Source of the DNA: Saccharomonospora glauca K62
GTDB lineage: Bacteria > Actinomycetota > Actinomycetes > Mycobacteriales > Pseudonocardiaceae
Direction of reading: 5' to 3'
Assembly (NCBI RefSeq): GCF_000243395.2
Contig: NZ_CM001484.1
Span: 2,011,202-2,075,201, forward strand
DNA: 64,000 bases
Positions 1 to 64,000 of this stretch are shown piece after piece. The notes beneath the pieces are model-generated. The model ran no database searches, had not been told where the DNA came from, and saw only the letters and a list, made by a program, of their open reading frames with translations. Made by a program: the position numbers and the translations under genes. Within the stretch, counting starts at the first letter, position 1, and each line of letters begins with the position of its first letter.

Positions 1-978
1 CGCACCGTCTACAAGGAGGGCGCGGAGTACGTGCCGCTGCTACGACGCTCCGCCCGGCTGTGGCGGGAGCTCGAACGGGACACCGGCAGCGCCCTGCTCA
101 CGCTGTGCGGTGGGCTCACGATCGGCCCGCCCGACGACCCGGACGTCGTGGCCGTCCGGGCGTGCGCCGAGGACTGTGGTCTGGACCATGAGGTGATCGA
201 CGCCGCCGAGGCCGCCACCAGGTTCCCGCAGCACCGGTTGGACCCCGACGAGATCGCCGTGTTCGACCCGGCTGCCGGGGTGCTGCGCCCGGAGCCCGCG
301 GTGCAGGCGGCGTTGCGGGCGGCCGAGACCGCGGGTGCCCGGCTGGTGTCGTACCAGCGGGTCGACGACGTCACCGAGACCGCGAGTGGCTGGCGGGTCA
401 GCACCGCCGAGGCCCGCCACGACGTCGACCACGTGGTGTTCGCGCCGGGACCTTGGGCACGGCGGCTGGCCCCCTTGCGGAAACTGCCCGTGCGGGCACG
501 GCTGATCACCGCGTGCTGGTTCGCCGCGCGAGACGTGGCCGCGCACCGCACCGACCGGCTGCCGATCGCGATCCGTCGTCACCGGACGGCCGGATTCTCC
601 TGCTTTCCCTCGCTCGACGGCGTGTCGATCAAGATCGTGCCGCATCACCTCGGTTGGCCCGAGTTGGGCGACCCGGACGACCTGCCGCGTACCGCCGACG
701 TGGAGTTCGTCCGCGGGGCCTCCTCCGCCGCCGAACGGCTGCTGCCCGGCGTGGTCCCGCACCCGATCCGAATCGGCACCTACGTCGAGGGATTCACACC
801 CGACGACCACGCTCTGGTGGGACCGGTTCCCGGCTGCTCCAACGCCACCGTCCTCACCGGATTCTCCGGACACGGTTTCAAACTCGCCCCGGTCTTCGGT
901 GAGCTCGCCGCCGAACTCGTGCTCACCGGCACGACCTCGCACGACATCGACACGCTCGCCCCGTCCCGCTTCGCCTGA
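1..978 (+). CDS. FAD-dependent amine oxidase, sarcosine/N-methyltryptophan oxidase-like (5' partial)
   Basis: The 5' end is cut by the window: the frame is open from base 1 and its first residues (RTVYKEGAEYVPLLRRS) already read as family sequence. The visible part is the C-terminal two thirds of a monomeric sarcosine oxidase/N-methyltryptophan oxidase (DAO superfamily) protein, which would oxidise a secondary amine or amino acid with FAD. The near-terminal block GFSGHGFKLAP is the family's flavin-contacting signature. In sarcosine oxidase a Cys shortly before the TPD motif holds FAD covalently; here the segment is GTYVEGFTPDD with no Cys, so FAD is probably non-covalent. A symporter gene follows 79 bases downstream on the same strand and may bring in the substrate. 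The substrate is not predictable. Confidence 0.85.
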   Translation, partial: RTVYKEGAEYVPLLRRSARLWRELERDTGSALLTLCGGLTIGPPDDPDVVAVRACAEDCGLDHEVIDAAEAATRFPQHRLDPDEIAVFDPAAGVLRPEPAVQAALRAAETAGARLVSYQRVDDVTETASGWRVSTAEARHDVDHVVFAPGPWARRLAPLRKLPVRARLITACWFAARDVAAHRTDRLPIAIRRHRTAGFSCFPSLDGVSIKIVPHHLGWPELGDPDDLPRTADVEFVRGASSAAERLLPGVVPHPIRIGTYVEGFTPDDHALVGPVPGCSNATVLTGFSGHGFKLAPVFGELAAELVLTGTTSHDIDTLAPSRFA

Positions 979-1057
979 GTTCCCACTTCTCGTCTCGCGC
1001 CGACCACGCCGGCAGCACCTTCCGCTCGCTTCCTGCCCACACCCCGGAGGCAGAGTC

Positions 1058-2500
1058 ATGCCCACTGGTTCCCCCGGTCAGATCATCGGAATCGTCCTCG
1101 CCAGTCTCGCCGTGATCGGGTTCGGTCTCGCCATGTCCGTCTACTTCGGACGAAGAGCGAAGACGTCCGCCGACTGGCTCACGGCACGGGAGTCCCTCCC
1201 CCTAATCGTCGTGGTCATCACCCAGTTCGCCACGGCCACCGGAGGCGGCGTCCTCATCGCGCACGTCGGCATCGGTTACCGCTCGGGATGGTCGGTCTTC
1301 GTCTACGAAGCCTGCGTGATCGTGGGTTTCCTGGTGCTGGCGCTGATCGCGCGCTGGCTACGGGAACAGCGGTTCACCACCGTCCCGGACATCGTGACCC
1401 GGTTGTTCGGGGACCACAAACTCGTCACCGCGATCGCCGCACTGGCCGCGCTCGTGGTGCCGTTCGGGTGGTTGGCGACCCAGTTCGTGGCCTTCGCGCA
1501 ACTGTTCGGCCGGCTCACGGGACTGTCACCCACCGTGCTGGTTTTGGTGATCATGGTGGCGTCGTTGCTGTTCGTCCTTCCCGGAGGTCTCACCTCGGTG
1601 GCGTGGACGGACTTCGTCTTCGGCCTCTTCATGATCGTGATGTCGCTCGCCACCGCGTTCTACGCCATCCATCTCGCGGGCGGTTGGTCGGAGATCACCG
1701 CCACCGTGCCCGAGAGGATGTGGAGCCTCGCGGGCCTCACCGCCGCGGGCTGGGAGCAGCTCGTCCTCTGGCTCGCCGCGATCGTTCCGGGAACGCTGAC
1801 CAACCAGCTCTACTACCAGCGGGTGTTCGCCACGAAGAAGGTCACCGACGCGCGGCGGGGGCTCGCCCTGTCCGGGCTGACGATGCTGATCGGCGGCCTC
1901 TACGCCGGATGCCTGGGTTTGGCGGTGCGCGCCATGAACCCTGGGCTGGCGAACGAGGAGGAGGCAACGGGGTGGCTGCTGGCGCGCCTGCCGTCCGTGC
2001 TGCTCATCGTCTTCGGCGCCTTCCTCGTCTCCACCATCGTGTCCACGACCGGCGCGGCCTTGCAGTCGGTGGTCGCCAACCTCACGCGGGACGTCTACCA
2101 GAACATCGTGGGCGGCAAGGCGAGCGAGAGGAAACTTGTGCCGCTGTCGCGCGTGCTCACCGTCGGGGTCTCGGTGCTGGCGGCGGTCCTGGCGATCCTC
2201 TTTCCGAAGGCACTCGACTGGCTCGTGGCCACCTACGCTTACTCGGCCGCCGCGCTCGCCGTGCCGATCTTCGGCGGATACCTGCTGCACCGGCGCCGAC
2301 GACTCACCCCGGCGATCGCGATCGGGAGCATGTTCGCCGGAGTGCTCGGCTGCGGTGTCGCCCACCTCGCCGACACCACCGTGCCGTACGCCGTGTACGG
2401 AATCGGCGCGTCGGCGGTCGCGCTCGTCCTCCTCACCTATCTCGTGGGCGGCCCGAGAAGGCCGTCCCCCGACCACACAGCCACGGAGGTGACGTCATGA
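1058..2500 (+). CDS. Sodium:solute symporter (SSS family)
   Basis: Integral membrane protein of 480 residues with about a dozen hydrophobic helices from the N-terminus onward, matching SSS-family length. Recognisable segments are an early FGRRAKTSADW (the usual region after TM1 in the SSS/PutP family) and a long series of small-residue-rich helices. The ATG at 1058 is chosen because GGAGG lies at 1046-1050 and hydrophobic sequence starts right after it; an upstream in-frame extension overlaps the preceding gene. The stop codon overlaps the ATG of the next gene (ATGA at 2497-2500), so it is translationally coupled to a second FAD oxidoreductase. Context suggests uptake of an amino acid, amine or organic acid oxidised by the flanking enzymes; the exact substrate is unknown. 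Confidence 0.85.
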   Translation: MPTGSPGQIIGIVLASLAVIGFGLAMSVYFGRRAKTSADWLTARESLPLIVVVITQFATATGGGVLIAHVGIGYRSGWSVFVYEACVIVGFLVLALIARWLREQRFTTVPDIVTRLFGDHKLVTAIAALAALVVPFGWLATQFVAFAQLFGRLTGLSPTVLVLVIMVASLLFVLPGGLTSVAWTDFVFGLFMIVMSLATAFYAIHLAGGWSEITATVPERMWSLAGLTAAGWEQLVLWLAAIVPGTLTNQLYYQRVFATKKVTDARRGLALSGLTMLIGGLYAGCLGLAVRAMNPGLANEEEATGWLLARLPSVLLIVFGAFLVSTIVSTTGAALQSVVANLTRDVYQNIVGGKASERKLVPLSRVLTVGVSVLAAVLAILFPKALDWLVATYAYSAAALAVPIFGGYLLHRRRRLTPAIAIGSMFAGVLGCGVAHLADTTVPYAVYGIGASAVALVLLTYLVGGPRRPSPDHTATEVTS

Positions 2501-3672
2501 GAATCGTGGTCGTCGGACTGGGCGTGCTCGGCGCGTCCGCGGCGCGGGCACTGGCACGCGCGGGAGCATCGGTCACCGTGCTGGAACGCACCGGGCCGCT
2601 CGCGGGCACCACGGGCACCACCTTCGCCTGGGTCAACTCGCACGGCAAGGACCCGCGCTCCTACCACGACCTCAACGTGGCCGGGATGGAGGAACACGCG
2701 GCGCTGGCGCGGTCGGGGAAGGGGCAGCTCGCGTGGTTCCACCGGACGGGGAACCTGGAGTGGGCCGAGGACGAGGCGGGGGCCGAGCGGCTCGCCCGGT
2801 CGGTGGCCCGACTGCGGGACCGGGACTACCCGGTGGAGTGGATCACGCCGCGCGCGGCCCGTGACCTCGTCCCGGACCTGCGCGTCCCGGACGGGGTACG
2901 CGACATCGCCTACTACCCGAGCGAGGGGTACGTGCTTCCCCCGCTCCTGCTCGCCGCGTTGTGGGGGGAGGCACGGGACGCCGGGGCCGAGTTGCGGTGT
3001 CCCGCGGAGGTCGTCGGCATCACGGAAGGCCGCGGCGGCGTCCGTGTCGCGTTGGCCGACGGCGACGAGCTACGGGCCGACGCCGTGGTGCTCGCCACGG
3101 GCCGGTGGAGCGAGGCGGTGACCGCGCTCGCGGGCCGCCGGGTCCCGATGGCCTCCCCGGACGTCGCCGGGTCCGCCACGGTCGGCTTCCTGGGCTGGAC
3201 CACGCCCGTGGCCGCCCGCATCGACCGGGTGCTGACCACGCCGAGGCTCAACGTCCGCCCCGACGGCGGTGGCCGCCTCGTGGTGCAGGGCCTGGACCTC
3301 GACGCCCACGCCGACCCCGCCGAGCGACCCGACCCGGACGGCGAGCACGCCCGCACGCTGCTCGCCCGGCTCGCCGATCTGATCGAGGGCACGCGGGGAG
3401 CCCGGCTGGAGTCGTTACGAGTGGGGCAGCGATCCCTGCCCGCCGACGGACACCCGGTGTGCGGGTTTTTGGGCGACAGCAGCCGGGTCTACGTGATGGT
3501 CACGCACAGCGGCATCACGCTCGGGCCGCTGCTCGGCAAGCTGGCGGCGCGGGAAGTGGTGGACGGGCGGCCCAGCGAGCTGCTGGCCGACTTCCGTCCC
3601 CAACGGTGGGAGGGAGTCGACCCCGCCGAGCTTCCTCCCCTGCGGCCCGCTCGGTTCGCCGGTCAACAGTGA
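2497..3672 (+). CDS. FAD-dependent oxidoreductase (DAO/D-amino-acid dehydrogenase-like)
   Basis: A 391-residue cytoplasmic flavoprotein. The N-terminus VVVGLGVLGASAARAL is a Rossmann dinucleotide fold (GxGxxG) followed by an acidic strand end (VLER), typical of the DAO family. A second FAD contact, VVLATGRWS, lies mid-protein and the C-terminal HSGITLGPLLGKLAA block closes the FAD site. The start overlaps the symporter stop by 4 bases. It probably oxidises an imported amine or amino acid. One TTA leucine codon occurs at 3415-3417, rare in such genomes. The gene ends 40 bases before a strong hairpin shared with the convergent TctA-like gene. Substrate undetermined. Confidence 0.85.
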   Translation: MRIVVVGLGVLGASAARALARAGASVTVLERTGPLAGTTGTTFAWVNSHGKDPRSYHDLNVAGMEEHAALARSGKGQLAWFHRTGNLEWAEDEAGAERLARSVARLRDRDYPVEWITPRAARDLVPDLRVPDGVRDIAYYPSEGYVLPPLLLAALWGEARDAGAELRCPAEVVGITEGRGGVRVALADGDELRADAVVLATGRWSEAVTALAGRRVPMASPDVAGSATVGFLGWTTPVAARIDRVLTTPRLNVRPDGGGRLVVQGLDLDAHADPAERPDPDGEHARTLLARLADLIEGTRGARLESLRVGQRSLPADGHPVCGFLGDSSRVYVMVTHSGITLGPLLGKLAAREVVDGRPSELLADFRPQRWEGVDPAELPPLRPARFAGQQ

Positions 3673-3712
3673 GCCGTGGCCCTCGGCGCCACGGGACGCC
3701 GAGGGCCACGGC
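3673..3712. terminator. Bidirectional hairpin between convergent genes
   Basis: Perfect 16-bp inverted repeat (3673-3688 with 3697-3712) and an 8-base loop, starting directly after the stop of the FAD oxidoreductase and ending 6 bases before the stop of the convergent TctA-like gene. There is no U-run on either side, as is common for actinomycete intergenic terminator hairpins. Function is inferred from position and stem strength. Confidence 0.75.
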
Positions 3713-3718
3713 CGGTTC

Positions 3719-5089
3719 CTAGCCGAGCACCAGCGGGAGGAACAGCACCGCCACGTAGTAGGCCATGAACTGCACCCCGGACGTCATGCCGAGGAACTTG
3801 TTGGCCAGACCGCCCACGGCACCGACGGTGACGCTGACGACGAACCCGAGCAGTCCGCCCTCGTACCACGACACCACGGCGATCAGCGCGACGAACGCCC
3901 CGATCAGCGCCTCGTGGCTGATGGTGCGGGACACCCACGCGCTGGCCTTCCGGGCGTAGCGCATCGCGAACGGGTAGGCGATCAGCCCCGCGAGGACGAC
4001 TCCCAGGAGCCCGAAGACGAGGAACTCCCAAGAACCCAACAGCGTGTGCAGGTTGTGCACGCCACCGTCCTCGGCGTCGACGGTGTAGACCGGCGGCGCG
4101 TTGAACAGTGGCGACGCGGGACCCGCCGCCACCGGGCTGAGCGGCAGCCCGAACGCCACCAGCGGGATCAACGCCTCGGCGAGGTACGTCGATTCGGTCG
4201 TGCCGTTCTTCACGGCCATCAGCGTGGACAGCCGCCGGTACGGGTGCTTGATGCGCGAGCCCACGATCTCGCCGGTGAGCACGGTGGCCGCGACGGGGCT
4301 GAGCATGAACGTCGTCGAGGTGGCTCCCGCGGCGACGGCCGTGATGGTGGCCTGGCGTCGGTCGAGCACCCGGAGGGGGTTGGGCCACCACCGGCTGCCG
4401 GTGCCCACGTCCGGGGCGAGCCACACGGCGCGCGTGCCGCTGCGCGGCAGCGTCTCGCGACCCGACCGGGAGGTCGACAGCAGCAGGTCCACCACGAGCG
4501 GGCCGATCGCGATGCCGAGGAAGAAGCTGATCGACAGCGACGAGCCGAGCTGGTCGGACGCCAGCCCGTTGAGCGCGGACACCAGCAGGGCGAACGGCGC
4601 GATCGCGACGACGCTGGCCCACCGGCCGGGGGAGAAGTAGGCGACGAACGCCGCCGCCACCACGAAGACGTACGGCGCGACCGCGGTGATCGGCTCGGCC
4701 AGCGGGGCCAGCAGCGACGCCACTCCCACGGCGATCGGCACGGAGATCAGCGCGGCGAGGAACCCGCCCGCGAGCGCCTTGCGTAGGGCGATGTGCGGCG
4801 CGCCGAGGCGCCGCATCGCGGTGGCGTCGTCGAGCAACGGCACCGCCGTCGTGTCACCCGGAATACCCAGCAGCGTCGTCGGGATCGCGTGGGTCATGTG
4901 CTTGGCGACCGCGCCCGCGATGAAGAACGTCAACACGCCCGCGGGAGGAACTCCTAGGAGCACCACGAGCAGGGTGATCGGGGCCAGGGTGGAGGTCTCG
5001 TCGGTACCGGAGACCAGACCGATGGCGGCGAAGACGACGGCACCGAGCAGCCCCATGCCCAGCGCCCACATCAGGTCAGCGACGATCAC
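3719..5089 (-). CDS. TctA-family permease (tripartite tricarboxylate transporter large subunit)
   Basis: A 456-residue polytopic membrane protein. The segment TTLLGIPGDTTAVPLLDDA, followed by MRRLGAP, resembles the TctA hallmark (NIPG.. then LDGYPMARQG), and the protein has about 10-12 helices; it looks like a divergent PF01970 member. Start is GTG at 5089 because GGAGG (5096-5100) lies 6 bases upstream and the hydrophobic helix follows at once; the open frame continues far upstream over the HMG-CoA lyase gene but that part has no protein character. It overlaps the small membrane gene upstream by 14 bases. No TctC binding protein is in the window. With mevalonate/HMG enzymes in the same operon, import of mevalonate or a related hydroxy acid is a plausible inference. 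Confidence 0.8.
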   Translation of the reverse strand: MIVADLMWALGMGLLGAVVFAAIGLVSGTDETSTLAPITLLVVLLGVPPAGVLTFFIAGAVAKHMTHAIPTTLLGIPGDTTAVPLLDDATAMRRLGAPHIALRKALAGGFLAALISVPIAVGVASLLAPLAEPITAVAPYVFVVAAAFVAYFSPGRWASVVAIAPFALLVSALNGLASDQLGSSLSISFFLGIAIGPLVVDLLLSTSRSGRETLPRSGTRAVWLAPDVGTGSRWWPNPLRVLDRRQATITAVAAGATSTTFMLSPVAATVLTGEIVGSRIKHPYRRLSTLMAVKNGTTESTYLAEALIPLVAFGLPLSPVAAGPASPLFNAPPVYTVDAEDGGVHNLHTLLGSWEFLVFGLLGVVLAGLIAYPFAMRYARKASAWVSRTISHEALIGAFVALIAVVSWYEGGLLGFVVSVTVGAVGGLANKFLGMTSGVQFMAYYVAVLFLPLVLG

Positions 5090-5540
5090 CGCGGTCCTCC
5101 GTTCTCGGGGCGAGGCCGAGTGACCGCATCTCGTCCCGCACGTCCTTCGGCAGTTCGGCGAACGACTCCGGCGTGCCGCCCATCGTCTCCAGCTCCGCCA
5201 GCGCCTCCGCCCTGTCGGTGGAGCCGTCCTCGGCCAGCACCCGCTTCGGCGGGAACAACCGCGTGCACACGGCGGCGCCCACGACACAGCCCGCGAGCCC
5301 GATGAGCAGCGCGTAGCCGCCCGCGAGGGACGACTGCTCCAAGCTCGCCTCCAGGATCGCCTTCGCCCCGAGATAGACGGGCAGGCCGATGGCCACGCAC
5401 ACCACGATCGAGGCGGCGAGATGGCGCAGGTCGACGGCGTCGTTCCAGACGATCCGGTACGGCCCTTCCTCGGGGCGGGAATCCGCCACGGGGCCGGTGT
5501 CCGGGGTGCCGTCACCGGTGACGGCAGGGGTAGTGGCCAC
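5076..5540 (-). CDS. Small membrane protein in TctB position
   Basis: A 154-residue protein with two clear hydrophobic stretches (about residues 38-60 and 72-95) and a charged cytosolic tail. It sits immediately before the TctA-like permease with a 14-base overlap, where TctB normally sits. Canonical TctB has four helices; this one shows two, so it is TctB-like by position rather than by sequence. Start GTG at 5540 has GGAGG at 5546-5550. It follows the HMG-CoA lyase gene after 31 bases, so it belongs to the same operon. It is probably the small subunit of the permease. Confidence 0.65.
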   Translation of the reverse strand: MATTPAVTGDGTPDTGPVADSRPEEGPYRIVWNDAVDLRHLAASIVVCVAIGLPVYLGAKAILEASLEQSSLAGGYALLIGLAGCVVGAAVCTRLFPPKRVLAEDGSTDRAEALAELETMGGTPESFAELPKDVRDEMRSLGLAPRTEDRGDRR

Positions 5541-5571
5541 GGTTTCCTCCGTTGTGATCGGCGTGCTCGCG

Positions 5572-6504
5572 TCAGCCGCCGGTGAGAGCCCGAACGGTAC
5601 GCGAGGGGCTGGGACGACCGAGCTCGGCGGCGAGCCAAACGCTGGTCTCCACGAGCTTGTCGAGGTCGACACCCGTGTCGATGCCGAGCCCGGCGAGCTG
5701 CCACACGAGATCCTCGGTGGCGAGGTTGCCGGTGGCGCTCCGGGCGTAGGGGCAGCCACCGAGTCCGCCCGCCGAGGCGTCCACCACGGTGACGCCCCGG
5801 CGCAGCGCGGTGAGCGTGTTGGCCAGCGCCTGACCGTAGGTGTCGTGGAAGTGCACCGCCAACCGTTGGATCGGAATCCCGGCGTCGACGAGCGCGTCCA
5901 GCACGGCGGCGACCCGGCCGGGGGTGGCGACCCCGATCGTGTCGCCGAGGCTGAGTTCGGTGCAGCCGAGCCGCACGAGCCGTGAGGCGACGTCGACGAC
6001 CCGCTCGACCGGGACCTCCCCTTCCCACGGGTCGCCGAAGCACATGGACAGATACCCTCGCACGCCGAGCCCGGCCTCGCGGGCACGGGCGACGACGGGC
6101 GCGAACATCCGCAGCGCCTCGGCGACGGGGCGGTTGAGGTTCGCCTCGGAGAACGACTCCGTCACGCTGGCGAACACCGCGATGTCGGTGACTCCCAGAT
6201 CGAGCGCCCGGTCCAGGCCGTGTTCGTTGGGCACCAGCACGGGATACCGCACCCCGTCCCGGCGGGACAGCCTCCGCAGCACCTGCTCGGCGTCGGCGAG
6301 CTGCGGCACCCACTTCGGATGCACGAGGCTGGTGGCCTCCACGACCGTGTGCCCGGCGTCGACGAGCCGTTCGATGAACTCCACCTTGACCTCGATGGGC
6401 ACGAGCGCGGCCTCGTTCTGCAGGCCGTCACGGGGACCGACCTCCCAGATCGTCACCCGGCTCGGCAGCCCCTCCAACGGCGTGGTCCCGTAGTCGGTCG
6501 GCAT
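5572..6504 (-). CDS. Hydroxymethylglutaryl-CoA lyase
   Basis: A 310-residue HMGL-like TIM-barrel enzyme that cleaves HMG-CoA to acetoacetate and acetyl-CoA. All hallmark residues are present: GPRDGLQNE with Arg25-Asp26, metal ligands in VHFHDTYG (His218, His220), and the signature GGLGGCPYA with catalytic Cys251. Length matches bacterial MvaB/HMGCL. It lies 28 bases downstream of a class II HMG-CoA reductase, the same pairing as mvaA-mvaB for mevalonate catabolism in Pseudomonas mevalonii. HMG-CoA lyase also serves leucine breakdown, but no leucine-pathway genes are nearby, so the mevalonate route is favoured. Confidence 0.92.
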   Translation of the reverse strand: MPTDYGTTPLEGLPSRVTIWEVGPRDGLQNEAALVPIEVKVEFIERLVDAGHTVVEATSLVHPKWVPQLADAEQVLRRLSRRDGVRYPVLVPNEHGLDRALDLGVTDIAVFASVTESFSEANLNRPVAEALRMFAPVVARAREAGLGVRGYLSMCFGDPWEGEVPVERVVDVASRLVRLGCTELSLGDTIGVATPGRVAAVLDALVDAGIPIQRLAVHFHDTYGQALANTLTALRRGVTVVDASAGGLGGCPYARSATGNLATEDLVWQLAGLGIDTGVDLDKLVETSVWLAAELGRPSPSRTVRALTGG

Positions 6505-6532
6505 GGCACTGACCTTTCGTGGCGCCGCCGGG

Positions 6533-7807
6533 TCAGGCGTTCGCGCGCAGCTCGGCGAGCACGCGCTCGGCGTGGTCGACCCGCACCGCCTTGTCGGCGA
6601 TCAGGCGGGCGACGACGGCCGGCAGTTCCTCCGGCGTGGCTCCCGCCGTGGTCGCGACGTTGCGGGCGTGCAGCGACATGTGCCCGCGCTGGATGCCTTC
6701 GGTGGCCAACGCCCGCACGGCGGCGAGGTTCTGCGCCAAGCCCACGGCGGTGATGATCTCGGCCAGCTCGGTGGCCGAGGACACGCCGAGCACGGACAGC
6801 GCCGCCTTCGCCACGGGGTGTGCCTTCGTGGCGCCCCCGACCAGGCCGACGGCCATGGGCAGCTCCAGGGTCCCCACGAGGTTACCGTCGGCGTCCTTTT
6901 CGAACCTCGACAACGACGTGTAGCGACCGTCGGGGGAGACGGCGTGCGAGTGCGCCCCCGCCTCCACCGCCCGCGTGTCGTTGCCCGTCGCGAGGACCAC
7001 CGCGCTGATGCCGTTCATGATTCCCTTGTTGTGGGTGGCCGCGCGGTAGGGATCGGCCTCCGCGAGCGCGGCGGCGTGCACGATGTCGTCGACGACCGTG
7101 CCGCCCCCGAGCGCGTCGGCGTCGAAGACCGCCCGCGCACGGGCGAGCCGCAGGTCGGCCTTGTTCGTGAGGATGCGCAACAGCGTGCGCCCGCCGGCGA
7201 TCTCCCCGGCTCGGTCGGCAACGGCCTCGGCCATCGTGTTCACGGCGTTGGCTCCCATCGCGTCGCGCACGTCGACGTGCAGGTGCGCCACCACGTACGT
7301 GCCCGCCCGAGACGGCACCAGCCGCACCGTCAGGTCACGCACACCGCCGCCGAGCTTGCCGAGCAGCGGGTCCTGGGAGTCGGCGAGGGCGATGAGTTCG
7401 TCACGATGCTCCAGCAGGCGCAGCCGGGCGCCCTCGGGGTCGGCGACGCCGACGATCTGCACCTGAGCCTGCATGATCGGTGTCGTCGCCGACGTGGTGA
7501 AGCCCCCGTGCACGCGGGCGATCCTGGCGGCGTTGCTGGCCGCGGCCACGACGGAGGCCTCCTCCGTGGCCATCGGCACCAGCAGCTCGCGCCCGTTGAC
7601 CACGAAGTTGGTGGCGATGCCCACGGGGACGCCGAGGACCCCGACGACGTTCTCGATGAGACGGTCGGCGAGGTCGACCCCCAACCCCCGCTCGGGGTCG
7701 AACACCGCCAGCGACTGCGGGTCGATCTCGGCCGTCTCGGCGACGCGGGCACGCCGTTCGGAGACGGAGAGATCGCGGAAACCCGGAATCCGGCTGGTGC
7801 GCGGCAT
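6533..7807 (-). CDS. mvaA: Hydroxymethylglutaryl-CoA reductase, class II (degradative type)
   Basis: A 424-residue class II HMG-CoA reductase. Visible class II features are the substrate motif ENVVGVLGVP (52-61), Glu83 in TEEASVVAAASN, Lys261 in HNKGIMNG, Asp277 in ATGNDTRA and His376 in GHMSLHARN, matching the catalytic Glu/Lys/Asp/His set of the P. mevalonii enzyme. It interconverts mevalonate + CoA and HMG-CoA. The ATG at 7807 is chosen for the upstream GGGAGGA and because the protein aligns from PRTSRIPGF. It is first of the operon mvaA-lyase-TctB-like-TctA, 98 bases downstream of a PucR-type regulator gene. Pairing with the lyase argues for catabolism; a biosynthetic role cannot be excluded. 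Confidence 0.92.
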   Translation of the reverse strand: MPRTSRIPGFRDLSVSERRARVAETAEIDPQSLAVFDPERGLGVDLADRLIENVVGVLGVPVGIATNFVVNGRELLVPMATEEASVVAAASNAARIARVHGGFTTSATTPIMQAQVQIVGVADPEGARLRLLEHRDELIALADSQDPLLGKLGGGVRDLTVRLVPSRAGTYVVAHLHVDVRDAMGANAVNTMAEAVADRAGEIAGGRTLLRILTNKADLRLARARAVFDADALGGGTVVDDIVHAAALAEADPYRAATHNKGIMNGISAVVLATGNDTRAVEAGAHSHAVSPDGRYTSLSRFEKDADGNLVGTLELPMAVGLVGGATKAHPVAKAALSVLGVSSATELAEIITAVGLAQNLAAVRALATEGIQRGHMSLHARNVATTAGATPEELPAVVARLIADKAVRVDHAERVLAELRANA

Positions 7808-7876
7808 GGAAGTCCTCCCACTTCGGTGTGGCTGCGTTCGACTCGCCACACGCTAAGCCGCAGTGGCCCCCGAGAG

Positions 7877-7895
7877 TATGGACCGGGAATCCATA
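7877..7895. promoter_or_regulatory. Inverted repeat upstream of mvaA, candidate operator
   Basis: TATGGA-N7-TCCATA, perfect 6-base arms, lies 70-88 bases upstream of the mvaA start in the 98-base gap after the PucR-like regulator gene, within the only AT-rich patch of that gap. Position suggests an operator for the neighbouring regulator; no binding data support this. Confidence 0.4.
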
Positions 7896-7905
7896 TTTTC
7901 CGGGA

Positions 7906-9807
7906 TCACGATGGGCCAGTGGCCTTGGCCAGCGTGCACAGCCGTACCGCGATGCCGATCCGGAACAGTCGCTCGGGCCGTTGCCACTCCTCTCCGAGCA
8001 GGTCGGTGACCCGTTCCAGCCGCTGGAGCACGGTGTTCTTGTGCAGGTGCAACGCCCGCGCGGTGGCCACGGGACTGCACCGGTTGTCGAGGTAGGCGGC
8101 CAACGTGGGCACCAGCGCGCTGCCTCGCTCGTCGTCCCACGCCAGCACCGGCCCGATCGTCGCGTCGACGAACGCGGCCACCCGGTCCTCGCCCGGACCG
8201 AACAGCGCCGTGTACGGCAGGTACTCGTCGGTGGTGACCGCGCCGTCCCGGACGCCGAGCGCCGGGAGTACGCGCAGACACGACTCGGCGGCCTCGCACC
8301 GCTCCCGCAGGGTCGCCACCTCCCCGGTCGAGGGCGCGCCGACGGCCACCACCCCGCCCCCGACGGCCCTGGTCACCGCCGCGTGCACCGTCTTCGCGGC
8401 CGTGGCCGGGTCCTCCTCCGCGGTGAGCGCGACGACCCGGTTGGCGTGCTCCCCGACCAGGCCTCCGTTCCCGACGGCCCGGCCGGCGGCCCTGACCGCC
8501 TCCCTGCGGTGTTCGCTGTCCGTGGCCACCAGCACCACGGACCGTGTCCGCTCGACGTGCACCCCGCGCGCCATCGCCCTCGCCACGGCGGGCTGCACCC
8601 GAGCCGGGTCGTCGGACAACAGGTCGGCCAGCAGATCGCCGCGCAACCGTTGTTCGGCCTCCACCACGGCGTCCTGCTTCAGCAACAACAGCGCGGTGAT
8701 CTGCGCGGCCCGCTCCGCCGTCCGCTGCTCCACGGGACCGAACGCGAGCGTGCCCTGGTCGAGCACCAGCGCGCCCAGCAGGGTCGATCCCGCCACGACC
8801 GCGACGACCACCCGGCTGCGCCCCTCCGGGGTCGTAAGGAAGACACAGCGACCACTGCGCCTGCTGCGCGTGACGGCCTCCCGCACGTCGCCCGCGTCGA
8901 GCGAAACGCCGTCGCGGGTGCGCAGCTCGGCGTCGAGCATCGTGACCGTGCACCGCAACGCCCTGCCCAGCGCATCGGCGACATCGGTGGCGTCGCCGCC
9001 CTGCAACACCAGGGCGGTCAGGTCCTCGTGAACCCGGCTCGCGCGTTCCATCGCCTCCACATGCCGGGACAGCTCGCCGTAGGCCTTGCGGGTCTCGGCG
9101 TCCGACCGCCGGGTCTCGGCGAGCAGCCGAGCCGTCTGAAGCACGACGGCGGCGTGGTCGGCGAACGCCGACAGCAGGGAGATCTCCTCGTGGGTGAAGG
9201 TGTGCGGGATGCGGTTCGCGGCGAACAGCGCCCCCAGCACCTCGTCACCGGCGAGCAGCGGCACCCCCAGCAGTGACACCAGCCCCTCGGCCGCGACGGC
9301 GGCGTCGATGTCCGAGTCGTGCGGTGCTTGCGTCATCCCCGCGTAACTCGACGTCCACTGCGGACTCCGGGTCGTGACGACCATGCTCGCCAGTCCCATG
9401 CCGGGAGGCACCCGCAGGTTCGGAAACGACGGCGCGACGGTGCCGAGCGTGGTGCGCACCCTCAGCTCACCGCTCGCGACGTGGTACTCCGACAGGTAGG
9501 TGACGTCGGTGCCGATCAAGTCGTGCGCCCGCTGCACCAGGCGCTCCAACAGCTCGTCGACGTCGCGGAGCTGAGCCAGTTCGTGAGCACTCGAATACAG
9601 CGCGGCCAGTTCCCGGCCGCGCCGCCGCCAGCGCGCCGCGGTGGCCTTCAACCTGCGCACCTCGGCGCCGACGCGGGCGGCGACGTCCTCGGGAAGGTCC
9701 GCCTCGGCGAGCAGTCGGGCGATGTCGTCGTCACCCGCGTCGGCGTCGTCTCCCAAAGCCGCGGTGAGGACGTCGACGACCAGATCGACCGGAACGAGTT
9801 GGGCCAT
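7906..9807 (-). CDS. GAF-domain PucR-type transcriptional regulator
   Basis: A 633-residue regulator. An N-terminal helical region (1-80) precedes a GAF-like sensor domain (about 85-250; [16 protein letters not shown] and [20 protein letters not shown]), then a central region, then the C-terminal PucR helix-turn-helix (about 560-610; [20 protein letters not shown]). PucR proteins usually activate catabolic operons in response to a small ligand. The ATG at 9807 is preceded by GGTGG; sequence further upstream in frame lacks protein character. Adjacent and co-oriented with the HMG-CoA reductase operon, it is the likely controller of that operon. The ligand could be mevalonate or HMG-CoA, but this is inference. 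Confidence 0.85.
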
Positions 9808-10097
9808 GGAACCACCTGTCGGTGCCGGTACATGGACCCGCCAACCATAAGGGGGACGACGTCGCGGGCCCACCCGGTGGGTGGGGAGAAACCTTCGATC
9901 GCCGCCCACGCGAAAGTTCTCAAGCCCTGATTCCCCGCGGTCCCCCACCCGAAGGACACCGTGCGTGGGCTCCCGGCGCCAAACTCCTCGTGGGCGTGGA
10001 CGGCGGCGTCGCCCCGGCTCGTGCGTCCGCTGCGACGTGCGAGGAACCGGCTTATCGTCGACAGAGCAGGAGCCACCACGGCCGAGTGGAGCGGTTG
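9808..10097. other. Divergent intergenic region between PucR-type regulator and qcrB
   Basis: 290 bases hold the 5' regions of both divergent genes. The ribosome site of qcrB (GGAG at 10087-10090) is visible. I see no convincing gene, repeat or clear -35/-10 pair. Confidence 0.4.
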
Positions 10098-11786
10098 ATG
10101 AGCTCACTGACCACACCCACCAGGAGTTCCGGGTTCCTCCAAAGACGTGCCGCGGAGTCCGGTGACCAGGCCGACCGCCGGTACTTCCTGGCCAAGGGGT
10201 TGCGGCACCAGATGAACAAGGTGTTCCCGACCCACTGGTCGTTCCTGTTGGGCGAGCTGGCGCTCTACAGCTTCATCATCCTGATCCTGTCGGGGATCTA
10301 CCTGACGCTGTTCTTCGACCCCTCGATGAGCGAGGTGGTCTACGACGGCCCGTACCGCAACCTTCAGGGCATCGAGATGTCCAGGGCGTTCGAGTCGACC
10401 CTGGAGATCTCGTTCGAGGTTCGCGGTGGTCTGTTCGTCCGTCAGGTGCATCACTGGGCGGCGCTGATCTTCGTCGCGGCCATGTTCGTGCACATGTTCC
10501 GGGTGTTCTTCACCGGGGCGTTCCGCAGGCCGCGTGAGGCGAACTGGGTCATCGGTGCCCTGCTGCTGATCCTGGGCATGTTCGAGGGCTTCTTCGGTTA
10601 CTCGCTGCCGGACGACCTGCTGTCCGGTACCGGTATCCGGGCGACCCTGTCGGGCATCGTGCTCTCGGTGCCGGTGATCGGTACCTGGCTGCACTGGGCG
10701 CTGTTCGGTGGCGAGTTCCCCGGCACGGTGATCGTGCCGAGGATGTACGCCCTGCACATCCTGATCATTCCGGGCGTCATGCTGGCGCTGGTGGCCGCCC
10801 ACCTGGCGTTGGTGTGGTACCAGAAGCACACGCAGTTCCCCGGCGTGCGGCGCAAGGAGACCAACGTCGTCGGCGTGCGGATCATGCCGGTGTTCGCCCT
10901 CAAGGGTGGCGCGTGGTTCCTCGTGGTGACCGGGTTCCTGATCCTGATGTCGGGAGCCTTCCAGATCAATCCGATCTGGAACCTGGGCCCCTACAACCCG
11001 TCGCAGGTGTCCGCGGGTTCGCAGCCCGACTGGTATCTGGCGTGGGCGGACGGCATCCTGCGAATCTATCCGCCGTGGGAGCTCTACCTCGGCAACTACA
11101 CCGTGCCTCCGGTGTTCTTCGCCGGGGTCTGCGGCATGGGCATCCTGTTCGCGCTGCTGATCGCCTACCCGTTCATCGAACGCAAGTTGTCGAAGGACGT
11201 GGCGCACCACAACCTTCTGCAGCGCCCGCGTGACGCACCGGTGAGGACGAGTCTCGGGGTGATGGCCCTGACGTTCTTCATGGTGCTGGAGCTGTCCGGC
11301 TTCAACGACATCATCGCGCTCGAATTCGGACTCTCCCTCAACGGGCTGACCTGGGCGGGACGCATCGGACTCCTGCTGTTGCCGCCGCTGGCGTACTTCC
11401 TCACCTACCGGATCTGTCTGGGCCTGCAGCGCTCCGACCGGGAGGTGCTGGAGCACGGTGTGGAGACCGGCATCATCAAGCGCCTGCCGCACGGTGAGTT
11501 CATCGAGATCCACCAGCCGCTGGGGCCGATGGAGGACGGCCACCCGGTACCGCTGGACTACCAGGGCGCTCCGGTGCCGAAGAAGATGAACAAGCTCGGC
11601 ACGGCGGGCAGGCCGGTGGCGGGCTCGCTGTGGTCGCCGGACCCGCCGGAGGAGACCGAGGCCCTGGAACGCGCCAGGGCGGAGCAGGGCGACCTTCTCG
11701 AAGGAGGCGAGCTGGAGGCGCCGCCGCCCGAGGAGACCGCCCGACGCTCGGGGCGGTGGGGGCGGCAACGCGCGAGGCGTTCGTGA
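10098..11786 (+). CDS. qcrB: Cytochrome bc complex cytochrome b subunit (QcrB), stand-alone copy
   Basis: A 562-residue cytochrome b of the actinobacterial menaquinol:cytochrome c reductase (bcc). Heme-ligand histidines are visible on two helices (His118/119 with His132; His220 with His235), the Qo-site motif PDWY is present, and there are 8-9 membrane helices plus the long charged C-terminal tail typical of actinobacterial QcrB. The ATG at 10098 has GGAGCGG upstream. Normally qcrB follows qcrC and qcrA; here it stands alone, with a PucR gene on one side and a convergent methyltransferase gene on the other. It is therefore either a second paralogue or an unusually separated copy. Heme and quinone residues look intact, so it is probably functional. 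Confidence 0.9.
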
Positions 11787-11839
11787 CGTCCCGCGACGGC
11801 AAGCCCCCGGCGACCGACTCCGCGGCGGTGACGCGGTGT

Positions 11840-12436
11840 TCAGCTCACGCGCAGCACACTCACCGCGAAATCGGACTCGTCGGTGAAGGGGTCCAGCTCC
11901 CAGGTGGCGAACCGGTGTTCGAGCCGTAACCCGACCGCGGCGGCGTCGGCGTCGAACCGCGAGTAGGGGTAGGTGTCCTCACGGCGATACCCGACCACGA
12001 CGCGGCCGCCCGAACGCACACAGTTCCCTAGGTTGCGCAGCACGGTGCGTTCGGACCCCGGAGCGAGGAAGACCATCACGTTGCCGGGCACCACGGCGAG
12101 GTCGAACGGTTCCTCCCCGAGCGTGGCGAGGTCGACGTCGGCCAGATCGCCGACCACCCAGCGCGGTCCGGGGTGGTCCCGCTCGGCGGCCTCGATCAAC
12201 ACCGGGTCGACGTCGACGCCGACCACCGTGTGGCCACGGCGGTGCAGGGCCGCGCCCACTCGGCCGGGGCCGCACCCGGCGTCCAGGATCCGCGAGCCCG
12301 GACGCACCATCGCGTCCACCAGCCGAGCCTCCCCTTCCAGGTCGGCGCCCTCGCGGGCCATGGTGCGGAAGCGCTCGACATACCACTCGGAGTGGCCCGG
12401 CCGGGTGTCGGTGAACCAGCGAGGTCGGTTCGTCAT
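11840..12436 (-). CDS. Class I SAM-dependent methyltransferase
   Basis: A 198-residue cytosolic protein with a class I methyltransferase fold: motif I ILDAGCGPGRVGAAL (about 49-63), the acidic end of strand 2 VVGVDVDP, and motif around GDLADVDL. A C-terminal beta region follows. The ATG at 12436 lies just after a G-rich ribosome site. The acceptor is not predictable from the sequence. It is divergent from the cysteine dioxygenase gene (132 bases between starts) and convergent with qcrB. Confidence 0.8.
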   Translation of the reverse strand: MTNRPRWFTDTRPGHSEWYVERFRTMAREGADLEGEARLVDAMVRPGSRILDAGCGPGRVGAALHRRGHTVVGVDVDPVLIEAAERDHPGPRWVVGDLADVDLATLGEEPFDLAVVPGNVMVFLAPGSERTVLRNLGNCVRSGGRVVVGYRREDTYPYSRFDADAAAVGLRLEHRFATWELDPFTDESDFAVSVLRVS

Positions 12437-12568
12437 GCCCCCATCCTGCCCGATCACCGCTCGGCGCCAAGGTATTGGATCTTTCGTCGCCGCTGCGAAT
12501 TGGCCATGCTCGATACGAGCAACCTGTCGTCGTCGGCGATCCCGACGGCGGTGTGGAAGGGAGGTCCC

Positions 12569-13129
12569 ATGACCACGCGGACGAGCGAGCCGTTGACCGC
12601 CGAGTTCCTCGACCTCATCTCCTCGGTGCGTCGGGCCGTGGGCGACGGAGCCGACTCGGCCGTGACCGCGCGGCGAGTCGGGGAGGCACTGTCCGAACGG
12701 CTGTCGGCCGGACTGCCGGTGCCGGACCACCTGCGTCGCCACGACCCGGACCACTACACCCAGCACATCGCGCACGTGGAGCCGGGCGGGGTGTTCTCGA
12801 TCGTCGTGCTCGTGTGGTTGCCCGGCCAGGCCACCGCCATCCACGACCACGTCTCGTGGTGTGTCACGGGCGTGCTCGAAGGGCAGGAGACCGAAGAGGT
12901 CTACGAGCTTCGCGAGACGGACGGTCGGACGTGTCTCGTGCGCACCGGCGAGTCGGTCAACGTGTCCGGGGCCGTGTCGGTACTGGACCCGCCCGGTGAC
13001 ATCCACCGGGTCCACAACAGCTGCTCCGAATTGGCCGTGTCGCTGCACATCTACGGCGCCGACATCCACAAGCTCGGCAGCAGCATTCGCCGCACCTACG
13101 ACCTGCCGGTGGTCGAGCGGGCGGGGTGA
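12569..13129 (+). CDS. Cysteine dioxygenase type I
   Basis: A 186-residue cupin of the CDO_I family (PF05995), which oxidises L-cysteine to cysteine sulfinate with non-heme iron and O2. The three iron-ligand histidines are visible with family spacing: His92 and His94 in IHDHVSW and His146 in GDIHRVHN. Length matches bacterial CDO. A GGGAGG ribosome site precedes ATG at 12569. It lies alone, divergent from the methyltransferase and convergent with the lipoprotein gene. Some bacterial members act on related thiols such as 3-mercaptopropionate, so the exact substrate is slightly uncertain. Confidence 0.88.
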   Translation: MTTRTSEPLTAEFLDLISSVRRAVGDGADSAVTARRVGEALSERLSAGLPVPDHLRRHDPDHYTQHIAHVEPGGVFSIVVLVWLPGQATAIHDHVSWCVTGVLEGQETEEVYELRETDGRTCLVRTGESVNVSGAVSVLDPPGDIHRVHNSCSELAVSLHIYGADIHKLGSSIRRTYDLPVVERAG

Positions 13130-13145
13130 TCCGGGCGGGCCGTCG

Positions 13146-14394
13146 TCACTCGGTCGTCACGTCCAGCACCGCCGCGGTGCTCGACGAGGCGATCACGGAG
13201 AAGGTGACGGTCAGGTCGTCCCTGCCGAACCGTCCGGTGCCCGCTCCGGTGAGCCGGATCAGCCCGCTGTCGTCGGCGAGCCACACCGTCCCCTTGCTGA
13301 CGGTGGCCGTGAAGACGGCGTCGCGCACGGGGATGTCCACCGGCGTGGACACCTCGATCCGGCACTCGCCGTCCTCGCACGCCGCGACGTCGGTGCCGTC
13401 CTCCGCAGCGGGCAGGGGGGTCGGGGACGTCGACGGCGCACCCGGCGGTTCGCAGTTCGGCGCGAGGTCGTGGGCGGCGGAGAGCGCGGGGTCTTCACGG
13501 ACGACCTCGCCCAGGTCCGGGTCGCGGGGCTCGATCGCCGAGACGGTCTCGGCGACCTCCCGTGCCCGCGCGCGGAGCCGGTCGAGCGGAAGGTCGTAGT
13601 AGTCGAGCGGGGATTCCGCGCGCGGTAGTGTCCGCTCGGCCTCGCGCAACGCCGAGAGCAGGGTGGAGCGGTAGGTGTCCGCGGCGGGGACGCCGATGTC
13701 GGGCAACCCCGCCACGGGCTCCCCGACACCCCCCCAGCTCCCCCGACACGGAGCCGAGGTACGACGCCAGGACCGAGTCCTCGAACGCGGCGAACCTCGG
13801 ATGTTTCAGCACGTCGTCGTCCGGGGACGGCACCCCGGCGAGGACGGCGCGAGCCCGGCACATCGTGTTCGCCCAGTTCACCAGGTCACGACTCGCGAGG
13901 GTGTCCATCGTGGGCGGCTGGTCCAGGGGAGGACAGCCGGGGGCGAGGTGCATCGACGGCGCGAGGTCCTTCGTCCGTTCGGCCAGCGCGACCAGCTCCG
14001 GCTCCTGACGTCCGATCCCGTCGAGGAGCTCGACGATGCGGGAGGGAGCGAGTTCCCCCGACGTCTCGGCGGAGAGTTCGTCCCGCAGGCGTTCGAGGTC
14101 GCGCACCAGCGCGCCGACGTAGTCGTCCGCTTGCCGGATCCCCGAATCCTCCAGGGCATCGAGCCGGGTCAGGACAGTGGACACTTCGGACCGGACCCAC
14201 CCGGCGTAGCCCGGCGAGTCGGTGCCCTCGCGTAGGTCGTCGAGAGCCTTGGCCTGCGTGCACACGGTCTCCGACCACGACACGAGCGCCCTGTCCGGCC
14301 GAGGTTCCGGCAAGGGCTGCCGCTGTGGTTCCTCGGCAGCGCACCCCGTGACCAGGACGAGACCGATGAAGGTGATCGCCGGACGAATACGCAT
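13146..14394 (-). pseudogene. Putative lipoprotein with duplicated domain, broken by a frameshift
   Basis: The gene starts at ATG 14394 with a lipoprotein signal (lipobox VTGC, Cys18). The frame is lost at a run of seven C on the + strand (13729-13735, seven G in the gene); removing one G restores a frame that runs to the stop at 13146, and total length (1249 bases) is one over a multiple of three. The protein holds two similar halves of about 125-150 residues: the first ends LAPGCPP and the second, which spans the break, ends LAPNCEPP. A conserved-looking beta-rich C-terminal region follows. So this is one gene, either truly disrupted, slippage-prone or mis-sequenced. No known function. If not repaired, translation yields a 5' product ending in an unrelated tail. 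Confidence 0.7.
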
Positions 14395-14541
14395 CCCGAA
14401 CCAGTCCTTCCGCTCACTCGACCGGACGGACACTAATCGCTCCGGACGGAGCGGCGCGCGCTCGTGACAGCAACCGGACACGGGGAGGCGCTCCGCCGTC
14501 GCCGGCCTCGGTGGGGTGGAAAGGCCGGCGACGGCGACCGC

Positions 14542-15579
14542 TCACCGGGTCTCGGTGGTCTTGCGCAGGCCGTCCGGGCGGTCGGGGTCCAACCCGCGTT
14601 CGACGGCGAGCCGCCACGCGAGCTGTTGCAGCGGGAGCACCTCCAGGACGGGAGCCAGGTTCTCGCTCAACGAGGGAACCGGGAGGTCGTGTCCGGCCTC
14701 CGGACCGACACGCAGCACCTCGGCACCACGCGCGGTGAGGCGGTCGAGCACCTCCGACATCGTCCGGCCGCCCGGTCCGGTACCGCAGACGGCGAGCACG
14801 GCGGTGCCCGCCCCGACCGCCGCGATCGGCCCGTGCAACAGGTCGGCGGCGCTGTAGTAGCGAGTGAGGAGGTAGCTGGTCTCGGCCAGCTTCAAGCCCG
14901 CCTCGGCGGCCGTAGCCAACGAGTAGCCGCGCGCGGTGGTGACGATGCGCTCGGCGAACCGCAGGCGCGCCGCCACCGCGTCCACCCGCTGGACGCCCGT
15001 GTCGAGGCACTGCCACGCCAGCTTTTCGAACTCGTCCGCGTCCGGCGTCGTCGAGGACTCGCGCAACTCCCGCACCAGCAAGTACAGCGCGAGCAGGCTC
15101 GCCGTGTACGTCTTGGTGGCGGCGACCGCGCGTTCCGGACCGGCGCCGATGTCCAGCGTGTGCTCGGCGACCTCGCCCAGGGCGGAGTCCGGGGTGTTGG
15201 TCACGGCCACCGTCAGCGCGCCTCGGCGACGGGCGGACTCGGTCACCTCGACCAGGTCGGGCGAGCCACCGCTTTGGCTGACCGTGACGAGCAGGACGTC
15301 ACGCAGGTCCGGCTCCGCCCCGTACAGCGTGGTGGTCGACGGGGACACCGACCCGGCGGGCAGTCCGAGTTCGACCTCCACCAGGTACTTCCCGTAGAGC
15401 GCGGCGTGATCGCTCGAACCGCGGGCGGCGAACAGCACGAACCTCGGCCGGAACCGCCGGATGTGGTCGGCGATCCGGCGGAAGGCCGTCCGATCGCGCA
15501 TCAGGTCGGCCAGGACCCGCGGCTGCTCGGCGATCTCCCGTGCCATCCACGTGCCGAGCTCGGTCTGTGTCGTCGTCAT
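14542..15579 (-). CDS. SIS-domain sugar-phosphate isomerase/deaminase (GlmS C-terminal/NagB-II-like)
   Basis: A 345-residue protein with two SIS domains and no glutaminase domain. Visible motifs are the sugar-phosphate loop ARGSSDHAALYGKY, SQSGGSPD, the block ERAVAATKTYTASLLAL and the terminal DPDRPDGLRKTTETR, all typical of the isomerase half of GlmS and of NagB-II type deaminases. Without the glutaminase half it probably deaminates or isomerises an amino-sugar phosphate. It is the last gene of the eight-gene operon, overlapping the amidohydrolase by 4 bases. A PfkB kinase in the same operon could make its phosphorylated substrate, as in Amadori-product (fructoselysine) routes, although its motifs look closer to GlmS/NagB-II than to FrlB. 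Confidence 0.8.
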   Translation of the reverse strand: MTTTQTELGTWMAREIAEQPRVLADLMRDRTAFRRIADHIRRFRPRFVLFAARGSSDHAALYGKYLVEVELGLPAGSVSPSTTTLYGAEPDLRDVLLVTVSQSGGSPDLVEVTESARRRGALTVAVTNTPDSALGEVAEHTLDIGAGPERAVAATKTYTASLLALYLLVRELRESSTTPDADEFEKLAWQCLDTGVQRVDAVAARLRFAERIVTTARGYSLATAAEAGLKLAETSYLLTRYYSAADLLHGPIAAVGAGTAVLAVCGTGPGGRTMSEVLDRLTARGAEVLRVGPEAGHDLPVPSLSENLAPVLEVLPLQQLAWRLAVERGLDPDRPDGLRKTTETR

Positions 15580-16556
15580 GAGCGTCCTTGTCGGGGGAGT
15601 CGGAGCAGGCGGGCGGCGTTGCCCCCGAAGATCTTCGCGATGTCCGTCTCGGGCATGCCCATCTCGTGGCAGACCCGCAGTTGGTCGGCGAGGTAGCGAT
15701 AGCAGTAGCCGCGCGGGAACCACGACGAGTCGCTGCCGAACACGATCCGGTCGGGGCCGATCGTCTCGTAGCAACGCCGGAACAGGTCCTCCAGCGTCAA
15801 CTTGTACGGCATCCAGCGCACCCACTGGTTGGAACCGGAGGTGTCCACGTGCACGTTGGGACACGCCCAGGCGAGGAACAGCACCTGCTGCACGTGCTGG
15901 ACCCCGAAGTGCGGGATCACGAACGGGATTCCGGGGAACCGTTTGGCCACCGGTTCCAGCCACGCGGGCTCGATGTGCGCGTTGTGCGCGATGCCACCGC
16001 TGGAACCACAGTGTCCGAAGTGGATGAGAACGGGAATGCCGTGTTCGGCCGCGACCCGCCACACCTCCTCGGCGCCCGGATCGTCGATCCGGTGCGGCAG
16101 CAGGGGAGCGAACAACTTCAACCCGCGCAGCCCGAGTTCGGTGACAGCGCGCCGAAGCCGGTCCGCGGCACCCGGTTCGGTCAGGTCACGCAGGTTAGCC
16201 ATGCCGGAGAACCGCTGCGGGTTCCGGGCCACGAGCTCGGCCACCCGGTCGTCGCCGCACCCGGTGACGAACGTGGCGTGGGCGATGCCGTACCGGTCGA
16301 GCTCGTCGAGCCAGAGATCGGCCTCCTCCTGCCAGGTGCGCTCGTCCGAGGGCTGCGGGTCGGGGAAGTCCCACGCCCGCCGCCACTTCGCCGACTGCGC
16401 GGCCACGAGCTCCGCGCGTCGGCGTTGGGCCTCCTCGTCATGGTCGGAGCAGGCGAACTGACCTCCGGAGAGATCACGGGTCGCCGGGTCGTGCTCGATA
16501 CGGAAGTGCAGGTGGAAGTCGATCACTTCGATCCCCTGCACCGTGGGGACGCTCAT
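15576..16556 (-). CDS. Amidohydrolase family 2 (metal-dependent hydrolase/decarboxylase)
   Basis: A 326-residue amidohydrolase_2 TIM barrel. The metal motif HxH is at His15/His17 (DFHLHF), further ligand histidines lie in VLIHFGH and VIPHFG, and the terminal catalytic Asp is in FGSDSSWFP. Such enzymes hydrolyse lactones or C-N bonds or decarboxylate. The start at ATG 16556 overlaps the PfkB stop by 4 bases and the stop overlaps the SIS gene by 4, so it is translationally coupled inside the catabolic operon. Role within the pathway is unknown; lactone hydrolysis or amide cleavage on a sugar derivative is a guess. Confidence 0.8.
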   Translation of the reverse strand: MSVPTVQGIEVIDFHLHFRIEHDPATRDLSGGQFACSDHDEEAQRRRAELVAAQSAKWRRAWDFPDPQPSDERTWQEEADLWLDELDRYGIAHATFVTGCGDDRVAELVARNPQRFSGMANLRDLTEPGAADRLRRAVTELGLRGLKLFAPLLPHRIDDPGAEEVWRVAAEHGIPVLIHFGHCGSSGGIAHNAHIEPAWLEPVAKRFPGIPFVIPHFGVQHVQQVLFLAWACPNVHVDTSGSNQWVRWMPYKLTLEDLFRRCYETIGPDRIVFGSDSSWFPRGYCYRYLADQLRVCHEMGMPETDIAKIFGGNAARLLRLPRQGRS

Positions 16557-17527
16557 CGTGACACCACCTCGTCGCGTTGCTCGGGCAGGACGTCGGCCGG
16601 TGAGAACCGGCGGTCGTGCGAGGGACGGCTGATCACGGTGGCCGCGACCCGGACCCCGTAGCCGGCCGCCTCGACGAGGGACGCCCCGTCGGCGAGCCGG
16701 TGCAGCAGGCCCGCGTTGAACGCGTCCCCGGCACCCGTGGAGTCCTGCACCCGTACCCGCGGGGTCGGACACTCGGTGACCGACCCGTCCGGGGTCACCA
16801 CGAGCGCGCCACGGGAACCGCACTTGGCGACCACCGTCGTCCCGCTGCTCGCGGCCACCGTGCGCGCGGCGGAGTCCACGTCGGAGTCGTCGGCCAACGC
16901 GCACACCTCGTCGGAGTTCGGCAGGAAGACGTCCACGCACTCCAAAAGACGCAGCACCTCGGTGCGGGTGTCCGCCGACCAGTCGCCGGGGTCCCATCCC
17001 GTGTCCAGCGCGGTACGGGCCCCGGCCCGGCGTGCCGAGGAGAACAGCTCCCGCGCGCGCTCGCCCCGCATGACGGGAAGGAGGAAGTAACCCGACAGCA
17101 GCAGATACCGGGAGGCCAGCGCGTCCGAGGGCACGGCGGAGGAGTCCATGTCGGCCAGCGCGCCGAGCGCGGACAGGAACGCGCGATCGTGTCCGGGGGC
17201 CTCCGCCGCGACCGTCACCGAGGTCGACTCACCGGGCGCGCGCACCAGGTGGGCGTGCAGTCCGGGAAGGTTCAGTTCCTCGTCCAGCAGGCGGGCCGTG
17301 CCGTCGTCGCCGACGCGACCCACCAGCACGGTGTTTCGCCCGAGGTTGGCCAGGGTGACGGCGGTGTTGGCCGCGGAACCCCCCGGCCGCACGGCGATCG
17401 AGGGCACGATCCGCTCCGTTCCGGGCGGTGGGAGCTCGGCCACCCCGGCCACGACGACGTCGAGGTTGACGTTGCCGACGACGGTGATGCGCTCCGCGTG
17501 AGGACCTTCCGGCACGGCCGGGGTCAC
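16553..17527 (-). CDS. PfkB-family carbohydrate kinase
   Basis: A 324-residue ribokinase-fold kinase. N-terminal GNVNLDVVV and the GGSAANTAVTLANLG substrate motif, plus the C-terminal DSTGAGDAFNAGLLH motif with the catalytic Asp, are present. It should phosphorylate a sugar or sugar conjugate with ATP. GTG 17527 overlaps the preceding lyase stop by 4 bases; its GGAG is almost adjacent, consistent with coupled translation rather than independent initiation, and a second in-frame GTG 12 bases downstream is an alternative. With the downstream SIS enzyme it makes a kinase/sugar-phosphate-processing pair. Confidence 0.85.
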   Translation of the reverse strand: MTPAVPEGPHAERITVVGNVNLDVVVAGVAELPPPGTERIVPSIAVRPGGSAANTAVTLANLGRNTVLVGRVGDDGTARLLDEELNLPGLHAHLVRAPGESTSVTVAAEAPGHDRAFLSALGALADMDSSAVPSDALASRYLLLSGYFLLPVMRGERARELFSSARRAGARTALDTGWDPGDWSADTRTEVLRLLECVDVFLPNSDEVCALADDSDVDSAARTVAASSGTTVVAKCGSRGALVVTPDGSVTECPTPRVRVQDSTGAGDAFNAGLLHRLADGASLVEAAGYGVRVAATVISRPSHDRRFSPADVLPEQRDEVVSR

Positions 17528-18987
17528 CTCCGATCCCCGGCGAGCACGGCGTCGACCGCGGAGGTCAACGCGTCCTCGGCCCGCCGCAGCTCGGCCCGGC
17601 GGGAGTCGAACTCGCGAGTGAGCGCGTCCACGCGCTCGGCGACCCGCTGCGCCGTGCGCCGCACCGCCTCCGTCCCCGGACCTCCCGGCTGTGGGCGGTC
17701 CAGCACCCGCTGTGGACGCAACCCGGCGGCGAGCGCGGACGCCACGACGGCGTCGTCGGCCTCGCCGAGGCCCGCCTCGGTGATCGCCTTCGCCACCAGC
17801 TCCGTGGTCCATTCCACCGGGGGAGCCTGCCGCACGAGCGCGCCGACGACGGAGTGCGCGCCGCGCCAGGGAAGGCCCGCCGCGGCGAGCGCCTCGGCGA
17901 CGGCCGTCGTGGTGGCGCCCGTGGCCACCACCTCCTCCGGGGTCGGCGGTTCCAGGGGAGCGATCTCCGTCAGCAGCCCGTGCATCAGGGTGAGGAAGCG
18001 CACCGAGCGGTCCCCGGCACGCCACAGGTGCTGCTGCACGTCGGTGGTGGCGTTGTTCGAGTCCTCGTACCAGGCGGCGCCGACGTTGTTCATCGTCGCG
18101 GCCAGGTCGGCCGCGGCGGCACCGGCCATCGAGCACATGTGCTCGAGCACCACCGGGTTCTTCTTCTGCGGCATGATGCTGGAGCCCTGGCAGTAGGAGT
18201 CGGGCGTGACGATCCAGCGGAACGTCATCCAGTCCAGCATGGTGCGGGCCATCCGAGCCCCGGTCGCCAGGATGCGGGCCTGCACCGCGGCGGTCCGCAC
18301 GAGGTGTTCGGCGCCCGCCACCGCCTCGTAGGACGAGGTGAAGGTCTCGCGGAACCCGAGCAGCTCCGTGAGCCGGTCGGGTGCGATCGGCAGGTCGGTG
18401 CCCGCGAACGCGCACGACCCGAGCGGCGAGACGTTGAGCTCGTCGTAGACGGACAGCAGCTCGTCGGCCTGGCTGAGCAGCGCCTCGCCGTACCCCGCCA
18501 GGACGTGGCCCAGCGTGGTGGGCTGCGCGGGCCTGCGGTGGGTGTAGCCGATGATGAGCACGTCCGCGTGCTCCTCCGCCCGCGTCGCGGCGGCCTCGGC
18601 GGCCGCGCACGCCATGCGCGCCTGTTCGAGCACGTTCTCGCGCAGCACCATGCGGAAGACCCCGGCGTCGAGGTCGTTGCGGGAGCGGGCGAGTTGCACG
18701 TCCAGTTCGGAGCGCTGGATGCCCGCGGCCGCGGCGAGTCGCTGCTCGACGAGGTAGTAGACGTCCTCCACGCTGCCGTCGAACTCGAGTCGGTCGTCGG
18801 GGGCCGCGAGCAGCTCGCGCAACCCGGTGAGCAGCGCCCGAGCGCGCTCACCGGGCAGCAGACCCTGCTCGGCGAGCATCACGACGTGCGCGAGGCTGGC
18901 CGTCAGCATGGGGCGGTAGAGCTGGGGCGCCGACTCCTCGAAGGCGACCCTGAGATGGTTCTGCCAGTACGTGGACAGCTGGGGCAT
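17524..18987 (-). CDS. Argininosuccinate lyase-like enzyme (fumarase/aspartase superfamily)
   Basis: A 487-residue member of the ASL/fumarase superfamily. Three conserved regions are visible: RSRNDLDAG (101-109), GYTHRRPAQP (His150) and the loop GSSIMPQKKNP (268-278) with the catalytic Ser. These enzymes eliminate an amine or alcohol from a succinyl-type group to give fumarate, or catalyse comparable C-N cleavages. Here the gene sits in a sugar-uptake operon, not with argG, so it is probably not the arginine-biosynthesis enzyme; EDDS-lyase-like C-N cleavage of an N-substituted amino acid is possible. ATG 18987 is chosen (GAAGAAAG upstream); GTG 19014, two bases after the permease stop, is an alternative. 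Confidence 0.82.
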   Translation of the reverse strand: MPQLSTYWQNHLRVAFEESAPQLYRPMLTASLAHVVMLAEQGLLPGERARALLTGLRELLAAPDDRLEFDGSVEDVYYLVEQRLAAAAGIQRSELDVQLARSRNDLDAGVFRMVLRENVLEQARMACAAAEAAATRAEEHADVLIIGYTHRRPAQPTTLGHVLAGYGEALLSQADELLSVYDELNVSPLGSCAFAGTDLPIAPDRLTELLGFRETFTSSYEAVAGAEHLVRTAAVQARILATGARMARTMLDWMTFRWIVTPDSYCQGSSIMPQKKNPVVLEHMCSMAGAAAADLAATMNNVGAAWYEDSNNATTDVQQHLWRAGDRSVRFLTLMHGLLTEIAPLEPPTPEEVVATGATTTAVAEALAAAGLPWRGAHSVVGALVRQAPPVEWTTELVAKAITEAGLGEADDAVVASALAAGLRPQRVLDRPQPGGPGTEAVRRTAQRVAERVDALTREFDSRRAELRRAEDALTSAVDAVLAGDRR

Positions 18988-19016
18988 GAGACAACTTTCT
19001 TCGTCGGAAGGCACGG

Positions 19017-20783
19017 TCAGGCCACCGGAAGCGCGGTGGCCTCGGCCGTCTTCTTGCGCGGCCCGTCGCCGAGCCGGTTGGACAGGACGAGCACGGCCAG
19101 GATCAACACGATCTGCAACGTGCCGTAGGCGGCGGCGCTACCGAACTCGGAGGAGTAGATCCGGTTGTAGATCTCCACCGACATCGGCGGCAGTCCCGGC
19201 GGATAGATGATCACCGACGCGACGTACTCGCCCACGCCGTCCACGAACGCCAGCAGCGCCCCGGCGAGCACCCCGCGCACCACCAACGGAAGGGTCACGG
19301 TGCGCAGCACGCGCCACGGGCCGGCTCCCAGGTTGCGGGCGGCTTCCTCCAGCGACGGGTCCATCTGGTCGAGCGAGGCGCTCGTCGACCGGAACACCAG
19401 GGGAACGAACCGGACGAAGTAGGCGACCGGCAGGATCCACAGGGTGCCGACGAGGGTCAGGCCGAGGTTGCCCGCGTTCGGCTCGTTGAACGCGGTCACG
19501 AGGTTCACACCGATCACCGTGCCCGGCAACGCCCACGGGAGCATGATCATCACGTCGAGGACGGACCGACCGGGCAGCTTCCACCGGGCCACCACCCACG
19601 CCGTCGCCGCGCCGACGAGAATCGCCGCCGCCGTGGCCAGCAAGCTCATCTGCAGACTCACCGAGATGGGCAGCAGACTGTGGGGGTCGGTGAAGATCCG
19701 CACGTAGTTGTCGAGTGTGTACTCGCTGGGCAGCACCTGGGTCGTCCACGAGCTGTCCACCGAGAACGACACGAGCACGATCACCAGCACCGGCGCCATC
19801 AACACCACGGTGAGCACCAGGCTCCCGACGCCCGCCAGCGTCTTGCCCAACGCGGAGCCGGGGGAGCGACGCGGGCTCGGGTGGCCCTTCGACAGACTGC
19901 GGTGCACTCGGCGCCCCTGGTACCAGCGCATCGCCACGAGGAACGCGATCGACACTACCGTGAGCGCCGTCGCCTGGGTGGCCGCCAGCGCCTGATTGCC
20001 CGAGGTGCGGGCGGAGACGATCTCCATCGTCAGGGTCTGCACATTGTACAGCTGCGGGGCCGTGAACGACGCCATCGACATCATGAACGTCAACAGCGCG
20101 CCGGAGACCAACGCGGGGGTGAGCATCGGCAGCAGCACCGTGCGCCACACCCTGGCCCGGCTCGCCCCGAGGTTCGTGGCCGCCTCCTCCAACGAGCCGT
20201 CCATCCCGGCCAGTGCCGCGGACACCGACAGGTAGAAGTACGGGTACATGGTGAAGGCGTGCACGAGGATCACCCCGGCCACGCCTCCCACCGAGGTGGT
20301 CGACGGTGCGATGCCGAAGAGCTCGTTCAGCGACCGGGGCACGATCCCGGTCTCGCTGTACAGCAGGACGAAGGAGACCGCGCCGATCAGCGGCGGCAGC
20401 GCCATCGGCAGGATCGCGAACACCGACAGCAGTCGCCGCCCCGGAAAGTCGAACCGGTGCAGCAACACGGCCAGCAGCGTGCCGATGACGCCGCAGAACA
20501 CCACCGAGGCCAGCGACGTGACCACCGACAGCAGCAGCGCCCGACCGGAGGCACCGCCGAACAGGCTGCCGTAGTTCGCCGCGAAACCGTCACCGTCGGC
20601 CGAGGTCGCCGCGGTGGTCGCCATCGGGATGACGACGAAGAACAACAGGACCGCGACGACCGGGAGCGCGAGCACGTAGACGAACCGGTCGCTCTCGGGC
20701 GAGAACAGCTTCCGTCGTCCGGAGGCGGCGGGCGGGGCAGCGGCCCGGTCGTCGATGGGACGGGTGGTGGTCGGAGCGCTCAT
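19017..20783 (-). CDS. ABC transporter permease, fused two-domain (FbpB/ThiP type)
   Basis: A 588-residue permease with about 12 helices made of two homologous binding-protein-dependent permease halves. Each half carries an EAA-type loop: LEEAATNLGASRARVWRTVL in the first, and LEEAARNLGAGPWRVLRTVT in the second. Single-chain double permeases of this kind are usual in the Fe3+/thiamine/2-aminoethylphosphonate class of importers. The start ATG 20783 overlaps the ATPase stop by 4 bases. Together with the ATPase and the lipoprotein it forms a complete importer; the operon context points to an organic nitrogen or sugar compound rather than iron. Confidence 0.88.
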   Translation of the reverse strand: MSAPTTTRPIDDRAAAPPAASGRRKLFSPESDRFVYVLALPVVAVLLFFVVIPMATTAATSADGDGFAANYGSLFGGASGRALLLSVVTSLASVVFCGVIGTLLAVLLHRFDFPGRRLLSVFAILPMALPPLIGAVSFVLLYSETGIVPRSLNELFGIAPSTTSVGGVAGVILVHAFTMYPYFYLSVSAALAGMDGSLEEAATNLGASRARVWRTVLLPMLTPALVSGALLTFMMSMASFTAPQLYNVQTLTMEIVSARTSGNQALAATQATALTVVSIAFLVAMRWYQGRRVHRSLSKGHPSPRRSPGSALGKTLAGVGSLVLTVVLMAPVLVIVLVSFSVDSSWTTQVLPSEYTLDNYVRIFTDPHSLLPISVSLQMSLLATAAAILVGAATAWVVARWKLPGRSVLDVMIMLPWALPGTVIGVNLVTAFNEPNAGNLGLTLVGTLWILPVAYFVRFVPLVFRSTSASLDQMDPSLEEAARNLGAGPWRVLRTVTLPLVVRGVLAGALLAFVDGVGEYVASVIIYPPGLPPMSVEIYNRIYSSEFGSAAAYGTLQIVLILAVLVLSNRLGDGPRKKTAEATALPVA

Positions 20784-21844
20784 GGCCGCACCACCCAGGC
20801 ACGTTCGGGTTCCACCCGCACGCCCACCCGGTCCCCCGGACGCGGTAGGTCGGCTCGATCGGCCGCGGTGACCGCCAGTTCGAGCTCACCGGCGAGCAGG
20901 TCGAACTGACAGCTCGACCCGGTGAACTCGATGTTGCGCACGACGGCGTCGAAGATCCCCTCACCGGCCTCGGTGAACGCGAGGTGCTCCGGGCGGACCG
21001 ACACGGCGACCGGCTCGCCCGTGGAGACCCCGAGGTCCTCGGGATGTCCGGCCAGCACCGTCGCTCCGCTGCCCAACTTCACCGCCGCCCGGTCGCCCTC
21101 TCGGCCGACGACCTCGCCGGGCAGCACGTTGCTGCGCCCGATGAAACGGGCGACGAACGCCGACGCCGGGTGGTGGTAGACCTCTCGGGGCGTGCCGACC
21201 TGGTGCAGCTTTCCCGCCTCGAACACGGCGATGCGGTCGCTCATTGCCATCGCCTCACCCTGGTCGTGGGTGACGTAGACGCTGGTGATGCCGGACTTCT
21301 TCTGGGCTCGCCGGATCTCCGTCCGCATCTCCTCTCGCAGCTTGGCGTCCAAGTTGGACAGCGGCTCGTCGAGCAGCAGCACGGCGGGCTCGATCACGAG
21401 CGCGCGGGCCAGCGCCACTCGCTGTTGCTGACCACCCGAGAGCTGGTCGATCCGGCGCTCGGCGTAGCCGCCGAGCCCGACCAGCTCCAAGGCGTCGGCG
21501 ACCCGACGACGGCGTTCCTCCTTGGGCACCTTCCGCGACACCAGCCCGTACGCGACGTTCTGGGCGACGTTGTAGTGCGGGAACAGGGCGTAGTTCTGGA
21601 ACACCATGCCGGTGCCGCGCTTGTTCGGTGGGACGGCCGTCATGTCACGACCGTCGAACAGGATGCGACCGCTGGTGGGCGAGACGAATCCGGCGATCAT
21701 GCGAAGCGTCGTGGACTTTCCGCACCCGGACGGGCCGAGCAGGGTGAAGAACTCCCCGGCGGAAATGGCGATGTCCACGTCGTGCACCACGGGTGCCGCC
21801 GAGCCGTAGCTCTTGCTGATTCGGTCGAGGTGAACGGGGATCAT
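20780..21844 (-). CDS. ABC transporter ATP-binding protein (PotA/FbpC type)
   Basis: A 354-residue ABC ATPase. Walker A is LLGPSGCGKSTTL, the Q-loop QNYALFPHY, signature LSGGQQQRVALARAL, and Walker B VLLLDEPLSNLD, followed by a C-terminal TOBE domain (about 270-350). ATG 21844 is chosen because GGAGG (21856-21860) precedes it; a GTG six codons earlier is possible. The gene lies 34 bases after the substrate-binding lipoprotein and is coupled to the permease. Confidence 0.9.
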   Translation of the reverse strand: MIPVHLDRISKSYGSAAPVVHDVDIAISAGEFFTLLGPSGCGKSTTLRMIAGFVSPTSGRILFDGRDMTAVPPNKRGTGMVFQNYALFPHYNVAQNVAYGLVSRKVPKEERRRRVADALELVGLGGYAERRIDQLSGGQQQRVALARALVIEPAVLLLDEPLSNLDAKLREEMRTEIRRAQKKSGITSVYVTHDQGEAMAMSDRIAVFEAGKLHQVGTPREVYHHPASAFVARFIGRSNVLPGEVVGREGDRAAVKLGSGATVLAGHPEDLGVSTGEPVAVSVRPEHLAFTEAGEGIFDAVVRNIEFTGSSCQFDLLAGELELAVTAADRADLPRPGDRVGVRVEPERAWVVRP

Positions 21845-21878
21845 GGGCTGGGTTTCCTCCACACGGGCACCGGTGCGG

Positions 21879-22901
21879 TCACTGCTTGTTCTTGATGTGC
21901 TCGCTCCAGTAGGAGATCCATTCCTTCTCCTTGGCGGAGACCAGATCCCAGTCCACCGGCATCTCGGTCAGCTCCAGCGGGGCGAGCCAGCTCGGCTCCT
22001 CCGCGAGCTCGATGGTGGGGAGCTGGTAGTACTCCTCGGCGAGGTGCTTTTGGGTGTCCTGCTGGAACAAAAACTTCAGGAACTCGTCCGCGGCCTTGTC
22101 GTTGGGGCCACCCTTGACCTTGGCGATGCCGTCGACCAGCTGCGGGACTCCCGAGGCCGCCGAGACCGTCTTGAACGGGGCGTCGTGGTCCTTCTGCTGC
22201 AGCAGCACGTCCTGCAGGTTCCACACGCTCACGGGCGCTTCCTCGCGTTGGATCCGCAGGTACAGGTCGGTCGGGTTGGCGGCGTAGACCTTGGTGTTGG
22301 CGTCGAGCTTGCGCAGCCACTCGTAACCGGCTTCGGTGTCGCCGGCCCGCGCGATCATCGCCGAGTAGATGCTGCGCATGGTGCCGGAGGCGGCCACGTC
22401 GCGGACGATGATCTTGTCCTTGAACTCGGGCTTGATCAGGTCGTCCCAGTCCTTCGGGGCCTCCTCGGGACTGAGCATGTTCTCGTTGTAGAAGATGACC
22501 TCGGCGAGCACCATCTCGCCCACCCAACGGCCCTCCGCGTCACGGTAACGCTCGGGGACCGCGTCGAGCACCTCCTCGGGAGCGGGCGCGAGCAGGTCCT
22601 GCTCCGCGGCGAGGGTGAACTGCTGCTGAGTGCCGCCCCACCAGATGTCGGCCTGCGGGCGGCCCTTCTCGGCCGAGACGCGCTCGAACGCCTCCTGCGC
22701 GCCGAGGGTCAGCAGTCGGACCTTGCCCTCGTACTCGGGATGCGCGGCTTCGAAGTCCCGCACCACCTTCTCGGCGAGGCCCTTGTCGCGGGCCGTGTAG
22801 ATCGTCAGTCCGCCGCCGTCCTCCGCGGACTGGAGTCCGCAGCCGGCGGTGAGTCCGGCGAGGAGCAAAACGCCGGAGAGGAGGGTCAGGATTCTACGCA
22901 T
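21879..22901 (-). CDS. ABC transporter substrate-binding lipoprotein (family 1/Fbp-like)
   Basis: A 340-residue exported lipoprotein: hydrophobic signal and lipobox LTAGC with lipidated Cys21. The mature part begins LTIYTARDKGLAEKVVRDFE, typical of the Fe3+/putrescine/2-AEP-type periplasmic binding proteins (SBP_bac_6/8). The ATG is directly adjacent to the stop codon (TAG) of the ROK regulator gene. Iron-binding tyrosine pairs cannot be assigned, and the neighbouring catabolic genes argue for an organic ligand. It delivers substrate to the ABC permease encoded downstream. Confidence 0.87.
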   Translation of the reverse strand: MRRILTLLSGVLLLAGLTAGCGLQSAEDGGGLTIYTARDKGLAEKVVRDFEAAHPEYEGKVRLLTLGAQEAFERVSAEKGRPQADIWWGGTQQQFTLAAEQDLLAPAPEEVLDAVPERYRDAEGRWVGEMVLAEVIFYNENMLSPEEAPKDWDDLIKPEFKDKIIVRDVAASGTMRSIYSAMIARAGDTEAGYEWLRKLDANTKVYAANPTDLYLRIQREEAPVSVWNLQDVLLQQKDHDAPFKTVSAASGVPQLVDGIAKVKGGPNDKAADEFLKFLFQQDTQKHLAEEYYQLPTIELAEEPSWLAPLELTEMPVDWDLVSAKEKEWISYWSEHIKNKQ

Positions 22902-24074
22902 CTAGCTGCTCTTTCGTGGCGATGGCTGCGCGGGGTTCGCAGCGTGGGACAACAGGGAAGGGGAAACGGCCCCGATGTTCAGGGCCCTGGTTCCGAGTTC
23001 GGCGTAGACGACTTCGGGAGCGGAGGGAGCCGCTGCCCGAACGAGATCACGAAGTTCGGCGAGCCCGTCGGCGCCGAGCCGGGGCGCGGCTCCGGCGAGC
23101 ACCACGCGGGCGGGGTTGGTCACGCACGAGCAGACGACGACGGCGAAAGCCCACGCCTCGATGGCCCGGCGACGCAGCGAGGCCACGGCGGGCTCCGCAC
23201 TGCGTTCCGCCAGCGCGGTGATCGGGTCGGGGCTTTCGTGACCGTCCAGTTCGGCCAGTGCGGCGCCGATACCCGGCACGCTCCACCGCTGCTCGAAGGG
23301 ACCGCGGTCACCGGTGTGCGGGCCGGGCGGAAGACTCGTGGGCAGGAAGCCGATCTCGCCCGCGAAACCGGCCGCTCCCCGGCACAGCGATCCGTCGCTG
23401 ACCACGGCGGCGCCGATGCCGTAGCCGATGTAGACGAGCACCAGGTCGTCCACGTCGGTCGCCGCGCCGCGCTCCCGTTCCCCCAGGGCGATGAGGTTCA
23501 CGTCGTTCTCGATCTGCACCGGCAGACCCAGCTTGTCGGACAGCATCGCGGCCAGCGAGTCCTCCCCGAGGGCACGCAGCACGGGGGAGAGGGTGACCGC
23601 TCCTTTTTCCGTGGCGACACCGGGAAGGGAGAACACCACCCGGCTGGGGCGAGGTCGCGGGTCCGCGTCGAGTGCTTCGGTGGCGACCGCGACCAGATCG
23701 CCGAGGGGTTCGGCCGGGTCCACCCGGCGGCTGTGACCGCTGAGCAGTTCCCCGGCGAGATCGACGACGGCCGCGTTGGCCTGTTCACCTTCGAGCGAGA
23801 GCGCGATCAGCGACTCGGCGGACGGATTGAACCCCAGCAGACGAGGACGTCGCCCACCCGACGAGCCCGCGGTACCGACCTGAACGATGTGGCCGGTGGC
23901 CATGAGGTCCCGAACGATCGCCGTGAGCGAGGACGGCCGGTAGCCGGTCAGTTCGGCCAGTTCCGTCCGGGAGACGGGGCCGTGCTCCCGAAGCGCTGCC
24001 AGCACTGCTCCGGTTCGGATGCGGCGTAACGCCTCCTGCCCGGTCGGCGCCGACCGGTCGGTTGGGTGAGACAT
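22902..24074 (-). CDS. ROK-family transcriptional regulator
   Basis: A 390-residue repressor-type ROK protein. N-terminal winged HTH (about 12-70; VSRTELAELTGYRPSSLTAI) is followed by a ROK sugar-kinase-like domain (about 85-360) with IENDVNLIALGER and GIGAAVVSDGSLCRGAAGFA. The zinc motif CxCGxxGCxE usual after GEIGH is missing: the sequence runs GEIGFLPTSLPPGP. It may thus lack a structural zinc. It is the first gene of the eight-gene operon and its stop abuts the start codon of the binding protein, so it is probably autoregulated and controls the whole unit in response to a sugar-type ligand. Confidence 0.87.
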   Translation of the reverse strand: MSHPTDRSAPTGQEALRRIRTGAVLAALREHGPVSRTELAELTGYRPSSLTAIVRDLMATGHIVQVGTAGSSGGRRPRLLGFNPSAESLIALSLEGEQANAAVVDLAGELLSGHSRRVDPAEPLGDLVAVATEALDADPRPRPSRVVFSLPGVATEKGAVTLSPVLRALGEDSLAAMLSDKLGLPVQIENDVNLIALGERERGAATDVDDLVLVYIGYGIGAAVVSDGSLCRGAAGFAGEIGFLPTSLPPGPHTGDRGPFEQRWSVPGIGAALAELDGHESPDPITALAERSAEPAVASLRRRAIEAWAFAVVVCSCVTNPARVVLAGAAPRLGADGLAELRDLVRAAAPSAPEVVYAELGTRALNIGAVSPSLLSHAANPAQPSPRKSS

Positions 24075-24442
24075 GGCGAACTTTATACGGCATCCGAAGT
24101 AAGTTTGGGAAGATCGTTTTGCGTAGTGGTTCAGACACGTAGTGCAACGGTTCCGGCGATGGTCGTCGGGGGAGAGGGTGCCGCCGCCGGGTACGAAATG
24201 ACGTGGCGCCCGGCCGGAGAGGAGCCGGTCCCGTGCGGGATTCGGCGAGGTCGGAGCGGGGATGTCGCGGCACGGGTCGCCGGGCCCGCGTCCCCGGCGG
24301 GGCCGTGCTCGGCGGGCCCCGACCGCCGAGTGGACGCGGGTTCGGCGCGACGGCTGGAACGATTCCGTGACGATCGCCGACGAGAGAGGAAATTGTCGGT
24401 TCCTCGCGGTTTTCCAGACGTGCCCGGCCGCGAGATCGCGGG
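24075..24442. promoter_or_regulatory. Upstream region of the ROK operon
   Basis: 368 bases without a gene, between the ROK start and the end of the SDR gene. The ROK-proximal part is AT-rich (24080-24125). An imperfect inverted repeat with outer arms AACTTTAT and AGTAAGTT lies at about 24081-24106, 7-33 bases upstream of the ATG, a position fitting autoregulation. The remaining part holds nothing recognisable. Confidence 0.4.
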
Positions 24443-25243
24443 TTACGCGCAGGACATCGACAATCCACCGTCCACGGGCAGGCAGACGGCGTTGACGTAG
24501 GCGGCCTCGTCGGAGGCGAGGAACAGACACGCGTTGGCGACGTCCCACGGCGTTCCCATGCGTCCCGTGGGGCTTTGCGCGTGCCGCGCGGCGAGCAGGT
24601 CGTCGAGGGAGGTCGCCTGCGACGCCAACTGGTGGCGCACCAGGGGAGTGTCGATGAGGCCCGGTGCGACGGCATTGGCGCGGATGCCGTGAGGCGCGTA
24701 GGTGAGTGCGAGTGACACCGTGAGCTGGTTGACGGCCGCCTTCGAGGCCATGTAGGCGGGGTAAGGGTAGCCCACGTGTCGCAGCGCGGCGATCGACGAC
24801 ACGTTCACGATGGCGCCCCGGCCCCGCTCGACCATGCCGGGCAGGACGTGCTTGCAGGCGTGGAACACGCCGTCGACGTTGAGCGCGAACGCCCGCCGCC
24901 ACCGCTCGTAGCTCAGCTCGACGGGATCGCCGAGGACGGTCGCGCCCACGTTGTTGTGCAGGACGTCGACCGGGCCGAACTCCTCGACGGTTCGGCGGGT
25001 GGCTTCGGCGACCCGGTCGCCGTCGGTGACGTCCGCGGTGAGGGCCAGCGCCGTGCCGCCCTCGCCGCGAATGGCGTCGACCGTGCGCCGGGCGGCCTCG
25101 GGATCGAGGTCGGCCACGGCCACCAGCGCGCCCTCGCGGGCGTAGGTCATGGCGGCGGCCTGTCCGTTGCTGACGCCGTGTTCTCCGCCTCCGCCGCCGA
25201 ACACGAGAACCACTCGGTCCTTGAGTCGTTCACTTCGCGACAT
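24443..25243 (-). CDS. Short-chain dehydrogenase/reductase (SDR)
   Basis: A 266-residue classical SDR. The active site is visible as Ser149/150 (VNVSSIAA) and Tyr164-x3-Lys168 (YMASK); HNNVG is the NNAG equivalent and the C-terminus has the usual VDGG. Asp45 after strand 2 (VADLD) favours NAD. The nucleotide motif is unusual, GGGGGEHGVSNGQAA instead of TGxxxGIG, with an insertion. It is divergent from the TRAP transporter operon with 280 bases between starts, so it may oxidise or reduce the TRAP substrate. Specific substrate unknown. Confidence 0.83.
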   Translation of the reverse strand: MSRSERLKDRVVLVFGGGGGEHGVSNGQAAAMTYAREGALVAVADLDPEAARRTVDAIRGEGGTALALTADVTDGDRVAEATRRTVEEFGPVDVLHNNVGATVLGDPVELSYERWRRAFALNVDGVFHACKHVLPGMVERGRGAIVNVSSIAALRHVGYPYPAYMASKAAVNQLTVSLALTYAPHGIRANAVAPGLIDTPLVRHQLASQATSLDDLLAARHAQSPTGRMGTPWDVANACLFLASDEAAYVNAVCLPVDGGLSMSCA

Positions 25244-25453
25244 GATCCGCCTCCTCGGAAAAACGATCGGACCGGCATCTTCCTACCCGCGTGTCCCCGA
25301 TGGAAAGGCTGTGTTTTCGAGCACATCGGATGGTCGAACGCGACAGTCTGCACCGGATGTCCGCGCTGGCGAGCACCTGTTCGTCCGGAGATCGGGCGGC
25401 AGCGACCCGACCGAAGGGAGTCCACATTATGGGACGTTAGTCTCGCTAAGTGG

Positions 25454-25483
25454 TTGACACGCTCGAACGTCGTCTCCCACTAT
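25454..25483 (+). promoter_or_regulatory. Candidate promoter of the TRAP operon
   Basis: TTGACA at 25454-25459 and CACTAT at 25478-25483 with an 18-base spacer, 40-70 bases upstream of the dctP start. The -35 is perfect and the -10 is weak. It lies in the divergent region shared with the SDR gene. Assignment rests on sequence alone. Confidence 0.4.
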
Positions 25484-25523
25484 TCGGAGTGCCCCGTGGC
25501 AGGGGTGGACGAGGAGAGCGGCA

Positions 25524-26531
25524 ATGAGGTCGATGCGTTTCCTGCGCGGCGTCGCCGTGCTGGCCTGTCTCGTGCTGAGCGCGTGCGGGTCGGTCACTGC
25601 CACGCCGGGCGGGCCGGTCTACACCTGGACCATGACCATCACCGTCGGCGAGTCGTCGACGTGGTACCGGGCGGCACAACGTTTCGCCGACACGCTGAAG
25701 CGCGAATCGGACGGCCGGATGCGATTGCGCGTCTTCACCGGTGAGCAGCTCTCCGCGGGAGACGCCGTCGCGGGCGTCGAACAACTGATGAACGGCGACA
25801 AGGACTTCTCCTACAACTCCACGATCATCTACGCGGGCATCGACCCCCGCTTCGGCGCGATCAACGCCCCGTTCCTCTACCGGGACCACGAGGAAGCCGA
25901 CCGGGCGATCGAACACGGCGCGCGCGAGGCGTACGAGCGACTGTGCGCCGAGTTCGGCGTCACGATGCTCGGGTTCGGGGAGAGCGGTTTCCGGCAGCTC
26001 ACCAACAACGTCCGGCCGATTCGCACGCCGGAGGACCTCGACGGCATCAAGATCCGCATCCCCGGCATCGGACTGTTCACCGACATCTACCGGTCTCTCG
26101 GCGCCAACCCGACCACGATGAACTTCTCGGAGGTCTTCACCTCGTTGCAACAGGGGACCATCGAGGGGCAGGAGAACCCGATGGACGTCATCTCCTCCTC
26201 GGGACTGGCCGAGGTGCAGGAGTACCTGACGATCTGGAACTACGTGTACGACCCGATCATCCTCGGGATGAACCAGGAGCTCTACGACTCGCTCGACGAG
26301 GACGACCGGCGAATCATCCGGGAGGCGGCCCGCGAGGCGAACGAGTTCCAGATCCGGGCCAACCGGCAGGCCGAGAAGTCCCAGATCGAAGAACAGTCGC
26401 GGTTGATGGAGCTCACCGAACTCACCGAGGAGCAGATGGACCGGTTCCGGCGGGCCGTGCGCCCGATCTACGACGAGTACGCCGACGTCTGGGGCCCCAC
26501 CCTGACGAAAGCCGTGACCCCGGAGCGCTGA
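25524..26531 (+). CDS. TRAP transporter substrate-binding lipoprotein (DctP family)
   Basis: A 335-residue exported solute receptor. The lipobox LSAC gives lipidated Cys21, after a short positively charged n-region. The DctP fold is recognisable by GVEQLMNGDKDF, the loop RPIRTPEDLDGIKIRIPG with the carboxylate-binding Arg region, and NFSEVFTSLQQGTIEGQENP. TRAP receptors bind organic acids and similar anions. ATG 25524 has GAGGAG 9 bases upstream; a second ATG three codons later is possible. First gene of a complete dctPQM operon; the small permease begins 4 bases after its stop. Confidence 0.92.
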   Translation: MRSMRFLRGVAVLACLVLSACGSVTATPGGPVYTWTMTITVGESSTWYRAAQRFADTLKRESDGRMRLRVFTGEQLSAGDAVAGVEQLMNGDKDFSYNSTIIYAGIDPRFGAINAPFLYRDHEEADRAIEHGAREAYERLCAEFGVTMLGFGESGFRQLTNNVRPIRTPEDLDGIKIRIPGIGLFTDIYRSLGANPTTMNFSEVFTSLQQGTIEGQENPMDVISSSGLAEVQEYLTIWNYVYDPIILGMNQELYDSLDEDDRRIIREAAREANEFQIRANRQAEKSQIEEQSRLMELTELTEEQMDRFRRAVRPIYDEYADVWGPTLTKAVTPER

Positions 26532-26535
26532 AGCC

Positions 26536-27036
26536 GTGCTTTCCCGTCGTCTCGCGCTCGTCGAGAACCTGCTGGCCGCGATCCCCTTCGCCGTCGTGGC
26601 CGTGGTCGCCTTCGTCAACGTCGTCAGCCGGTACTTCTTCAACGCCTCCCTGGCCTTCACCTCCGAACTCACCGTCAACCTCGCCGTATGGATGGTCATG
26701 ATGGGAACCGTCATCGGGCTGCGCGAAGGAGCGCACCTCGGTTTCGGTGCTCTCTACGACAGGACGCGCGGGGTGACCAGGACGGTGTTCACGATCGTCG
26801 TCACCGTCGCCGTGCTCGCCTTCCTCGTGGTGCTGTTGTACTTCGGACTGGAGATGGCGCTCCGACAAGCGGAACGAGGTCGAGTCACCCCGTCGATCGG
26901 GATTCCGCAGTGGGTGTTCACGATCGCGTTGCCGATCGGCGCTTTGCTCGGGGTATATCGGACGATCCGGGCGAGCCGTTCCGGATTCGGAAGCTCCCCG
27001 GTGGATCGGGCACCCGACGAGGAGGCGGACCGGTGA
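26536..27036 (+). CDS. TRAP transporter small permease (DctQ family)
   Basis: A 166-residue membrane protein with four hydrophobic helices, the DctQ size and topology. Conserved features are the N-terminal VVSRYFF turn after helix 1 and LREGAHLGFGAL between helices 2 and 3. The start is GTG 26536, four bases after the dctP stop. Its stop overlaps the GTG of the large permease (GTGA at 27033-27036). It bridges the receptor and the DctM channel. Confidence 0.9.
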   Translation: MLSRRLALVENLLAAIPFAVVAVVAFVNVVSRYFFNASLAFTSELTVNLAVWMVMMGTVIGLREGAHLGFGALYDRTRGVTRTVFTIVVTVAVLAFLVVLLYFGLEMALRQAERGRVTPSIGIPQWVFTIALPIGALLGVYRTIRASRSGFGSSPVDRAPDEEADR

Positions 27037-28400
27037 TCGGGCTCGTGTTGTTCGGAACGTTCTTCCTCCTGTTGCTGGTGGGCGTTCCGGTGGCGTTCGC
27101 GCTCGGTGGCGCGGCGGTGTGCTCGCTGGTGGCGATGGGAGGAGTTGGGGAACTGTCGCTGGTTCCCAACGTCTTCGTCGCCTCCGTCTCCTCGGAGACC
27201 CTCCTGGCGATCCCGTTCTTCATCCTCGCCGGCGTGATCATGGAGTACGCGGGGATCTCCCGGAGGCTCGTGGATTTCGCGCAGGCGTGCGTGGGTGGCC
27301 GCAAGCACGGCCTCGCCATCGTGGTGATCGTGGCGGCGTTCTTCTTCTCGGCGATCTCGGGCTCGGGACCGGCCACCGTCGCCGCCATCGGGTCCATCCT
27401 CATCCCCGCGCTCGTGAAACAGGGCTACGAGGCCCGCCATGCCACCTCGTTGATGGCCAGCGCGGGGTCCATGGGCATCATCGTGCCGCCGAGCATCGCG
27501 TTCATCGTCTTCGCGGTGGTGGTCGGCGATTACGCGGGCGTGTCGATCGTGCGGCTGTTCGTGGCCGGAATCGTGCCCGGCCTCCTGCTGGCCGTGGCAC
27601 TCGGGCTGGCGTGCCTTCGATTGCCGCGAAGGACGGCCACCGTGGCCGCCGGGGGTCCCGGAGCCGCACGAGTGACGGATCCGGTGGAACGGGCCGACGG
27701 GGAACGGGAGACCGACGGCGAGGCACCCCGGACGACGGGCGGTTTCCTCGGCACGTTCGCCGGGGCGATCCCCGGTCTGCTCGTGCCCGTGATCATCCTC
27801 GGAGGAATCTACGGCGGCATCGTCACACCCACCGAGTCGGCGGTCCTCGCGGCCACGTACGCGCTCCTCGTGGGCGTGTTCCTCTACCGGGAGATCAAGC
27901 CGAGGCACCTGTACCGCATCCTCGTCTCCTCCGCCTCCCAGTCGGCCGTGGTGATGCTCATCGTCGGCGCGGCCTCGGTGTTCGGCTACGTCGTGACGGT
28001 GAACGACATCGCCTCCAACGTCGCCGACGCGCTGCTCGGACTCACCGACAACCGTGTGCTCATCACGCTGTTGGCGGTGGTGCTGCTGCTCGTGGTGGGC
28101 GCGTTCATCGACGCGGTGTCGGCGCTCTATCTGTTCGTCCCCATCGTCGCGCCGGTTCTGCTGGAGGTCGGCGTGGACGTCACGACGATCGGCGTGATGA
28201 TGGTCGTGAACCTGGCCCTCGGGCTGATCACGCCTCCGGTGGGCATCAACCTGTTCGTGGCGGCCGGCATCGCCAAGGTGTCGTTGGTGGAGGTGGTGCG
28301 GGGCATCCGCCCGTTCTTCGTCGCGGGTCTGGCGGTGATCCTTCTCGTGGCCTACGTCCCGGCGATTCCGAACTGGTTGCCCGACCTGCTCGGTTTCTAA
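27033..28400 (+). CDS. TRAP transporter large permease (DctM family)
   Basis: A 455-residue permease with about 12 helices. DctM signatures are visible: IPFFILAGVIMEYAGISRRL, SAISGSGPATVAAIG, MGIIVPPSIAFIV and the C-terminal LALGLITPPVGINLFVAAG. A polar insert of about 35 residues (PGAARVTDPVERADGERETD) lies in the middle cytosolic loop, longer than usual. GTG 27033 is preceded by GGAGG at 27021-27025. Completes the sodium-driven organic-acid importer with the two upstream genes. Confidence 0.92.
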   Translation: MIGLVLFGTFFLLLLVGVPVAFALGGAAVCSLVAMGGVGELSLVPNVFVASVSSETLLAIPFFILAGVIMEYAGISRRLVDFAQACVGGRKHGLAIVVIVAAFFFSAISGSGPATVAAIGSILIPALVKQGYEARHATSLMASAGSMGIIVPPSIAFIVFAVVVGDYAGVSIVRLFVAGIVPGLLLAVALGLACLRLPRRTATVAAGGPGAARVTDPVERADGERETDGEAPRTTGGFLGTFAGAIPGLLVPVIILGGIYGGIVTPTESAVLAATYALLVGVFLYREIKPRHLYRILVSSASQSAVVMLIVGAASVFGYVVTVNDIASNVADALLGLTDNRVLITLLAVVLLLVVGAFIDAVSALYLFVPIVAPVLLEVGVDVTTIGVMMVVNLALGLITPPVGINLFVAAGIAKVSLVEVVRGIRPFFVAGLAVILLVAYVPAIPNWLPDLLGF

Positions 28401-28490
28401 GGGGAGGCCAAAGCGGCGCCCGAGGGCGAGCTCGGACCCGTGCCGAGGTCAATGCGGTAAACGATCTTGCTTCCTGATAGGAAGTACTCC

Positions 28491-29246
28491 GTGCGGGACT
28501 TCGTGAAGGGCGTCGGATTCTTCGGGCGAGGACTGGGCATTCTGCTGCGATCGCCCAAGCTGTTGTTGCTCGGTGTGCTGCCCGTGGTGGTGACTGCGCT
28601 ACTGCTGGCGGCCGGGTTGATCGCGCTGATCTACTGGATCGACGATCTGTCGGCGTTGGTTACTCCCTTCGCGGAGGACTGGGCGGAGGTCTGGCGGGCA
28701 GCCGTCCGGATCGCAGCCGGGATCGCGCTGGTCGGACTTGCCGTGGTCGTCGGCATGGTGAGCTTTTCGGCGCTGACGCTCGCCGTGGGAGGCCCGTTCT
28801 ACGAACACATCGCGGAAAAGGTCGAGGATGACCTCGGCGGGGTACCCGGCGACGCCGAACTCTCGTGGTGGCGGATGCTGTGGGTGGGATTGCGGGACGG
28901 CGTCCTGCTCGCGCTGCGATCGCTTCTGTTCACGCTTCCGTTGACCGTGGCGGGATTCGTCCCGGTGGTGGGTCAGACCGTGGTGCCCGTGCTCACGGCA
29001 CTGGTGTCCGCATGGTTCCTCGCCCTGGAGTTGGTGGCGGTGTCGTTCTACCGGCGTGGGATGGACCTCCGGCAACGACAGGCGGCGATGCGCCGGCGGC
29101 GGGGCCTCGCGCTCGGTCTCGGGTTGCCCGCGACGCTGCTGTGCATGATCCCGTTCGCCGCGCTCGTCGTCTTCCCGGTCGCCTTCGTCGGGGGCGTGCT
29201 CGTCGCCCGCGAGACCCTGCGTACCGCCGTGCCCGCACACGCCTGA
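28491..29246 (+). CDS. EI24-domain membrane protein
   Basis: A 251-residue membrane protein resembling actinobacterial EI24/CysZ-like proteins, with about six hydrophobic helices, a helical amphipathic segment FYEHIAEKVEDDLGG and the C-terminal run RRRRGLALGLGLPATLLC. GTG 28491 is chosen: AGGAAG lies 6 bases upstream; a TTG start 24 bases earlier is possible. Family function in actinomycetes is not established; CysZ homologues carry sulfate, but that is not implied here. It stands alone 90 bases after dctM. Confidence 0.75.
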   Translation: MRDFVKGVGFFGRGLGILLRSPKLLLLGVLPVVVTALLLAAGLIALIYWIDDLSALVTPFAEDWAEVWRAAVRIAAGIALVGLAVVVGMVSFSALTLAVGGPFYEHIAEKVEDDLGGVPGDAELSWWRMLWVGLRDGVLLALRSLLFTLPLTVAGFVPVVGQTVVPVLTALVSAWFLALELVAVSFYRRGMDLRQRQAAMRRRRGLALGLGLPATLLCMIPFAALVVFPVAFVGGVLVARETLRTAVPAHA

Positions 29247-30270
29247 GCCCTCGCACTCGGGTCCTCGCCCAAGGCGACGTCCCGGTTTTGTCGGTACCCG
29301 TGGCTAGGTTTCCGACATCGACCGAGACCGCGGACGAGAAAAGAGGGATACGGTGCGGCGAGTGGATTCCGCAGAGGGTGGCCCGACGAGGTTCCGGACG
29401 AGCGGACGGTGTACGGCGACCGTCCGAAGGGACCGGCCCCGAACCGGTGGATGGGCCGGTCGCCGTGGGGACACCGAGGGGCGCCTGCTCGGCCCCGCCC
29501 CGGCGCCTCGCTCGTCGAGGCGATACGCGAGGGGCACCCGCAGGCCACCCCGGCACGGGAGGCCCTGAACTCGGACGAGCCGAGCAACGCGGTGCGAAGA
29601 CCGTGCGGGGGCCCGAGCCGGGAAGCGAGCTCGCCGAGAGCTCGGGCTCCGCGATGCCGCCCCGGCGTCCGCTTGCAAACGTCCGTCACCTCGCCGGAAG
29701 TGGGCCTCTCCGTCGAGCGAACGTCCGCGGAAAAGTGGGGCTTCAGGAAAGGACTGGTGCGGCATTGGGGACGTATCCGGCATTCGGTGGTGGCAGTGTC
29801 GACGTGCTCCCGAGAAACGAGGGAGGGACGCCTCGCTGACACCCCGCCCTTCTCGAGCACGGATTCGCATTTCGTGGTCACGCGTGCCGCCACGGTATCC
29901 GGCTGATCGTCGTGGCCGTGGGTGTGGGAATTCGCGGCCTCACCGAATCTTTCCGTCGTCACTCATGGATACCCGACGCTCACCGACCGACACCATCGTC
30001 GCGGTGAGCGGGAACCGGCATGGGGCATGGAGGAATCCCGCCCGCCGAGACGAGGCGGCCCGGCACACGCCGAGATCGGCAGGGGCGCGGGGCTCCGTGG
30101 TGAGAGCGAGGGGTGCATCTCCGCTCCCGACGTGCTGGCTCGACCGGATGACGAGACGCATCCGAACGAATGAATATCGGAATCGGCAATTGCTCCTGGC
30201 GCACGCTACGGTGACCCGTTAGGTTGACCACCACCAATTCTGCAAGCCAGGCCTTTTCGAGGAGGAAACC
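29247..30270. other. One kilobase without a convincing gene
   Basis: 1,024 bases between the EI24 gene and the amino-acid permease. Several open frames exist on both strands (up to about 300 codons), but they are Arg/Pro/Ser/Thr-rich, overlap one another and have no ribosome site or familiar motif. A stretch at 29409-29600 (+) with GC-rich third positions (PGASLVEAIREGHPQAT) could be a decayed coding fragment. The last 100 bases before 30271 are more AT-rich and probably hold the permease promoter. No RNA gene recognised. Confidence 0.45.
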
Positions 30271-31809
30271 GTGCCGGGCACCGGTATCTGGCGGACGAAG
30301 TCCGTCGAGCAATCGATCGCAGACACCGACGAGCCAGATACCCGGCTACGACGGAATCTCGGTGCCTGGGACCTGATGGTCTTCGGGGTCGCCGTGATGA
30401 TCGGCGCCGGTATCTTTACGCTCACCGCGCGCACCGCGGGGGACATCTCGGGCCCCTCGGTGGCGCTGGCGTTCGTCTTCGCCGGCATCGCCTGCGCCCT
30501 CGCCGCGCTGTGTTATGCCGAGTTCGCGTCCACGGTGCCCGTCGCGGGTAGCGCCTACACCTTCTCCTACGCCACGTTCGGTGAGTTCATCGCCTGGATC
30601 ATAGGCTGGGACCTCGTCCTGGAGTTCTCCGTGGCCGCGGCCGCGGTGGCCAAGGGGTGGTCGGTCTACCTGCAGGAAGTCCTGGTGATGCTTTTCGGTG
30701 AAGGTGTCAGCACCACCGTGCAGCTCGGTTCCGTGAACTTCGACTGGGGTTCGTTGCTGCTGATCGCCATCCTGGCCACCCTGCTCACGCTCGGTACCAA
30801 GCTGTCCTCGCGGTTCAGCCTCGTGATCACGTCCGTGAAGGTCGTGATCATCCTGTTCGTCATCTTCATGGGCATCGCCTACATCAGCCCGGACAACTAC
30901 ACGCCGTTCATCCCGCCCGCCGCCGAGGGCGGCGAGGCCGGCGCCGGTGTGGAGCAGTCGCTGTTCTCCGTCCTCGTCGGTGGCTCCGGCAGTGTCTACG
31001 GCGCGTTCGGTCTGCTGGCCGGTGCGTCGCTGGTGTTCTTCGCGTTCATCGGGTTCGACGTCGTGGCCACCACCGCCGAGGAGACCCGTAACCCGCAGCG
31101 CAACGTGCCGCGCGGCATCCTCGGCTCGCTGGCGATCGTGACCGGTCTCTACGTGGCCACCTCGCTCGTCGTCGCGGGCATGGTGCCCTACGAGCAGCTG
31201 GCCACCGATGCGGAGCCGGAGGGCCGCAAGACCCTGGCGACGGCCTTCGCCTACCACGGTGTCGACTGGGCGGCGAACATCATCTCCCTCGGCGCGCTCG
31301 CCGGTCTCACCACGGTGGTCATGGTGCTGTTGCTCGGTCAGCAGCGGGTGTTGTTCGCGATGTCGCGTGACGGGCTGCTGCCTCGTAAGCTCGCCAAGAC
31401 CGGCTCGCGCGGCACCCCGGTGCGGGTGAACGTCATAGTCGGCATCGTGGTGGCCGTGGCCGCGACCTTCTTCGACGCCGGCAAGCTGGAGGAAATGGTC
31501 AACGTTGGCACGCTGTTCGCGTTCATCCTGGTGTCGGCGGGCGTGATGGTGCTGCGCAGGACGCGCCCCGACCTCAAGCGCGGTTTCCGGGTTCCGTTGA
31601 TGCCGCTCGTGCCGATCCTGGCGATCGCCGCGTGCCTCTGGCTGATGCTGAACCTGACCGTGCTGACGTGGCTGCGCTTCCTGGTGTGGATGGCGCTCGG
31701 CGTGATCGTGTACTTCCTCTACAGCAAGCGGCACTCGCTGCTCGGCAAGCGGGAAGCGGAGTCCGGTGGAGAACCGGAGGCGGTGGGGGAGAGCTCGGCC
31801 AAGGACTGA
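30271..31809 (+). CDS. Amino acid permease (APC superfamily)
   Basis: A 512-residue transporter with 12 helices. The N-terminus LGAWDLMVFGVAVMIGAGIF is the APC helix 1 with its substrate-binding GAGIF bend; the segment FIGFDVVATTAEETRNPQRN is the conserved helix 6/loop of cationic amino-acid transporter-like (CAT) proteins, and C-terminal helices resemble YfnA/CAT. GTG 30271 has GAGGAGG 5-6 bases upstream. Likely substrate: a cationic or neutral amino acid. It is a single-gene unit ended by the strong terminator at 31825-31877. Confidence 0.9.
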   Translation: MPGTGIWRTKSVEQSIADTDEPDTRLRRNLGAWDLMVFGVAVMIGAGIFTLTARTAGDISGPSVALAFVFAGIACALAALCYAEFASTVPVAGSAYTFSYATFGEFIAWIIGWDLVLEFSVAAAAVAKGWSVYLQEVLVMLFGEGVSTTVQLGSVNFDWGSLLLIAILATLLTLGTKLSSRFSLVITSVKVVIILFVIFMGIAYISPDNYTPFIPPAAEGGEAGAGVEQSLFSVLVGGSGSVYGAFGLLAGASLVFFAFIGFDVVATTAEETRNPQRNVPRGILGSLAIVTGLYVATSLVVAGMVPYEQLATDAEPEGRKTLATAFAYHGVDWAANIISLGALAGLTTVVMVLLLGQQRVLFAMSRDGLLPRKLAKTGSRGTPVRVNVIVGIVVAVAATFFDAGKLEEMVNVGTLFAFILVSAGVMVLRRTRPDLKRGFRVPLMPLVPILAIAACLWLMLNLTVLTWLRFLVWMALGVIVYFLYSKRHSLLGKREAESGGEPEAVGESSAKD

Positions 31810-31824
31810 TCCCCTTTCCCCGAC

Positions 31825-31877
31825 AGCGGGTGGGCTTTTCGCCGCTCGAAACGAGCGCGGCGCCCACCCGCTTTTTT
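31825..31877 (+). terminator. Rho-independent terminator of the amino acid permease gene
   Basis: Arms AGCGGGTGGGC (31825-31835) and GCCCACCCGCT (31862-31872) pair perfectly over 11 bp, enclose a nested hairpin CGCTCG-AAA-CGAGCG, and are followed by six T (31872-31877). It lies 15 bases after the permease stop. This is the clearest classical terminator in the window. Confidence 0.9.
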
Positions 31878-31968
31878 GTTCCGACGGGGGTTCTCCGCGC
31901 GTTGTCCGTTCGCGCGCCCGCGTGGTATGCAGCTTTCGAGCGGATTCCCCTAGGTGGCGGAGGTGACG

Positions 31969-32696
31969 GTGGAAGCCACGGAAGTGCTGCGCAATCGGAT
32001 TTTCAGTACCGTGGCCAAGTCAGCTCTGGTGCTTTCGATTCCCGCTTACTTCGTGGCGTTGTTCGTCAATCGTGAGCTGGGTTTTCTCGAATCGTTGGAA
32101 ATCCCCATCATCGCGGCTTCCATTCTCGTCGTGCTGAACACCGTGGAAAGGATCGAAAGTCGACTTCAAAACCCCGACTGGTCCCAGGTCAGGACGTACG
32201 AGAGCCACACCGAGTTCTACCTGGCATTGCGCGCCAGGGTCGACAAGGCCCGTAGGCGGGTGCACACGAGTTACCTGCGTCCCTATCCGCCGGGGGAACT
32301 GGGGGAGAGCGCGTTGAGCTATTTCGCGACCTGTCGCGCGTGGGCGGACCGTTCCGACGAGCATCGATTTCGTCGGGTGCTTCTCGGGTCACGAGACGAT
32401 GGTATGGCCGACTGGCTCGGGAGGAGCTCGACGCGCAGGAGAACGCGACGCACAGGAATTATCAGGTCCGGGTGTTGGACTGGTCGTTGCGCGGGGAGTC
32501 CGAGGCGGTGAGTGTCGCGCTCATCGACGACGAGTACCTTTTCTTCGCCTTCTCCGGCGAACAGGACAACCTGGTGGGATTCAGTGTGCGGAGCAGGAAG
32601 TTGGTCAAGGACTACTTCGCGAAGTACCACGACAATCTGTGGAGGGCGGCGCGTCCGTTGACGTCCGAGGTGTTGTCCGGCGGCCGGGCGACATAG
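31969..32696 (+). pseudogene. Membrane-anchored protein of unknown function, frameshifted
   Basis: Two consecutive reading frames make one protein: the first, from GTG 31969 (GGAGG at 31959-31963), has two N-terminal hydrophobic helices and reads to about GMADWL near 32415; the second continues as AREELDAQENATHRNYQVRV to the stop at 32696. The full span is 728 bases, one short of a multiple of three, so one base appears lost near 32415. Uninterrupted, it would be a protein of about 242 residues with a cytosolic domain starting YESHTEFYLALRARVDKARRRV. That half faintly resembles phospholipase-D-like stress proteins, but no HKD motif is present. I do not recognise the family. Sequencing error or true pseudogene cannot be told apart. 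Confidence 0.6.
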
Positions 32697-33888
32697 GGAC
32701 GCGGTTCCGCTCGGGCCCCGGTCCGAGCCCGACGTCGGGGCGCGATCGATGAGCGTTCCCCCGTGAGCGGGGTTCGGGCGTCGGTGATGCGGGGAGGGGC
32801 GGAGCCGCGTTCGGCAGGAGGGTTTCGCGGTAGTGCCGCAGGGGATCGTCGGTGACGCTGCACCAGCGCCTCAGGTGGTCGGGTACGCGCCAGGAACTTG
32901 CGTGTTCGGCGATCCGACGATGGGCGGCCAATGCGGTACTACAGGTGTTGTGCCAGACGCTGGCGAGCTGTTCGCGGGCGTACCGTCGGTCGACGACTTG
33001 GCGGTAGGTTAGGAACTGGGAGTGCAGAGAATGCCGTAACGCCACGGCGCGCGGGTTTTCGGCAGTACGAAGCCGGGCGAGGGTGTTCCCGCCGCAGACG
33101 GCACAGTTGCAGAGCCAGAAGTGACCGGTCTCCGGGGCCAGGGCGAACACCGCCTCGCACGTGTCGAGCCGGTGATAGCTGAGTAACTCCTTGACGAAGA
33201 CGGAGACCGTCGTGGGACGGCCCCCACGGTAGGACCTCGCCGGGTAGAGGTGGCGAAGCGTGCTCGTGGTGCCGATCGCGGCGGCGTGGGCACCGTGGCA
33301 GAGCGCGCCGATGGCCGAGACGTCGCTGCGCAACACCAGCACCGGCACGCTGACCTTCCGGAGCAGGCGAAGGAAGTGGCGGACCACGTACCGGGCCCCG
33401 AAGGGGTCGCCGGAGTGTTCGAGGGCGATCGCGACGGGCACGCCGTGGGCGTCGAGCTCGCGTGCCATGTGATCGACGTCCTCGCGGTGGAACAACCAGC
33501 GGGCGGCCAGAGGAAGCATGGCGATGACGGGACCGCGTTGCCACGCCGCGGTGTACAGGATGCTGCGGAGACTATCCCAGTCCCCGAGTTCGAGGTAGCC
33601 GGAGTCGGTGACCGCGATCAGGCCCAGCTCGTGCTGCCGCCGGCACCAGGCGGGACGGAGCCCCCGCCTCGCGTTCACCCGATGCGGTCCCGAATACCGG
33701 TTGGCGTCGCAGAGCACTGGTCCGGTGAACCCTCGTGCGCGAAGCTTGCTCACGATCGGCTCGGGTGAGTCGCCCGTGATGACCAAGCCGCCGTCGTGAG
33801 CGGCGGCAATGTCGGCGGCGACGTTCACTTGGGCCGGGGAGCACTGGATGAGCAGCCGGTGGGCGAGCTGATCCAGTGAGCGGTCCAT
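32605..33888 (-). CDS. tRNA-guanine (queuine) transglycosylase-like protein, function unknown
   Basis: A 427-residue protein. Residues 1-300 look like a TIM barrel (early VNVAADIAAAHDGGLVITGD, then VLCDANRYSGPHRVNARRGL). A cysteine cluster LCNCAVCGG at about 259-267 followed 21 residues later by RHSLH matches the zinc site (CxCxxC...H) of tRNA/DNA-guanine transglycosylases. The last 70 residues are low-complexity, Pro/Arg-rich, and overlap the end of the convergent frameshifted gene. ATG 33888 is chosen; a GTG at 33924 is an alternative. No queuosine or 7-deazaguanine biosynthesis gene is nearby. Whether it modifies tRNA or DNA, or has lost that activity, is open. Confidence 0.6.
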   Translation of the reverse strand: MDRSLDQLAHRLLIQCSPAQVNVAADIAAAHDGGLVITGDSPEPIVSKLRARGFTGPVLCDANRYSGPHRVNARRGLRPAWCRRQHELGLIAVTDSGYLELGDWDSLRSILYTAAWQRGPVIAMLPLAARWLFHREDVDHMARELDAHGVPVAIALEHSGDPFGARYVVRHFLRLLRKVSVPVLVLRSDVSAIGALCHGAHAAAIGTTSTLRHLYPARSYRGGRPTTVSVFVKELLSYHRLDTCEAVFALAPETGHFWLCNCAVCGGNTLARLRTAENPRAVALRHSLHSQFLTYRQVVDRRYAREQLASVWHNTCSTALAAHRRIAEHASSWRVPDHLRRWCSVTDDPLRHYRETLLPNAAPPLPASPTPEPRSRGNAHRSRPDVGLGPGPERNRVPMSPGRRTTPRTSTDAPPSTDCRGTSRSSP

Positions 33889-34235
33889 GATCCCACGGTG
33901 AGGGAGGACCGGTTCGGATGTCACCGGTCTTCACACGGTCGCCGACCCGTACCGCTCGAACGGCCCAGAGTGCTGTCGCACGGTGCACGACGCGGCGGAG
34001 AACGAATGGTCCGGAGGGGCGAAACCGGACATAGCGGTCGGCGGGCATCGCGTTCGTCTCGGGCGGGGGAGCGGATCGGCGGGTGACACCGGGGCCGTGT
34101 CCGGAGCCACGTCGGGTGATTCGAAAGCCGCTGACCTGGAACGATCATGGACTGATCGGGTGATCGTCGCGTCGAGGGCGACGGTTCCACCGGTGCAAAG
34201 TTGACTTATTCCAGAAAAGCTGGTTGGCTGCCGCC
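33889..34235. other. Divergent intergenic region upstream of furA
   Basis: 347 bases between the TGT-like gene and furA. No gene is recognised. The furA promoter occupies 34201-34235. The TGT-like gene's 5' side shows no clear promoter. Confidence 0.4.
34201..34235 (+). promoter_or_regulatory. furA promoter with likely FurA operator
   Basis: TTGACT (34201-34206) is a good -35, and the AT-rich TTGACTTATTCCAGAAAAG closely resembles, from memory, the FurA-bound promoter of mycobacterial furA-katG. A -10-like TTGGCT lies at 34224-34229, which puts transcription start near 34235 and makes the furA message leaderless from GTG 34236. FurA probably represses its own operon here and is released by peroxide. 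Confidence 0.65.
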
Positions 34236-34661
34236 GTGGCAATCATCGACGCCCCCGCCCTCCTGCGTGGGGCATCACTGCGGGTGACCCGTCCGAGGGT
34301 CGCCGTGCTGACGATGGTCGCGGCCAATCCCCACTCGGACGCGGAGACCATCGCGACCGCCGTCCGTCGCGAGCTCGGTTCGGTGTCGACCCAGGCGGTG
34401 TACGACGTCCTGCGAGCCCTGACCGACGCCGGTTTGGTCCGTCGTATCGAGCCGGCGGGGTCCCCCGCCCGGTTCGAGACCCGTGTGGGGGACAACCACC
34501 ACCACATGGTCTGCCGCAAATGCGGTTCCATTACCGACGTCAACTGCGTGGTGGGCGAGGCACCGTGCCTTCACACCGAGGACCTCGAAGGGTTCGAGGT
34601 CGACGAGGCCGAGGTGACCTTCTGGGGAACCTGCCCTTCCTGCCTTGCACGCGACGAGTGA
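34236..34661 (+). CDS. furA: Fur-family peroxide-responsive repressor (FurA/CatR type)
   Basis: A 141-residue Fur protein. Winged HTH with [11 protein letters not shown] and [20 protein letters not shown], then the metal region [10 protein letters not shown] and a C-terminal CPSC, which together give the usual structural/regulatory metal sites. It precedes the catalase gene by 38 bases, as catR-catA in Streptomyces and furA-katG in mycobacteria, so it is very probably the peroxide sensor that represses the catalase. GTG 34236 is chosen from promoter spacing; a TTG 12 bases upstream is an alternative. Confidence 0.9.
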
Positions 34662-34699
34662 TCACCTTTCGAAAGTACGAACCCGACGAGGAGTGTGCT

Positions 34700-36163
34700 T
34701 TGCCCGAAAACAACCAGAGGCCGTTGACCACTGCCGCCGGCGCTCCGGTTCCCGACAACCAGAACTCCCTCACCGCCGGCCCCCGTGGTCCGATGCTGCT
34801 GCAGGACGTGTGGTTCCTGGAGAAGCTCGCGCACTTCGACCGTGAGGTGATCCCGGAGCGCCGCATGCACGCGAAGGGCTCCGGTGCGTACGGCACCTTC
34901 ACGGTGACCAACGACATCACCCGGTACACCTGCGCCAAGATCTTCTCCGAGGTCGGCAAGAAGACGGACCTGTTCGTCCGATTCTCCACTGTGGCCGGTG
35001 AGCGCGGTGCCGCCGACGCCGAGCGCGACATCCGTGGTTTCGCGGTGAAGTTCTACACCGAGGAGGGCAACTGGGACCTCGTCGGTAACAACACCCCGGT
35101 GTTCTTCTTCCGCGACCCGCTGAAGTTCCCGGACCTCAACCACGCGGTGAAGCGTGACCCGCGCACCAACATGCGCAGCCCCGAGAACAACTGGGACTTC
35201 TGGACCAACCTGCCCGAGTCGCTGCACCAGGTGACGATCGTGATGTCGGACCGCGGCATTCCGGCGTCGTACCGCCACATGCACGGTTTCGGCTCGCACA
35301 CCTACAGCATGATCAACGCGCAGGGCGAGCGATTCTGGGTGAAGTTCCACCACCGCACCCAGCAGGGCATCAAGAACCTCACCGACGCCGAGGCGGAAGC
35401 GCTGATCGGCAAGGACCGCGAGTCGCACCAGCGCGACCTCTACGAGGCCATCGAGCGCGGTGACTTCCCGAAGTGGAAGCTCTACATCCAGGTCATGCCC
35501 GAGCACGAGGCCGAGACCTACCGCTTCCACCCGTTCGACCTCACGAAGGTGTGGTCCAAGAAGGACTACCCGCTCATCGAGGTCGGTGAGTGGGAGCTGA
35601 ACCGCAACCCGGAGAACTACTTCGCCGAGGTGGAGCAGGCCGCCTTCAACCCGGCCAACATCGTCCCCGGCATCGGGTTCTCCCCCGACCGGATGCTGCA
35701 GGGCCGCTTGTTCTCCTACGGTGACGCCCAGCGGTACCGCCTGGGTGTGAACCACCACCAGATCCCGGTGAACCAGCCGCGTTGCCCGGTGAACTCCTAC
35801 CACCGCGACGGCGCCATGCGCGTCGACGGCAACCAGGGCTCCACTCCGGGCATCGAGCCGAACTCCTACGGTCGTTGGCAGGAGCAGCCCGCCTACCGCG
35901 AGCCGAGCCTGGCCGTGGGGTCGGTCGCCGACCGGTTCAACTACCGCGAGGACGACGACAACTACTACGAGCAGCCCGGCAACCTGTTCCGTCTCATGAC
36001 GCCGGAGCAGCAGCAGGCGCTGTTTGAGAACACCGCGCGTGCCATCAACGGCGCCTCGGAGGCGACCATCGAGCGGCACATCGCCAACTGCACCAAGGCC
36101 GACCCCGCCTACGGCGAGGGCGTCCGCAAGGCGATCGAGGCGCTGCAGGCCGGTCAGCTCTGA
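34700..36163 (+). CDS. katA: Monofunctional heme catalase
   Basis: A 487-residue small-subunit catalase converting H2O2 to water and O2. Key residues by count: catalytic His57 ([12 protein letters not shown]), distal Asn131 ([12 protein letters not shown]), proximal heme ligand Tyr340 ([14 protein letters not shown]). The start is TTG 34700; GACGAGGAG lies 6-7 bases upstream and no in-frame ATG/GTG fits, so translation may be tuned down. Co-transcribed with furA. Followed after a hairpin by an ankyrin-repeat gene. Confidence 0.95.
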
Positions 36164-36189
36164 CGCGGGCCGACATCACTGTCGCGTAG

Positions 36190-36226
36190 ACACCGCCCCG
36201 TGTGGCTCGTCCATGCGGGGCGGTGT
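36190..36226 (+). terminator. Hairpin after the catalase gene
   Basis: Arms ACACCGCCCCG (36190-36200) and CGGGGCGGTGT (36216-36226), 11 bp perfect, 15-base loop, 27 bases after the catalase stop and 41 before the ankyrin gene. The T-run is short, so it may only attenuate readthrough into the ankyrin gene. Confidence 0.6.
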
Positions 36227-36266
36227 TCTCGTCGCGTCGTCGCGGCGAAGAACGGGAGAGGGGAGT

Positions 36267-36653
36267 ATGAGCGAGGGCGGACTGACACCGGAGCAGGTCG
36301 AACGCGTCGTGGCGATCGCCATGGATCTCGCGCGGGAAGGGGACACCGGCCAGCTCCTGGAATTCCTGGACCACGGGTTGCCGGTGAACGTGACCGACCC
36401 GCAGGGGAACACGCTGCTCATGCTCGCGGCCTACCACGGGCACGCCGCCACCGTGCGAGCGTTGCTCGACCGTGGTGCCGACCCCGATCTGCGCAACGCG
36501 CGGGACCAGTCACCGATCGCGGGAGCCTTGTTCAAGGGCGAGGACGAGGTGGTGGCCGTGCTCCGGGAAGCCGGAGCCGATCTCGACGCGGGCACCCCCT
36601 CGGCGCGCGCCGCCGCCGTCATGTTCGGCCGGGAACACCTGTTGGCCGACTGA
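36267..36653 (+). CDS. Ankyrin-repeat protein (AnkB-like catalase partner)
   Basis: A 128-residue soluble protein with three ankyrin repeats: DPQGNTLLMLAAYHGHAATV, the next beginning GADPDLRNARDQSPIAGALF, and a degenerate third. Small ankyrin proteins next to catalase genes are known, for example ankB beside katB in Pseudomonas aeruginosa, where it supports catalase activity. ATG 36267 has GGGGAG just upstream. Lack of a signal peptide suggests cytoplasmic location, unlike P. aeruginosa AnkB. Confidence 0.82.
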   Translation: MSEGGLTPEQVERVVAIAMDLAREGDTGQLLEFLDHGLPVNVTDPQGNTLLMLAAYHGHAATVRALLDRGADPDLRNARDQSPIAGALFKGEDEVVAVLREAGADLDAGTPSARAAAVMFGREHLLAD

Positions 36654-36687
36654 CGGTCGCCTCAGCGTGGACGGCAGTCGCGCCGAA

Positions 36688-36727
36688 GCGCCGTCGCGGT
36701 CGACAGTGGCCCCGACCGCGACGGCGC
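36688..36727. terminator. Bidirectional hairpin between ankyrin gene and GH67 gene
   Basis: Perfect 15-bp stem (36688-36702 with 36713-36727), 10-base loop, between the convergent ankyrin and alpha-glucuronidase stops. No T-run. Position and stem strength suggest a shared terminator. Confidence 0.7.
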
Positions 36728-36743
36728 CTCGTCCGTCAGTCGA

Positions 36744-39700
36744 TCACCGGGGCGGTACCCGATCTCCGTGGCTGCGGATGTGGAACCAGTCGAACGCCAC
36801 GTGGAGATCGGTGGCCGGCGCGGCTCCGCTCCACGCCATCAGCCCCGCCCGTTCGGGTTCGGTGTCCAGCGTGGTGGTTCCGAAGTACCGGTAGACCTCG
36901 CCGTCGCCGGAGTAGTACGCCTTGTAGGTGTTCCCGCGCTTGGTGAGCCGAAGCCAGATGGCTCCCTTCTCACCCACGATGCGCTGGGCGTCGGCTCCGG
37001 TGACCTCCAGGCTCGTCGCCTTGCCGTTCTCCTCGGTCAGCAGCACGACGTGGAGCTTGTTGATCTCGGCGTCCTCGTCGGCCATCTCCCACGCGAGTTT
37101 GACGTAGTTGTCGTCGTCGGCATAGGCGATGATGCCGCCCTGCTCGTTCTCGTGGGCGAGAGGCCGGGAGAAGACGAGCTTCGACTCCGCCGTCCAGTCG
37201 CCGTTGACCTCCTGCAACGCGAGGTTCCTCGCCGGTTCGGCGTCTCCTTCCAGCCCGCCTCGTTGCGGGGTGATGACGAGGGCCCCGTCGTCGAGCCGCG
37301 TGGCGTCGGGATCGTGTCGCACCCACTTCCACCGCTCGTCGAGCTCGTCGGAGTCGAACTCGTCGGAGCCGTTCAAGGCGATGTCGAGATCCACCGTATA
37401 CCGCGAGGAGGCCTCCCCATTGGTCACGGTGACGACCGCCTGTCCCGTGGGGTGGTCGGCCTGCTCGACACGCACGGTCGCCGCGGGGTCGTGCGCCACG
37501 GCCTCCACCGTCGCGACCGAGTCGACGTCGGGCGGCAACAGGGCGTTGTAATGGTGGACCTCCGGGTCGAACGAGTCCAGTCGGGTGCCGTTGACCGACA
37601 GGCTCTCCAAGGTGGTGTCGGGCACCAGTTCGAGGACGTAGTTCTTCACCAACGGACCGAAAAACGAGTGTCCGGTGACCTTCACGACCGCAGTCCCCGG
37701 CACGCCGTCGGCCTGCGAGACGATCTCGTAGTCGGCGTCCGGATCGGCCGTCCGGACCTCGGTGATCCTCGGGGAACCGCCCGCCGGGATCGGGATGCGG
37801 TAGCTGTCGGCTGAGAGGTCGAAGCCGCCGTACTCCGTACCGTTCACCACGAACGTGGCCGACACCGGACCGTCGTCGGACGGGATCTCCCTCCCGCTGA
37901 ACTCCTGCCAGTACTCCACATTGGTGTCGCGCCAGTCGGCCGCGTCGATCTCGTGCTGAGCGAGCTTGTCCCGCACCTCGCGCCAGCGTCGGGCGTCGAG
38001 GAACGGCTTCAGCGAGTCCCACGTCTCGCGCATCCACGTCACGTACTGCACGCCCATCTGGTAGCGGTACACGAGCTCGTCCCAGAAGATCCGGCCGTTG
38101 TCCATCCGGTGGTCCCACGGCACGTGGTGGAACCACATCAGCAGATTCTCCGGAGTGGACTCGATGTCGCCGTAGCGCTCGGCCAGGGTGGGGAAGTACT
38201 GGGCGGTGAAGTTGCTGCCCGTGGGGGAGCGGTCGTAACCGAGACCGACACTGTCGGCCTTGTTGTAGTAGACCGGGCTCCAGTCGTCCTTCAGAAACCA
38301 CTGGGACGGGTACGGCTTGTAGTGCTCACCGTCGGCGAACTGGTGCGCGACACCCAGGGGAGTCTGGTAGCTCACCAGAGCTTCCCAGGAGCCCATCATC
38401 ATCCGCACGATCGTCTCGACCACGTGGTCGTCGTTGCTCCACGTCATCCGCACCCAGTCGGTGGCGATGTCCTCGGAGTCCTGAGTCCAGTCCCACGCCA
38501 GGCGACCGAAGGCGAAGAGGTTGGCCTGCGAGAAGTGGTGACCCGTGAGGTTGTCGGCGTTGCCGAGGTTCGCCACCCCCACGATCGCCGTGTCCGAGTG
38601 TCCCTGGGCCGTGCCGTCCACGACGTTTCCCACCAGACGGTGGTCGAGGAGCTCACCGTCGGCGTCGGTGGCGTAGGTGTCGGTGTTCAACACCTCCTGC
38701 CACATGGGGCCGAGATAGCACAGCATCGTGTTCTGGCCGGTGTACTCCTGGGTGATCTGCAGCTCCAGCGCCTGGTTGGTGTTCTCCATGCGGCCGAACA
38801 TCGGGTTGAACGGCTCACGGGCCTGGAAGTCCAGGGGACCGTTCTTGGTCTGGAGGAACACGTTGTCGGCGAACCGTCCGACCGAGCCGTCGTCCTGCGG
38901 TTCGTCGTCGATGGGGCCGAACTCCAGGTACGCGCGCTTGAGCCGGTCGTTGTCGACGTCGGCGTTGTAGACGAACGTGCGCCAGTACACCGTCATGCCG
39001 AGCGGTTCCAGGGCGGCGGCGATGCCGTTGGCGCCGTCACCGTGGTCGTAGCCGAAGTCCTGGGGGCCCGGTTGGCCCTCGGAGTTCGCCTTCACGGTGA
39101 AGCCGATGAAGTCGGGGATCGCCTCCCGGATCTGCTTCGCCTTCCGGTGCCACCAGTCCCGGAACTCCTCGCCGTACGGGTCGAGCTGGTCCTCGGTGAG
39201 GGTGTCGGGGGCGAATCGTTCGTCGGTGGGCGCGGTGTACTTGACGGACAGTCCGACCTTGATCCCGTAGGGGCGCAGTGCGTCGGCGAGCGCGGCCGTC
39301 TGCTCTACGTACTCCCGCGTCAGGTAGACGTTGTCGGCGTTGACGTTGTTGATCGTGATGCCGTTGACGCCCACCGAGGCCAGCGCACGCGCGACCACGA
39401 GGTAGCGGTCCAGGATGACGGGCAGGTTGCGGTCGGCGCTCTCGCCCGTGGCGGCGAAGTTGAACACGGCGCCGTTCTCGCCGTTCAGGCCCCCGGTTCC
39501 GGTCTCGTCGTTGCCGGCGTAGAGCCGTTCGGTCTCCCAGTAGTTCAGGTACCGATGGGCGATCCTGGGCTTCTCGGCGATGTCCAGGTCGGTGACGGGC
39601 TGTCGCGTCTGCATCCTCCGCAGGAATGCGAAGGTGCCGTACAACGCGCCGATCTCCGTGTTGGCGGCGATGAGGGTGAAGTCGTGACGGCCGCGTGAGA

Positions 39701-40208
39701 CCGAGCGGATCAGGTAGCCGTCGTCGCCCACGGTCCCGAGCTTCTCGGCGTCGACATACCGGCGCACGATCTGCGAGGTCTTCGGAGTGCCCACCACGAC
39801 GGCCCCGTCCGGGACGTGCTGACCCGGCTTCGTGTGGACGGGTACCTTTGTGCCGAGGAGCCCCTCCAGACCCCTCACCAGCTCGTCCTCGGCCGCTTCG
39901 AGGGTCGTGGTCACGAGGTGTTCCCGCGAACCCGGTTCCATCCTCAGGTCACGGGTGTGCCGGTGCACCGGGTTCTTTCCGGCGTTCTGCACGATGACGG
40001 CGGTGGCGGACTTCGCGTACTGCTTCTTGAGCGTCGGGTCCTCGATCTCGGGGTAACGTAGCCACAGGTCCGAGCCGCTGTAGTCGGGGTGGGTGGGGGC
40101 TGCGGCCGCTTCGGGAATCGCGGGTGTGCCGATCAACAGGGTCGCCACCAGTGCGACCGGAACCAACAGCGCGAGCGCCATTCTCCGGCGTCGCGGACGT
40201 CTCCTCAT
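36744..40208 (-). CDS. Secreted GH67 alpha-glucuronidase with C-terminal accessory domains
   Basis: A 1154-residue exported protein. Arg-rich n-region and hydrophobic core give a Sec signal cleaved near AAAA (about residue 37). Residues 40-760 are a GH67 alpha-glucuronidase that removes (4-O-methyl)glucuronic acid from xylan oligomers. Likely catalytic residues are Glu377 (NSEGQPGP), Asp460 (NGPLDFQ) and Glu488 (ITQEYTGQ), the last two 28 apart as in known enzymes. Beyond it are a cadherin-like beta domain (about 830-950) and a concanavalin/laminin-like domain (about 990-1150, WKWVRHDP onward), probably carbohydrate-binding. Ordinary GH67 proteins are about 700 residues and intracellular. ATG 40208 has AAAGGAG upstream. 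It feeds the uronate importer encoded nearby. Confidence 0.9.
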   Translation of the reverse strand: MRRRPRRRRMALALLVPVALVATLLIGTPAIPEAAAAPTHPDYSGSDLWLRYPEIEDPTLKKQYAKSATAVIVQNAGKNPVHRHTRDLRMEPGSREHLVTTTLEAAEDELVRGLEGLLGTKVPVHTKPGQHVPDGAVVVGTPKTSQIVRRYVDAEKLGTVGDDGYLIRSVSRGRHDFTLIAANTEIGALYGTFAFLRRMQTRQPVTDLDIAEKPRIAHRYLNYWETERLYAGNDETGTGGLNGENGAVFNFAATGESADRNLPVILDRYLVVARALASVGVNGITINNVNADNVYLTREYVEQTAALADALRPYGIKVGLSVKYTAPTDERFAPDTLTEDQLDPYGEEFRDWWHRKAKQIREAIPDFIGFTVKANSEGQPGPQDFGYDHGDGANGIAAALEPLGMTVYWRTFVYNADVDNDRLKRAYLEFGPIDDEPQDDGSVGRFADNVFLQTKNGPLDFQAREPFNPMFGRMENTNQALELQITQEYTGQNTMLCYLGPMWQEVLNTDTYATDADGELLDHRLVGNVVDGTAQGHSDTAIVGVANLGNADNLTGHHFSQANLFAFGRLAWDWTQDSEDIATDWVRMTWSNDDHVVETIVRMMMGSWEALVSYQTPLGVAHQFADGEHYKPYPSQWFLKDDWSPVYYNKADSVGLGYDRSPTGSNFTAQYFPTLAERYGDIESTPENLLMWFHHVPWDHRMDNGRIFWDELVYRYQMGVQYVTWMRETWDSLKPFLDARRWREVRDKLAQHEIDAADWRDTNVEYWQEFSGREIPSDDGPVSATFVVNGTEYGGFDLSADSYRIPIPAGGSPRITEVRTADPDADYEIVSQADGVPGTAVVKVTGHSFFGPLVKNYVLELVPDTTLESLSVNGTRLDSFDPEVHHYNALLPPDVDSVATVEAVAHDPAATVRVEQADHPTGQAVVTVTNGEASSRYTVDLDIALNGSDEFDSDELDERWKWVRHDPDATRLDDGALVITPQRGGLEGDAEPARNLALQEVNGDWTAESKLVFSRPLAHENEQGGIIAYADDDNYVKLAWEMADEDAEINKLHVVLLTEENGKATSLEVTGADAQRIVGEKGAIWLRLTKRGNTYKAYYSGDGEVYRYFGTTTLDTEPERAGLMAWSGAAPATDLHVAFDWFHIRSHGDRVPPR

Positions 40209-40277
40209 CTCGCGGGCTCCTTTGCCGTGTCGCCGAACAGGGAGAGCAGCCGGGAGGAAAGCGGTACGGGCGGGCGT

Positions 40278-40300
40278 CGGGTGTCCTTTGCGGACACCCG
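40278..40300 (-). promoter_or_regulatory. Hairpin in the probable 5' leader of the GH67 gene
   Basis: Arms CGGGTGTCC and GGACACCCG (9 bp, 5-base loop TTTGC), 70-92 bases upstream of the GH67 start. It could be a leader hairpin or an operator. No further support. Confidence 0.3.
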
Positions 40301-40371
40301 CCGGGAATCGATCATCTTGCCGTGTGCGAACGAGTGTGGAAACGCCCGTCCGTCTCGTCAAGGGTTCGTCG

Positions 40372-40408
40372 GCGATGAAACGTGTTTCATCGCACCGAAA
40401 GTTTTCGG
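40372..40408. promoter_or_regulatory. Tandem palindromes upstream of the GH67 gene, candidate operator
   Basis: GCGATGAAAC-GT-GTTTCATCGC (40372-40393) is a perfect 10-bp-arm palindrome. One base further lies CCGAAA-GT-TTTCGG (40395-40408), 6-bp arms with the same central GAAA..GT..TTTC pattern. They sit directly after the uxaC stop and about 165-200 bases upstream of the GH67 start. There is no T-run, so an operator for a separate regulator is favoured over a terminator. The motif differs from the LacI operators upstream of uxaC. Confidence 0.5.
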
Positions 40409-40409
40409 A

Positions 40410-41837
40410 TCACGAACTCGTCGATCGTCGGTACGCAAGACGTGGCAGGCGATAGGCGAGGTCCACGGCCGTCTCGGTGGCCTCGTCCTCGGTGAGCCGG
40501 TGCTCGGTGACGAGCCGAGCCAGGTATCCCGCGTCGATCCGGCGAGCCAGGTCGTGCCGTGCCGGGATGGAGGCGAAGGCACGCGTGTCGTCCACGAACC
40601 CCGAGGTGTTGTAGAAGCCGGCCGTTTCGGTCGCCAGTTCCCGGAAACGCCGCATACCGTCCGGGCTGTCGAGGAACCACCACGGTGCCCCCAACCGCAC
40701 CGAAGGATAGGCGCCGGCCAGCGGTGCCAGCTCGCGGCTGTAGACGGTCTCGTCCACGGTGAACAGGATGAGCCGGAAGTTCGGGTGGTGCCCGAACGCG
40801 TTGAGCAGGGGCCGAAGACCACGGGTGAACTCGGCGGCCACCGGGATGTCGAAGCCCTTGTCGGGGCCGAAGGCCCGGAGGATGTCGTCGTCGTGGTTGC
40901 GCAGCACTCCGGGATGCAGCTGCATCACCAGACCGTCCTCGCAGGCCATCTCCGCCATGACGAACAGCATGTGCCCGGCGAACGCCTCGGCCTCCTCCGG
41001 GGCGGCCTTCCCGTCGAGCGCGGCGGAGTAGATGCGGGCCGCCTCGGCGGTGTCGAGCGGCGTGGTGTCGGTACCCAGGTGGCCGTGGTCGGTGGCCAGC
41101 GCCCCGGCATCGAGGAACACCTCCCGCTGCTTGCGCAGCGCGTCGAGGAAACCGGGATAACCGGAAGTGTCGAAGCCGGTGAGCCTGCCGAGTTCCTCGA
41201 CGTGTTCCCGCCATCCCTCGCCGGTTATGTGGACGACGGCGTCGGGCCGGAACGTGGGAATCACCCGATCCCCCAGGCCGTCCTCGCGGAGCCGGGCATG
41301 GTGCCGCAGGTCCGACGTGGCCGGGTCGGTGGTGGACAGGAGTTCGATGTTGAAACGGCGCAACAACGCTCTCGGTCGGAAGTCCGGATCGGACAGTGTG
41401 GCCGCCAGCTGATCGTAGATCTCGTCGGCGGTGTCGGCCGAGGGCCGGACACGGACCCCGAAGACCTCCGCGAGTTCGTGTTCCAGCCAGTACCGGGACG
41501 GAGTCCCGCGGAACAGGTGCCAGTTGGCGCACAACCGTCGCCAGATCGCTCGGGGATCGGACTCCACCGCACCACCGTCGCGTCTCGGGACGCCGAGGTC
41601 CTCAAGCCGTATCCCCTGCGAGACCAGCATGCGCGTCACGTAGTGGTCGGGCACCACGAACAGACGCGCCGGGTCCGGGAACGGCAGGTCGTCGGCCAGG
41701 ACCTCAGCCTCCACGTGACCGTGCATGCACACGAGCGGCAGGGAACGTGTCGCGGCGTACAGGCGGCGCGCGACCTCACGGGTGGCGGGGTCGGCGGGAA
41801 GAGCGCGATCGGGATGAAGAACGAGCGGTGTGGCCAT
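40410..41837 (-). CDS. uxaC: Glucuronate (uronate) isomerase
   Basis: A 475-residue UxaC-family enzyme converting D-glucuronate to D-fructuronate (and galacturonate to tagaturonate). Family features: MHGHVEAEVLADDLPFPDPA near the N-terminus (metal-site histidines and the ADD block), VPDHYVTRML, and the barrel strands FTVDETVYSREL. ATG 41837 has GGAGGAAA upstream. It is divergent from the lacI-type gene, with two TGCAA-N4-TTGCA sites between, one 32-45 bases before this start. It supplies the first intracellular step of the uronate route. Confidence 0.92.
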   Translation of the reverse strand: MATPLVLHPDRALPADPATREVARRLYAATRSLPLVCMHGHVEAEVLADDLPFPDPARLFVVPDHYVTRMLVSQGIRLEDLGVPRRDGGAVESDPRAIWRRLCANWHLFRGTPSRYWLEHELAEVFGVRVRPSADTADEIYDQLAATLSDPDFRPRALLRRFNIELLSTTDPATSDLRHHARLREDGLGDRVIPTFRPDAVVHITGEGWREHVEELGRLTGFDTSGYPGFLDALRKQREVFLDAGALATDHGHLGTDTTPLDTAEAARIYSAALDGKAAPEEAEAFAGHMLFVMAEMACEDGLVMQLHPGVLRNHDDDILRAFGPDKGFDIPVAAEFTRGLRPLLNAFGHHPNFRLILFTVDETVYSRELAPLAGAYPSVRLGAPWWFLDSPDGMRRFRELATETAGFYNTSGFVDDTRAFASIPARHDLARRIDAGYLARLVTEHRLTEDEATETAVDLAYRLPRLAYRRSTSS

Positions 41838-41868
41838 GTGCTGGTTTCCTCCGCGTCGGGAAAAGTGA

Positions 41869-41882
41869 TGCAAAGGGTTGCA
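41869..41882. promoter_or_regulatory. LacI-family operator O1 (uxaC-proximal)
   Basis: TGCAA-AGGG-TTGCA, a perfect 5-4-5 palindrome, 32-45 bases upstream of the uxaC start, where it would block promoter clearance. It shares exact half-sites with O2, 66 bases away centre to centre. The adjacent lacI-type gene is the obvious regulator. Confidence 0.8.
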
Positions 41883-41922
41883 CAAGGATTTCGAGCGAGG
41901 CAAGCGCGAACTTTCCGAGGTG

Positions 41923-41952
41923 TTGACAAATGGTTGCAAACGATTGCACGAT
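41923..41952 (+). promoter_or_regulatory. Operator O2 inside the promoter of the lacI-uronate operon
   Basis: TTGACA (41923-41928) is a perfect -35, and CACGAT (41947-41952) a weak -10, 18 bases apart. Between them lies TGCAA-ACGA-TTGCA (41935-41948), the second perfect copy of the O1 palindrome. Binding there would block RNA polymerase, so the regulator is probably autoregulated, and O1/O2 could support looping (66 bases between centres). Confidence 0.78.
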
Positions 41953-42006
41953 GCGTCGGACACGTGCGAGGAAGCACGTCCCTCACGGAAAGCGGGCGGG
42001 AACGTC

Positions 42007-42996
42007 ATGGCGGTGACGATTCGAGACGTGGCGAAGGCCGCGGGAGTGTCGGCCTCGACGGTGTCCCGCGCGTTGGCGGGGTCCGAGCTGGTCGATCCGC
42101 GTACCCGCGAGCACGTCCTGCGGGTGGCGGACGAACTCGGTTACGTGCCCAACCGGGCGGCTCGGGGCCTCATCACGGGCCGGACCGGCAATCTCGGCCT
42201 CATCCTTCCCGATCTGGCCAACCCGTTCTTCCCGGAAGTGGTCAAGGGAGTCCAGGCACGCGCGCGAGAAGCCGACTACTCGGTGTTCCTCGCCGACACC
42301 GACGAGGACCCCACCGCGGAGTTGGGACTGGTGCGCGCGCTGGCGAAGCAAGTGGACGGCATCATCCTGTGCTCGCCTCGCATGAGCGTCGAGGACATGC
42401 GGGCCGCCGCGACCTGCTCGTGCGTCGTCGCGGTGAACCGGCGCGGCGCGCAGATCCCGGCGATCACGATCGACAACGTCGACGGGATGCGGCAGGCCGT
42501 GGCCCATCTGGCCGCGTTGGAACATCGCAGGATCGGCTACGTCGCGGGACCGCGTAGTAGTTGGTCGAACCGGGAGAGGGCACGGGGTATCCGGATGGCG
42601 GCCGAGGCCGAGGGCGTCGAACTCGTGGAGATCGACAACGTGCCTCCACGGTTCGAAGGCGGGGTCGCCGCGGCCGACCTCGTGGTCGCCGCGAAGGTCA
42701 CCGCCGTGGTGGCCTACAACGACCTGGTCGCGATGGGGCTGATGACCCGGCTCGCCTCCCGAGGGATCGAGGTTCCACGGGAGATCAGTGTGGTCGGCAT
42801 CGACGACATCCCGATGGCGGCCATGTTCAACCCCGGTCTGACGACGGTGTCCGTTCCCAAGGAGCAGTGTGGTCGCGCGGCAGTCGAGCTGCTGTTGAAG
42901 CTGCTCAACGAGCCCGGTGTCCGGGCACCGCGCCGCGAGGTCCCGATGCAGCTGCTGGTTCGGGACACGACCACGGTCGCCCAACGAAGTCCGTAA
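42007..42996 (+). CDS. LacI-family transcriptional regulator of uronate genes
   Basis: A 329-residue LacI/GalR repressor. N-terminal HTH (VTIRDVAKAAGVSASTVSRA) with hinge helix (YVPNRAARGL), then a periplasmic-binding-like effector domain starting TGNLGLILPDLANPFFPEV. ATG 42007 is followed at once by the canonical HTH. It lies between divergent uxaC and the ABC/catabolic genes that follow 54 bases downstream, so it probably represses both in the absence of a uronate-derived inducer. The effector could be glucuronate, fructuronate or an oligosaccharide. Confidence 0.9.
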   Translation: MAVTIRDVAKAAGVSASTVSRALAGSELVDPRTREHVLRVADELGYVPNRAARGLITGRTGNLGLILPDLANPFFPEVVKGVQARAREADYSVFLADTDEDPTAELGLVRALAKQVDGIILCSPRMSVEDMRAAATCSCVVAVNRRGAQIPAITIDNVDGMRQAVAHLAALEHRRIGYVAGPRSSWSNRERARGIRMAAEAEGVELVEIDNVPPRFEGGVAAADLVVAAKVTAVVAYNDLVAMGLMTRLASRGIEVPREISVVGIDDIPMAAMFNPGLTTVSVPKEQCGRAAVELLLKLLNEPGVRAPRREVPMQLLVRDTTTVAQRSP

Positions 42997-43050
42997 TCGG
43001 AGTCCTCCCGCCGACCAAGGCTGCTCGGCGTCACAGAAGGGATTCGACCG

Positions 43051-44250
43051 ATGCGCAGGAACGTCGTGGCGGGCGCACTCGCCACCGCATTACTGGCCGC
43101 CTCGTGCGGCGCGCCCGAAAGCCCCGGCCCGCAGCAGGCGACCGGGCCGATCCCGGACAAGCCCGCGAACCCCGTCACCCTCAACATCCTCGACGTGGCG
43201 GGAAACCTCCAGCTCACCCAGGGGATGATCGACGAGTTCGTGGAGAAGCATCCCGACATCATCTCCGAGGTGACCTACAGCAACGCCCCGGCTCCCGACC
43301 TGATCGGCAAGGTCAAGTCGCAGCAGAACGCCGGAAGAGTCGACATCGGACTGATTCTGACCGGTGTGGACGGACTCTCGGCCGGAATCGAGCAGGGGCT
43401 CTGGGAGGAGGTCCTTCCCAAGCACGCCGACCGGTTGCCGGGCATGAAGGACTACCTGGAACCGGCGGCCGAGATGCAGAAACTCGCCCAGGGATACGGC
43501 GTGACGGTGACGTACTACCCGTCCGGGCCGCTGATCGAGTACCTGCCCTCGCGGGTGCCGAACCCGCCGCGTACCGCGCAGGAGCTGCTCGACTACGCGA
43601 AGGCCCATCCCGGCAAGGTCGAGTACGCGCGCCCGTCGAACTCCGGTCCCGGCCGCACCTTCCTCATGGGGTTGCCCTACATCTTGGGGGACGACGACCC
43701 CAAGGACCCGGTCAACGGCTGGGAGAAGACCTGGGACTATTTGGCGGAGCTGAACTCCTACGTCGACCGCTACCCGTCGGGCACCACCCAGACCATGACG
43801 GATCTGGCCAACGGCACCGTCGACATCGTCGTCACCACCACGGGGTGGGACATCAACCCCCGAGCGCTGGGAACCGTTCCCGCCGAGGCGAAGATCGGCA
43901 CCCTCGAAGGGTTCCACTGGGTCACCGACGCGCACTACGCGGTCATCCCGAAAGGCGCGACGGCCGACCAGCAGGCGGCGGCGTTGCAGCTCATCCAGTT
44001 CATGCTCACCAAGGAACAGCAGGCGAAGGCCTACGATGAGGGTTACTTCTATCCGGGCCCGGCTGTCAAGGACGTGGACATCTCGATGGCACCCGAGTCG
44101 AGCCGGGAAGTCATCCGACGCTACGGCAGGCCGGAGTACGACCAACTGATCGCCGACAACCCCAAGGAGACGCCACTCGACGCCAAGACGATGGTCGCGG
44201 CCTTCGACCGGTGGGACCGCGAGATCGGCGGCGCGAAGGTGGACCAATGA
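43051..44250 (+). CDS. ABC transporter substrate-binding lipoprotein, probable uronate binder
   Basis: A 399-residue lipoprotein: signal and lipobox LAASC with Cys19. The mature protein is an extracellular solute-binding protein of the Fe3+/polyamine-like class (SBP_bac_6/8 family), recognisable by LNILDVAGNLQL, and the mid-domain VPNPPRTAQELLDYAKAHPG (PKTWDELL equivalent). Encoded between the uronate LacI regulator and the ATPase, it most likely delivers uronates or small aldouronic acids. Codon 14 is TTA (43090-43092), a rare codon located in the signal peptide. Confidence 0.85.
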   Translation: MRRNVVAGALATALLAASCGAPESPGPQQATGPIPDKPANPVTLNILDVAGNLQLTQGMIDEFVEKHPDIISEVTYSNAPAPDLIGKVKSQQNAGRVDIGLILTGVDGLSAGIEQGLWEEVLPKHADRLPGMKDYLEPAAEMQKLAQGYGVTVTYYPSGPLIEYLPSRVPNPPRTAQELLDYAKAHPGKVEYARPSNSGPGRTFLMGLPYILGDDDPKDPVNGWEKTWDYLAELNSYVDRYPSGTTQTMTDLANGTVDIVVTTTGWDINPRALGTVPAEAKIGTLEGFHWVTDAHYAVIPKGATADQQAAALQLIQFMLTKEQQAKAYDEGYFYPGPAVKDVDISMAPESSREVIRRYGRPEYDQLIADNPKETPLDAKTMVAAFDRWDREIGGAKVDQ

Positions 44251-44296
44251 CACCGGCCGCCGAACGCGACGCCGGAACAGCGGGAGTGGAGGTTGC

Positions 44297-45454
44297 ATGA
44301 CTGGGTCACCTCTCGGCGCCACCGACGCGCCGGCGGAACCACGACGGTCCGCAACGTTCGAGACCCTGAGCCTGCGGGGAGTCGGCCGTACCTTCGGCAA
44401 GACCGCGGCGCTCAAGGGACTCGACCTGGAGATCAAGCGGGGCGAGTTCATCGCCCTGCTCGGCCCCTCGGGATGCGGCAAGTCGACCGCGTTGAACTGC
44501 CTCGCGGGGCTGCTGCCGCTCACCTCGGGCAGCATCTGGCAGGACGAGACCCGCATCGACGTGCTGCCACCCGAACGACGCGGGTTCGGCATGGTGTTTC
44601 AGAACTACGCGCTCTTCCCCCACATGTCGGTGCGGAAGAACGTGGCCTTCGGATTGACGATGCGGCGACTGCCGAAGGCGGAGATCGCTCGCCGGACCGA
44701 GGAGGCCATCCGCCTCGTGCGGCTGGAGGAACACGCCCATAAGCTTCCCGGTCAGTTGTCGGGTGGGCAGCAGCAGCGCGTGGCCATCGCCCGTGCCATC
44801 GTGCTCGAACCGTCCTTGGTGCTCATGGACGAGCCGCTGTCCAACTTGGATGCGAAACTGCGGCTGGAGATGCGCACGGAGATCCGCAGGCTGCACCAGA
44901 GCCTCGGGCTCACCACCGTGTACGTCACGCACGACCAGGAGGAGGCGTTGTCGCTGGCCGACCGCCTCGTGATCCTGCGGGCGGGCACCGTCCAGCAGAT
45001 CGGGACCCCGGAGGAGCTGCACAACCGGCCGGTGAACCAGCACGTGGCCGACTTCATGGGCTATCGCAACCTGATCCGTCTCACCGCGGGTGACCGCGCG
45101 GACGACGGAATCCGGGTGACGGGCGACGGACTGGACCTCGTGGGCACCCACCTCGACGACCTCGCCCCCGGTGCCGCGGTGGTGGCCGCCGCGCGCCCCG
45201 AGGACGTCCGGGTGTTCGACCCCGGAACCACCGGGGTCAACCGTTTCCCGGCGATCGTCGAGGTGGTGGAGTACCAGGGACGGGAACTGGCCGTCGAGGC
45301 GCGGACGTCCTCGGGAGTGCGATGGCACCTGCGCACGGACCACCGACTCGCTCCCGGAGACGCCGTCGTGCTCGGAGTGGCCGTGGAACGGTTGCTGGTG
45401 TTCGGTGACGACACCGTGGGGACGCCGGTGCCGTCGAACCGGGAGTCGGTGTGA
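44297..45454 (+). CDS. ABC transporter ATP-binding protein (PotA/UgpC-like)
   Basis: A 385-residue ATPase. Walker A LLGPSGCGKSTAL, Q-loop QNYALFPHM, signature LSGGQQQRVAIARAI, Walker B VLMDEPLSNLD, H-loop THD, then a TOBE region (about 265-370). ATG 44297 has GGAGG 5-9 bases upstream. The stop overlaps the start of the first permease. It powers the uronate importer. Confidence 0.92.
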   Translation: MTGSPLGATDAPAEPRRSATFETLSLRGVGRTFGKTAALKGLDLEIKRGEFIALLGPSGCGKSTALNCLAGLLPLTSGSIWQDETRIDVLPPERRGFGMVFQNYALFPHMSVRKNVAFGLTMRRLPKAEIARRTEEAIRLVRLEEHAHKLPGQLSGGQQQRVAIARAIVLEPSLVLMDEPLSNLDAKLRLEMRTEIRRLHQSLGLTTVYVTHDQEEALSLADRLVILRAGTVQQIGTPEELHNRPVNQHVADFMGYRNLIRLTAGDRADDGIRVTGDGLDLVGTHLDDLAPGAAVVAAARPEDVRVFDPGTTGVNRFPAIVEVVEYQGRELAVEARTSSGVRWHLRTDHRLAPGDAVVLGVAVERLLVFGDDTVGTPVPSNRESV

Positions 45455-46392
45455 TGACCACGGCACCCGTCACCACAGCGCCACCGGAACGGGACCGGCG
45501 GAAGCCGCCCGAGACGAGTCCGGCCCTGCGGCACCGCCTCGCCGAGCGCGGCATAGACAAGCAGCTGCTCCTGCTGCTGCCCGCCGTGGTGTTCATCGTG
45601 GGCCTGTTCGTCTACCCGTTCTTCTACGGTCTGGGCCTGTCGTTCCAGCCGCAGAACGGCGGAGGCCCCTTCGCCGACTACGTGCGCTTCTTCTCCGACC
45701 CCTACCAGTTCAGCACCATCTGGAAGACCCTGGTGCTGGCGATCCCGGCCGCGTTGTTGAACGTGCTGGCCTCGGTGCCGATCGCCTATCGAATGCGGGG
45801 CCGGTTCCGTGGCAAGCGGCTGTTGATGACCGTGCTCGTCGTTCCGATCACGCTCGGCACGGTGCTCACGGCCGAGGGGCTGTTGAACTTCCTCGGGCCG
45901 TCCGGGTGGCTCAACCGGGCACTTGAGGCGATCGGGTTGGTCGACGAACCGCTCCGGCTCATCAACAACTACTGGGGTGTCTTCTTCTCCCTGGTCATCA
46001 CGGGATTCCCGTTCGCGTTCCTGCTCATCTCGTCGTATCTGTCGGGGATCGACCCCACCCTGGAGAAGGCGGCGGCCACCCTCGGCGCGGGCTGGTGGGA
46101 CCGGTTCCGGCACATCACGCTGCCGCTGTTGGCGCCCGGTTTGGCCACCACGTTCTGTCTCACGTTCGTCCTGGCCTTCAGTGTGTTCCCCTCGGCGATC
46201 CTGGTCGGTAACCCGTCGGGGGAGACACGGGTGATCTCGATCGCCGCCTACCAGGCCGCCTACGAGCAGTACGACTACCCGTACGCCTCCACCATCGCGA
46301 TGATCATGGGCGTCGTCGAGCTGATCGTGGTGGGCGTGGTGTTGCTGTGGCGATCCCGCCTCTACACCGGTTCGACGGGAGGAAAGGGATGA
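45454..46392 (+). CDS. ABC transporter permease 1 (PotB-like)
   Basis: A 312-residue permease, six helices, with the conserved cytoplasmic EAA loop [20 protein letters not shown] (about 205-224). A charged N-terminal tail of about 35 residues precedes helix 1. ATG 45454 overlaps the ATPase stop by one base; a GTG directly before it (45451) is an alternative. Paired with permease 2 as a heterodimer. Confidence 0.9.
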
Positions 46393-47258
46393 CGATCCTG
46401 AAACCGACTCCCGGCACGCACCCCCGGCGCAGGCTGGTGGCCAGTCCCGGCGCCTGGCTGGTCTGGGGCGGGGTGGCGTTCTTCCTCGTCGGCCTGCTCG
46501 GCGTGGTGGGCTCGGTGGTGGTGAACTCCTTCGGCACGCGCTGGTTCGACGCCTGGCTGCCGGAAGGGGCGACCACCCGCTGGTACACCCAGGCGTGGCA
46601 GGACTTCGGGTTGAGCGATCTGATCGTCGTGACCGTGCAGGTGGCGGCGGCCGTGGTGGTCCTGTCGCTGCTCATCGGTGTGCCCGCCGCCTACGTCCTG
46701 GCGCGCCGCGACTTCCCCGGCAAGAAACTGATCTACCTGGCGTTCCTGCTGCCGATCCTCATGCCGCCCATCACCTACGGCATCCCGCTGGCCACCGTGC
46801 TCTACAAGTTCGGGTTCGCGGGCAACCTCTCCGGGGTCGTGCTGGCCAACCTGGTGCCCTCGGTGCCGTTCGTGATCATGACCATGACGCCGTTCATCGA
46901 GCAGATCGACCCCTCGATCGAGCGGGCGGCGCGCATGTGCGGGGCGGGCCTGCGCGCGGTGTTCGTGCGAATCCTCGCTCCCCTGCTGATTCCCGGCATC
47001 CTCGCCGCGGGCATCCTCGTGCTCGTCCGCACCGTCGGAATGTTCGAGCTGACGTTTCTCACCGCCGGTCCCGACTCGCAGACGCTCATCGTGGCGCTGT
47101 TCCACTCGATGTCGGCGGCGGGAATCCGCGCACAGCAGTCCGTGGACGCGATGGCCGTCATCTACACCGCCATGATGCTGATCCTGCTCGTGATCGCCCT
47201 GCGTTTCGTCAACCCGACGCAGCTGGTGGCCCGCGTGAAGGAGGACCCCGAACCGTGA
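46389..47258 (+). CDS. ABC transporter permease 2 (PotC-like)
   Basis: A 289-residue permease, six helices, EAA loop [20 protein letters not shown] (about 178-197). ATG 46389 overlaps the stop of permease 1 by 4 bases and is preceded by GGAAAGG. The stop overlaps the GTG of the mannonate dehydratase gene by 4 bases, tying the importer to uronate catabolism. Confidence 0.9.
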
Positions 47259-48463
47259 AGATCACCGATGCCCGAGTCATCGTGACCTGTCCGGGTCGCA
47301 ACTTCGTCACCCTCAAGATCGAGACCGACGAGGGGCTGACCGGCGTCGGCGACGCCACGCTGAACGGTCGTGAGCTCGCCGTCGCGGCGTATTTGCGCGA
47401 CCACGTCGTGCCCCTGCTGATCGGTCGCGACGCGCATCGCATCGAGGACACCTGGCAGTACCTGTACCAGGGCGCGTACTGGCGCCGCGGGCCGGTGACC
47501 ATGAGCGCGATCGCGGCGGTGGACACCGCGTTGTGGGACATCAAGGGCAAGGCCGCCGGGCTGCCCGTGTACCAGCTCCTCGGCGGACGAAGCCGGGAGG
47601 GCGTCACCGTCTACGGCCACGCCAACGGCGAGACCGTCGACGAGGTGCTCGGCGAGGTCGCCCGGTACCTCGACCTCGGCTACCGCGCGGTGCGGTTGCA
47701 GTGCGGTATCCCCGGTCTGGCCTCCACCTACGGGGTCGGGGCCGACAAGATGTTCTACGAACCCGCGCGCGGCACGGTGCCGGAGGAGAACGTCTGGTCC
47801 ACCGAGAAGTACCTGTCGTTCATCCCCACGCTGTTCGCCCGCGCCCGCGAGGAGTTCGGTCCCGAGCTGCGCCTGCTGCACGACGTGCACCACCGGCTCA
47901 CCCCCATCGAGGCCGCCAGGCTCGGTCGCAGCCTGGAGCCGTACGGGCTGTACTGGTTGGAAGATCCCGTGCCCGCCGACCTGCAGGAGGGGTTCCGGCT
48001 CATCCGCGAGCACACCACGACCCCGATCGCGGTGGGCGAGGTGATCAATTCGATCTGGGACTGCGCCGACCTGATTCGCAACCAATTGATCGACTTCATC
48101 CGGTGCACCGTCGTGCACGCGGGCGGGATCACCCACCTGCGGCGGATCTTCGATCTCGCGGCGCTGCACCACGTGCGCTCGGGCTCGCACGGCGCGACGG
48201 ACCTGTCACCGGTGTGCATGGCCGCGGCGTTGCACCTGGACGTGAGCATTCCCAACTTCGGGCTGCAGGAGTACATGCGGCACACCGAGGCCACCGACGA
48301 GGTGTTCCCCCACGGCTACCACTACGCCGACGGCTACCTGTTCCCCAGTGAGGAACCGGGACTGGGTGTGGACATCGACGAGGAGGCCGCCGCCCGCTAC
48401 CCCTACCGCCGGGCGTACCTGCCGGTGAACCGGTTGGAGGACGGGACGGTGCATCCCTGGTGA
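47255..48463 (+). CDS. manD: D-mannonate dehydratase (ManD, enolase superfamily)
   Basis: A 402-residue enolase-superfamily protein of the ManD/RspA group: dehydrates D-mannonate to 2-keto-3-deoxygluconate. Recognisable features: [19 protein letters not shown], the loop [13 protein letters not shown], metal ligands Asp (LLHDVHHR), Glu (LEDPVPAD) and Glu ([10 protein letters not shown]), and [12 protein letters not shown] with the catalytic His. Length is typical. Start GTG 47255 is coupled to permease 2. Some ManD-group proteins have low activity or prefer gluconate, but the operon (UxuB-like reductase, KDG kinase) supports mannonate. Confidence 0.9.
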
Positions 48464-49401
48464 GCACGGTGAGTCCCGACGTCCTCGTGCTGGGGGAGCC
48501 GCTGGTCGAGGTGTCCACATCGGAGCCGTTCCGCGACGGCGCCACGGTGCGACTGGCGTTCTCCGGGGACGCACTCAACGCCGCCGCCGCGGCCGCCGCG
48601 GCCGGAGCCCGCACGGCGCTTCTGGCCAGGGTGCCCGACGACGAACTCGGCGACGCCCTCGTGGCACGGGTGAGCGAACTCGGCATCGACACCGAGACCG
48701 TGATCCGGGTGCCCGGCCAGCACGGCGTGTACTTCACCCACAGCGACCCGTCGGGCCGACGACAGTTCGCCTACGCCCGCTCGGGCAGCGCGGGCTCGAC
48801 GCTGTGCCCGGACGACGTGGCCGCGGTCGTGGAGAACGCCGGTGTGGTGCTCGCCAGCGGAATCACCGCCGCGGTGTCCGAGAGCGCGGCCGCCGCCGTG
48901 CTGTACGCCGCCGAGCACGCGAGGCGGTTCGTCTACGACCCCAATTTCCGGCCACGCCTGACGAGTGCGGAGGAGGCGGCCGCGACGTTGCGGCGAGTTG
49001 CTCCCCTGGCCGAGCTGGTCACCCCGTCGTGGCCGGACGAGGCGCGGACGCTGTTGGGACTGGCCGCCGACGCGACCCCGCACGCCGCCGTGAGCGCGAC
49101 TCGCGCGCTCGGCGCCTCGACCGTCGCGGTGACACGGGGCTCCGGCGGCGTGCTCGTGGGGACGGCGACCGAGGCCGTGGACGTCCCGGCGGTGCCGCCG
49201 CCGCGGGTGGTGGACCAGACCGGTGCGGGAGACGTGTTCGCCGGCACCGTGGCCGCGCGGCTGGCTTGCGGGGACGAGCTGCTCGCCGCCGTGCGGCTCG
49301 GCGCGGCGGCCGCCTCCCTGTCGGTGCAGGGCCGAGGCGGAACCGGATTCCTGCCGACACTGGCGCAGAGCCGGGCGGCGGCGAAGGAGGCACGGACATG
49401 A
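48460..49401 (+). CDS. kdgK: 2-keto-3-deoxygluconate kinase (PfkB family)
   Basis: A 313-residue ribokinase-family kinase with N-terminal [10 protein letters not shown], substrate-loop [17 protein letters not shown] and the catalytic [15 protein letters not shown]. The position between the mannonate dehydratase and the altronate-dehydratase-family gene indicates it phosphorylates KDG to KDPG. GTG 48460 and its stop overlap both neighbours by 4 bases. No KDPG aldolase gene lies in the window. Confidence 0.85.
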
Positions 49402-50924
49402 ACGACGACGTGGTGTTGCTGGCCCCGGACGACGACGTGGCGGTGGTGCTGCGTGGCTGTGGCGAGGGGACCTCGCTGGCCGTACCGGGCCGCGAGCCCG
49501 TCGTGGCTCGCGGCGACATCCCCAGCGGGCACAAGGTCGCCCTGCGAGAGCTCGCCGCGGGGGAGCTCGTGCGCAAGTACGGCCACGTCATCGGCGTGGC
49601 GACGCGGAGTGTGGCCGCGGGTGAGCACGTACACCTCCACAACCTCGCGATGCCCGACGGAGCCTCCGCGCTCGCCTCGGAGGGCGCGGTGACGGAGGCC
49701 CCGGCGCCGCCCGTCGACCTGCGTCGGACGTTCGACGGCATCGTGCGGCCGGACGGGTCCGTGGCCACCCGCAACTACGTCGGTGTGCTGACCACCGTGA
49801 ACTGCTCCGCCACCGTGGCGCGGCGCATCGTGCGGCGCACGGAGGACGAGATCGCCGAACTCGACGGCGTGGACGGGGTGGTGGCGCTGACCCACGGCAC
49901 CGGCTGCGGCATGGCGATCGACGGCGACGGGTGGCGGCTGCTGCGCCGCACCCTGAGCGGCTACGCCCGGCACCCCAACATCGGCGCCCTCGTGGTGGTG
50001 GGACTCGGGTGCGAGGTCAACGCGGTCAGTTCCCTGATGTCCGAGCTGGGCGTGGCCGACCACGTGCCCGTGGAGTCCTACACCATCCAGGAGGCGGGCG
50101 GGACGGCCGACGCGATCGACCGGGGCGAGAAGCTGGTCCGCGACCTGGCGGCGCGGTTGGTGGGCACCCGACGCACGCGGGTCGGGGTCGAGCACCTGGT
50201 GCTGGGCCTGCAGTGCGGTGGGTCGGACGCCTGGTCGGGCCTGACCGCGAACCCCGCGCTCGGCGTGGCCTCCGACCTGCTGGTCGCCGCGGGCGGCACC
50301 AGCGTGCTCGGGGAGACGCCGGAGATCTACGGTGCCGAGCGGATGCTCGCGCAGCGAGCCGTGCGTCCGGAGGTGGCCGACGCGCTTCTGGACCGTATCG
50401 CCTGGTGGGAGCGCTACACCCGCGACAACGGCACCACATTGGACGGAAATCCCTCGCCCGGCAACAAAGAGGGCGGCATCACCACGATCCTGGAGAAGTC
50501 GCTGGGCGCGGTGGCCAAGGCCGGACGCAGCCCGCTCCGGGCCGTCTGCGGTTACGCCGAGCCGATCCCGACACCGGGCCTGGTCTTCATGGACACCCCC
50601 GGCTACGACCCCGTGTCGGTCACCGGGATGGTCGCGGGCGGAGCGAACCTCGTCTGCTTCACCACGGGCCGGGGGTCGGTGTTCGGCAGCCGTCCCGTGC
50701 CGACCGTGAAGCTGGCCGCGGGCGCCGACACCGCGTCGCGCATGGCCGGCGATATGGACGTGGACTGCTCGCCGATCGTCGAGGACGGCGTCGACGTGGC
50801 CGAGATGGGCAGACGGGTTTACGACCACCTGCTCGACGTGGCCTCCGGTCGGAAGAGTCTCAGCGAGCAACTCGGGTTGGGCGGCGAGGAAATGGTGCCG
50901 TGGCAGTTGGGGGCGGTGCTGTGA
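49398..50924 (+). CDS. uxaA: Altronate dehydratase family protein (UxaA-like)
   Basis: A 508-residue UxaA-family dehydratase: N-terminal SAF domain (1-75; VARGDIPSGHKVALREL) fused to the altronate/galactarate dehydratase domain (about 110-500; GIVRPDGSVATRNYVGVL, THGTGCGM, QCGGSDAWSG, GNKEGGITTI). It turns D-altronate into KDG, the galacturonate-branch counterpart of ManD. ATG 49398 has GGAGG at 49386-49390. Galactarate or other sugar-acid activity cannot be excluded. Confidence 0.88.
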   Translation: MNDDVVLLAPDDDVAVVLRGCGEGTSLAVPGREPVVARGDIPSGHKVALRELAAGELVRKYGHVIGVATRSVAAGEHVHLHNLAMPDGASALASEGAVTEAPAPPVDLRRTFDGIVRPDGSVATRNYVGVLTTVNCSATVARRIVRRTEDEIAELDGVDGVVALTHGTGCGMAIDGDGWRLLRRTLSGYARHPNIGALVVVGLGCEVNAVSSLMSELGVADHVPVESYTIQEAGGTADAIDRGEKLVRDLAARLVGTRRTRVGVEHLVLGLQCGGSDAWSGLTANPALGVASDLLVAAGGTSVLGETPEIYGAERMLAQRAVRPEVADALLDRIAWWERYTRDNGTTLDGNPSPGNKEGGITTILEKSLGAVAKAGRSPLRAVCGYAEPIPTPGLVFMDTPGYDPVSVTGMVAGGANLVCFTTGRGSVFGSRPVPTVKLAAGADTASRMAGDMDVDCSPIVEDGVDVAEMGRRVYDHLLDVASGRKSLSEQLGLGGEEMVPWQLGAVL

Positions 50925-52276
50925 GCGGGACCGTGCCGCGGCTGTCGCCCGCCACCGTCGACGTCCCGCACCGGCCCGACACCGTGCGTATCCTCCACCT
51001 CGGTCCCGGCGCGTTCCATCGGGCGCACCAGGCGGTGTTCACCGAGGACGCGGGTGGCGATTGGGGGATCTGCGGGGTCACCCAGCGCTCGCCCGCCGTC
51101 GTCGACCAGCTGCGACCTCAGGACTGCCTGTTCACGGTCGTGGAGCGATCCCGCACCACGACGTCGTGCCGTGTGGTCGGCACGATCCGCGACGTCCTCT
51201 TCGCCCGTGCCGAACCCGAGCGGCTGCGGGCGTACTTCACCGACCCGAAGGTGCGGATCGTCTCCCTCACGGTGACCGAGAAGGGCTACCGCCCCGACTC
51301 GGGGGTCATCGGCCAGCTCGTGGCCGGGCTGGAGGCGAGGCGGGCCACGTCGGAGGCCCCAATCACGATCCTGTCGTGCGACAACCTCACGGGTAACGGC
51401 GCCGTGGTGCGGTCGCGGGTGCTCGACGCCTGCGCCCGCCTGCCGCACGGGGACGCTCTCGCGTCCTGGATCACCGACCACGTGCGGTTCCCGAGCACGA
51501 TGGTCGATCGCATCGTGCCCGCCACCACCGACGCCGATCGTGCCGAGGTGCGGTCCGCGCTCGGCGTGCTCGACGAGGCCGCCGTGGTGGGCGAGCCGTT
51601 CCGGCAGTGGGTGATCGAGGACGACTTCGCCGCGGGCCGCCCCGCCTGGGAGGCCGTCGGGGCGCACCTGACCGACGACGTGGCTCCCTACGAGGCGGTG
51701 AAACTTCGGGTGCTCAACGCCACCCACTCGTTACTGGCCTACCGAGGCGCACTGGCGGGCTACGACACCATCGCCGAGGCCATCGCCGATCCGGTGCTGG
51801 CCGAGGAGGCGGCGGAGTTCGTGGAGCACGACGTGTTGCCGACCCTCACCGTTCCCGACGACGTCGACATCACCGCGTATCGCCGGCAGGTGCTGGAACG
51901 CTTCGCGAACCCGGCTCTGCGGCATCGCACCACGCAGGTCGCGATGGACGGGTCCCAGAAGCTGCCGTTGCGACTGCTCGGCACGATCCGAGACCGGTTG
52001 GCCGCGGGCGCGGTACCCGTCCGCGCGGCACGAGCCGTGGCCGCGTGGATGGTGTACGTGGCGGTGGGCAAGGATCGTGACGGCAGACCACTGCCGCTCG
52101 ACGACCCGCTCGCCGATCGGCTCCGCGCGGCGGTGGGGGAAGCCGGGGAGCCCCGCGCACTCGTCGACGGGTTGCTGTCGGTGCGGGAGGTGTTCGGCGA
52201 GGACCTGCCCGACCACGTGGCATTACGCGCAGCACTCATGGAGGCGGTGACGGAACTTTTAACGGCGGTGCGCTGA
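50921..52276 (+). CDS. uxuB: Fructuronate/tagaturonate reductase (mannitol dehydrogenase family)
   Basis: A 451-residue long-chain polyol dehydrogenase: N-terminal Rossmann HLGPGAFHRAHQAVF, and the catalytic VKLRVLNATHSLLAY with Lys and His. Reduces D-fructuronate to D-mannonate (UxuB) and possibly tagaturonate to altronate (UxaB); it is the only such reductase in the operon while both dehydratases are present. The GTG at 50921 overlaps the uxaA stop by 4 bases. Three TTA leucine codons (51731, 52223, 52259) are striking for a high-GC genome. Last gene of the operon, followed by a hairpin. Confidence 0.88.
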   Translation: MSGTVPRLSPATVDVPHRPDTVRILHLGPGAFHRAHQAVFTEDAGGDWGICGVTQRSPAVVDQLRPQDCLFTVVERSRTTTSCRVVGTIRDVLFARAEPERLRAYFTDPKVRIVSLTVTEKGYRPDSGVIGQLVAGLEARRATSEAPITILSCDNLTGNGAVVRSRVLDACARLPHGDALASWITDHVRFPSTMVDRIVPATTDADRAEVRSALGVLDEAAVVGEPFRQWVIEDDFAAGRPAWEAVGAHLTDDVAPYEAVKLRVLNATHSLLAYRGALAGYDTIAEAIADPVLAEEAAEFVEHDVLPTLTVPDDVDITAYRRQVLERFANPALRHRTTQVAMDGSQKLPLRLLGTIRDRLAAGAVPVRAARAVAAWMVYVAVGKDRDGRPLPLDDPLADRLRAAVGEAGEPRALVDGLLSVREVFGEDLPDHVALRAALMEAVTELLTAVR

Positions 52277-52292
52277 GCCGTCGGTGTGGAAT

Positions 52293-52337
52293 CCGGTGGA
52301 GCGGGGAGGAGTACGGGTGCACTCCCCGCCCCACCGG
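52293..52337 (+). terminator. Hairpin terminator of the uronate operon
   Basis: Arms 52293-52308 and 52322-52337 pair over 16 positions with one A-C mismatch, 13-base loop; 17 bases after the uxuB stop. No T-run. Confidence 0.7.
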
Positions 52338-52380
52338 AGTATGACGAGGTCACGGCCATACCCGAAACCGACGTCCCAAT

Positions 52381-52401
52381 TCCGATTAATCGGACAATTG
52401 T
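52381..52401. repeat. AT-rich palindromes at the uronate operon/biosynthetic cluster boundary
   Basis: TCCGATTAATCGGA (52381-52394), a perfect 14-base palindrome, overlaps by one base ACAATTGT (52394-52401), an 8-base palindrome. They lie in an unusually AT-rich 120-base patch between the convergent uxuB and LmbU-family genes. Could be a protein-binding site or remnant; no function assigned. Confidence 0.45.
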
Positions 52402-52503
52402 GCGGACGGAATATTGGCCCCCGAGGGGCGGTTGAAGCTTCATCCGCTTCGCCTCGGTAATTTCTTAGCGGGCCGAAGTTAATTTTGTTTCCGTCGTGTA
52501 ACG

Positions 52504-53139
52504 CTATGTCCGGTCGCTTTCGAGCAATGAGAGGGCGGCGTGGTCGAGGGTCTCCACCATCCACGTCAACAGTTCTTGATCGGCTCGCTCGGCCGCCTTC
52601 TGCCAGCGTTCTTTCTGTTGGTCGGGGAGTTTCATCTCGATGTGCACGGTTCTCGGTCGCGCGCTGGTGAGTTGCCGTTCCCCCCGAAGCTGCCGTCGGA
52701 GCTCGTTGCGGGACCAGCCGTTGATCTCGGCACGGGTCAGCCAGGCGTCCTGCTCGGCCTCGGGGAGACTGGTCACCTCCGCATGGTGCTGGAAGCTGAG
52801 TTTCGGATGTCGACGCTCCGGGGTGAAACGCCTGGCTACCCACGCGTAATTTCGCAGCGTCTGGTAGTCGAGCGACGTTTCGGCGATCGCCTGCTTGTAG
52901 CGGTTGGGGTAGTGGGTCTGGCCGTAGATCAACCAGTCGCCGAGCCACCACGCGGACGAGTCGGAGACCACGTGGATCTGCCGACCGAGGTTGCGCCATG
53001 CGTCGAGGGGCATGTCCTGAGGAAGGGAAAGCATGACTCGCTTCGTGCGGACCCTGCGCTCCGGGCCACGGTTCTCGCGTGTCGACGTGACGTGGCCGCT
53101 CGACGTGGTCGCGACCGCAGTGCCGTCTCTGCCCGACAT
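52504..53139 (-). CDS. LmbU-family transcriptional regulator
   Basis: A 211-residue regulator of the LmbU family, first described in the lincomycin cluster. The diagnostic region is DMPLDAWRNLGRQIHVVSDS with SAWWLGDWLIYGQ, followed by LDYQTLRNYAWVARRF, which holds the predicted HTH; the C-terminus is charged and helical. ATG 53139 has AGGGGG upstream; a GTG at 53151 is an alternative. Divergent from the SARP regulator gene (292 bases), it marks the left edge of the natural-product cluster and is probably a pathway-specific activator. Confidence 0.85.
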   Translation of the reverse strand: MSGRDGTAVATTSSGHVTSTRENRGPERRVRTKRVMLSLPQDMPLDAWRNLGRQIHVVSDSSAWWLGDWLIYGQTHYPNRYKQAIAETSLDYQTLRNYAWVARRFTPERRHPKLSFQHHAEVTSLPEAEQDAWLTRAEINGWSRNELRRQLRGERQLTSARPRTVHIEMKLPDQQKERWQKAAERADQELLTWMVETLDHAALSLLESDRT

Positions 53140-53431
53140 GGAATCGTGCACCCCCTATTCGTCCGAAAAACTCACCCTCGCGTCACGAGCTGATCGTCAG
53201 CCTGGCAGTCGTCCCTTGAGCGACGCCAAACGGAGGCCAAACGTCGAGGTGAGAACCGAGTTGTCCGTGGTTCGCTTCTCGTTCTTGGCCCCTTTGCCGC
53301 TCAACGTTTGGCGTGCGCCATGCATTCAAAAAACGAGAATTAACCCGATCGTGTATTCGATCACGTTAGGTTGTCACTTGTGGTCCGACGCAACGTCTGA
53401 CACACACTCGCTGGGGGAGCTGGATACGCTG
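53140..53431. promoter_or_regulatory. Divergent regulator promoter region with GCCAAACG repeats
   Basis: 292 bases separate the LmbU and SARP starts. GCCAAACG occurs at 53225-53232 and 53236-53243, exactly 11 bases apart, the period typical of SARP heptamer direct repeats. A third copy, inverted (CGTTTGGC), is at 53305-53312; with one more base, GCCAAACGT and ACGTTTGGC form a 9-base inverted pair spanning 53236-53312. The SARP-proximal 100 bases are AT-rich. Probably the shared control region for both regulators. Confidence 0.6.
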
Positions 53432-55291
53432 ATGACGACGCTCGGAGTGACGCTGTTCGGTCCGGTCTCGGTGCGCCGGGGGGAACGGGAGATTCCGCTG
53501 GGGCCACCCAAGCAGCGCTCGGTTTTCGCGGTGCTGGCCGCGCGCGCCGGAGAGGTGGTGCGACGCGAGGAACTTGTCAGAGCGGTCTGGGGAGTCGATG
53601 CTTCCCCCACGGCGATGAACAGTGTCTACACCTACGTGGCCCGGCTACGTAACCAGCTGGAGCCCTTTAGACGGCAACGGGCGCGCCCCGACCTGCTCGT
53701 CTCCGACAGCCTCGGGTACATGCTTCGGCTGGCGCCCGACGAAGTGGACACCAAGCGTTTCACGGCATATTTGCGACGAGCGCGCAAGCTTCAAGCGGAA
53801 CGGCTGCCGCGGGCGGCGATCGAGGAGATCGAGTCCGCACTCGCCTTGTGGCAAGGCCCACCGTTCGGTGGTGTGGTCGGTCCGTTCTTCGAGGCGGAGC
53901 ACGCGGCGCTGTCCGAGATGCGGCTGACCGCCATCGAGGATCGCGTTCACCTGCTGTACCAACTCGGCGGGGACCTTAGCGGGGAGCTCGCCGAGCTGTC
54001 GGCACTGGTTCGTCGGCACCCGTTGCGGGAAAGGCTGCGGTACGTGCTGATGCTCTGCCACCTGCAAGCGGGTACGCAGACCGAGGCGATCAGGGAGTAC
54101 AACGACTTCCGTACTCGGCTGGCCGACGAGCAAGGACTCGAACCGGGGGAACGACTGCAGCAGCTCTATGCGGAGGCACTGAAGTCCGCTCCGCGACGCG
54201 AAGGGGGCCGGCTCGTGAAACCCACGGGGTGGAGAACCGAGACCCCCCGGCCCCCCGTGCCGCTGGCGCAACTGACGCGGGACGTTCCCGACTTCACGGG
54301 ACGCAAGGCGGAGATCCGGCGACTGCACGAACTGGTCGACACCGCCACCGATCGCGGCGAGAGCGCCGTCGTCCTGATCAACGGTGTCCCCGGGGTCGGA
54401 AAGTCCGCACTCGCCGTCCACTTCGCCCATGAGCTCTCCACTCGTTTCCCCGACGGGCAGGTACAGCTGGATCTTCGCGGGTACGGAGCCGGGCAGCCGA
54501 TGCACCCCAGGGAGGCGCTGCATCGGCTGCTCGAAGCGCTGGGTGTTACCACGGCCCCGGACATGGACCCGGAGCGGCAGCGGGCCTTGCTGCACAGCCT
54601 GGTCGCGGGACGGAGACTGCTCATCCTGCTCGACAACGCGAGATGGGTGCAGCAGGTGCGGCCCTTGTTGCCGGGGGACTCCTCGTGCCTGGTCCTCGTC
54701 ACCAGCCGCAACGGGCTCGGAGGTCTGATCGCTCGGGACGGAGCTCGTCGACTCCGCCTCGACGGGATGAGGGTGGACGACGGTGTCGAGTTGTTCGGAC
54801 GGATCGCGGGGAGAGCTCTCGTCGCCAGTGCGTACCCCGCTGTGCGTGAACTCGTCGAAGCCTGCGGGGGACTTCCGCTGGCCCTCCGTATCGCGGCGGC
54901 CCAGACGGAGCTGTCTCCCTCACCGGAGCGCACGCTGGCGCTTTTCAACGGTGTGGACCTGCTTCACCGGCTCTCGGTACCCGGAGACGAACAGTCGTCA
55001 CTCATCACGGTGTTCGAGTGGTCGTACGCAGCGCTCCCGGAGCGAGCGCGCCGGATGTTCCGAGCCTTGGGCAGAGGGTCGGGAGCCGGGGTCACGCTTC
55101 GGACCGCCGCGGCCTTGACGGGCGAGTCGATCGAGGAGGCTCGGGAACACCTCGACATACTCGTCGACGCGGGTTTGGCGTACGAGCCGGTGCAGGACAG
55201 TCTACTTCTGACTCCACTGTTGTTCGCCTACGCTCGTTATCTGTACTTCCGGGAGTCGACCGACGAATCATGTCGGGCCGGCTCGTCTTGA
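53432..55291 (+). CDS. SARP-family (AfsR/DnrI-type) regulator with NB-ARC domain
   Basis: A 619-residue activator. N-terminal OmpR-type winged HTH (about 5-95; PLGPPKQRSVFAVLAARAGE, AMNSVYTYVARLRNQLEP), BTAD helical domain (about 100-245), then an NB-ARC-type ATPase domain (about 285-600) with P-loop NGVPGVGKSALA near residues 317-327 and LLILLDNA as Walker B. It lacks the C-terminal TPR domain of full-length AfsR, ending soon after the NB-ARC helices. ATG 53432 is where family sequence begins. Expected to activate the cluster by binding direct repeats, possibly with the LmbU-family partner. Confidence 0.9.
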   Translation: MTTLGVTLFGPVSVRRGEREIPLGPPKQRSVFAVLAARAGEVVRREELVRAVWGVDASPTAMNSVYTYVARLRNQLEPFRRQRARPDLLVSDSLGYMLRLAPDEVDTKRFTAYLRRARKLQAERLPRAAIEEIESALALWQGPPFGGVVGPFFEAEHAALSEMRLTAIEDRVHLLYQLGGDLSGELAELSALVRRHPLRERLRYVLMLCHLQAGTQTEAIREYNDFRTRLADEQGLEPGERLQQLYAEALKSAPRREGGRLVKPTGWRTETPRPPVPLAQLTRDVPDFTGRKAEIRRLHELVDTATDRGESAVVLINGVPGVGKSALAVHFAHELSTRFPDGQVQLDLRGYGAGQPMHPREALHRLLEALGVTTAPDMDPERQRALLHSLVAGRRLLILLDNARWVQQVRPLLPGDSSCLVLVTSRNGLGGLIARDGARRLRLDGMRVDDGVELFGRIAGRALVASAYPAVRELVEACGGLPLALRIAAAQTELSPSPERTLALFNGVDLLHRLSVPGDEQSSLITVFEWSYAALPERARRMFRALGRGSGAGVTLRTAAALTGESIEEAREHLDILVDAGLAYEPVQDSLLLTPLLFAYARYLYFRESTDESCRAGSS

Positions 55292-55484
55292 GCGTGCAGC
55301 GTCCTCCTTTTAGTTCTCGCCGTCAAGTACGGCGCTCCCCGAACCCGAGTTCACCCGATGGGGTTGCCAGCGAGTATGTGCTCGTCCATCATCGGCAGCA
55401 CGAACCGCGGGCCGATTCAGGGTCGGGGCATCGAGAGTCGGTGCGGCTCGAATCCGAATTTCACGGCGAACGGGTATTCGTGCG

Positions 55485-56096
55485 ATGACGATCAGTGAGA
55501 TGTCGCTGCTCAACACGTTTCGGATAACTCCGGAACGGCACCGTGACGAACGTGGTTCCTTTATTGAGGTGGTACGTTCGAACGCTCTTTCCGAGGTGAT
55601 CGGATACGAGTTCACGGTACGTCAGGCCAATTGCTCGTTGAGCGTGCGCAACACCATCCGAGGAATTCACACCACCGCTTTGCCGCCGGGGCAGGCCAAG
55701 CTGGTGACATGCGTCAGCGGCTCGATCCTCGACGTGGCCGTGGACCTCCGCGTCGGCTCGCCGACCTTCGGCCAGTACGAGATCACCAGGCAGGACGCCG
55801 ACACGGGGGTGTCGGTGTACCTGCCCGACGGCATCGGCCACGCCTTCATCGCCCTCACCGATAATGCCTGTGTCAACTACCTGTGCTCGGAGAAATACGT
55901 CCCCGGAACGATGATCGAGATCGATCCGCTGGACCCGGATATCGGCATACCGTGGAATTTGACCACCGAGCCGGTCATGTCCGACAAGGACGCCGCGGCC
56001 CCGAGTTTGAAGACCGCCGTGGCGAGAGGAATGTTGCCGACCTATGAGCAATGTCTCGCGCACTACGAGGCGCTGCGGCGGCGTTCGGCTGCCTGA
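55485..56096 (+). CDS. dTDP-4-keto-6-deoxyhexose 3,5- or 5-epimerase (RmlC family)
   Basis: A 203-residue cupin epimerase. Catalytic residues by count: His62 and Lys72 in IRGIHTTALPPGQAKLV, plus a Tyr near 138 (SEKYVPG); Arg59 and DVAVDLRVGSPTFGQYE are standard RmlC. The family epimerises dTDP-4-keto-6-deoxysugars at C3/C5 or C5 only. Sitting beside a sugar C-methyltransferase it is more likely a secondary-metabolite epimerase (EvaD/NovW type) than the housekeeping rhamnose enzyme. ATG 55485, or ATG 55500 as alternative. Confidence 0.87.
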   Translation: MTISEMSLLNTFRITPERHRDERGSFIEVVRSNALSEVIGYEFTVRQANCSLSVRNTIRGIHTTALPPGQAKLVTCVSGSILDVAVDLRVGSPTFGQYEITRQDADTGVSVYLPDGIGHAFIALTDNACVNYLCSEKYVPGTMIEIDPLDPDIGIPWNLTTEPVMSDKDAAAPSLKTAVARGMLPTYEQCLAHYEALRRRSAA

Positions 56097-56233
56097 GCCG
56101 AGGCCGTCCCGCTGGCGGGACACCGTTCCCGCGCTTTTTTCGTGAAAACGTGGTTCGCTTCTCCGGTCTTGAAACCCGGAGGGTCACATCATGGATGTCG
56201 AACCCCGTGTCCAACTCTTCCGTGAGAGGATTC

Positions 56234-59683
<3,450 letters not shown>

Positions 59684-59687
<4 letters not shown>

Positions 59688-61060
59688 CCGTCATCTCCCG
59701 GAACCGCAGGACGTGGCTGGGCCTCGGTGCGGGACTTCTCGTACTGGTTCTCGGCGTCGTCGTGTGGGCGGGCGGCACGGTGCGTTCGGAGGCCGGTGGT
59801 GGGGTCGACCCGCTCGCCCGGTTCCTGCTGGCCGTGGCGGTGATCCTCGTGGTGAGTCACGTCCTCGGGAGCGTGTTGCGGCGGGTCGGCCAACCCAGGG
59901 TGGTCGGCGAGATGCTCGGCGGGGTGATGTTGGGCCCGTCGGTGCTCGGTTCGATGTGGCCGGAGGCGATGCAGTGGCTGTTCACCGCAGATGCGCTGGG
60001 GCATCTCGACAAAGTGGGCCAGCTCGGGCTCGTCGTGTTCATGTTCCTCCTGGGATGCGAACTGCGGCTCGACCGGATCGACAGACCCGCCACGGTCGCG
60101 GCCACCGTGGCGGGGGGCACGGGGTTGCCGTTCGCCGTCGGAATCGGACTGGCGTGCGCTTTCGCCGGGTTGCTCTCACCGAGAGGTTTCACCGTGCCGT
60201 ACGCGTTGTTCCTGGGACTCGCGCTGTCGATCACCGCGTTGCCGGTACTGGCTCGGATCCTCCTCGACCTCAAGTTGGAGGAGACCGGTGTCGGCGTGCT
60301 GACGGTGTCGGCCGCCGCCATCGGCGACGGCGTGGCCTGGTTGGTGCTGACCGTGATCCTGACCGCCACGGGGCAAGGAACTCACGCCTCCGCCGCCGAG
60401 ACGGCCTACTTGGCCGCGGCCTTGGTCGTCGTGACCTTTCTCTGCGTGCGACCGGCGCTGGCGGTCCTGGTACGCAAGGTACGGTCGAAACAACTCCTCA
60501 CCGTGGTGCTGCTCGCCGGGGCGATCACCTTCTCGGCGGTGACCCAGGCGATCAACTTGCACCCCGTCATCGGCGCCTTCCTTTTCGGCGCCGTGGTACC
60601 GCGTGACTCCGAGCCCGTACGTCGAGTCGGTCACCAACTCCAGGGCTTCACGCTGATCGTGTTGCTCCCGGTGTTCTTCGCCGGGGTCGGTCTGAACACC
60701 TCGGTGGGTCTTCTCGGTGGTGACCTCGTCGCCTGGACGGTCTTCGGGACCTTGTTGGTCGCCTCGGTGACGGCCAAGTTCGTCGGGGCGGGAGGCGCCG
60801 CGCGGCTGACCGGCCTTCCGACCCGTCAGGCCGTATGGGTGGGGGCCGCGATGAATTGCCGTGGGGTCACCGAACTGGTCATCGCCGCGATAGGGTTCCA
60901 AGCCGGCCTGATCAACCAACTGGGCTTCACGATGTTGGTGCTTCTCGCGGTGATCACCACGGTCCTGAGCAATTGGGCGCTGCGATGGCTGAGCCCCGAC
61001 GGGGTCGCCCTCGACCGGAGTCGGGCTCCCATGGGATCGACAGGAAAGGACGCGAGATGA
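59684..61060 (+). CDS. Cation:proton antiporter (CPA2/Kef-type), possible self-resistance or export
   Basis: A 458-residue membrane protein of the sodium/hydrogen exchanger family (PF00999), 12-13 helices. Visible are VGEMLGGVMLGPSVLG, the half-helix block FMFLLGCELRLD, ITALPVLARILLDL, and the terminal MNCRGVTELVIAAIG. Coupled by 4-base overlaps to the flavin reductase and to rmlA. Halogenase/flavin reductase/antiporter neighbourhoods also occur in the rebeccamycin cluster (rebH, rebF, rebU), where the antiporter is thought to act in export or resistance; the same role is inferred here. Confidence 0.88.
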
Positions 61061-61929
61061 AAGGAATCGTCCTCGCCGGCGGCAACGGGACCCGGATGCA
61101 TCCACTGACGTTGGCGACGTCCAAGCAACTGCTGCCCGTCTACGACAAGCCGATGGTGTACTACCCGTTGTCCGTGCTGATGTTGGCGGGGCTGCGAGAC
61201 ATCCTGATCATCTCCAACCCGGAAACCCTGCCCGTACTTCGGGCCCTGTTGGGAGACGGGAGCAGATTCGGCCTGAACTTCAGTTACGCGGAACAGAAGG
61301 AGCCGCGCGGCATCGCGGAGGCGTTCCTCATCGGTGAGAAGTTTCTCGACGGCGGGCCCTCGGCGCTCATCCTGGGAGACAACCTCTTCCACGGTGCCGG
61401 CTTTCCGAAGCTGCTCCGGTCCGCACGGCGGGAGCTCGACGGCTGCACGTTGTTCGGATACCCGGTCTCGGACCCCGGACGATTCGGCATCGGTGAGGTC
61501 GACGCCGAGGGAAACTTGGTGTCGTTGGAGGAGAAGCCTTCGAAACCGCGTTCCGACAACGCCATCGTGGGGTTGTACTTCTACGACTCCGAGGTGGTGG
61601 ACATCGCCAAGGAACTCACCCCGTCGGCCCGCGGCGAACTGGAGATCACGGAGGTCAACCAGGTCTACCTGAAGCAAGGACGGGCGAAGTTGATTCGGCT
61701 CGGTCGGGGTTACACGTGGCTCGACGCGGGGACGCACGACTCGCTCCTTTCGGCCAGCCAGTACGTGCAGACGATTCAGCATCGGCAGGGGGTCCAGGTG
61801 GCATGCCTGGAGGAGATCGCCCTGAGACTCGGCCACATCGATTCGCAGCGTTGCTACGAGCTGGGCGAGCGGATGAAGAACTCCGACTACGGCCGGTACC
61901 TGATGCAGGTGGCTCAGGAAGTCGGTTGA
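61057..61929 (+). CDS. rmlA: Glucose-1-phosphate thymidylyltransferase
   Basis: A 290-residue RmlA converting glucose-1-phosphate and dTTP to dTDP-glucose. GGNGTRMHPLT and KQLLPVYDKPMVYYPLS are the nucleotide-binding signature, GDNLFHG holds the metal Asp, and LEEKPSKPRSDNAIVGLYFY closes the sugar site. It starts the dTDP-deoxysugar route used by the epimerase and C-methyltransferase. Start overlaps the antiporter stop by 4 bases. Its 3' end overlaps the convergent PH-domain gene by 16 bases. Confidence 0.94.
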   Translation: MKGIVLAGGNGTRMHPLTLATSKQLLPVYDKPMVYYPLSVLMLAGLRDILIISNPETLPVLRALLGDGSRFGLNFSYAEQKEPRGIAEAFLIGEKFLDGGPSALILGDNLFHGAGFPKLLRSARRELDGCTLFGYPVSDPGRFGIGEVDAEGNLVSLEEKPSKPRSDNAIVGLYFYDSEVVDIAKELTPSARGELEITEVNQVYLKQGRAKLIRLGRGYTWLDAGTHDSLLSASQYVQTIQHRQGVQVACLEEIALRLGHIDSQRCYELGERMKNSDYGRYLMQVAQEVG

Positions 61930-62411
61930 GGACGGGTGGCCCCGGTGGTGCGGGTGAGCTGTTCGGCCAGTTCCTCCGCGAGTGAGCTCTCCAGGCCCTC
62001 GACCTTGAGCGCTCCTTTCGCCGATGCAGTGGTCACCACCAAGGTGGCCAGGCCGAAGTGCCGTTGAAGCGGACCGCGCACGGTGTCGACCGTCTGGATC
62101 CGGGAGAGGGGAGCCACATGCCAGCGTTGCCAGAAATAGCCGACGCGCACGTGTACCGCGGTGTCGGTGATCTCCCAACGATGGACCGCGAACCACCACC
62201 GTGGCAGCAGGATGACGGCCGGAACGGCCAGAACGGCGACCACCGCGGTGGGGCCGAACAGCCAGGGGCCGCCCATCTTGAGCACGCCGGGCACCACGGC
62301 GCAGACCACCAGCACGGCCACGGCCGCGGCGAACAGGCCGGCGACCTTGGTACGCCACCACTGGACGGTGGCCCGGTGGAACCGGTTTCTCGGCGGCTTG
62401 GTCGGGGGCAT
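61914..62411 (-). CDS. Bacterial PH-domain membrane protein (bPH2/YdbS-like)
   Basis: A 165-residue protein: charged N-terminus, two membrane helices (about 25-45 and 50-70), then a PH-like domain WWFAVHRWEITDTAVHVRVG, SRIQTVDTVRGPLQRHFGL (PF03703 pattern). Function of this family is unknown. ATG 62411 has AAGGAG upstream. It lies on the opposite strand inside the natural-product cluster, so it may be a chromosomal gene caught between cluster genes. Confidence 0.8.
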   Translation of the reverse strand: MPPTKPPRNRFHRATVQWWRTKVAGLFAAAVAVLVVCAVVPGVLKMGGPWLFGPTAVVAVLAVPAVILLPRWWFAVHRWEITDTAVHVRVGYFWQRWHVAPLSRIQTVDTVRGPLQRHFGLATLVVTTASAKGALKVEGLESSLAEELAEQLTRTTGATRPQPTS

Positions 62412-62472
62412 GGAACTCCTTCACCAATGGCGACCGCGATGTGCGCAGTGTAAGGCATCGATACCGAACGTC

Positions 62473-62499
62473 ACCGACATCGTGCATCGGGATGTCGGT
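62473..62499. promoter_or_regulatory. Inverted repeat upstream of the GNAT gene
   Basis: ACCGACATC (62473-62481) and GATGTCGGT (62491-62499), perfect 9-base arms, 9-base loop, in the 108-base divergent region between the PH-domain and GNAT genes and 21 bases before the GNAT start. Could be an operator or a 5' leader hairpin. Confidence 0.45.
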
Positions 62500-62519
62500 C
62501 GGCGAGAGAGGCAGGGGTT

Positions 62520-63053
62520 GTGGCAGCCAAGCGAGTGATCTTTCCCGTGACGTCGACCCGACGTGTGGAGTTGTGTCCGGCGACGGCCGCGGACCAGTCG
62601 GAATTCTTTCGCACGGTGTTGCGGACGGGCATCGAGAGCGTGCGGCCGATGGCACGCGCGGATGGAGTGGGACCGCGTCCGAACGCGGCCTTCACGGTCC
62701 GCAACCGAATGAGCGGGGAACAGCTCGGGTTCAGCCTGCTGTTCGGCCTCGACGAGGCCGGACACATTCGTTGCGGAACGTATCTCGATCCGGAACTCAA
62801 CCGATTGGGACTCGGCGGGGACGCCATCGGTTTGACCATCAACTACACCTTTGCGCAATTCAATGTGGATCGAGTGATCACGGAGACCACCGAGGCGAGT
62901 CTCGGCTCGTTCGGGATGCGGCCGGGGGACGAACGGGTGCTCACGGTCCTTCCCGATTTCCTGTACTTCCGGGGCCGTTACTGGAACCTCTACGGTTTCC
63001 AGGTGGAACGGCACGAGTGGGTCAGCGACGACCAGGAGATCGTCGATGATTAA
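62520..63053 (+). CDS. GNAT-family N-acyltransferase (RimJ/RimL-like)
   Basis: A 177-residue GNAT protein: RRVELCPATAADQSEFF at the start, the beta-alpha core GFSLLFGLDEAGHIRCGTYL, acyl-CoA loop NRLGLGGDAIGL in the usual place (R/Q-x-x-G-x-G/A), and NVDRVITETTEASLGSFGM. The predicted partner is an amine in a protein, sugar or pathway intermediate. GTG 62520 has a GGGG ribosome site. It precedes the AMP-ligase by 152 bases, so both probably belong to the cluster. Confidence 0.75.
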   Translation: MAAKRVIFPVTSTRRVELCPATAADQSEFFRTVLRTGIESVRPMARADGVGPRPNAAFTVRNRMSGEQLGFSLLFGLDEAGHIRCGTYLDPELNRLGLGGDAIGLTINYTFAQFNVDRVITETTEASLGSFGMRPGDERVLTVLPDFLYFRGRYWNLYGFQVERHEWVSDDQEIVDD

Positions 63054-63205
63054 GGTGTCGTCGTTGTCTCGCCGGCGGGACAACGACCTGGCCACGGGGT
63101 AATACCTGCTATACGATTCGTTCGCTCGTTTTCCTCGCCTCGTCCTCGCAGAGGATTCTTTTCATCCGGGATTCGTGCCTCAATGGAACCGAGGAGCGGT
63201 TTGTC

Positions 63206-64000
63206 GTGACGTACTCCGAACTATCGCCGGAGGAACTCCTGGCCGAGGGTTTCTTCTCACCGCGGATCACCGAGGAACCCTGGGTGGTGCGCTGGGACCG
63301 GTTCGACGGCGACCTCGCAGCCATCGAGGCCATGGTGCTCGACGCCCTCCCGGAGACGGTGGTGTTCCACACCTCCGGAACCACCGGCGCCAGTCGGGCG
63401 TGGTACCGAAAGAAGCAATTCCTCTGGGCCGAGGCCTCGATGCTGGCGAGGCTGTTGGCTCCCCGAGCGCCCGAAGCGGCGTTGTCCTTCGTGCACCCGA
63501 AACATCTCTACGGCGCGTTGAGCAGCGTTCTCGTGCCCGCGAGGCTCGGTATCCCGGTCTGGTACCGACCGCAGGTCACGGGCCAGCTGCCCCCGGTCGA
63601 CGAGCACCGTCACTGGGCGGTCATGGCCATCCCCTGGGTCTTCGCCGTGTTGCGACGGCACATGGCCTGGATTCGCTCCCTCGACCAGGTCACCGTGCTG
63701 CACGCGAGCGGCATGATCCCCGATGCCGCACTGCATTTCCTCGCCGAGGCGGGGCCGGAGCGCGCCCGCATCATCGAGGTCTTCGGCGCGACCGAGTCCG
63801 GTGGGGTCGGCACCCGGCAGTGGTCCGAGGGCGATCCGCCCGACTGGTCACTGATCGACGACGTCTCCTTCGTCGATCCGGTGGTACCGGGTGAGGGGGA
63901 GGTCCCGTTGAAGATCCGCAGTCCACGGCTTGCCTTCCTCGGGGAGAACGAGGCTCCGGACCACTGTCAGCTGGACGACTACGTACAGCGCCTCTCCGAC
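63206..64000 (+). CDS. AMP-forming acyl/aryl ligase (3' partial)
   Basis: Open from GTG 63206 (GAGGAG about 10 bases upstream) to the window end, 265 codons, no stop. ANL-superfamily ligase: P-loop FHTSGTTGASRAWYRK (residues 54-69) and EVFGATESGG (about 192-201) are core motifs A3 and A5. The P-loop lies about 100 residues closer to the N-terminus than normal, so most of the N-terminal subdomain is missing or this is a compact subfamily. It would activate a carboxylic acid as adenylate, perhaps the halogenated tryptophan-derived acid or an acyl starter; substrate unassigned. Confidence 0.85.
   Translation, partial: MTYSELSPEELLAEGFFSPRITEEPWVVRWDRFDGDLAAIEAMVLDALPETVVFHTSGTTGASRAWYRKKQFLWAEASMLARLLAPRAPEAALSFVHPKHLYGALSSVLVPARLGIPVWYRPQVTGQLPPVDEHRHWAVMAIPWVFAVLRRHMAWIRSLDQVTVLHASGMIPDAALHFLAEAGPERARIIEVFGATESGGVGTRQWSEGDPPDWSLIDDVSFVDPVVPGEGEVPLKIRSPRLAFLGENEAPDHCQLDDYVQRLSD

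Follow-up and report, generated by a model that had tools for sequence, protein, structure and literature searches.

The closest described system is that of saarvienin A, a sugar-decorated chlorinated peptide antibiotic encoded by BGC14 of Amycolatopsis sp. YIM10 (Angew Chem 2025, PMC12171682), which is the first member of an antibiotic family reported in 2025 and is active against vancomycin-resistant enterococci. Its core is a ureido-bridged Dap-ClTrp-Dap-Phe peptide with a sugar chain, i.e., it contains two diaminopropionate (Dap) residues and no glutamine (PMC12171682). BGC14 includes two NRPS genes, one with four modules and the other with two, and a Cys-His condensation motif; this six-module NRPS is mismatched to the product, for which module skipping has been proposed, and the origin of the urea bridge is not treated in the main text (PMC12171682). 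A second system is that of biffamycin A, a glycotetrapeptide containing 5-chloro-4-methoxytryptophan according to the available part of its description (PMC13285481).

A gene set similar to BGC14 is found in Saccharomonospora glauca K62, where we analyzed a window of 64,000 nucleotides (positions 2,011,202 to 2,075,201 of NZ_CM001484.1; coordinates below count from the start of the window) and followed the sequence beyond its right end. The cluster thus delimited spans about 51 kb, from 52504 to 103412, and contains every gene class listed for BGC14 in the main text of the saarvienin paper. The two clusters share a tryptophan halogenase, a methyltransferase, two Dap genes, an aromatic lyase and an AMP-binding protein, as well as eremosamine genes, four glycosyltransferases and two NRPS genes, whereas the NRPS modules are arranged 2+2 in S. 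glauca and 4+2 in BGC14. The two NRPS genes, the four glycosyltransferases and the Dap genes lie to the right of the window. The sugar genes of the cluster form an eremosamine-type set, and it also encodes an aromatic ammonia-lyase as well as an aminotransferase paired with a C-methyltransferase. Given this gene content, which is directly established, the predicted product is very probably a relative of saarvienin A. Biffamycin A, as presented in the available part of its description (PMC13285481), is likewise a small, glycosylated tetrapeptide made by an NRPS; it also shares chlorinated tryptophan and the pairing of a halogenase with a flavin reductase. It differs in having one mannose, a SurE-type cyclase and an E domain, and neither Dap nor a urea bridge.

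The left edge of the cluster plausibly lies at the gene for an LmbU-family regulator (52504..53139, minus strand; NF038070, 235.5 bits with a cutoff of 125), where the first-pass annotation had placed it; the preceding gene (50921-52276) encodes a mannitol dehydrogenase. On the plus strand, there follow a SARP-family regulator with an NB-ARC-type ATPase part (53432..55291; BTAD, 116 bits, and NB-ARC), an RmlC-type NDP-sugar 3,5-epimerase (55485..56096; PF00908, 171.6 bits), a sugar C-methyltransferase (56195..57463; PF08421/PF08484), which we take to be of the EvaC type by role, a predicted PyrH-like tryptophan 5-halogenase (57559..59097), its flavin reductase partner (59094..59687; PF01613, 127.7 bits), an antiporter of the Na/H exchanger family (59684..61060; PF00999, 156.3 bits) and RmlA, the glucose-1-phosphate thymidylyltransferase (61057..61929; TIGR01207, 422.6 bits, above cutoff). 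Profile matches bear out the identities that the first-pass annotation had assigned to all eight genes, and the 4-nt overlaps it had reported for the last four (57559-61929) are present as ATGA at each of the three junctions. Such overlaps alone are unremarkable because exactly 4 nt are shared by 20 of the 70 same-strand neighbor pairs across a 129-kb stretch. The AMP-forming ligase noticed near the window end is a stand-alone gene that crosses position 64000 (63206..64534, plus strand; PF00501, 32.1 bits with a cutoff of 29.9); a comparison with the PDB gave no match at E 0.001. Between RmlA and the ligase are two genes absent from the earlier annotation, one for a bacterial PH-domain protein (61914..62411, minus strand; PF03703, 67.9 bits) and the other, denoted orfA, for a GNAT-like protein (62520..63053, plus strand) with a weak PF13302 match (21.0 bits, below the cutoff of 25.4), which is a candidate acyltransferase for the cap. 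NCBIfam profiles were run on 30 of the 40 proteins called in 52504-104795.

The class of the halogenase is directly established by alignment: the best match is PyrH (2wet; 908 bits, gap-free across 510 residues), followed by a chain titled tryptophan 5-halogenase (693 bits), two tryptophan halogenases whose titles give no position (645 bits), tryptophan 6-halogenases (637 to 401 bits), RebH (384 bits) and PrnA (383 bits), whereas 5uao, also titled tryptophan 5-halogenase, scores just 236 bits; a placement with non-tryptophan enzymes was not seen. The protein has the 512 residues, Lys75 and Glu354 recorded earlier, along with the motifs GGGTAGW (GxGxxG) and WMWTIP (WxWxIP), and is predicted to chlorinate tryptophan, most likely at C5. 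PyrH, the closest solved halogenase, belongs to the pathway of pyrroindomycin, which is a polyketide; the context here differs, being that of an NRPS glycopeptide. The first-pass annotation had proposed a pyrroindomycin-like or new glycoside with a 5-chlorotryptophan unit and expected the sugar dehydratase, glycosyltransferase and scaffold genes beyond 64 kb. The chlorotryptophan part agrees with the PyrH-like halogenase, and the sequence past 64 kb does contain a sugar 2,3-dehydratase, glycosyltransferases and NRPS genes, with no housekeeping run directly after the window, but the 4,6-dehydratase RmlB is encoded outside the cluster, elsewhere on the chromosome. With a ketoreductase found by sequence search, the eremosamine-type genes are complete (2,3-dehydratase, aminotransferase, C-methyltransferase, epimerase and ketoreductase, plus the four glycosyltransferases). 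The pyrroindomycin-like part fails: although PyrH is the closest halogenase and deoxysugar genes are present, none of the 40 proteins called in 52504-104795 contains a polyketide synthase domain, both NRPS genes are complete and the neighboring genes are of the saarvienin type, so that a polyketide glycoside is ruled out with near certainty. A short NRPS peptide forms the scaffold, which makes saarvienin A, rather than pyrroindomycin, the close relative.

Related clusters in four other genomes show a directly observed synteny with that of S. glauca. The orthologous cluster of G148, a genome from the same family, shares most genes at 60-80% (halogenase 78%, lyase 77%, DegT 80%, SbnA 75% and DPTCase-like protein 74%) and its two NRPS genes carry four and two modules, with the Cys-His condensation motif, as published for BGC14; we infer that G148 is probably the saarvienin producer YIM10. 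In the last C domain, the motif is CHAILDG in G148 vs. HHAVLDG in S. glauca. The other three clusters, from Salinispora pacifica CNR114, Herbidospora galbida and Actinoplanes sandaracinus, all contain the halogenase, sugar genes, lyase, ligase, orfA and orfB (the latter encoding a carrier-like protein) but lack counterparts of the monooxygenase, MaoC/SDR and aminotransferase, and their records name no product. Dap and DPTCase-like genes are present in two of these three; a search of the whole A. sandaracinus assembly yielded no close match for SbnA or DPTCase (39% and 34%). Conservation across all four clusters is 75-79% for the halogenase, 73-74% for the sugar C-methyltransferase, 46-69% for the ligase and 46-63% for the LmbU-family regulator. 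The SARP gene has a counterpart only in S. pacifica and A. sandaracinus, with none found in the G148 stretch. The PH-domain protein has counterparts in G148 (65%), S. pacifica (41%) and A. sandaracinus (44%), and the GNAT-like protein in the same three (49-63%).

The NRPS of S. glauca consists of four modules, i.e., one per core residue, a count read directly from the genes, vs. six in the three relatives that were mapped in full (G148, S. pacifica and H. galbida), where the extra modules 1 and 2 read Gly-Asn; A. sandaracinus has two, perhaps an assembly effect. The 4+2 arrangement is a trait of the reference BGC14 and not clearly of the saarvienin family. The A2 codes of S. glauca and G148 are nearly equal (DPEAVALIAK and DPEAIALIFK), whereas S. 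pacifica and H. galbida differ at this position; the A4 code (DVMQVGMMFK) is unlike that of G148 (DVLIIGMVYK), which means that the fourth residue may be something other than phenylalanine. With four modules here and six in the relatives, the published module-skipping account may name the wrong module, unless the S. glauca cluster is reduced or decaying. Decay of a six-module saarvienin-type cluster into a non-functional remnant would account for the loss of modules 1 and 2 (an origin elsewhere in the genome is rejected, there being no close copy and outside matches of at most 46%, mostly at most 43%), for the drift of the second C domain to PHIVTDE where G148 has HHIVCDV, and for the piece of a DDE transposase (144 aa, 64758-65192) between the ligase and the lyase. 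We nevertheless consider it unlikely: the remaining called cluster genes are open frames, mostly near ortholog lengths, NRPS1 starts at an A domain about 20 nt after the MbtH stop, and two residues of the C motif, the Asp and the second His, are retained.

The gene immediately following NRPS2 encodes a carbamoyltransferase with a diaminopropionate transcarbamylase (DPTCase) signature and has the same position in G148, S. pacifica and H. galbida. The signature is a direct observation: TRWQTTG and HDLP are present in all six aligned cluster proteins, with (T/S)RWQTTG replacing DxxxSMG, HDLP replacing HCLP and the carbamoyl-phosphate site retained, and on these active-site motifs we reject an ordinary ornithine carbamoyltransferase. 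The DPTCases of the zwittermicin and viomycin pathways, in the available part of a review (PMC4581275), have in common with it the TRWQTTG loop, HDLP and the carbamoyl-phosphate residues STRT, although the motifs of DPTCase and DBTCase are difficult to tell apart according to the same part; here, unlike in those pathways, the enzyme is tied to a peptide for which the known relative bears a Dap-Dap urea bridge. Of 20 extra DPTCase-like loci, 14 have the exact (T/S)RWQTTG and 19 combine HDLP with an RW loop. The glutamine-like A1 code DAWQ(F/L/T)ATIDK was observed at 12 of 26 DPTCase-like loci, the other 14 being without it within the stretch read, vs. none of 33 control A domains. The control set is imperfect, being taken from halogenase loci (18 of 35, among them many near-identical Streptomyces clusters and one Amycolatopsis antarctica locus that is also listed apart) with flanks of 10 kb as against about 20 kb for the DPTCase loci. 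The gene position and the code co-occurrence suggest that beta-ureidoalanine supplies the ureido carbon, in which case the DPTCase-like enzyme could account for the unusual urea bridge.

A functional cluster could also obtain this carbon without DPTCase, with glutamine or plain Dap as residue 1; as happens with other ureido peptides, bicarbonate would then be the source of the carbonyl, or a C domain would add it. The A1 code is indeed near the tabulated glutamine code DAWQFGLIDK, no ring-closing enzyme for the urea was identified, and in the anabaenopeptins the ureido link is made on the NRPS. This route appears quite improbable, given the DPTCase-like gene directly after NRPS2 in four clusters, the recurrence of the A1-type code close to DPTCase-like genes in differently organized clusters, and the absence of glutamine from saarvienin A with its two Dap residues. 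The DPTCase/A1-code link and the four-module line go beyond the main text of the saarvienin paper (PMC12171682). With a second cluster in another genus, the bridge origin and the module mismatch become testable with single enzymes, and the A1 code is a handle for finding more ureido peptides.

We therefore return to the saarvienin-type reading, a four-module NRPS with a DPTCase-derived urea bridge and a glycosylated aromatic cap, which we consider fairly probable as a whole, and for which we infer all chemical steps, and especially the closing of the ring and the attachment of the cap, from sequence. The halogenase and flavin reductase would chlorinate tryptophan, most likely at C5, and the aminotransferase and MppJ-like methyltransferase would probably beta-methylate the chlorotryptophan via its 2-keto acid. 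SbnA/SbnB would provide L-2,3-diaminopropionate, part of which the DPTCase-like enzyme would carbamoylate to beta-ureidoalanine, a glutamine look-alike. The NRPS would then couple beta-ureidoalanine, (beta-methyl-)chlorotryptophan, Dap and another, probably aromatic, residue, and the bridge may form when the second Dap attacks the ureido group of residue 1 through its side-chain amine, with loss of ammonia. A 4-hydroxyphenyl acid cap could be produced and installed by the GNAT-like and carrier-like proteins together with the ammonia-lyase and the stand-alone ligase, and the four glycosyltransferases would build on it a chain with eremosamine-type sugars. More tentatively, and with rather less than even probability, four modules suffice in a stripped-down line, with beta-ureidoalanine entering via A1, the ring closed by ammonia loss, the cap added in trans, and modules 1 and 2 of the relatives specifying a removable Gly-Asn leader. 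The line predicted for S. glauca, which has a single module for each core residue and an enzyme of the beta-ureidoalanine type, would be shorter than those of the known relatives. A literature search met no precedent for a urea macrocycle formed by intramolecular ammonia loss from beta-ureidoalanine, and no peptidase for leader removal was found among five scanned proteins of the relatives with seemingly no S. glauca counterpart (one cut at the locus end, 139 of 220 aa), a scope too narrow to indicate absence.

The C-methyltransferase beside the aminotransferase has MppJ as its closest solved relative (407 bits). A beta-methylarginine product was dropped because the protein is far nearer to MppJ than to 2-ketoarginine methyltransferase, for which the match is only 62 bits (cutoff 425). 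MppJ acts on phenylpyruvate, so the methyl group might be on a residue other than tryptophan.

The genes around the halogenase at the right end of the window very probably belong to a real saarvienin-type cluster in another genus, which spans 52504 to 103412 and is probably complete. The whole chain, i.e., a saarvienin-type cluster with a variant NRPS and a proposed source of the urea bridge, is less secure but still appears to be the better bet, and it offers a testable source for this bridge together with a variant NRPS of the saarvienin type. The window corresponds to C1:2011202-2075201 in a two-contig genome of 4.56 Mb, and the reading was extended in contiguous pieces to window coordinate 128799; positions beyond 64000 refer to this extension. 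Genes were called with a simple codon model; all 40 proteins called between 52504 and 104795 were scanned against Pfam and 30 of these against NCBIfam, and all the genes named in the first-pass annotation were recovered in the window by these scans.

The AMP-forming ligase (63206-64534, +; Pfam) and the MIO-type aromatic ammonia-lyase (65207-66715, +; 371 bits) are separated by a DDE transposase piece of 144 aa (64758-65192, +). Pfam further assigns an ABC exporter (66742-68550, +), a FAD monooxygenase (68566-69816, -), a glycosyltransferase (69839-71128, -), a MaoC-like/SDR fusion (71435-72934, +), a GFO/IDH oxidoreductase (72976-73938, -) and the second 3,5-epimerase of the cluster (74026-74637, -). 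Next come an NDP-hexose 2,3-dehydratase (74672-76072, -; 507 bits), a DegT aminotransferase (76131-77240, -; 390 bits), GNAT-like orfA (77280-77870, -), carrier-like orfB (78229-78552, +), SbnA (78575-79585, +) and SbnB (79561-80577, +), both above the NCBIfam cutoff, MbtH (80590-80790, +), NRPS1 (80812-85764, +), NRPS2 (85776-93005, +) and, directly 3' of the latter, a carbamoyltransferase resembling diaminopropionate transcarbamylase (DPTCase; 93011-93928, +). The remainder encodes a SAM methyltransferase (94304-95026, +), two glycosyltransferases (95048-96313 and 96316-97611, both -), an aldo/keto reductase (97834-98799, +), a NAD-epimerase-family ketoreductase found by search (about 98838-99842, +; the start site is our choice), another glycosyltransferase (called as 99764-101164, +, but probably starting close to 99860), an aminotransferase (101158-102366, +) and an MppJ-like C-methyltransferase (102411-103412, +). 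The right edge was set at 103412 because none of the ten compared stretches contains a counterpart of either gene that follows (AHSA1 and ArsR-like). The 2,3-dehydratase, the ketoreductase, both 3,5-epimerases, the C-methyltransferase and the DegT aminotransferase make up a predicted 3-amino-3-C-methyl deoxysugar set; a dTDP-glucose 4,6-dehydratase gene lies elsewhere in the genome, about 1.4 Mb away.

The published saarvienin cluster comprises two NRPS genes, four glycosyltransferases, a Trp halogenase, a methyltransferase, two Dap (L-2,3-diaminopropionate) genes, an aromatic lyase with an AMP-binding protein, and seven genes for eremosamine and methylation (PMC12171682), and each of these gene classes is represented in S. 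glauca. Within the same family, genome G148 carries an orthologous cluster (C1:4703374-4762928) with NRPS genes of four and two modules; its second NRPS reads CHAILDG, and in the saarvienin NRPS, Cys likewise replaces the first His of the condensation motif (PMC12171682). Given these features and its genus group, which includes G099, a genome whose halogenase locus is that of Amycolatopsis antarctica, G148 is taken to be Amycolatopsis sp. YIM10. Family genomes whose loci coincide in position with those of A. antarctica and Sciscionella place the S. glauca cluster in the Pseudonocardiaceae.

Among the 38 loci from the halogenase scan, three have neighboring genes of this cluster type, namely those of Actinoplanes sandaracinus (L011), Salinispora pacifica CNR114 (L013) and Herbidospora galbida (L014). 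All four relatives (these three and G148) share the halogenase, flavin reductase, antiporter, RmlA, LmbU, orfA and orfB, along with the C-methyltransferase (73-74%), 2,3-dehydratase (68-71%), DegT aminotransferase (73-80%), lyase (69-77%) and ligase (46-69%). SbnA, SbnB and the DPTCase-like gene occur in three of the four, being missing in A. sandaracinus, where a search of the whole assembly yielded no close SbnA or carbamoyltransferase (best matches 39 and 34%, respectively). The MppJ-like methyltransferase is found in G148 and H. galbida, the aminotransferase only in G148, and S. glauca shares the genes for the exporter, the FAD monooxygenase and the MaoC/SDR fusion with G148 alone; by this distribution, G148 is the nearest relative in gene content. 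The monooxygenase and the MaoC/SDR enzyme might convert a coumaroyl-type cap to the hydroxy acid of saarvienin. In A. sandaracinus (L106-L110; C37:75874-81480 and C37:40450-54513), eleven glycosyltransferase-like genes in a row accompany a two-module NRPS, which is either real or an assembly effect.

NRPS1 is the counterpart of modules 3-4 of G148 (65% for adenylation domain A1, 63% for A2) and NRPS2 that of modules 5-6. Modules 1-2, with the codes DILQLGLVWK and DLTKVGSVAK in G148 and S. pacifica and one change each in H. galbida, are absent from S. glauca; we take these codes to be those of Gly and Asn. Saarvienin contains neither residue, and its surplus modules have been explained by skipping at a CHxxxDG condensation domain (PMC12171682). 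The domain of this type is that of the last module and is kept by all five clusters, reading HHAVLDG in S. glauca. Because the four modules of S. glauca equal the four core residues, the simplest reading is that the surplus lies in modules 1-2. Alternatively, the S. glauca cluster could be reduced or decaying, as the transposase piece within it and the second condensation domain, which reads PHIVTDE, would suggest. The A. sandaracinus NRPS has two modules only, with codes like those of modules 1 and 6, perhaps an assembly effect. Another genome of the family, G271 (L125-L126, C88), encodes six adenylation domains with codes near-identical to those of H. galbida and a carbamoyltransferase 69% identical to that of S. 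glauca; no halogenase match was found in this stretch, which might possibly encode a non-chlorinated saarvienin relative.

The carbamoyltransferase belongs to the OTC family, its best OTCase match scoring 202 bits, and has TRWQTTG where DxxxSMG, and HDLP where HCLP, would be expected. According to PMC4581275, these are DPTCase features, and the pathways to zwittermicin and viomycin use DPTCase to make beta-ureidoalanine. All six aligned cluster proteins carry the two motifs without change. The A1 code of S. glauca, DAWQFATIDK, recurs at the equivalent place in S. pacifica and H. galbida, and as DAWQLATIDK in G148; DAWQ(F/T)ATIDK is also present in G342 and G074, whose clusters contain a DPTCase-like gene and lack the sugar genes. 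DPTCase-like proteins were detected in 63 of 390 family genomes (E <= 1e-70), so that beta-ureidoalanine peptides may be common in the family. Across 20 further such loci, read about 20 kb to each side, DAWQFATIDK occurs at six, all among the 11 with at least 61% identity and at none of the nine below 61%; three have DA(T/S)QFAL(I/V)DK, one has DAWQFGLIDK, and three lack an adenylation domain in the stretch read. The exact (T/S)RWQTTG loop is found in 14 of the 20, hence not all need be DPTCases. Altogether, the A1-type code accompanies DPTCase-like genes at 12 of 26 loci; where such a gene is lacking, it is found in none of 33 adenylation domains at 18 halogenase loci, none of nine in G238 (near code DAWQSGTIEK) and none of three in A. 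antarctica (DAWQAGFVDK). Beta-ureidoalanine is a glutamine isostere. DAWQFGLIDK is tabulated as a glutamine code in PMC2866473. From the DPTCase features, the code co-occurrence and the glutamine-like code combined with this isosterism, we propose that module 1 takes beta-ureidoalanine. The amine of the module-3 Dap would then displace ammonia from the ureido group to close the ring; no enzyme closing the bridge was found, and a urea bridge of such origin is absent from the titles and abstract openings among the literature matches listed. The clusters of G342 (same genus; L094-L097, C1 about 1766900-1796750) and G074 (L115-L118, C1 about 1235800-1269200) are of a second kind, with a PyrH-like halogenase (76-77%), the DPTCase-like gene (56-57%), SbnA (56-60%) and a different NRPS; their products are perhaps non-glycosylated chlorotryptophan/beta-ureidoalanine peptides.

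The PyrH-type assignment of the halogenase in the first-pass annotation holds: PyrH is the best match (908 bits, gapless over 510 residues), followed by another chain bearing the title Trp 5-halogenase (693 bits), Trp 6-halogenases (637 to 401), RebH (384) and PrnA (383), although 5uao, also titled Trp 5-halogenase, scores only 236, which speaks against a simple reading. Saarvienin contains (2S,3R)-beta-methyl-chlorotryptophan with Cl at "C-9" of the paper's numbering (PMC12171682), taken here to be indole C5. In streptonigrin biosynthesis, the aminotransferase StnR and methyltransferase StnQ1 yield (2S,3R)-beta-methyltryptophan without the cupin StnK3 (PMC4742848). S. glauca has a pair of this kind, and none of the 40 called proteins (52504 to 104795) gave a cupin-family Pfam match. 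The closest solved relative of its C-methyltransferase is MppJ (407 bits), which acts on phenylpyruvate, so the position of the methyl in the product is uncertain.

Saarvienin contains D-Phe (PMC12171682), and no epimerization domain was seen in the S. glauca cluster. In all five clusters, the NRPS2 thioesterase (about 92151-93005 in S. glauca) carries the motif GWC(G/A)S(S/T)G, with Cys at the position where Ser is the usual nucleophile, making it a candidate for unusual release chemistry. The 107-aa orfB product, with D-x-D-S-F invariant in the five clusters, has no match in the Pfam scan; the top structural matches of its predicted structure (pLDDT 84) are mostly acyl carrier proteins (best E 0.29, none below 0.001), and a role as a carrier is likely.
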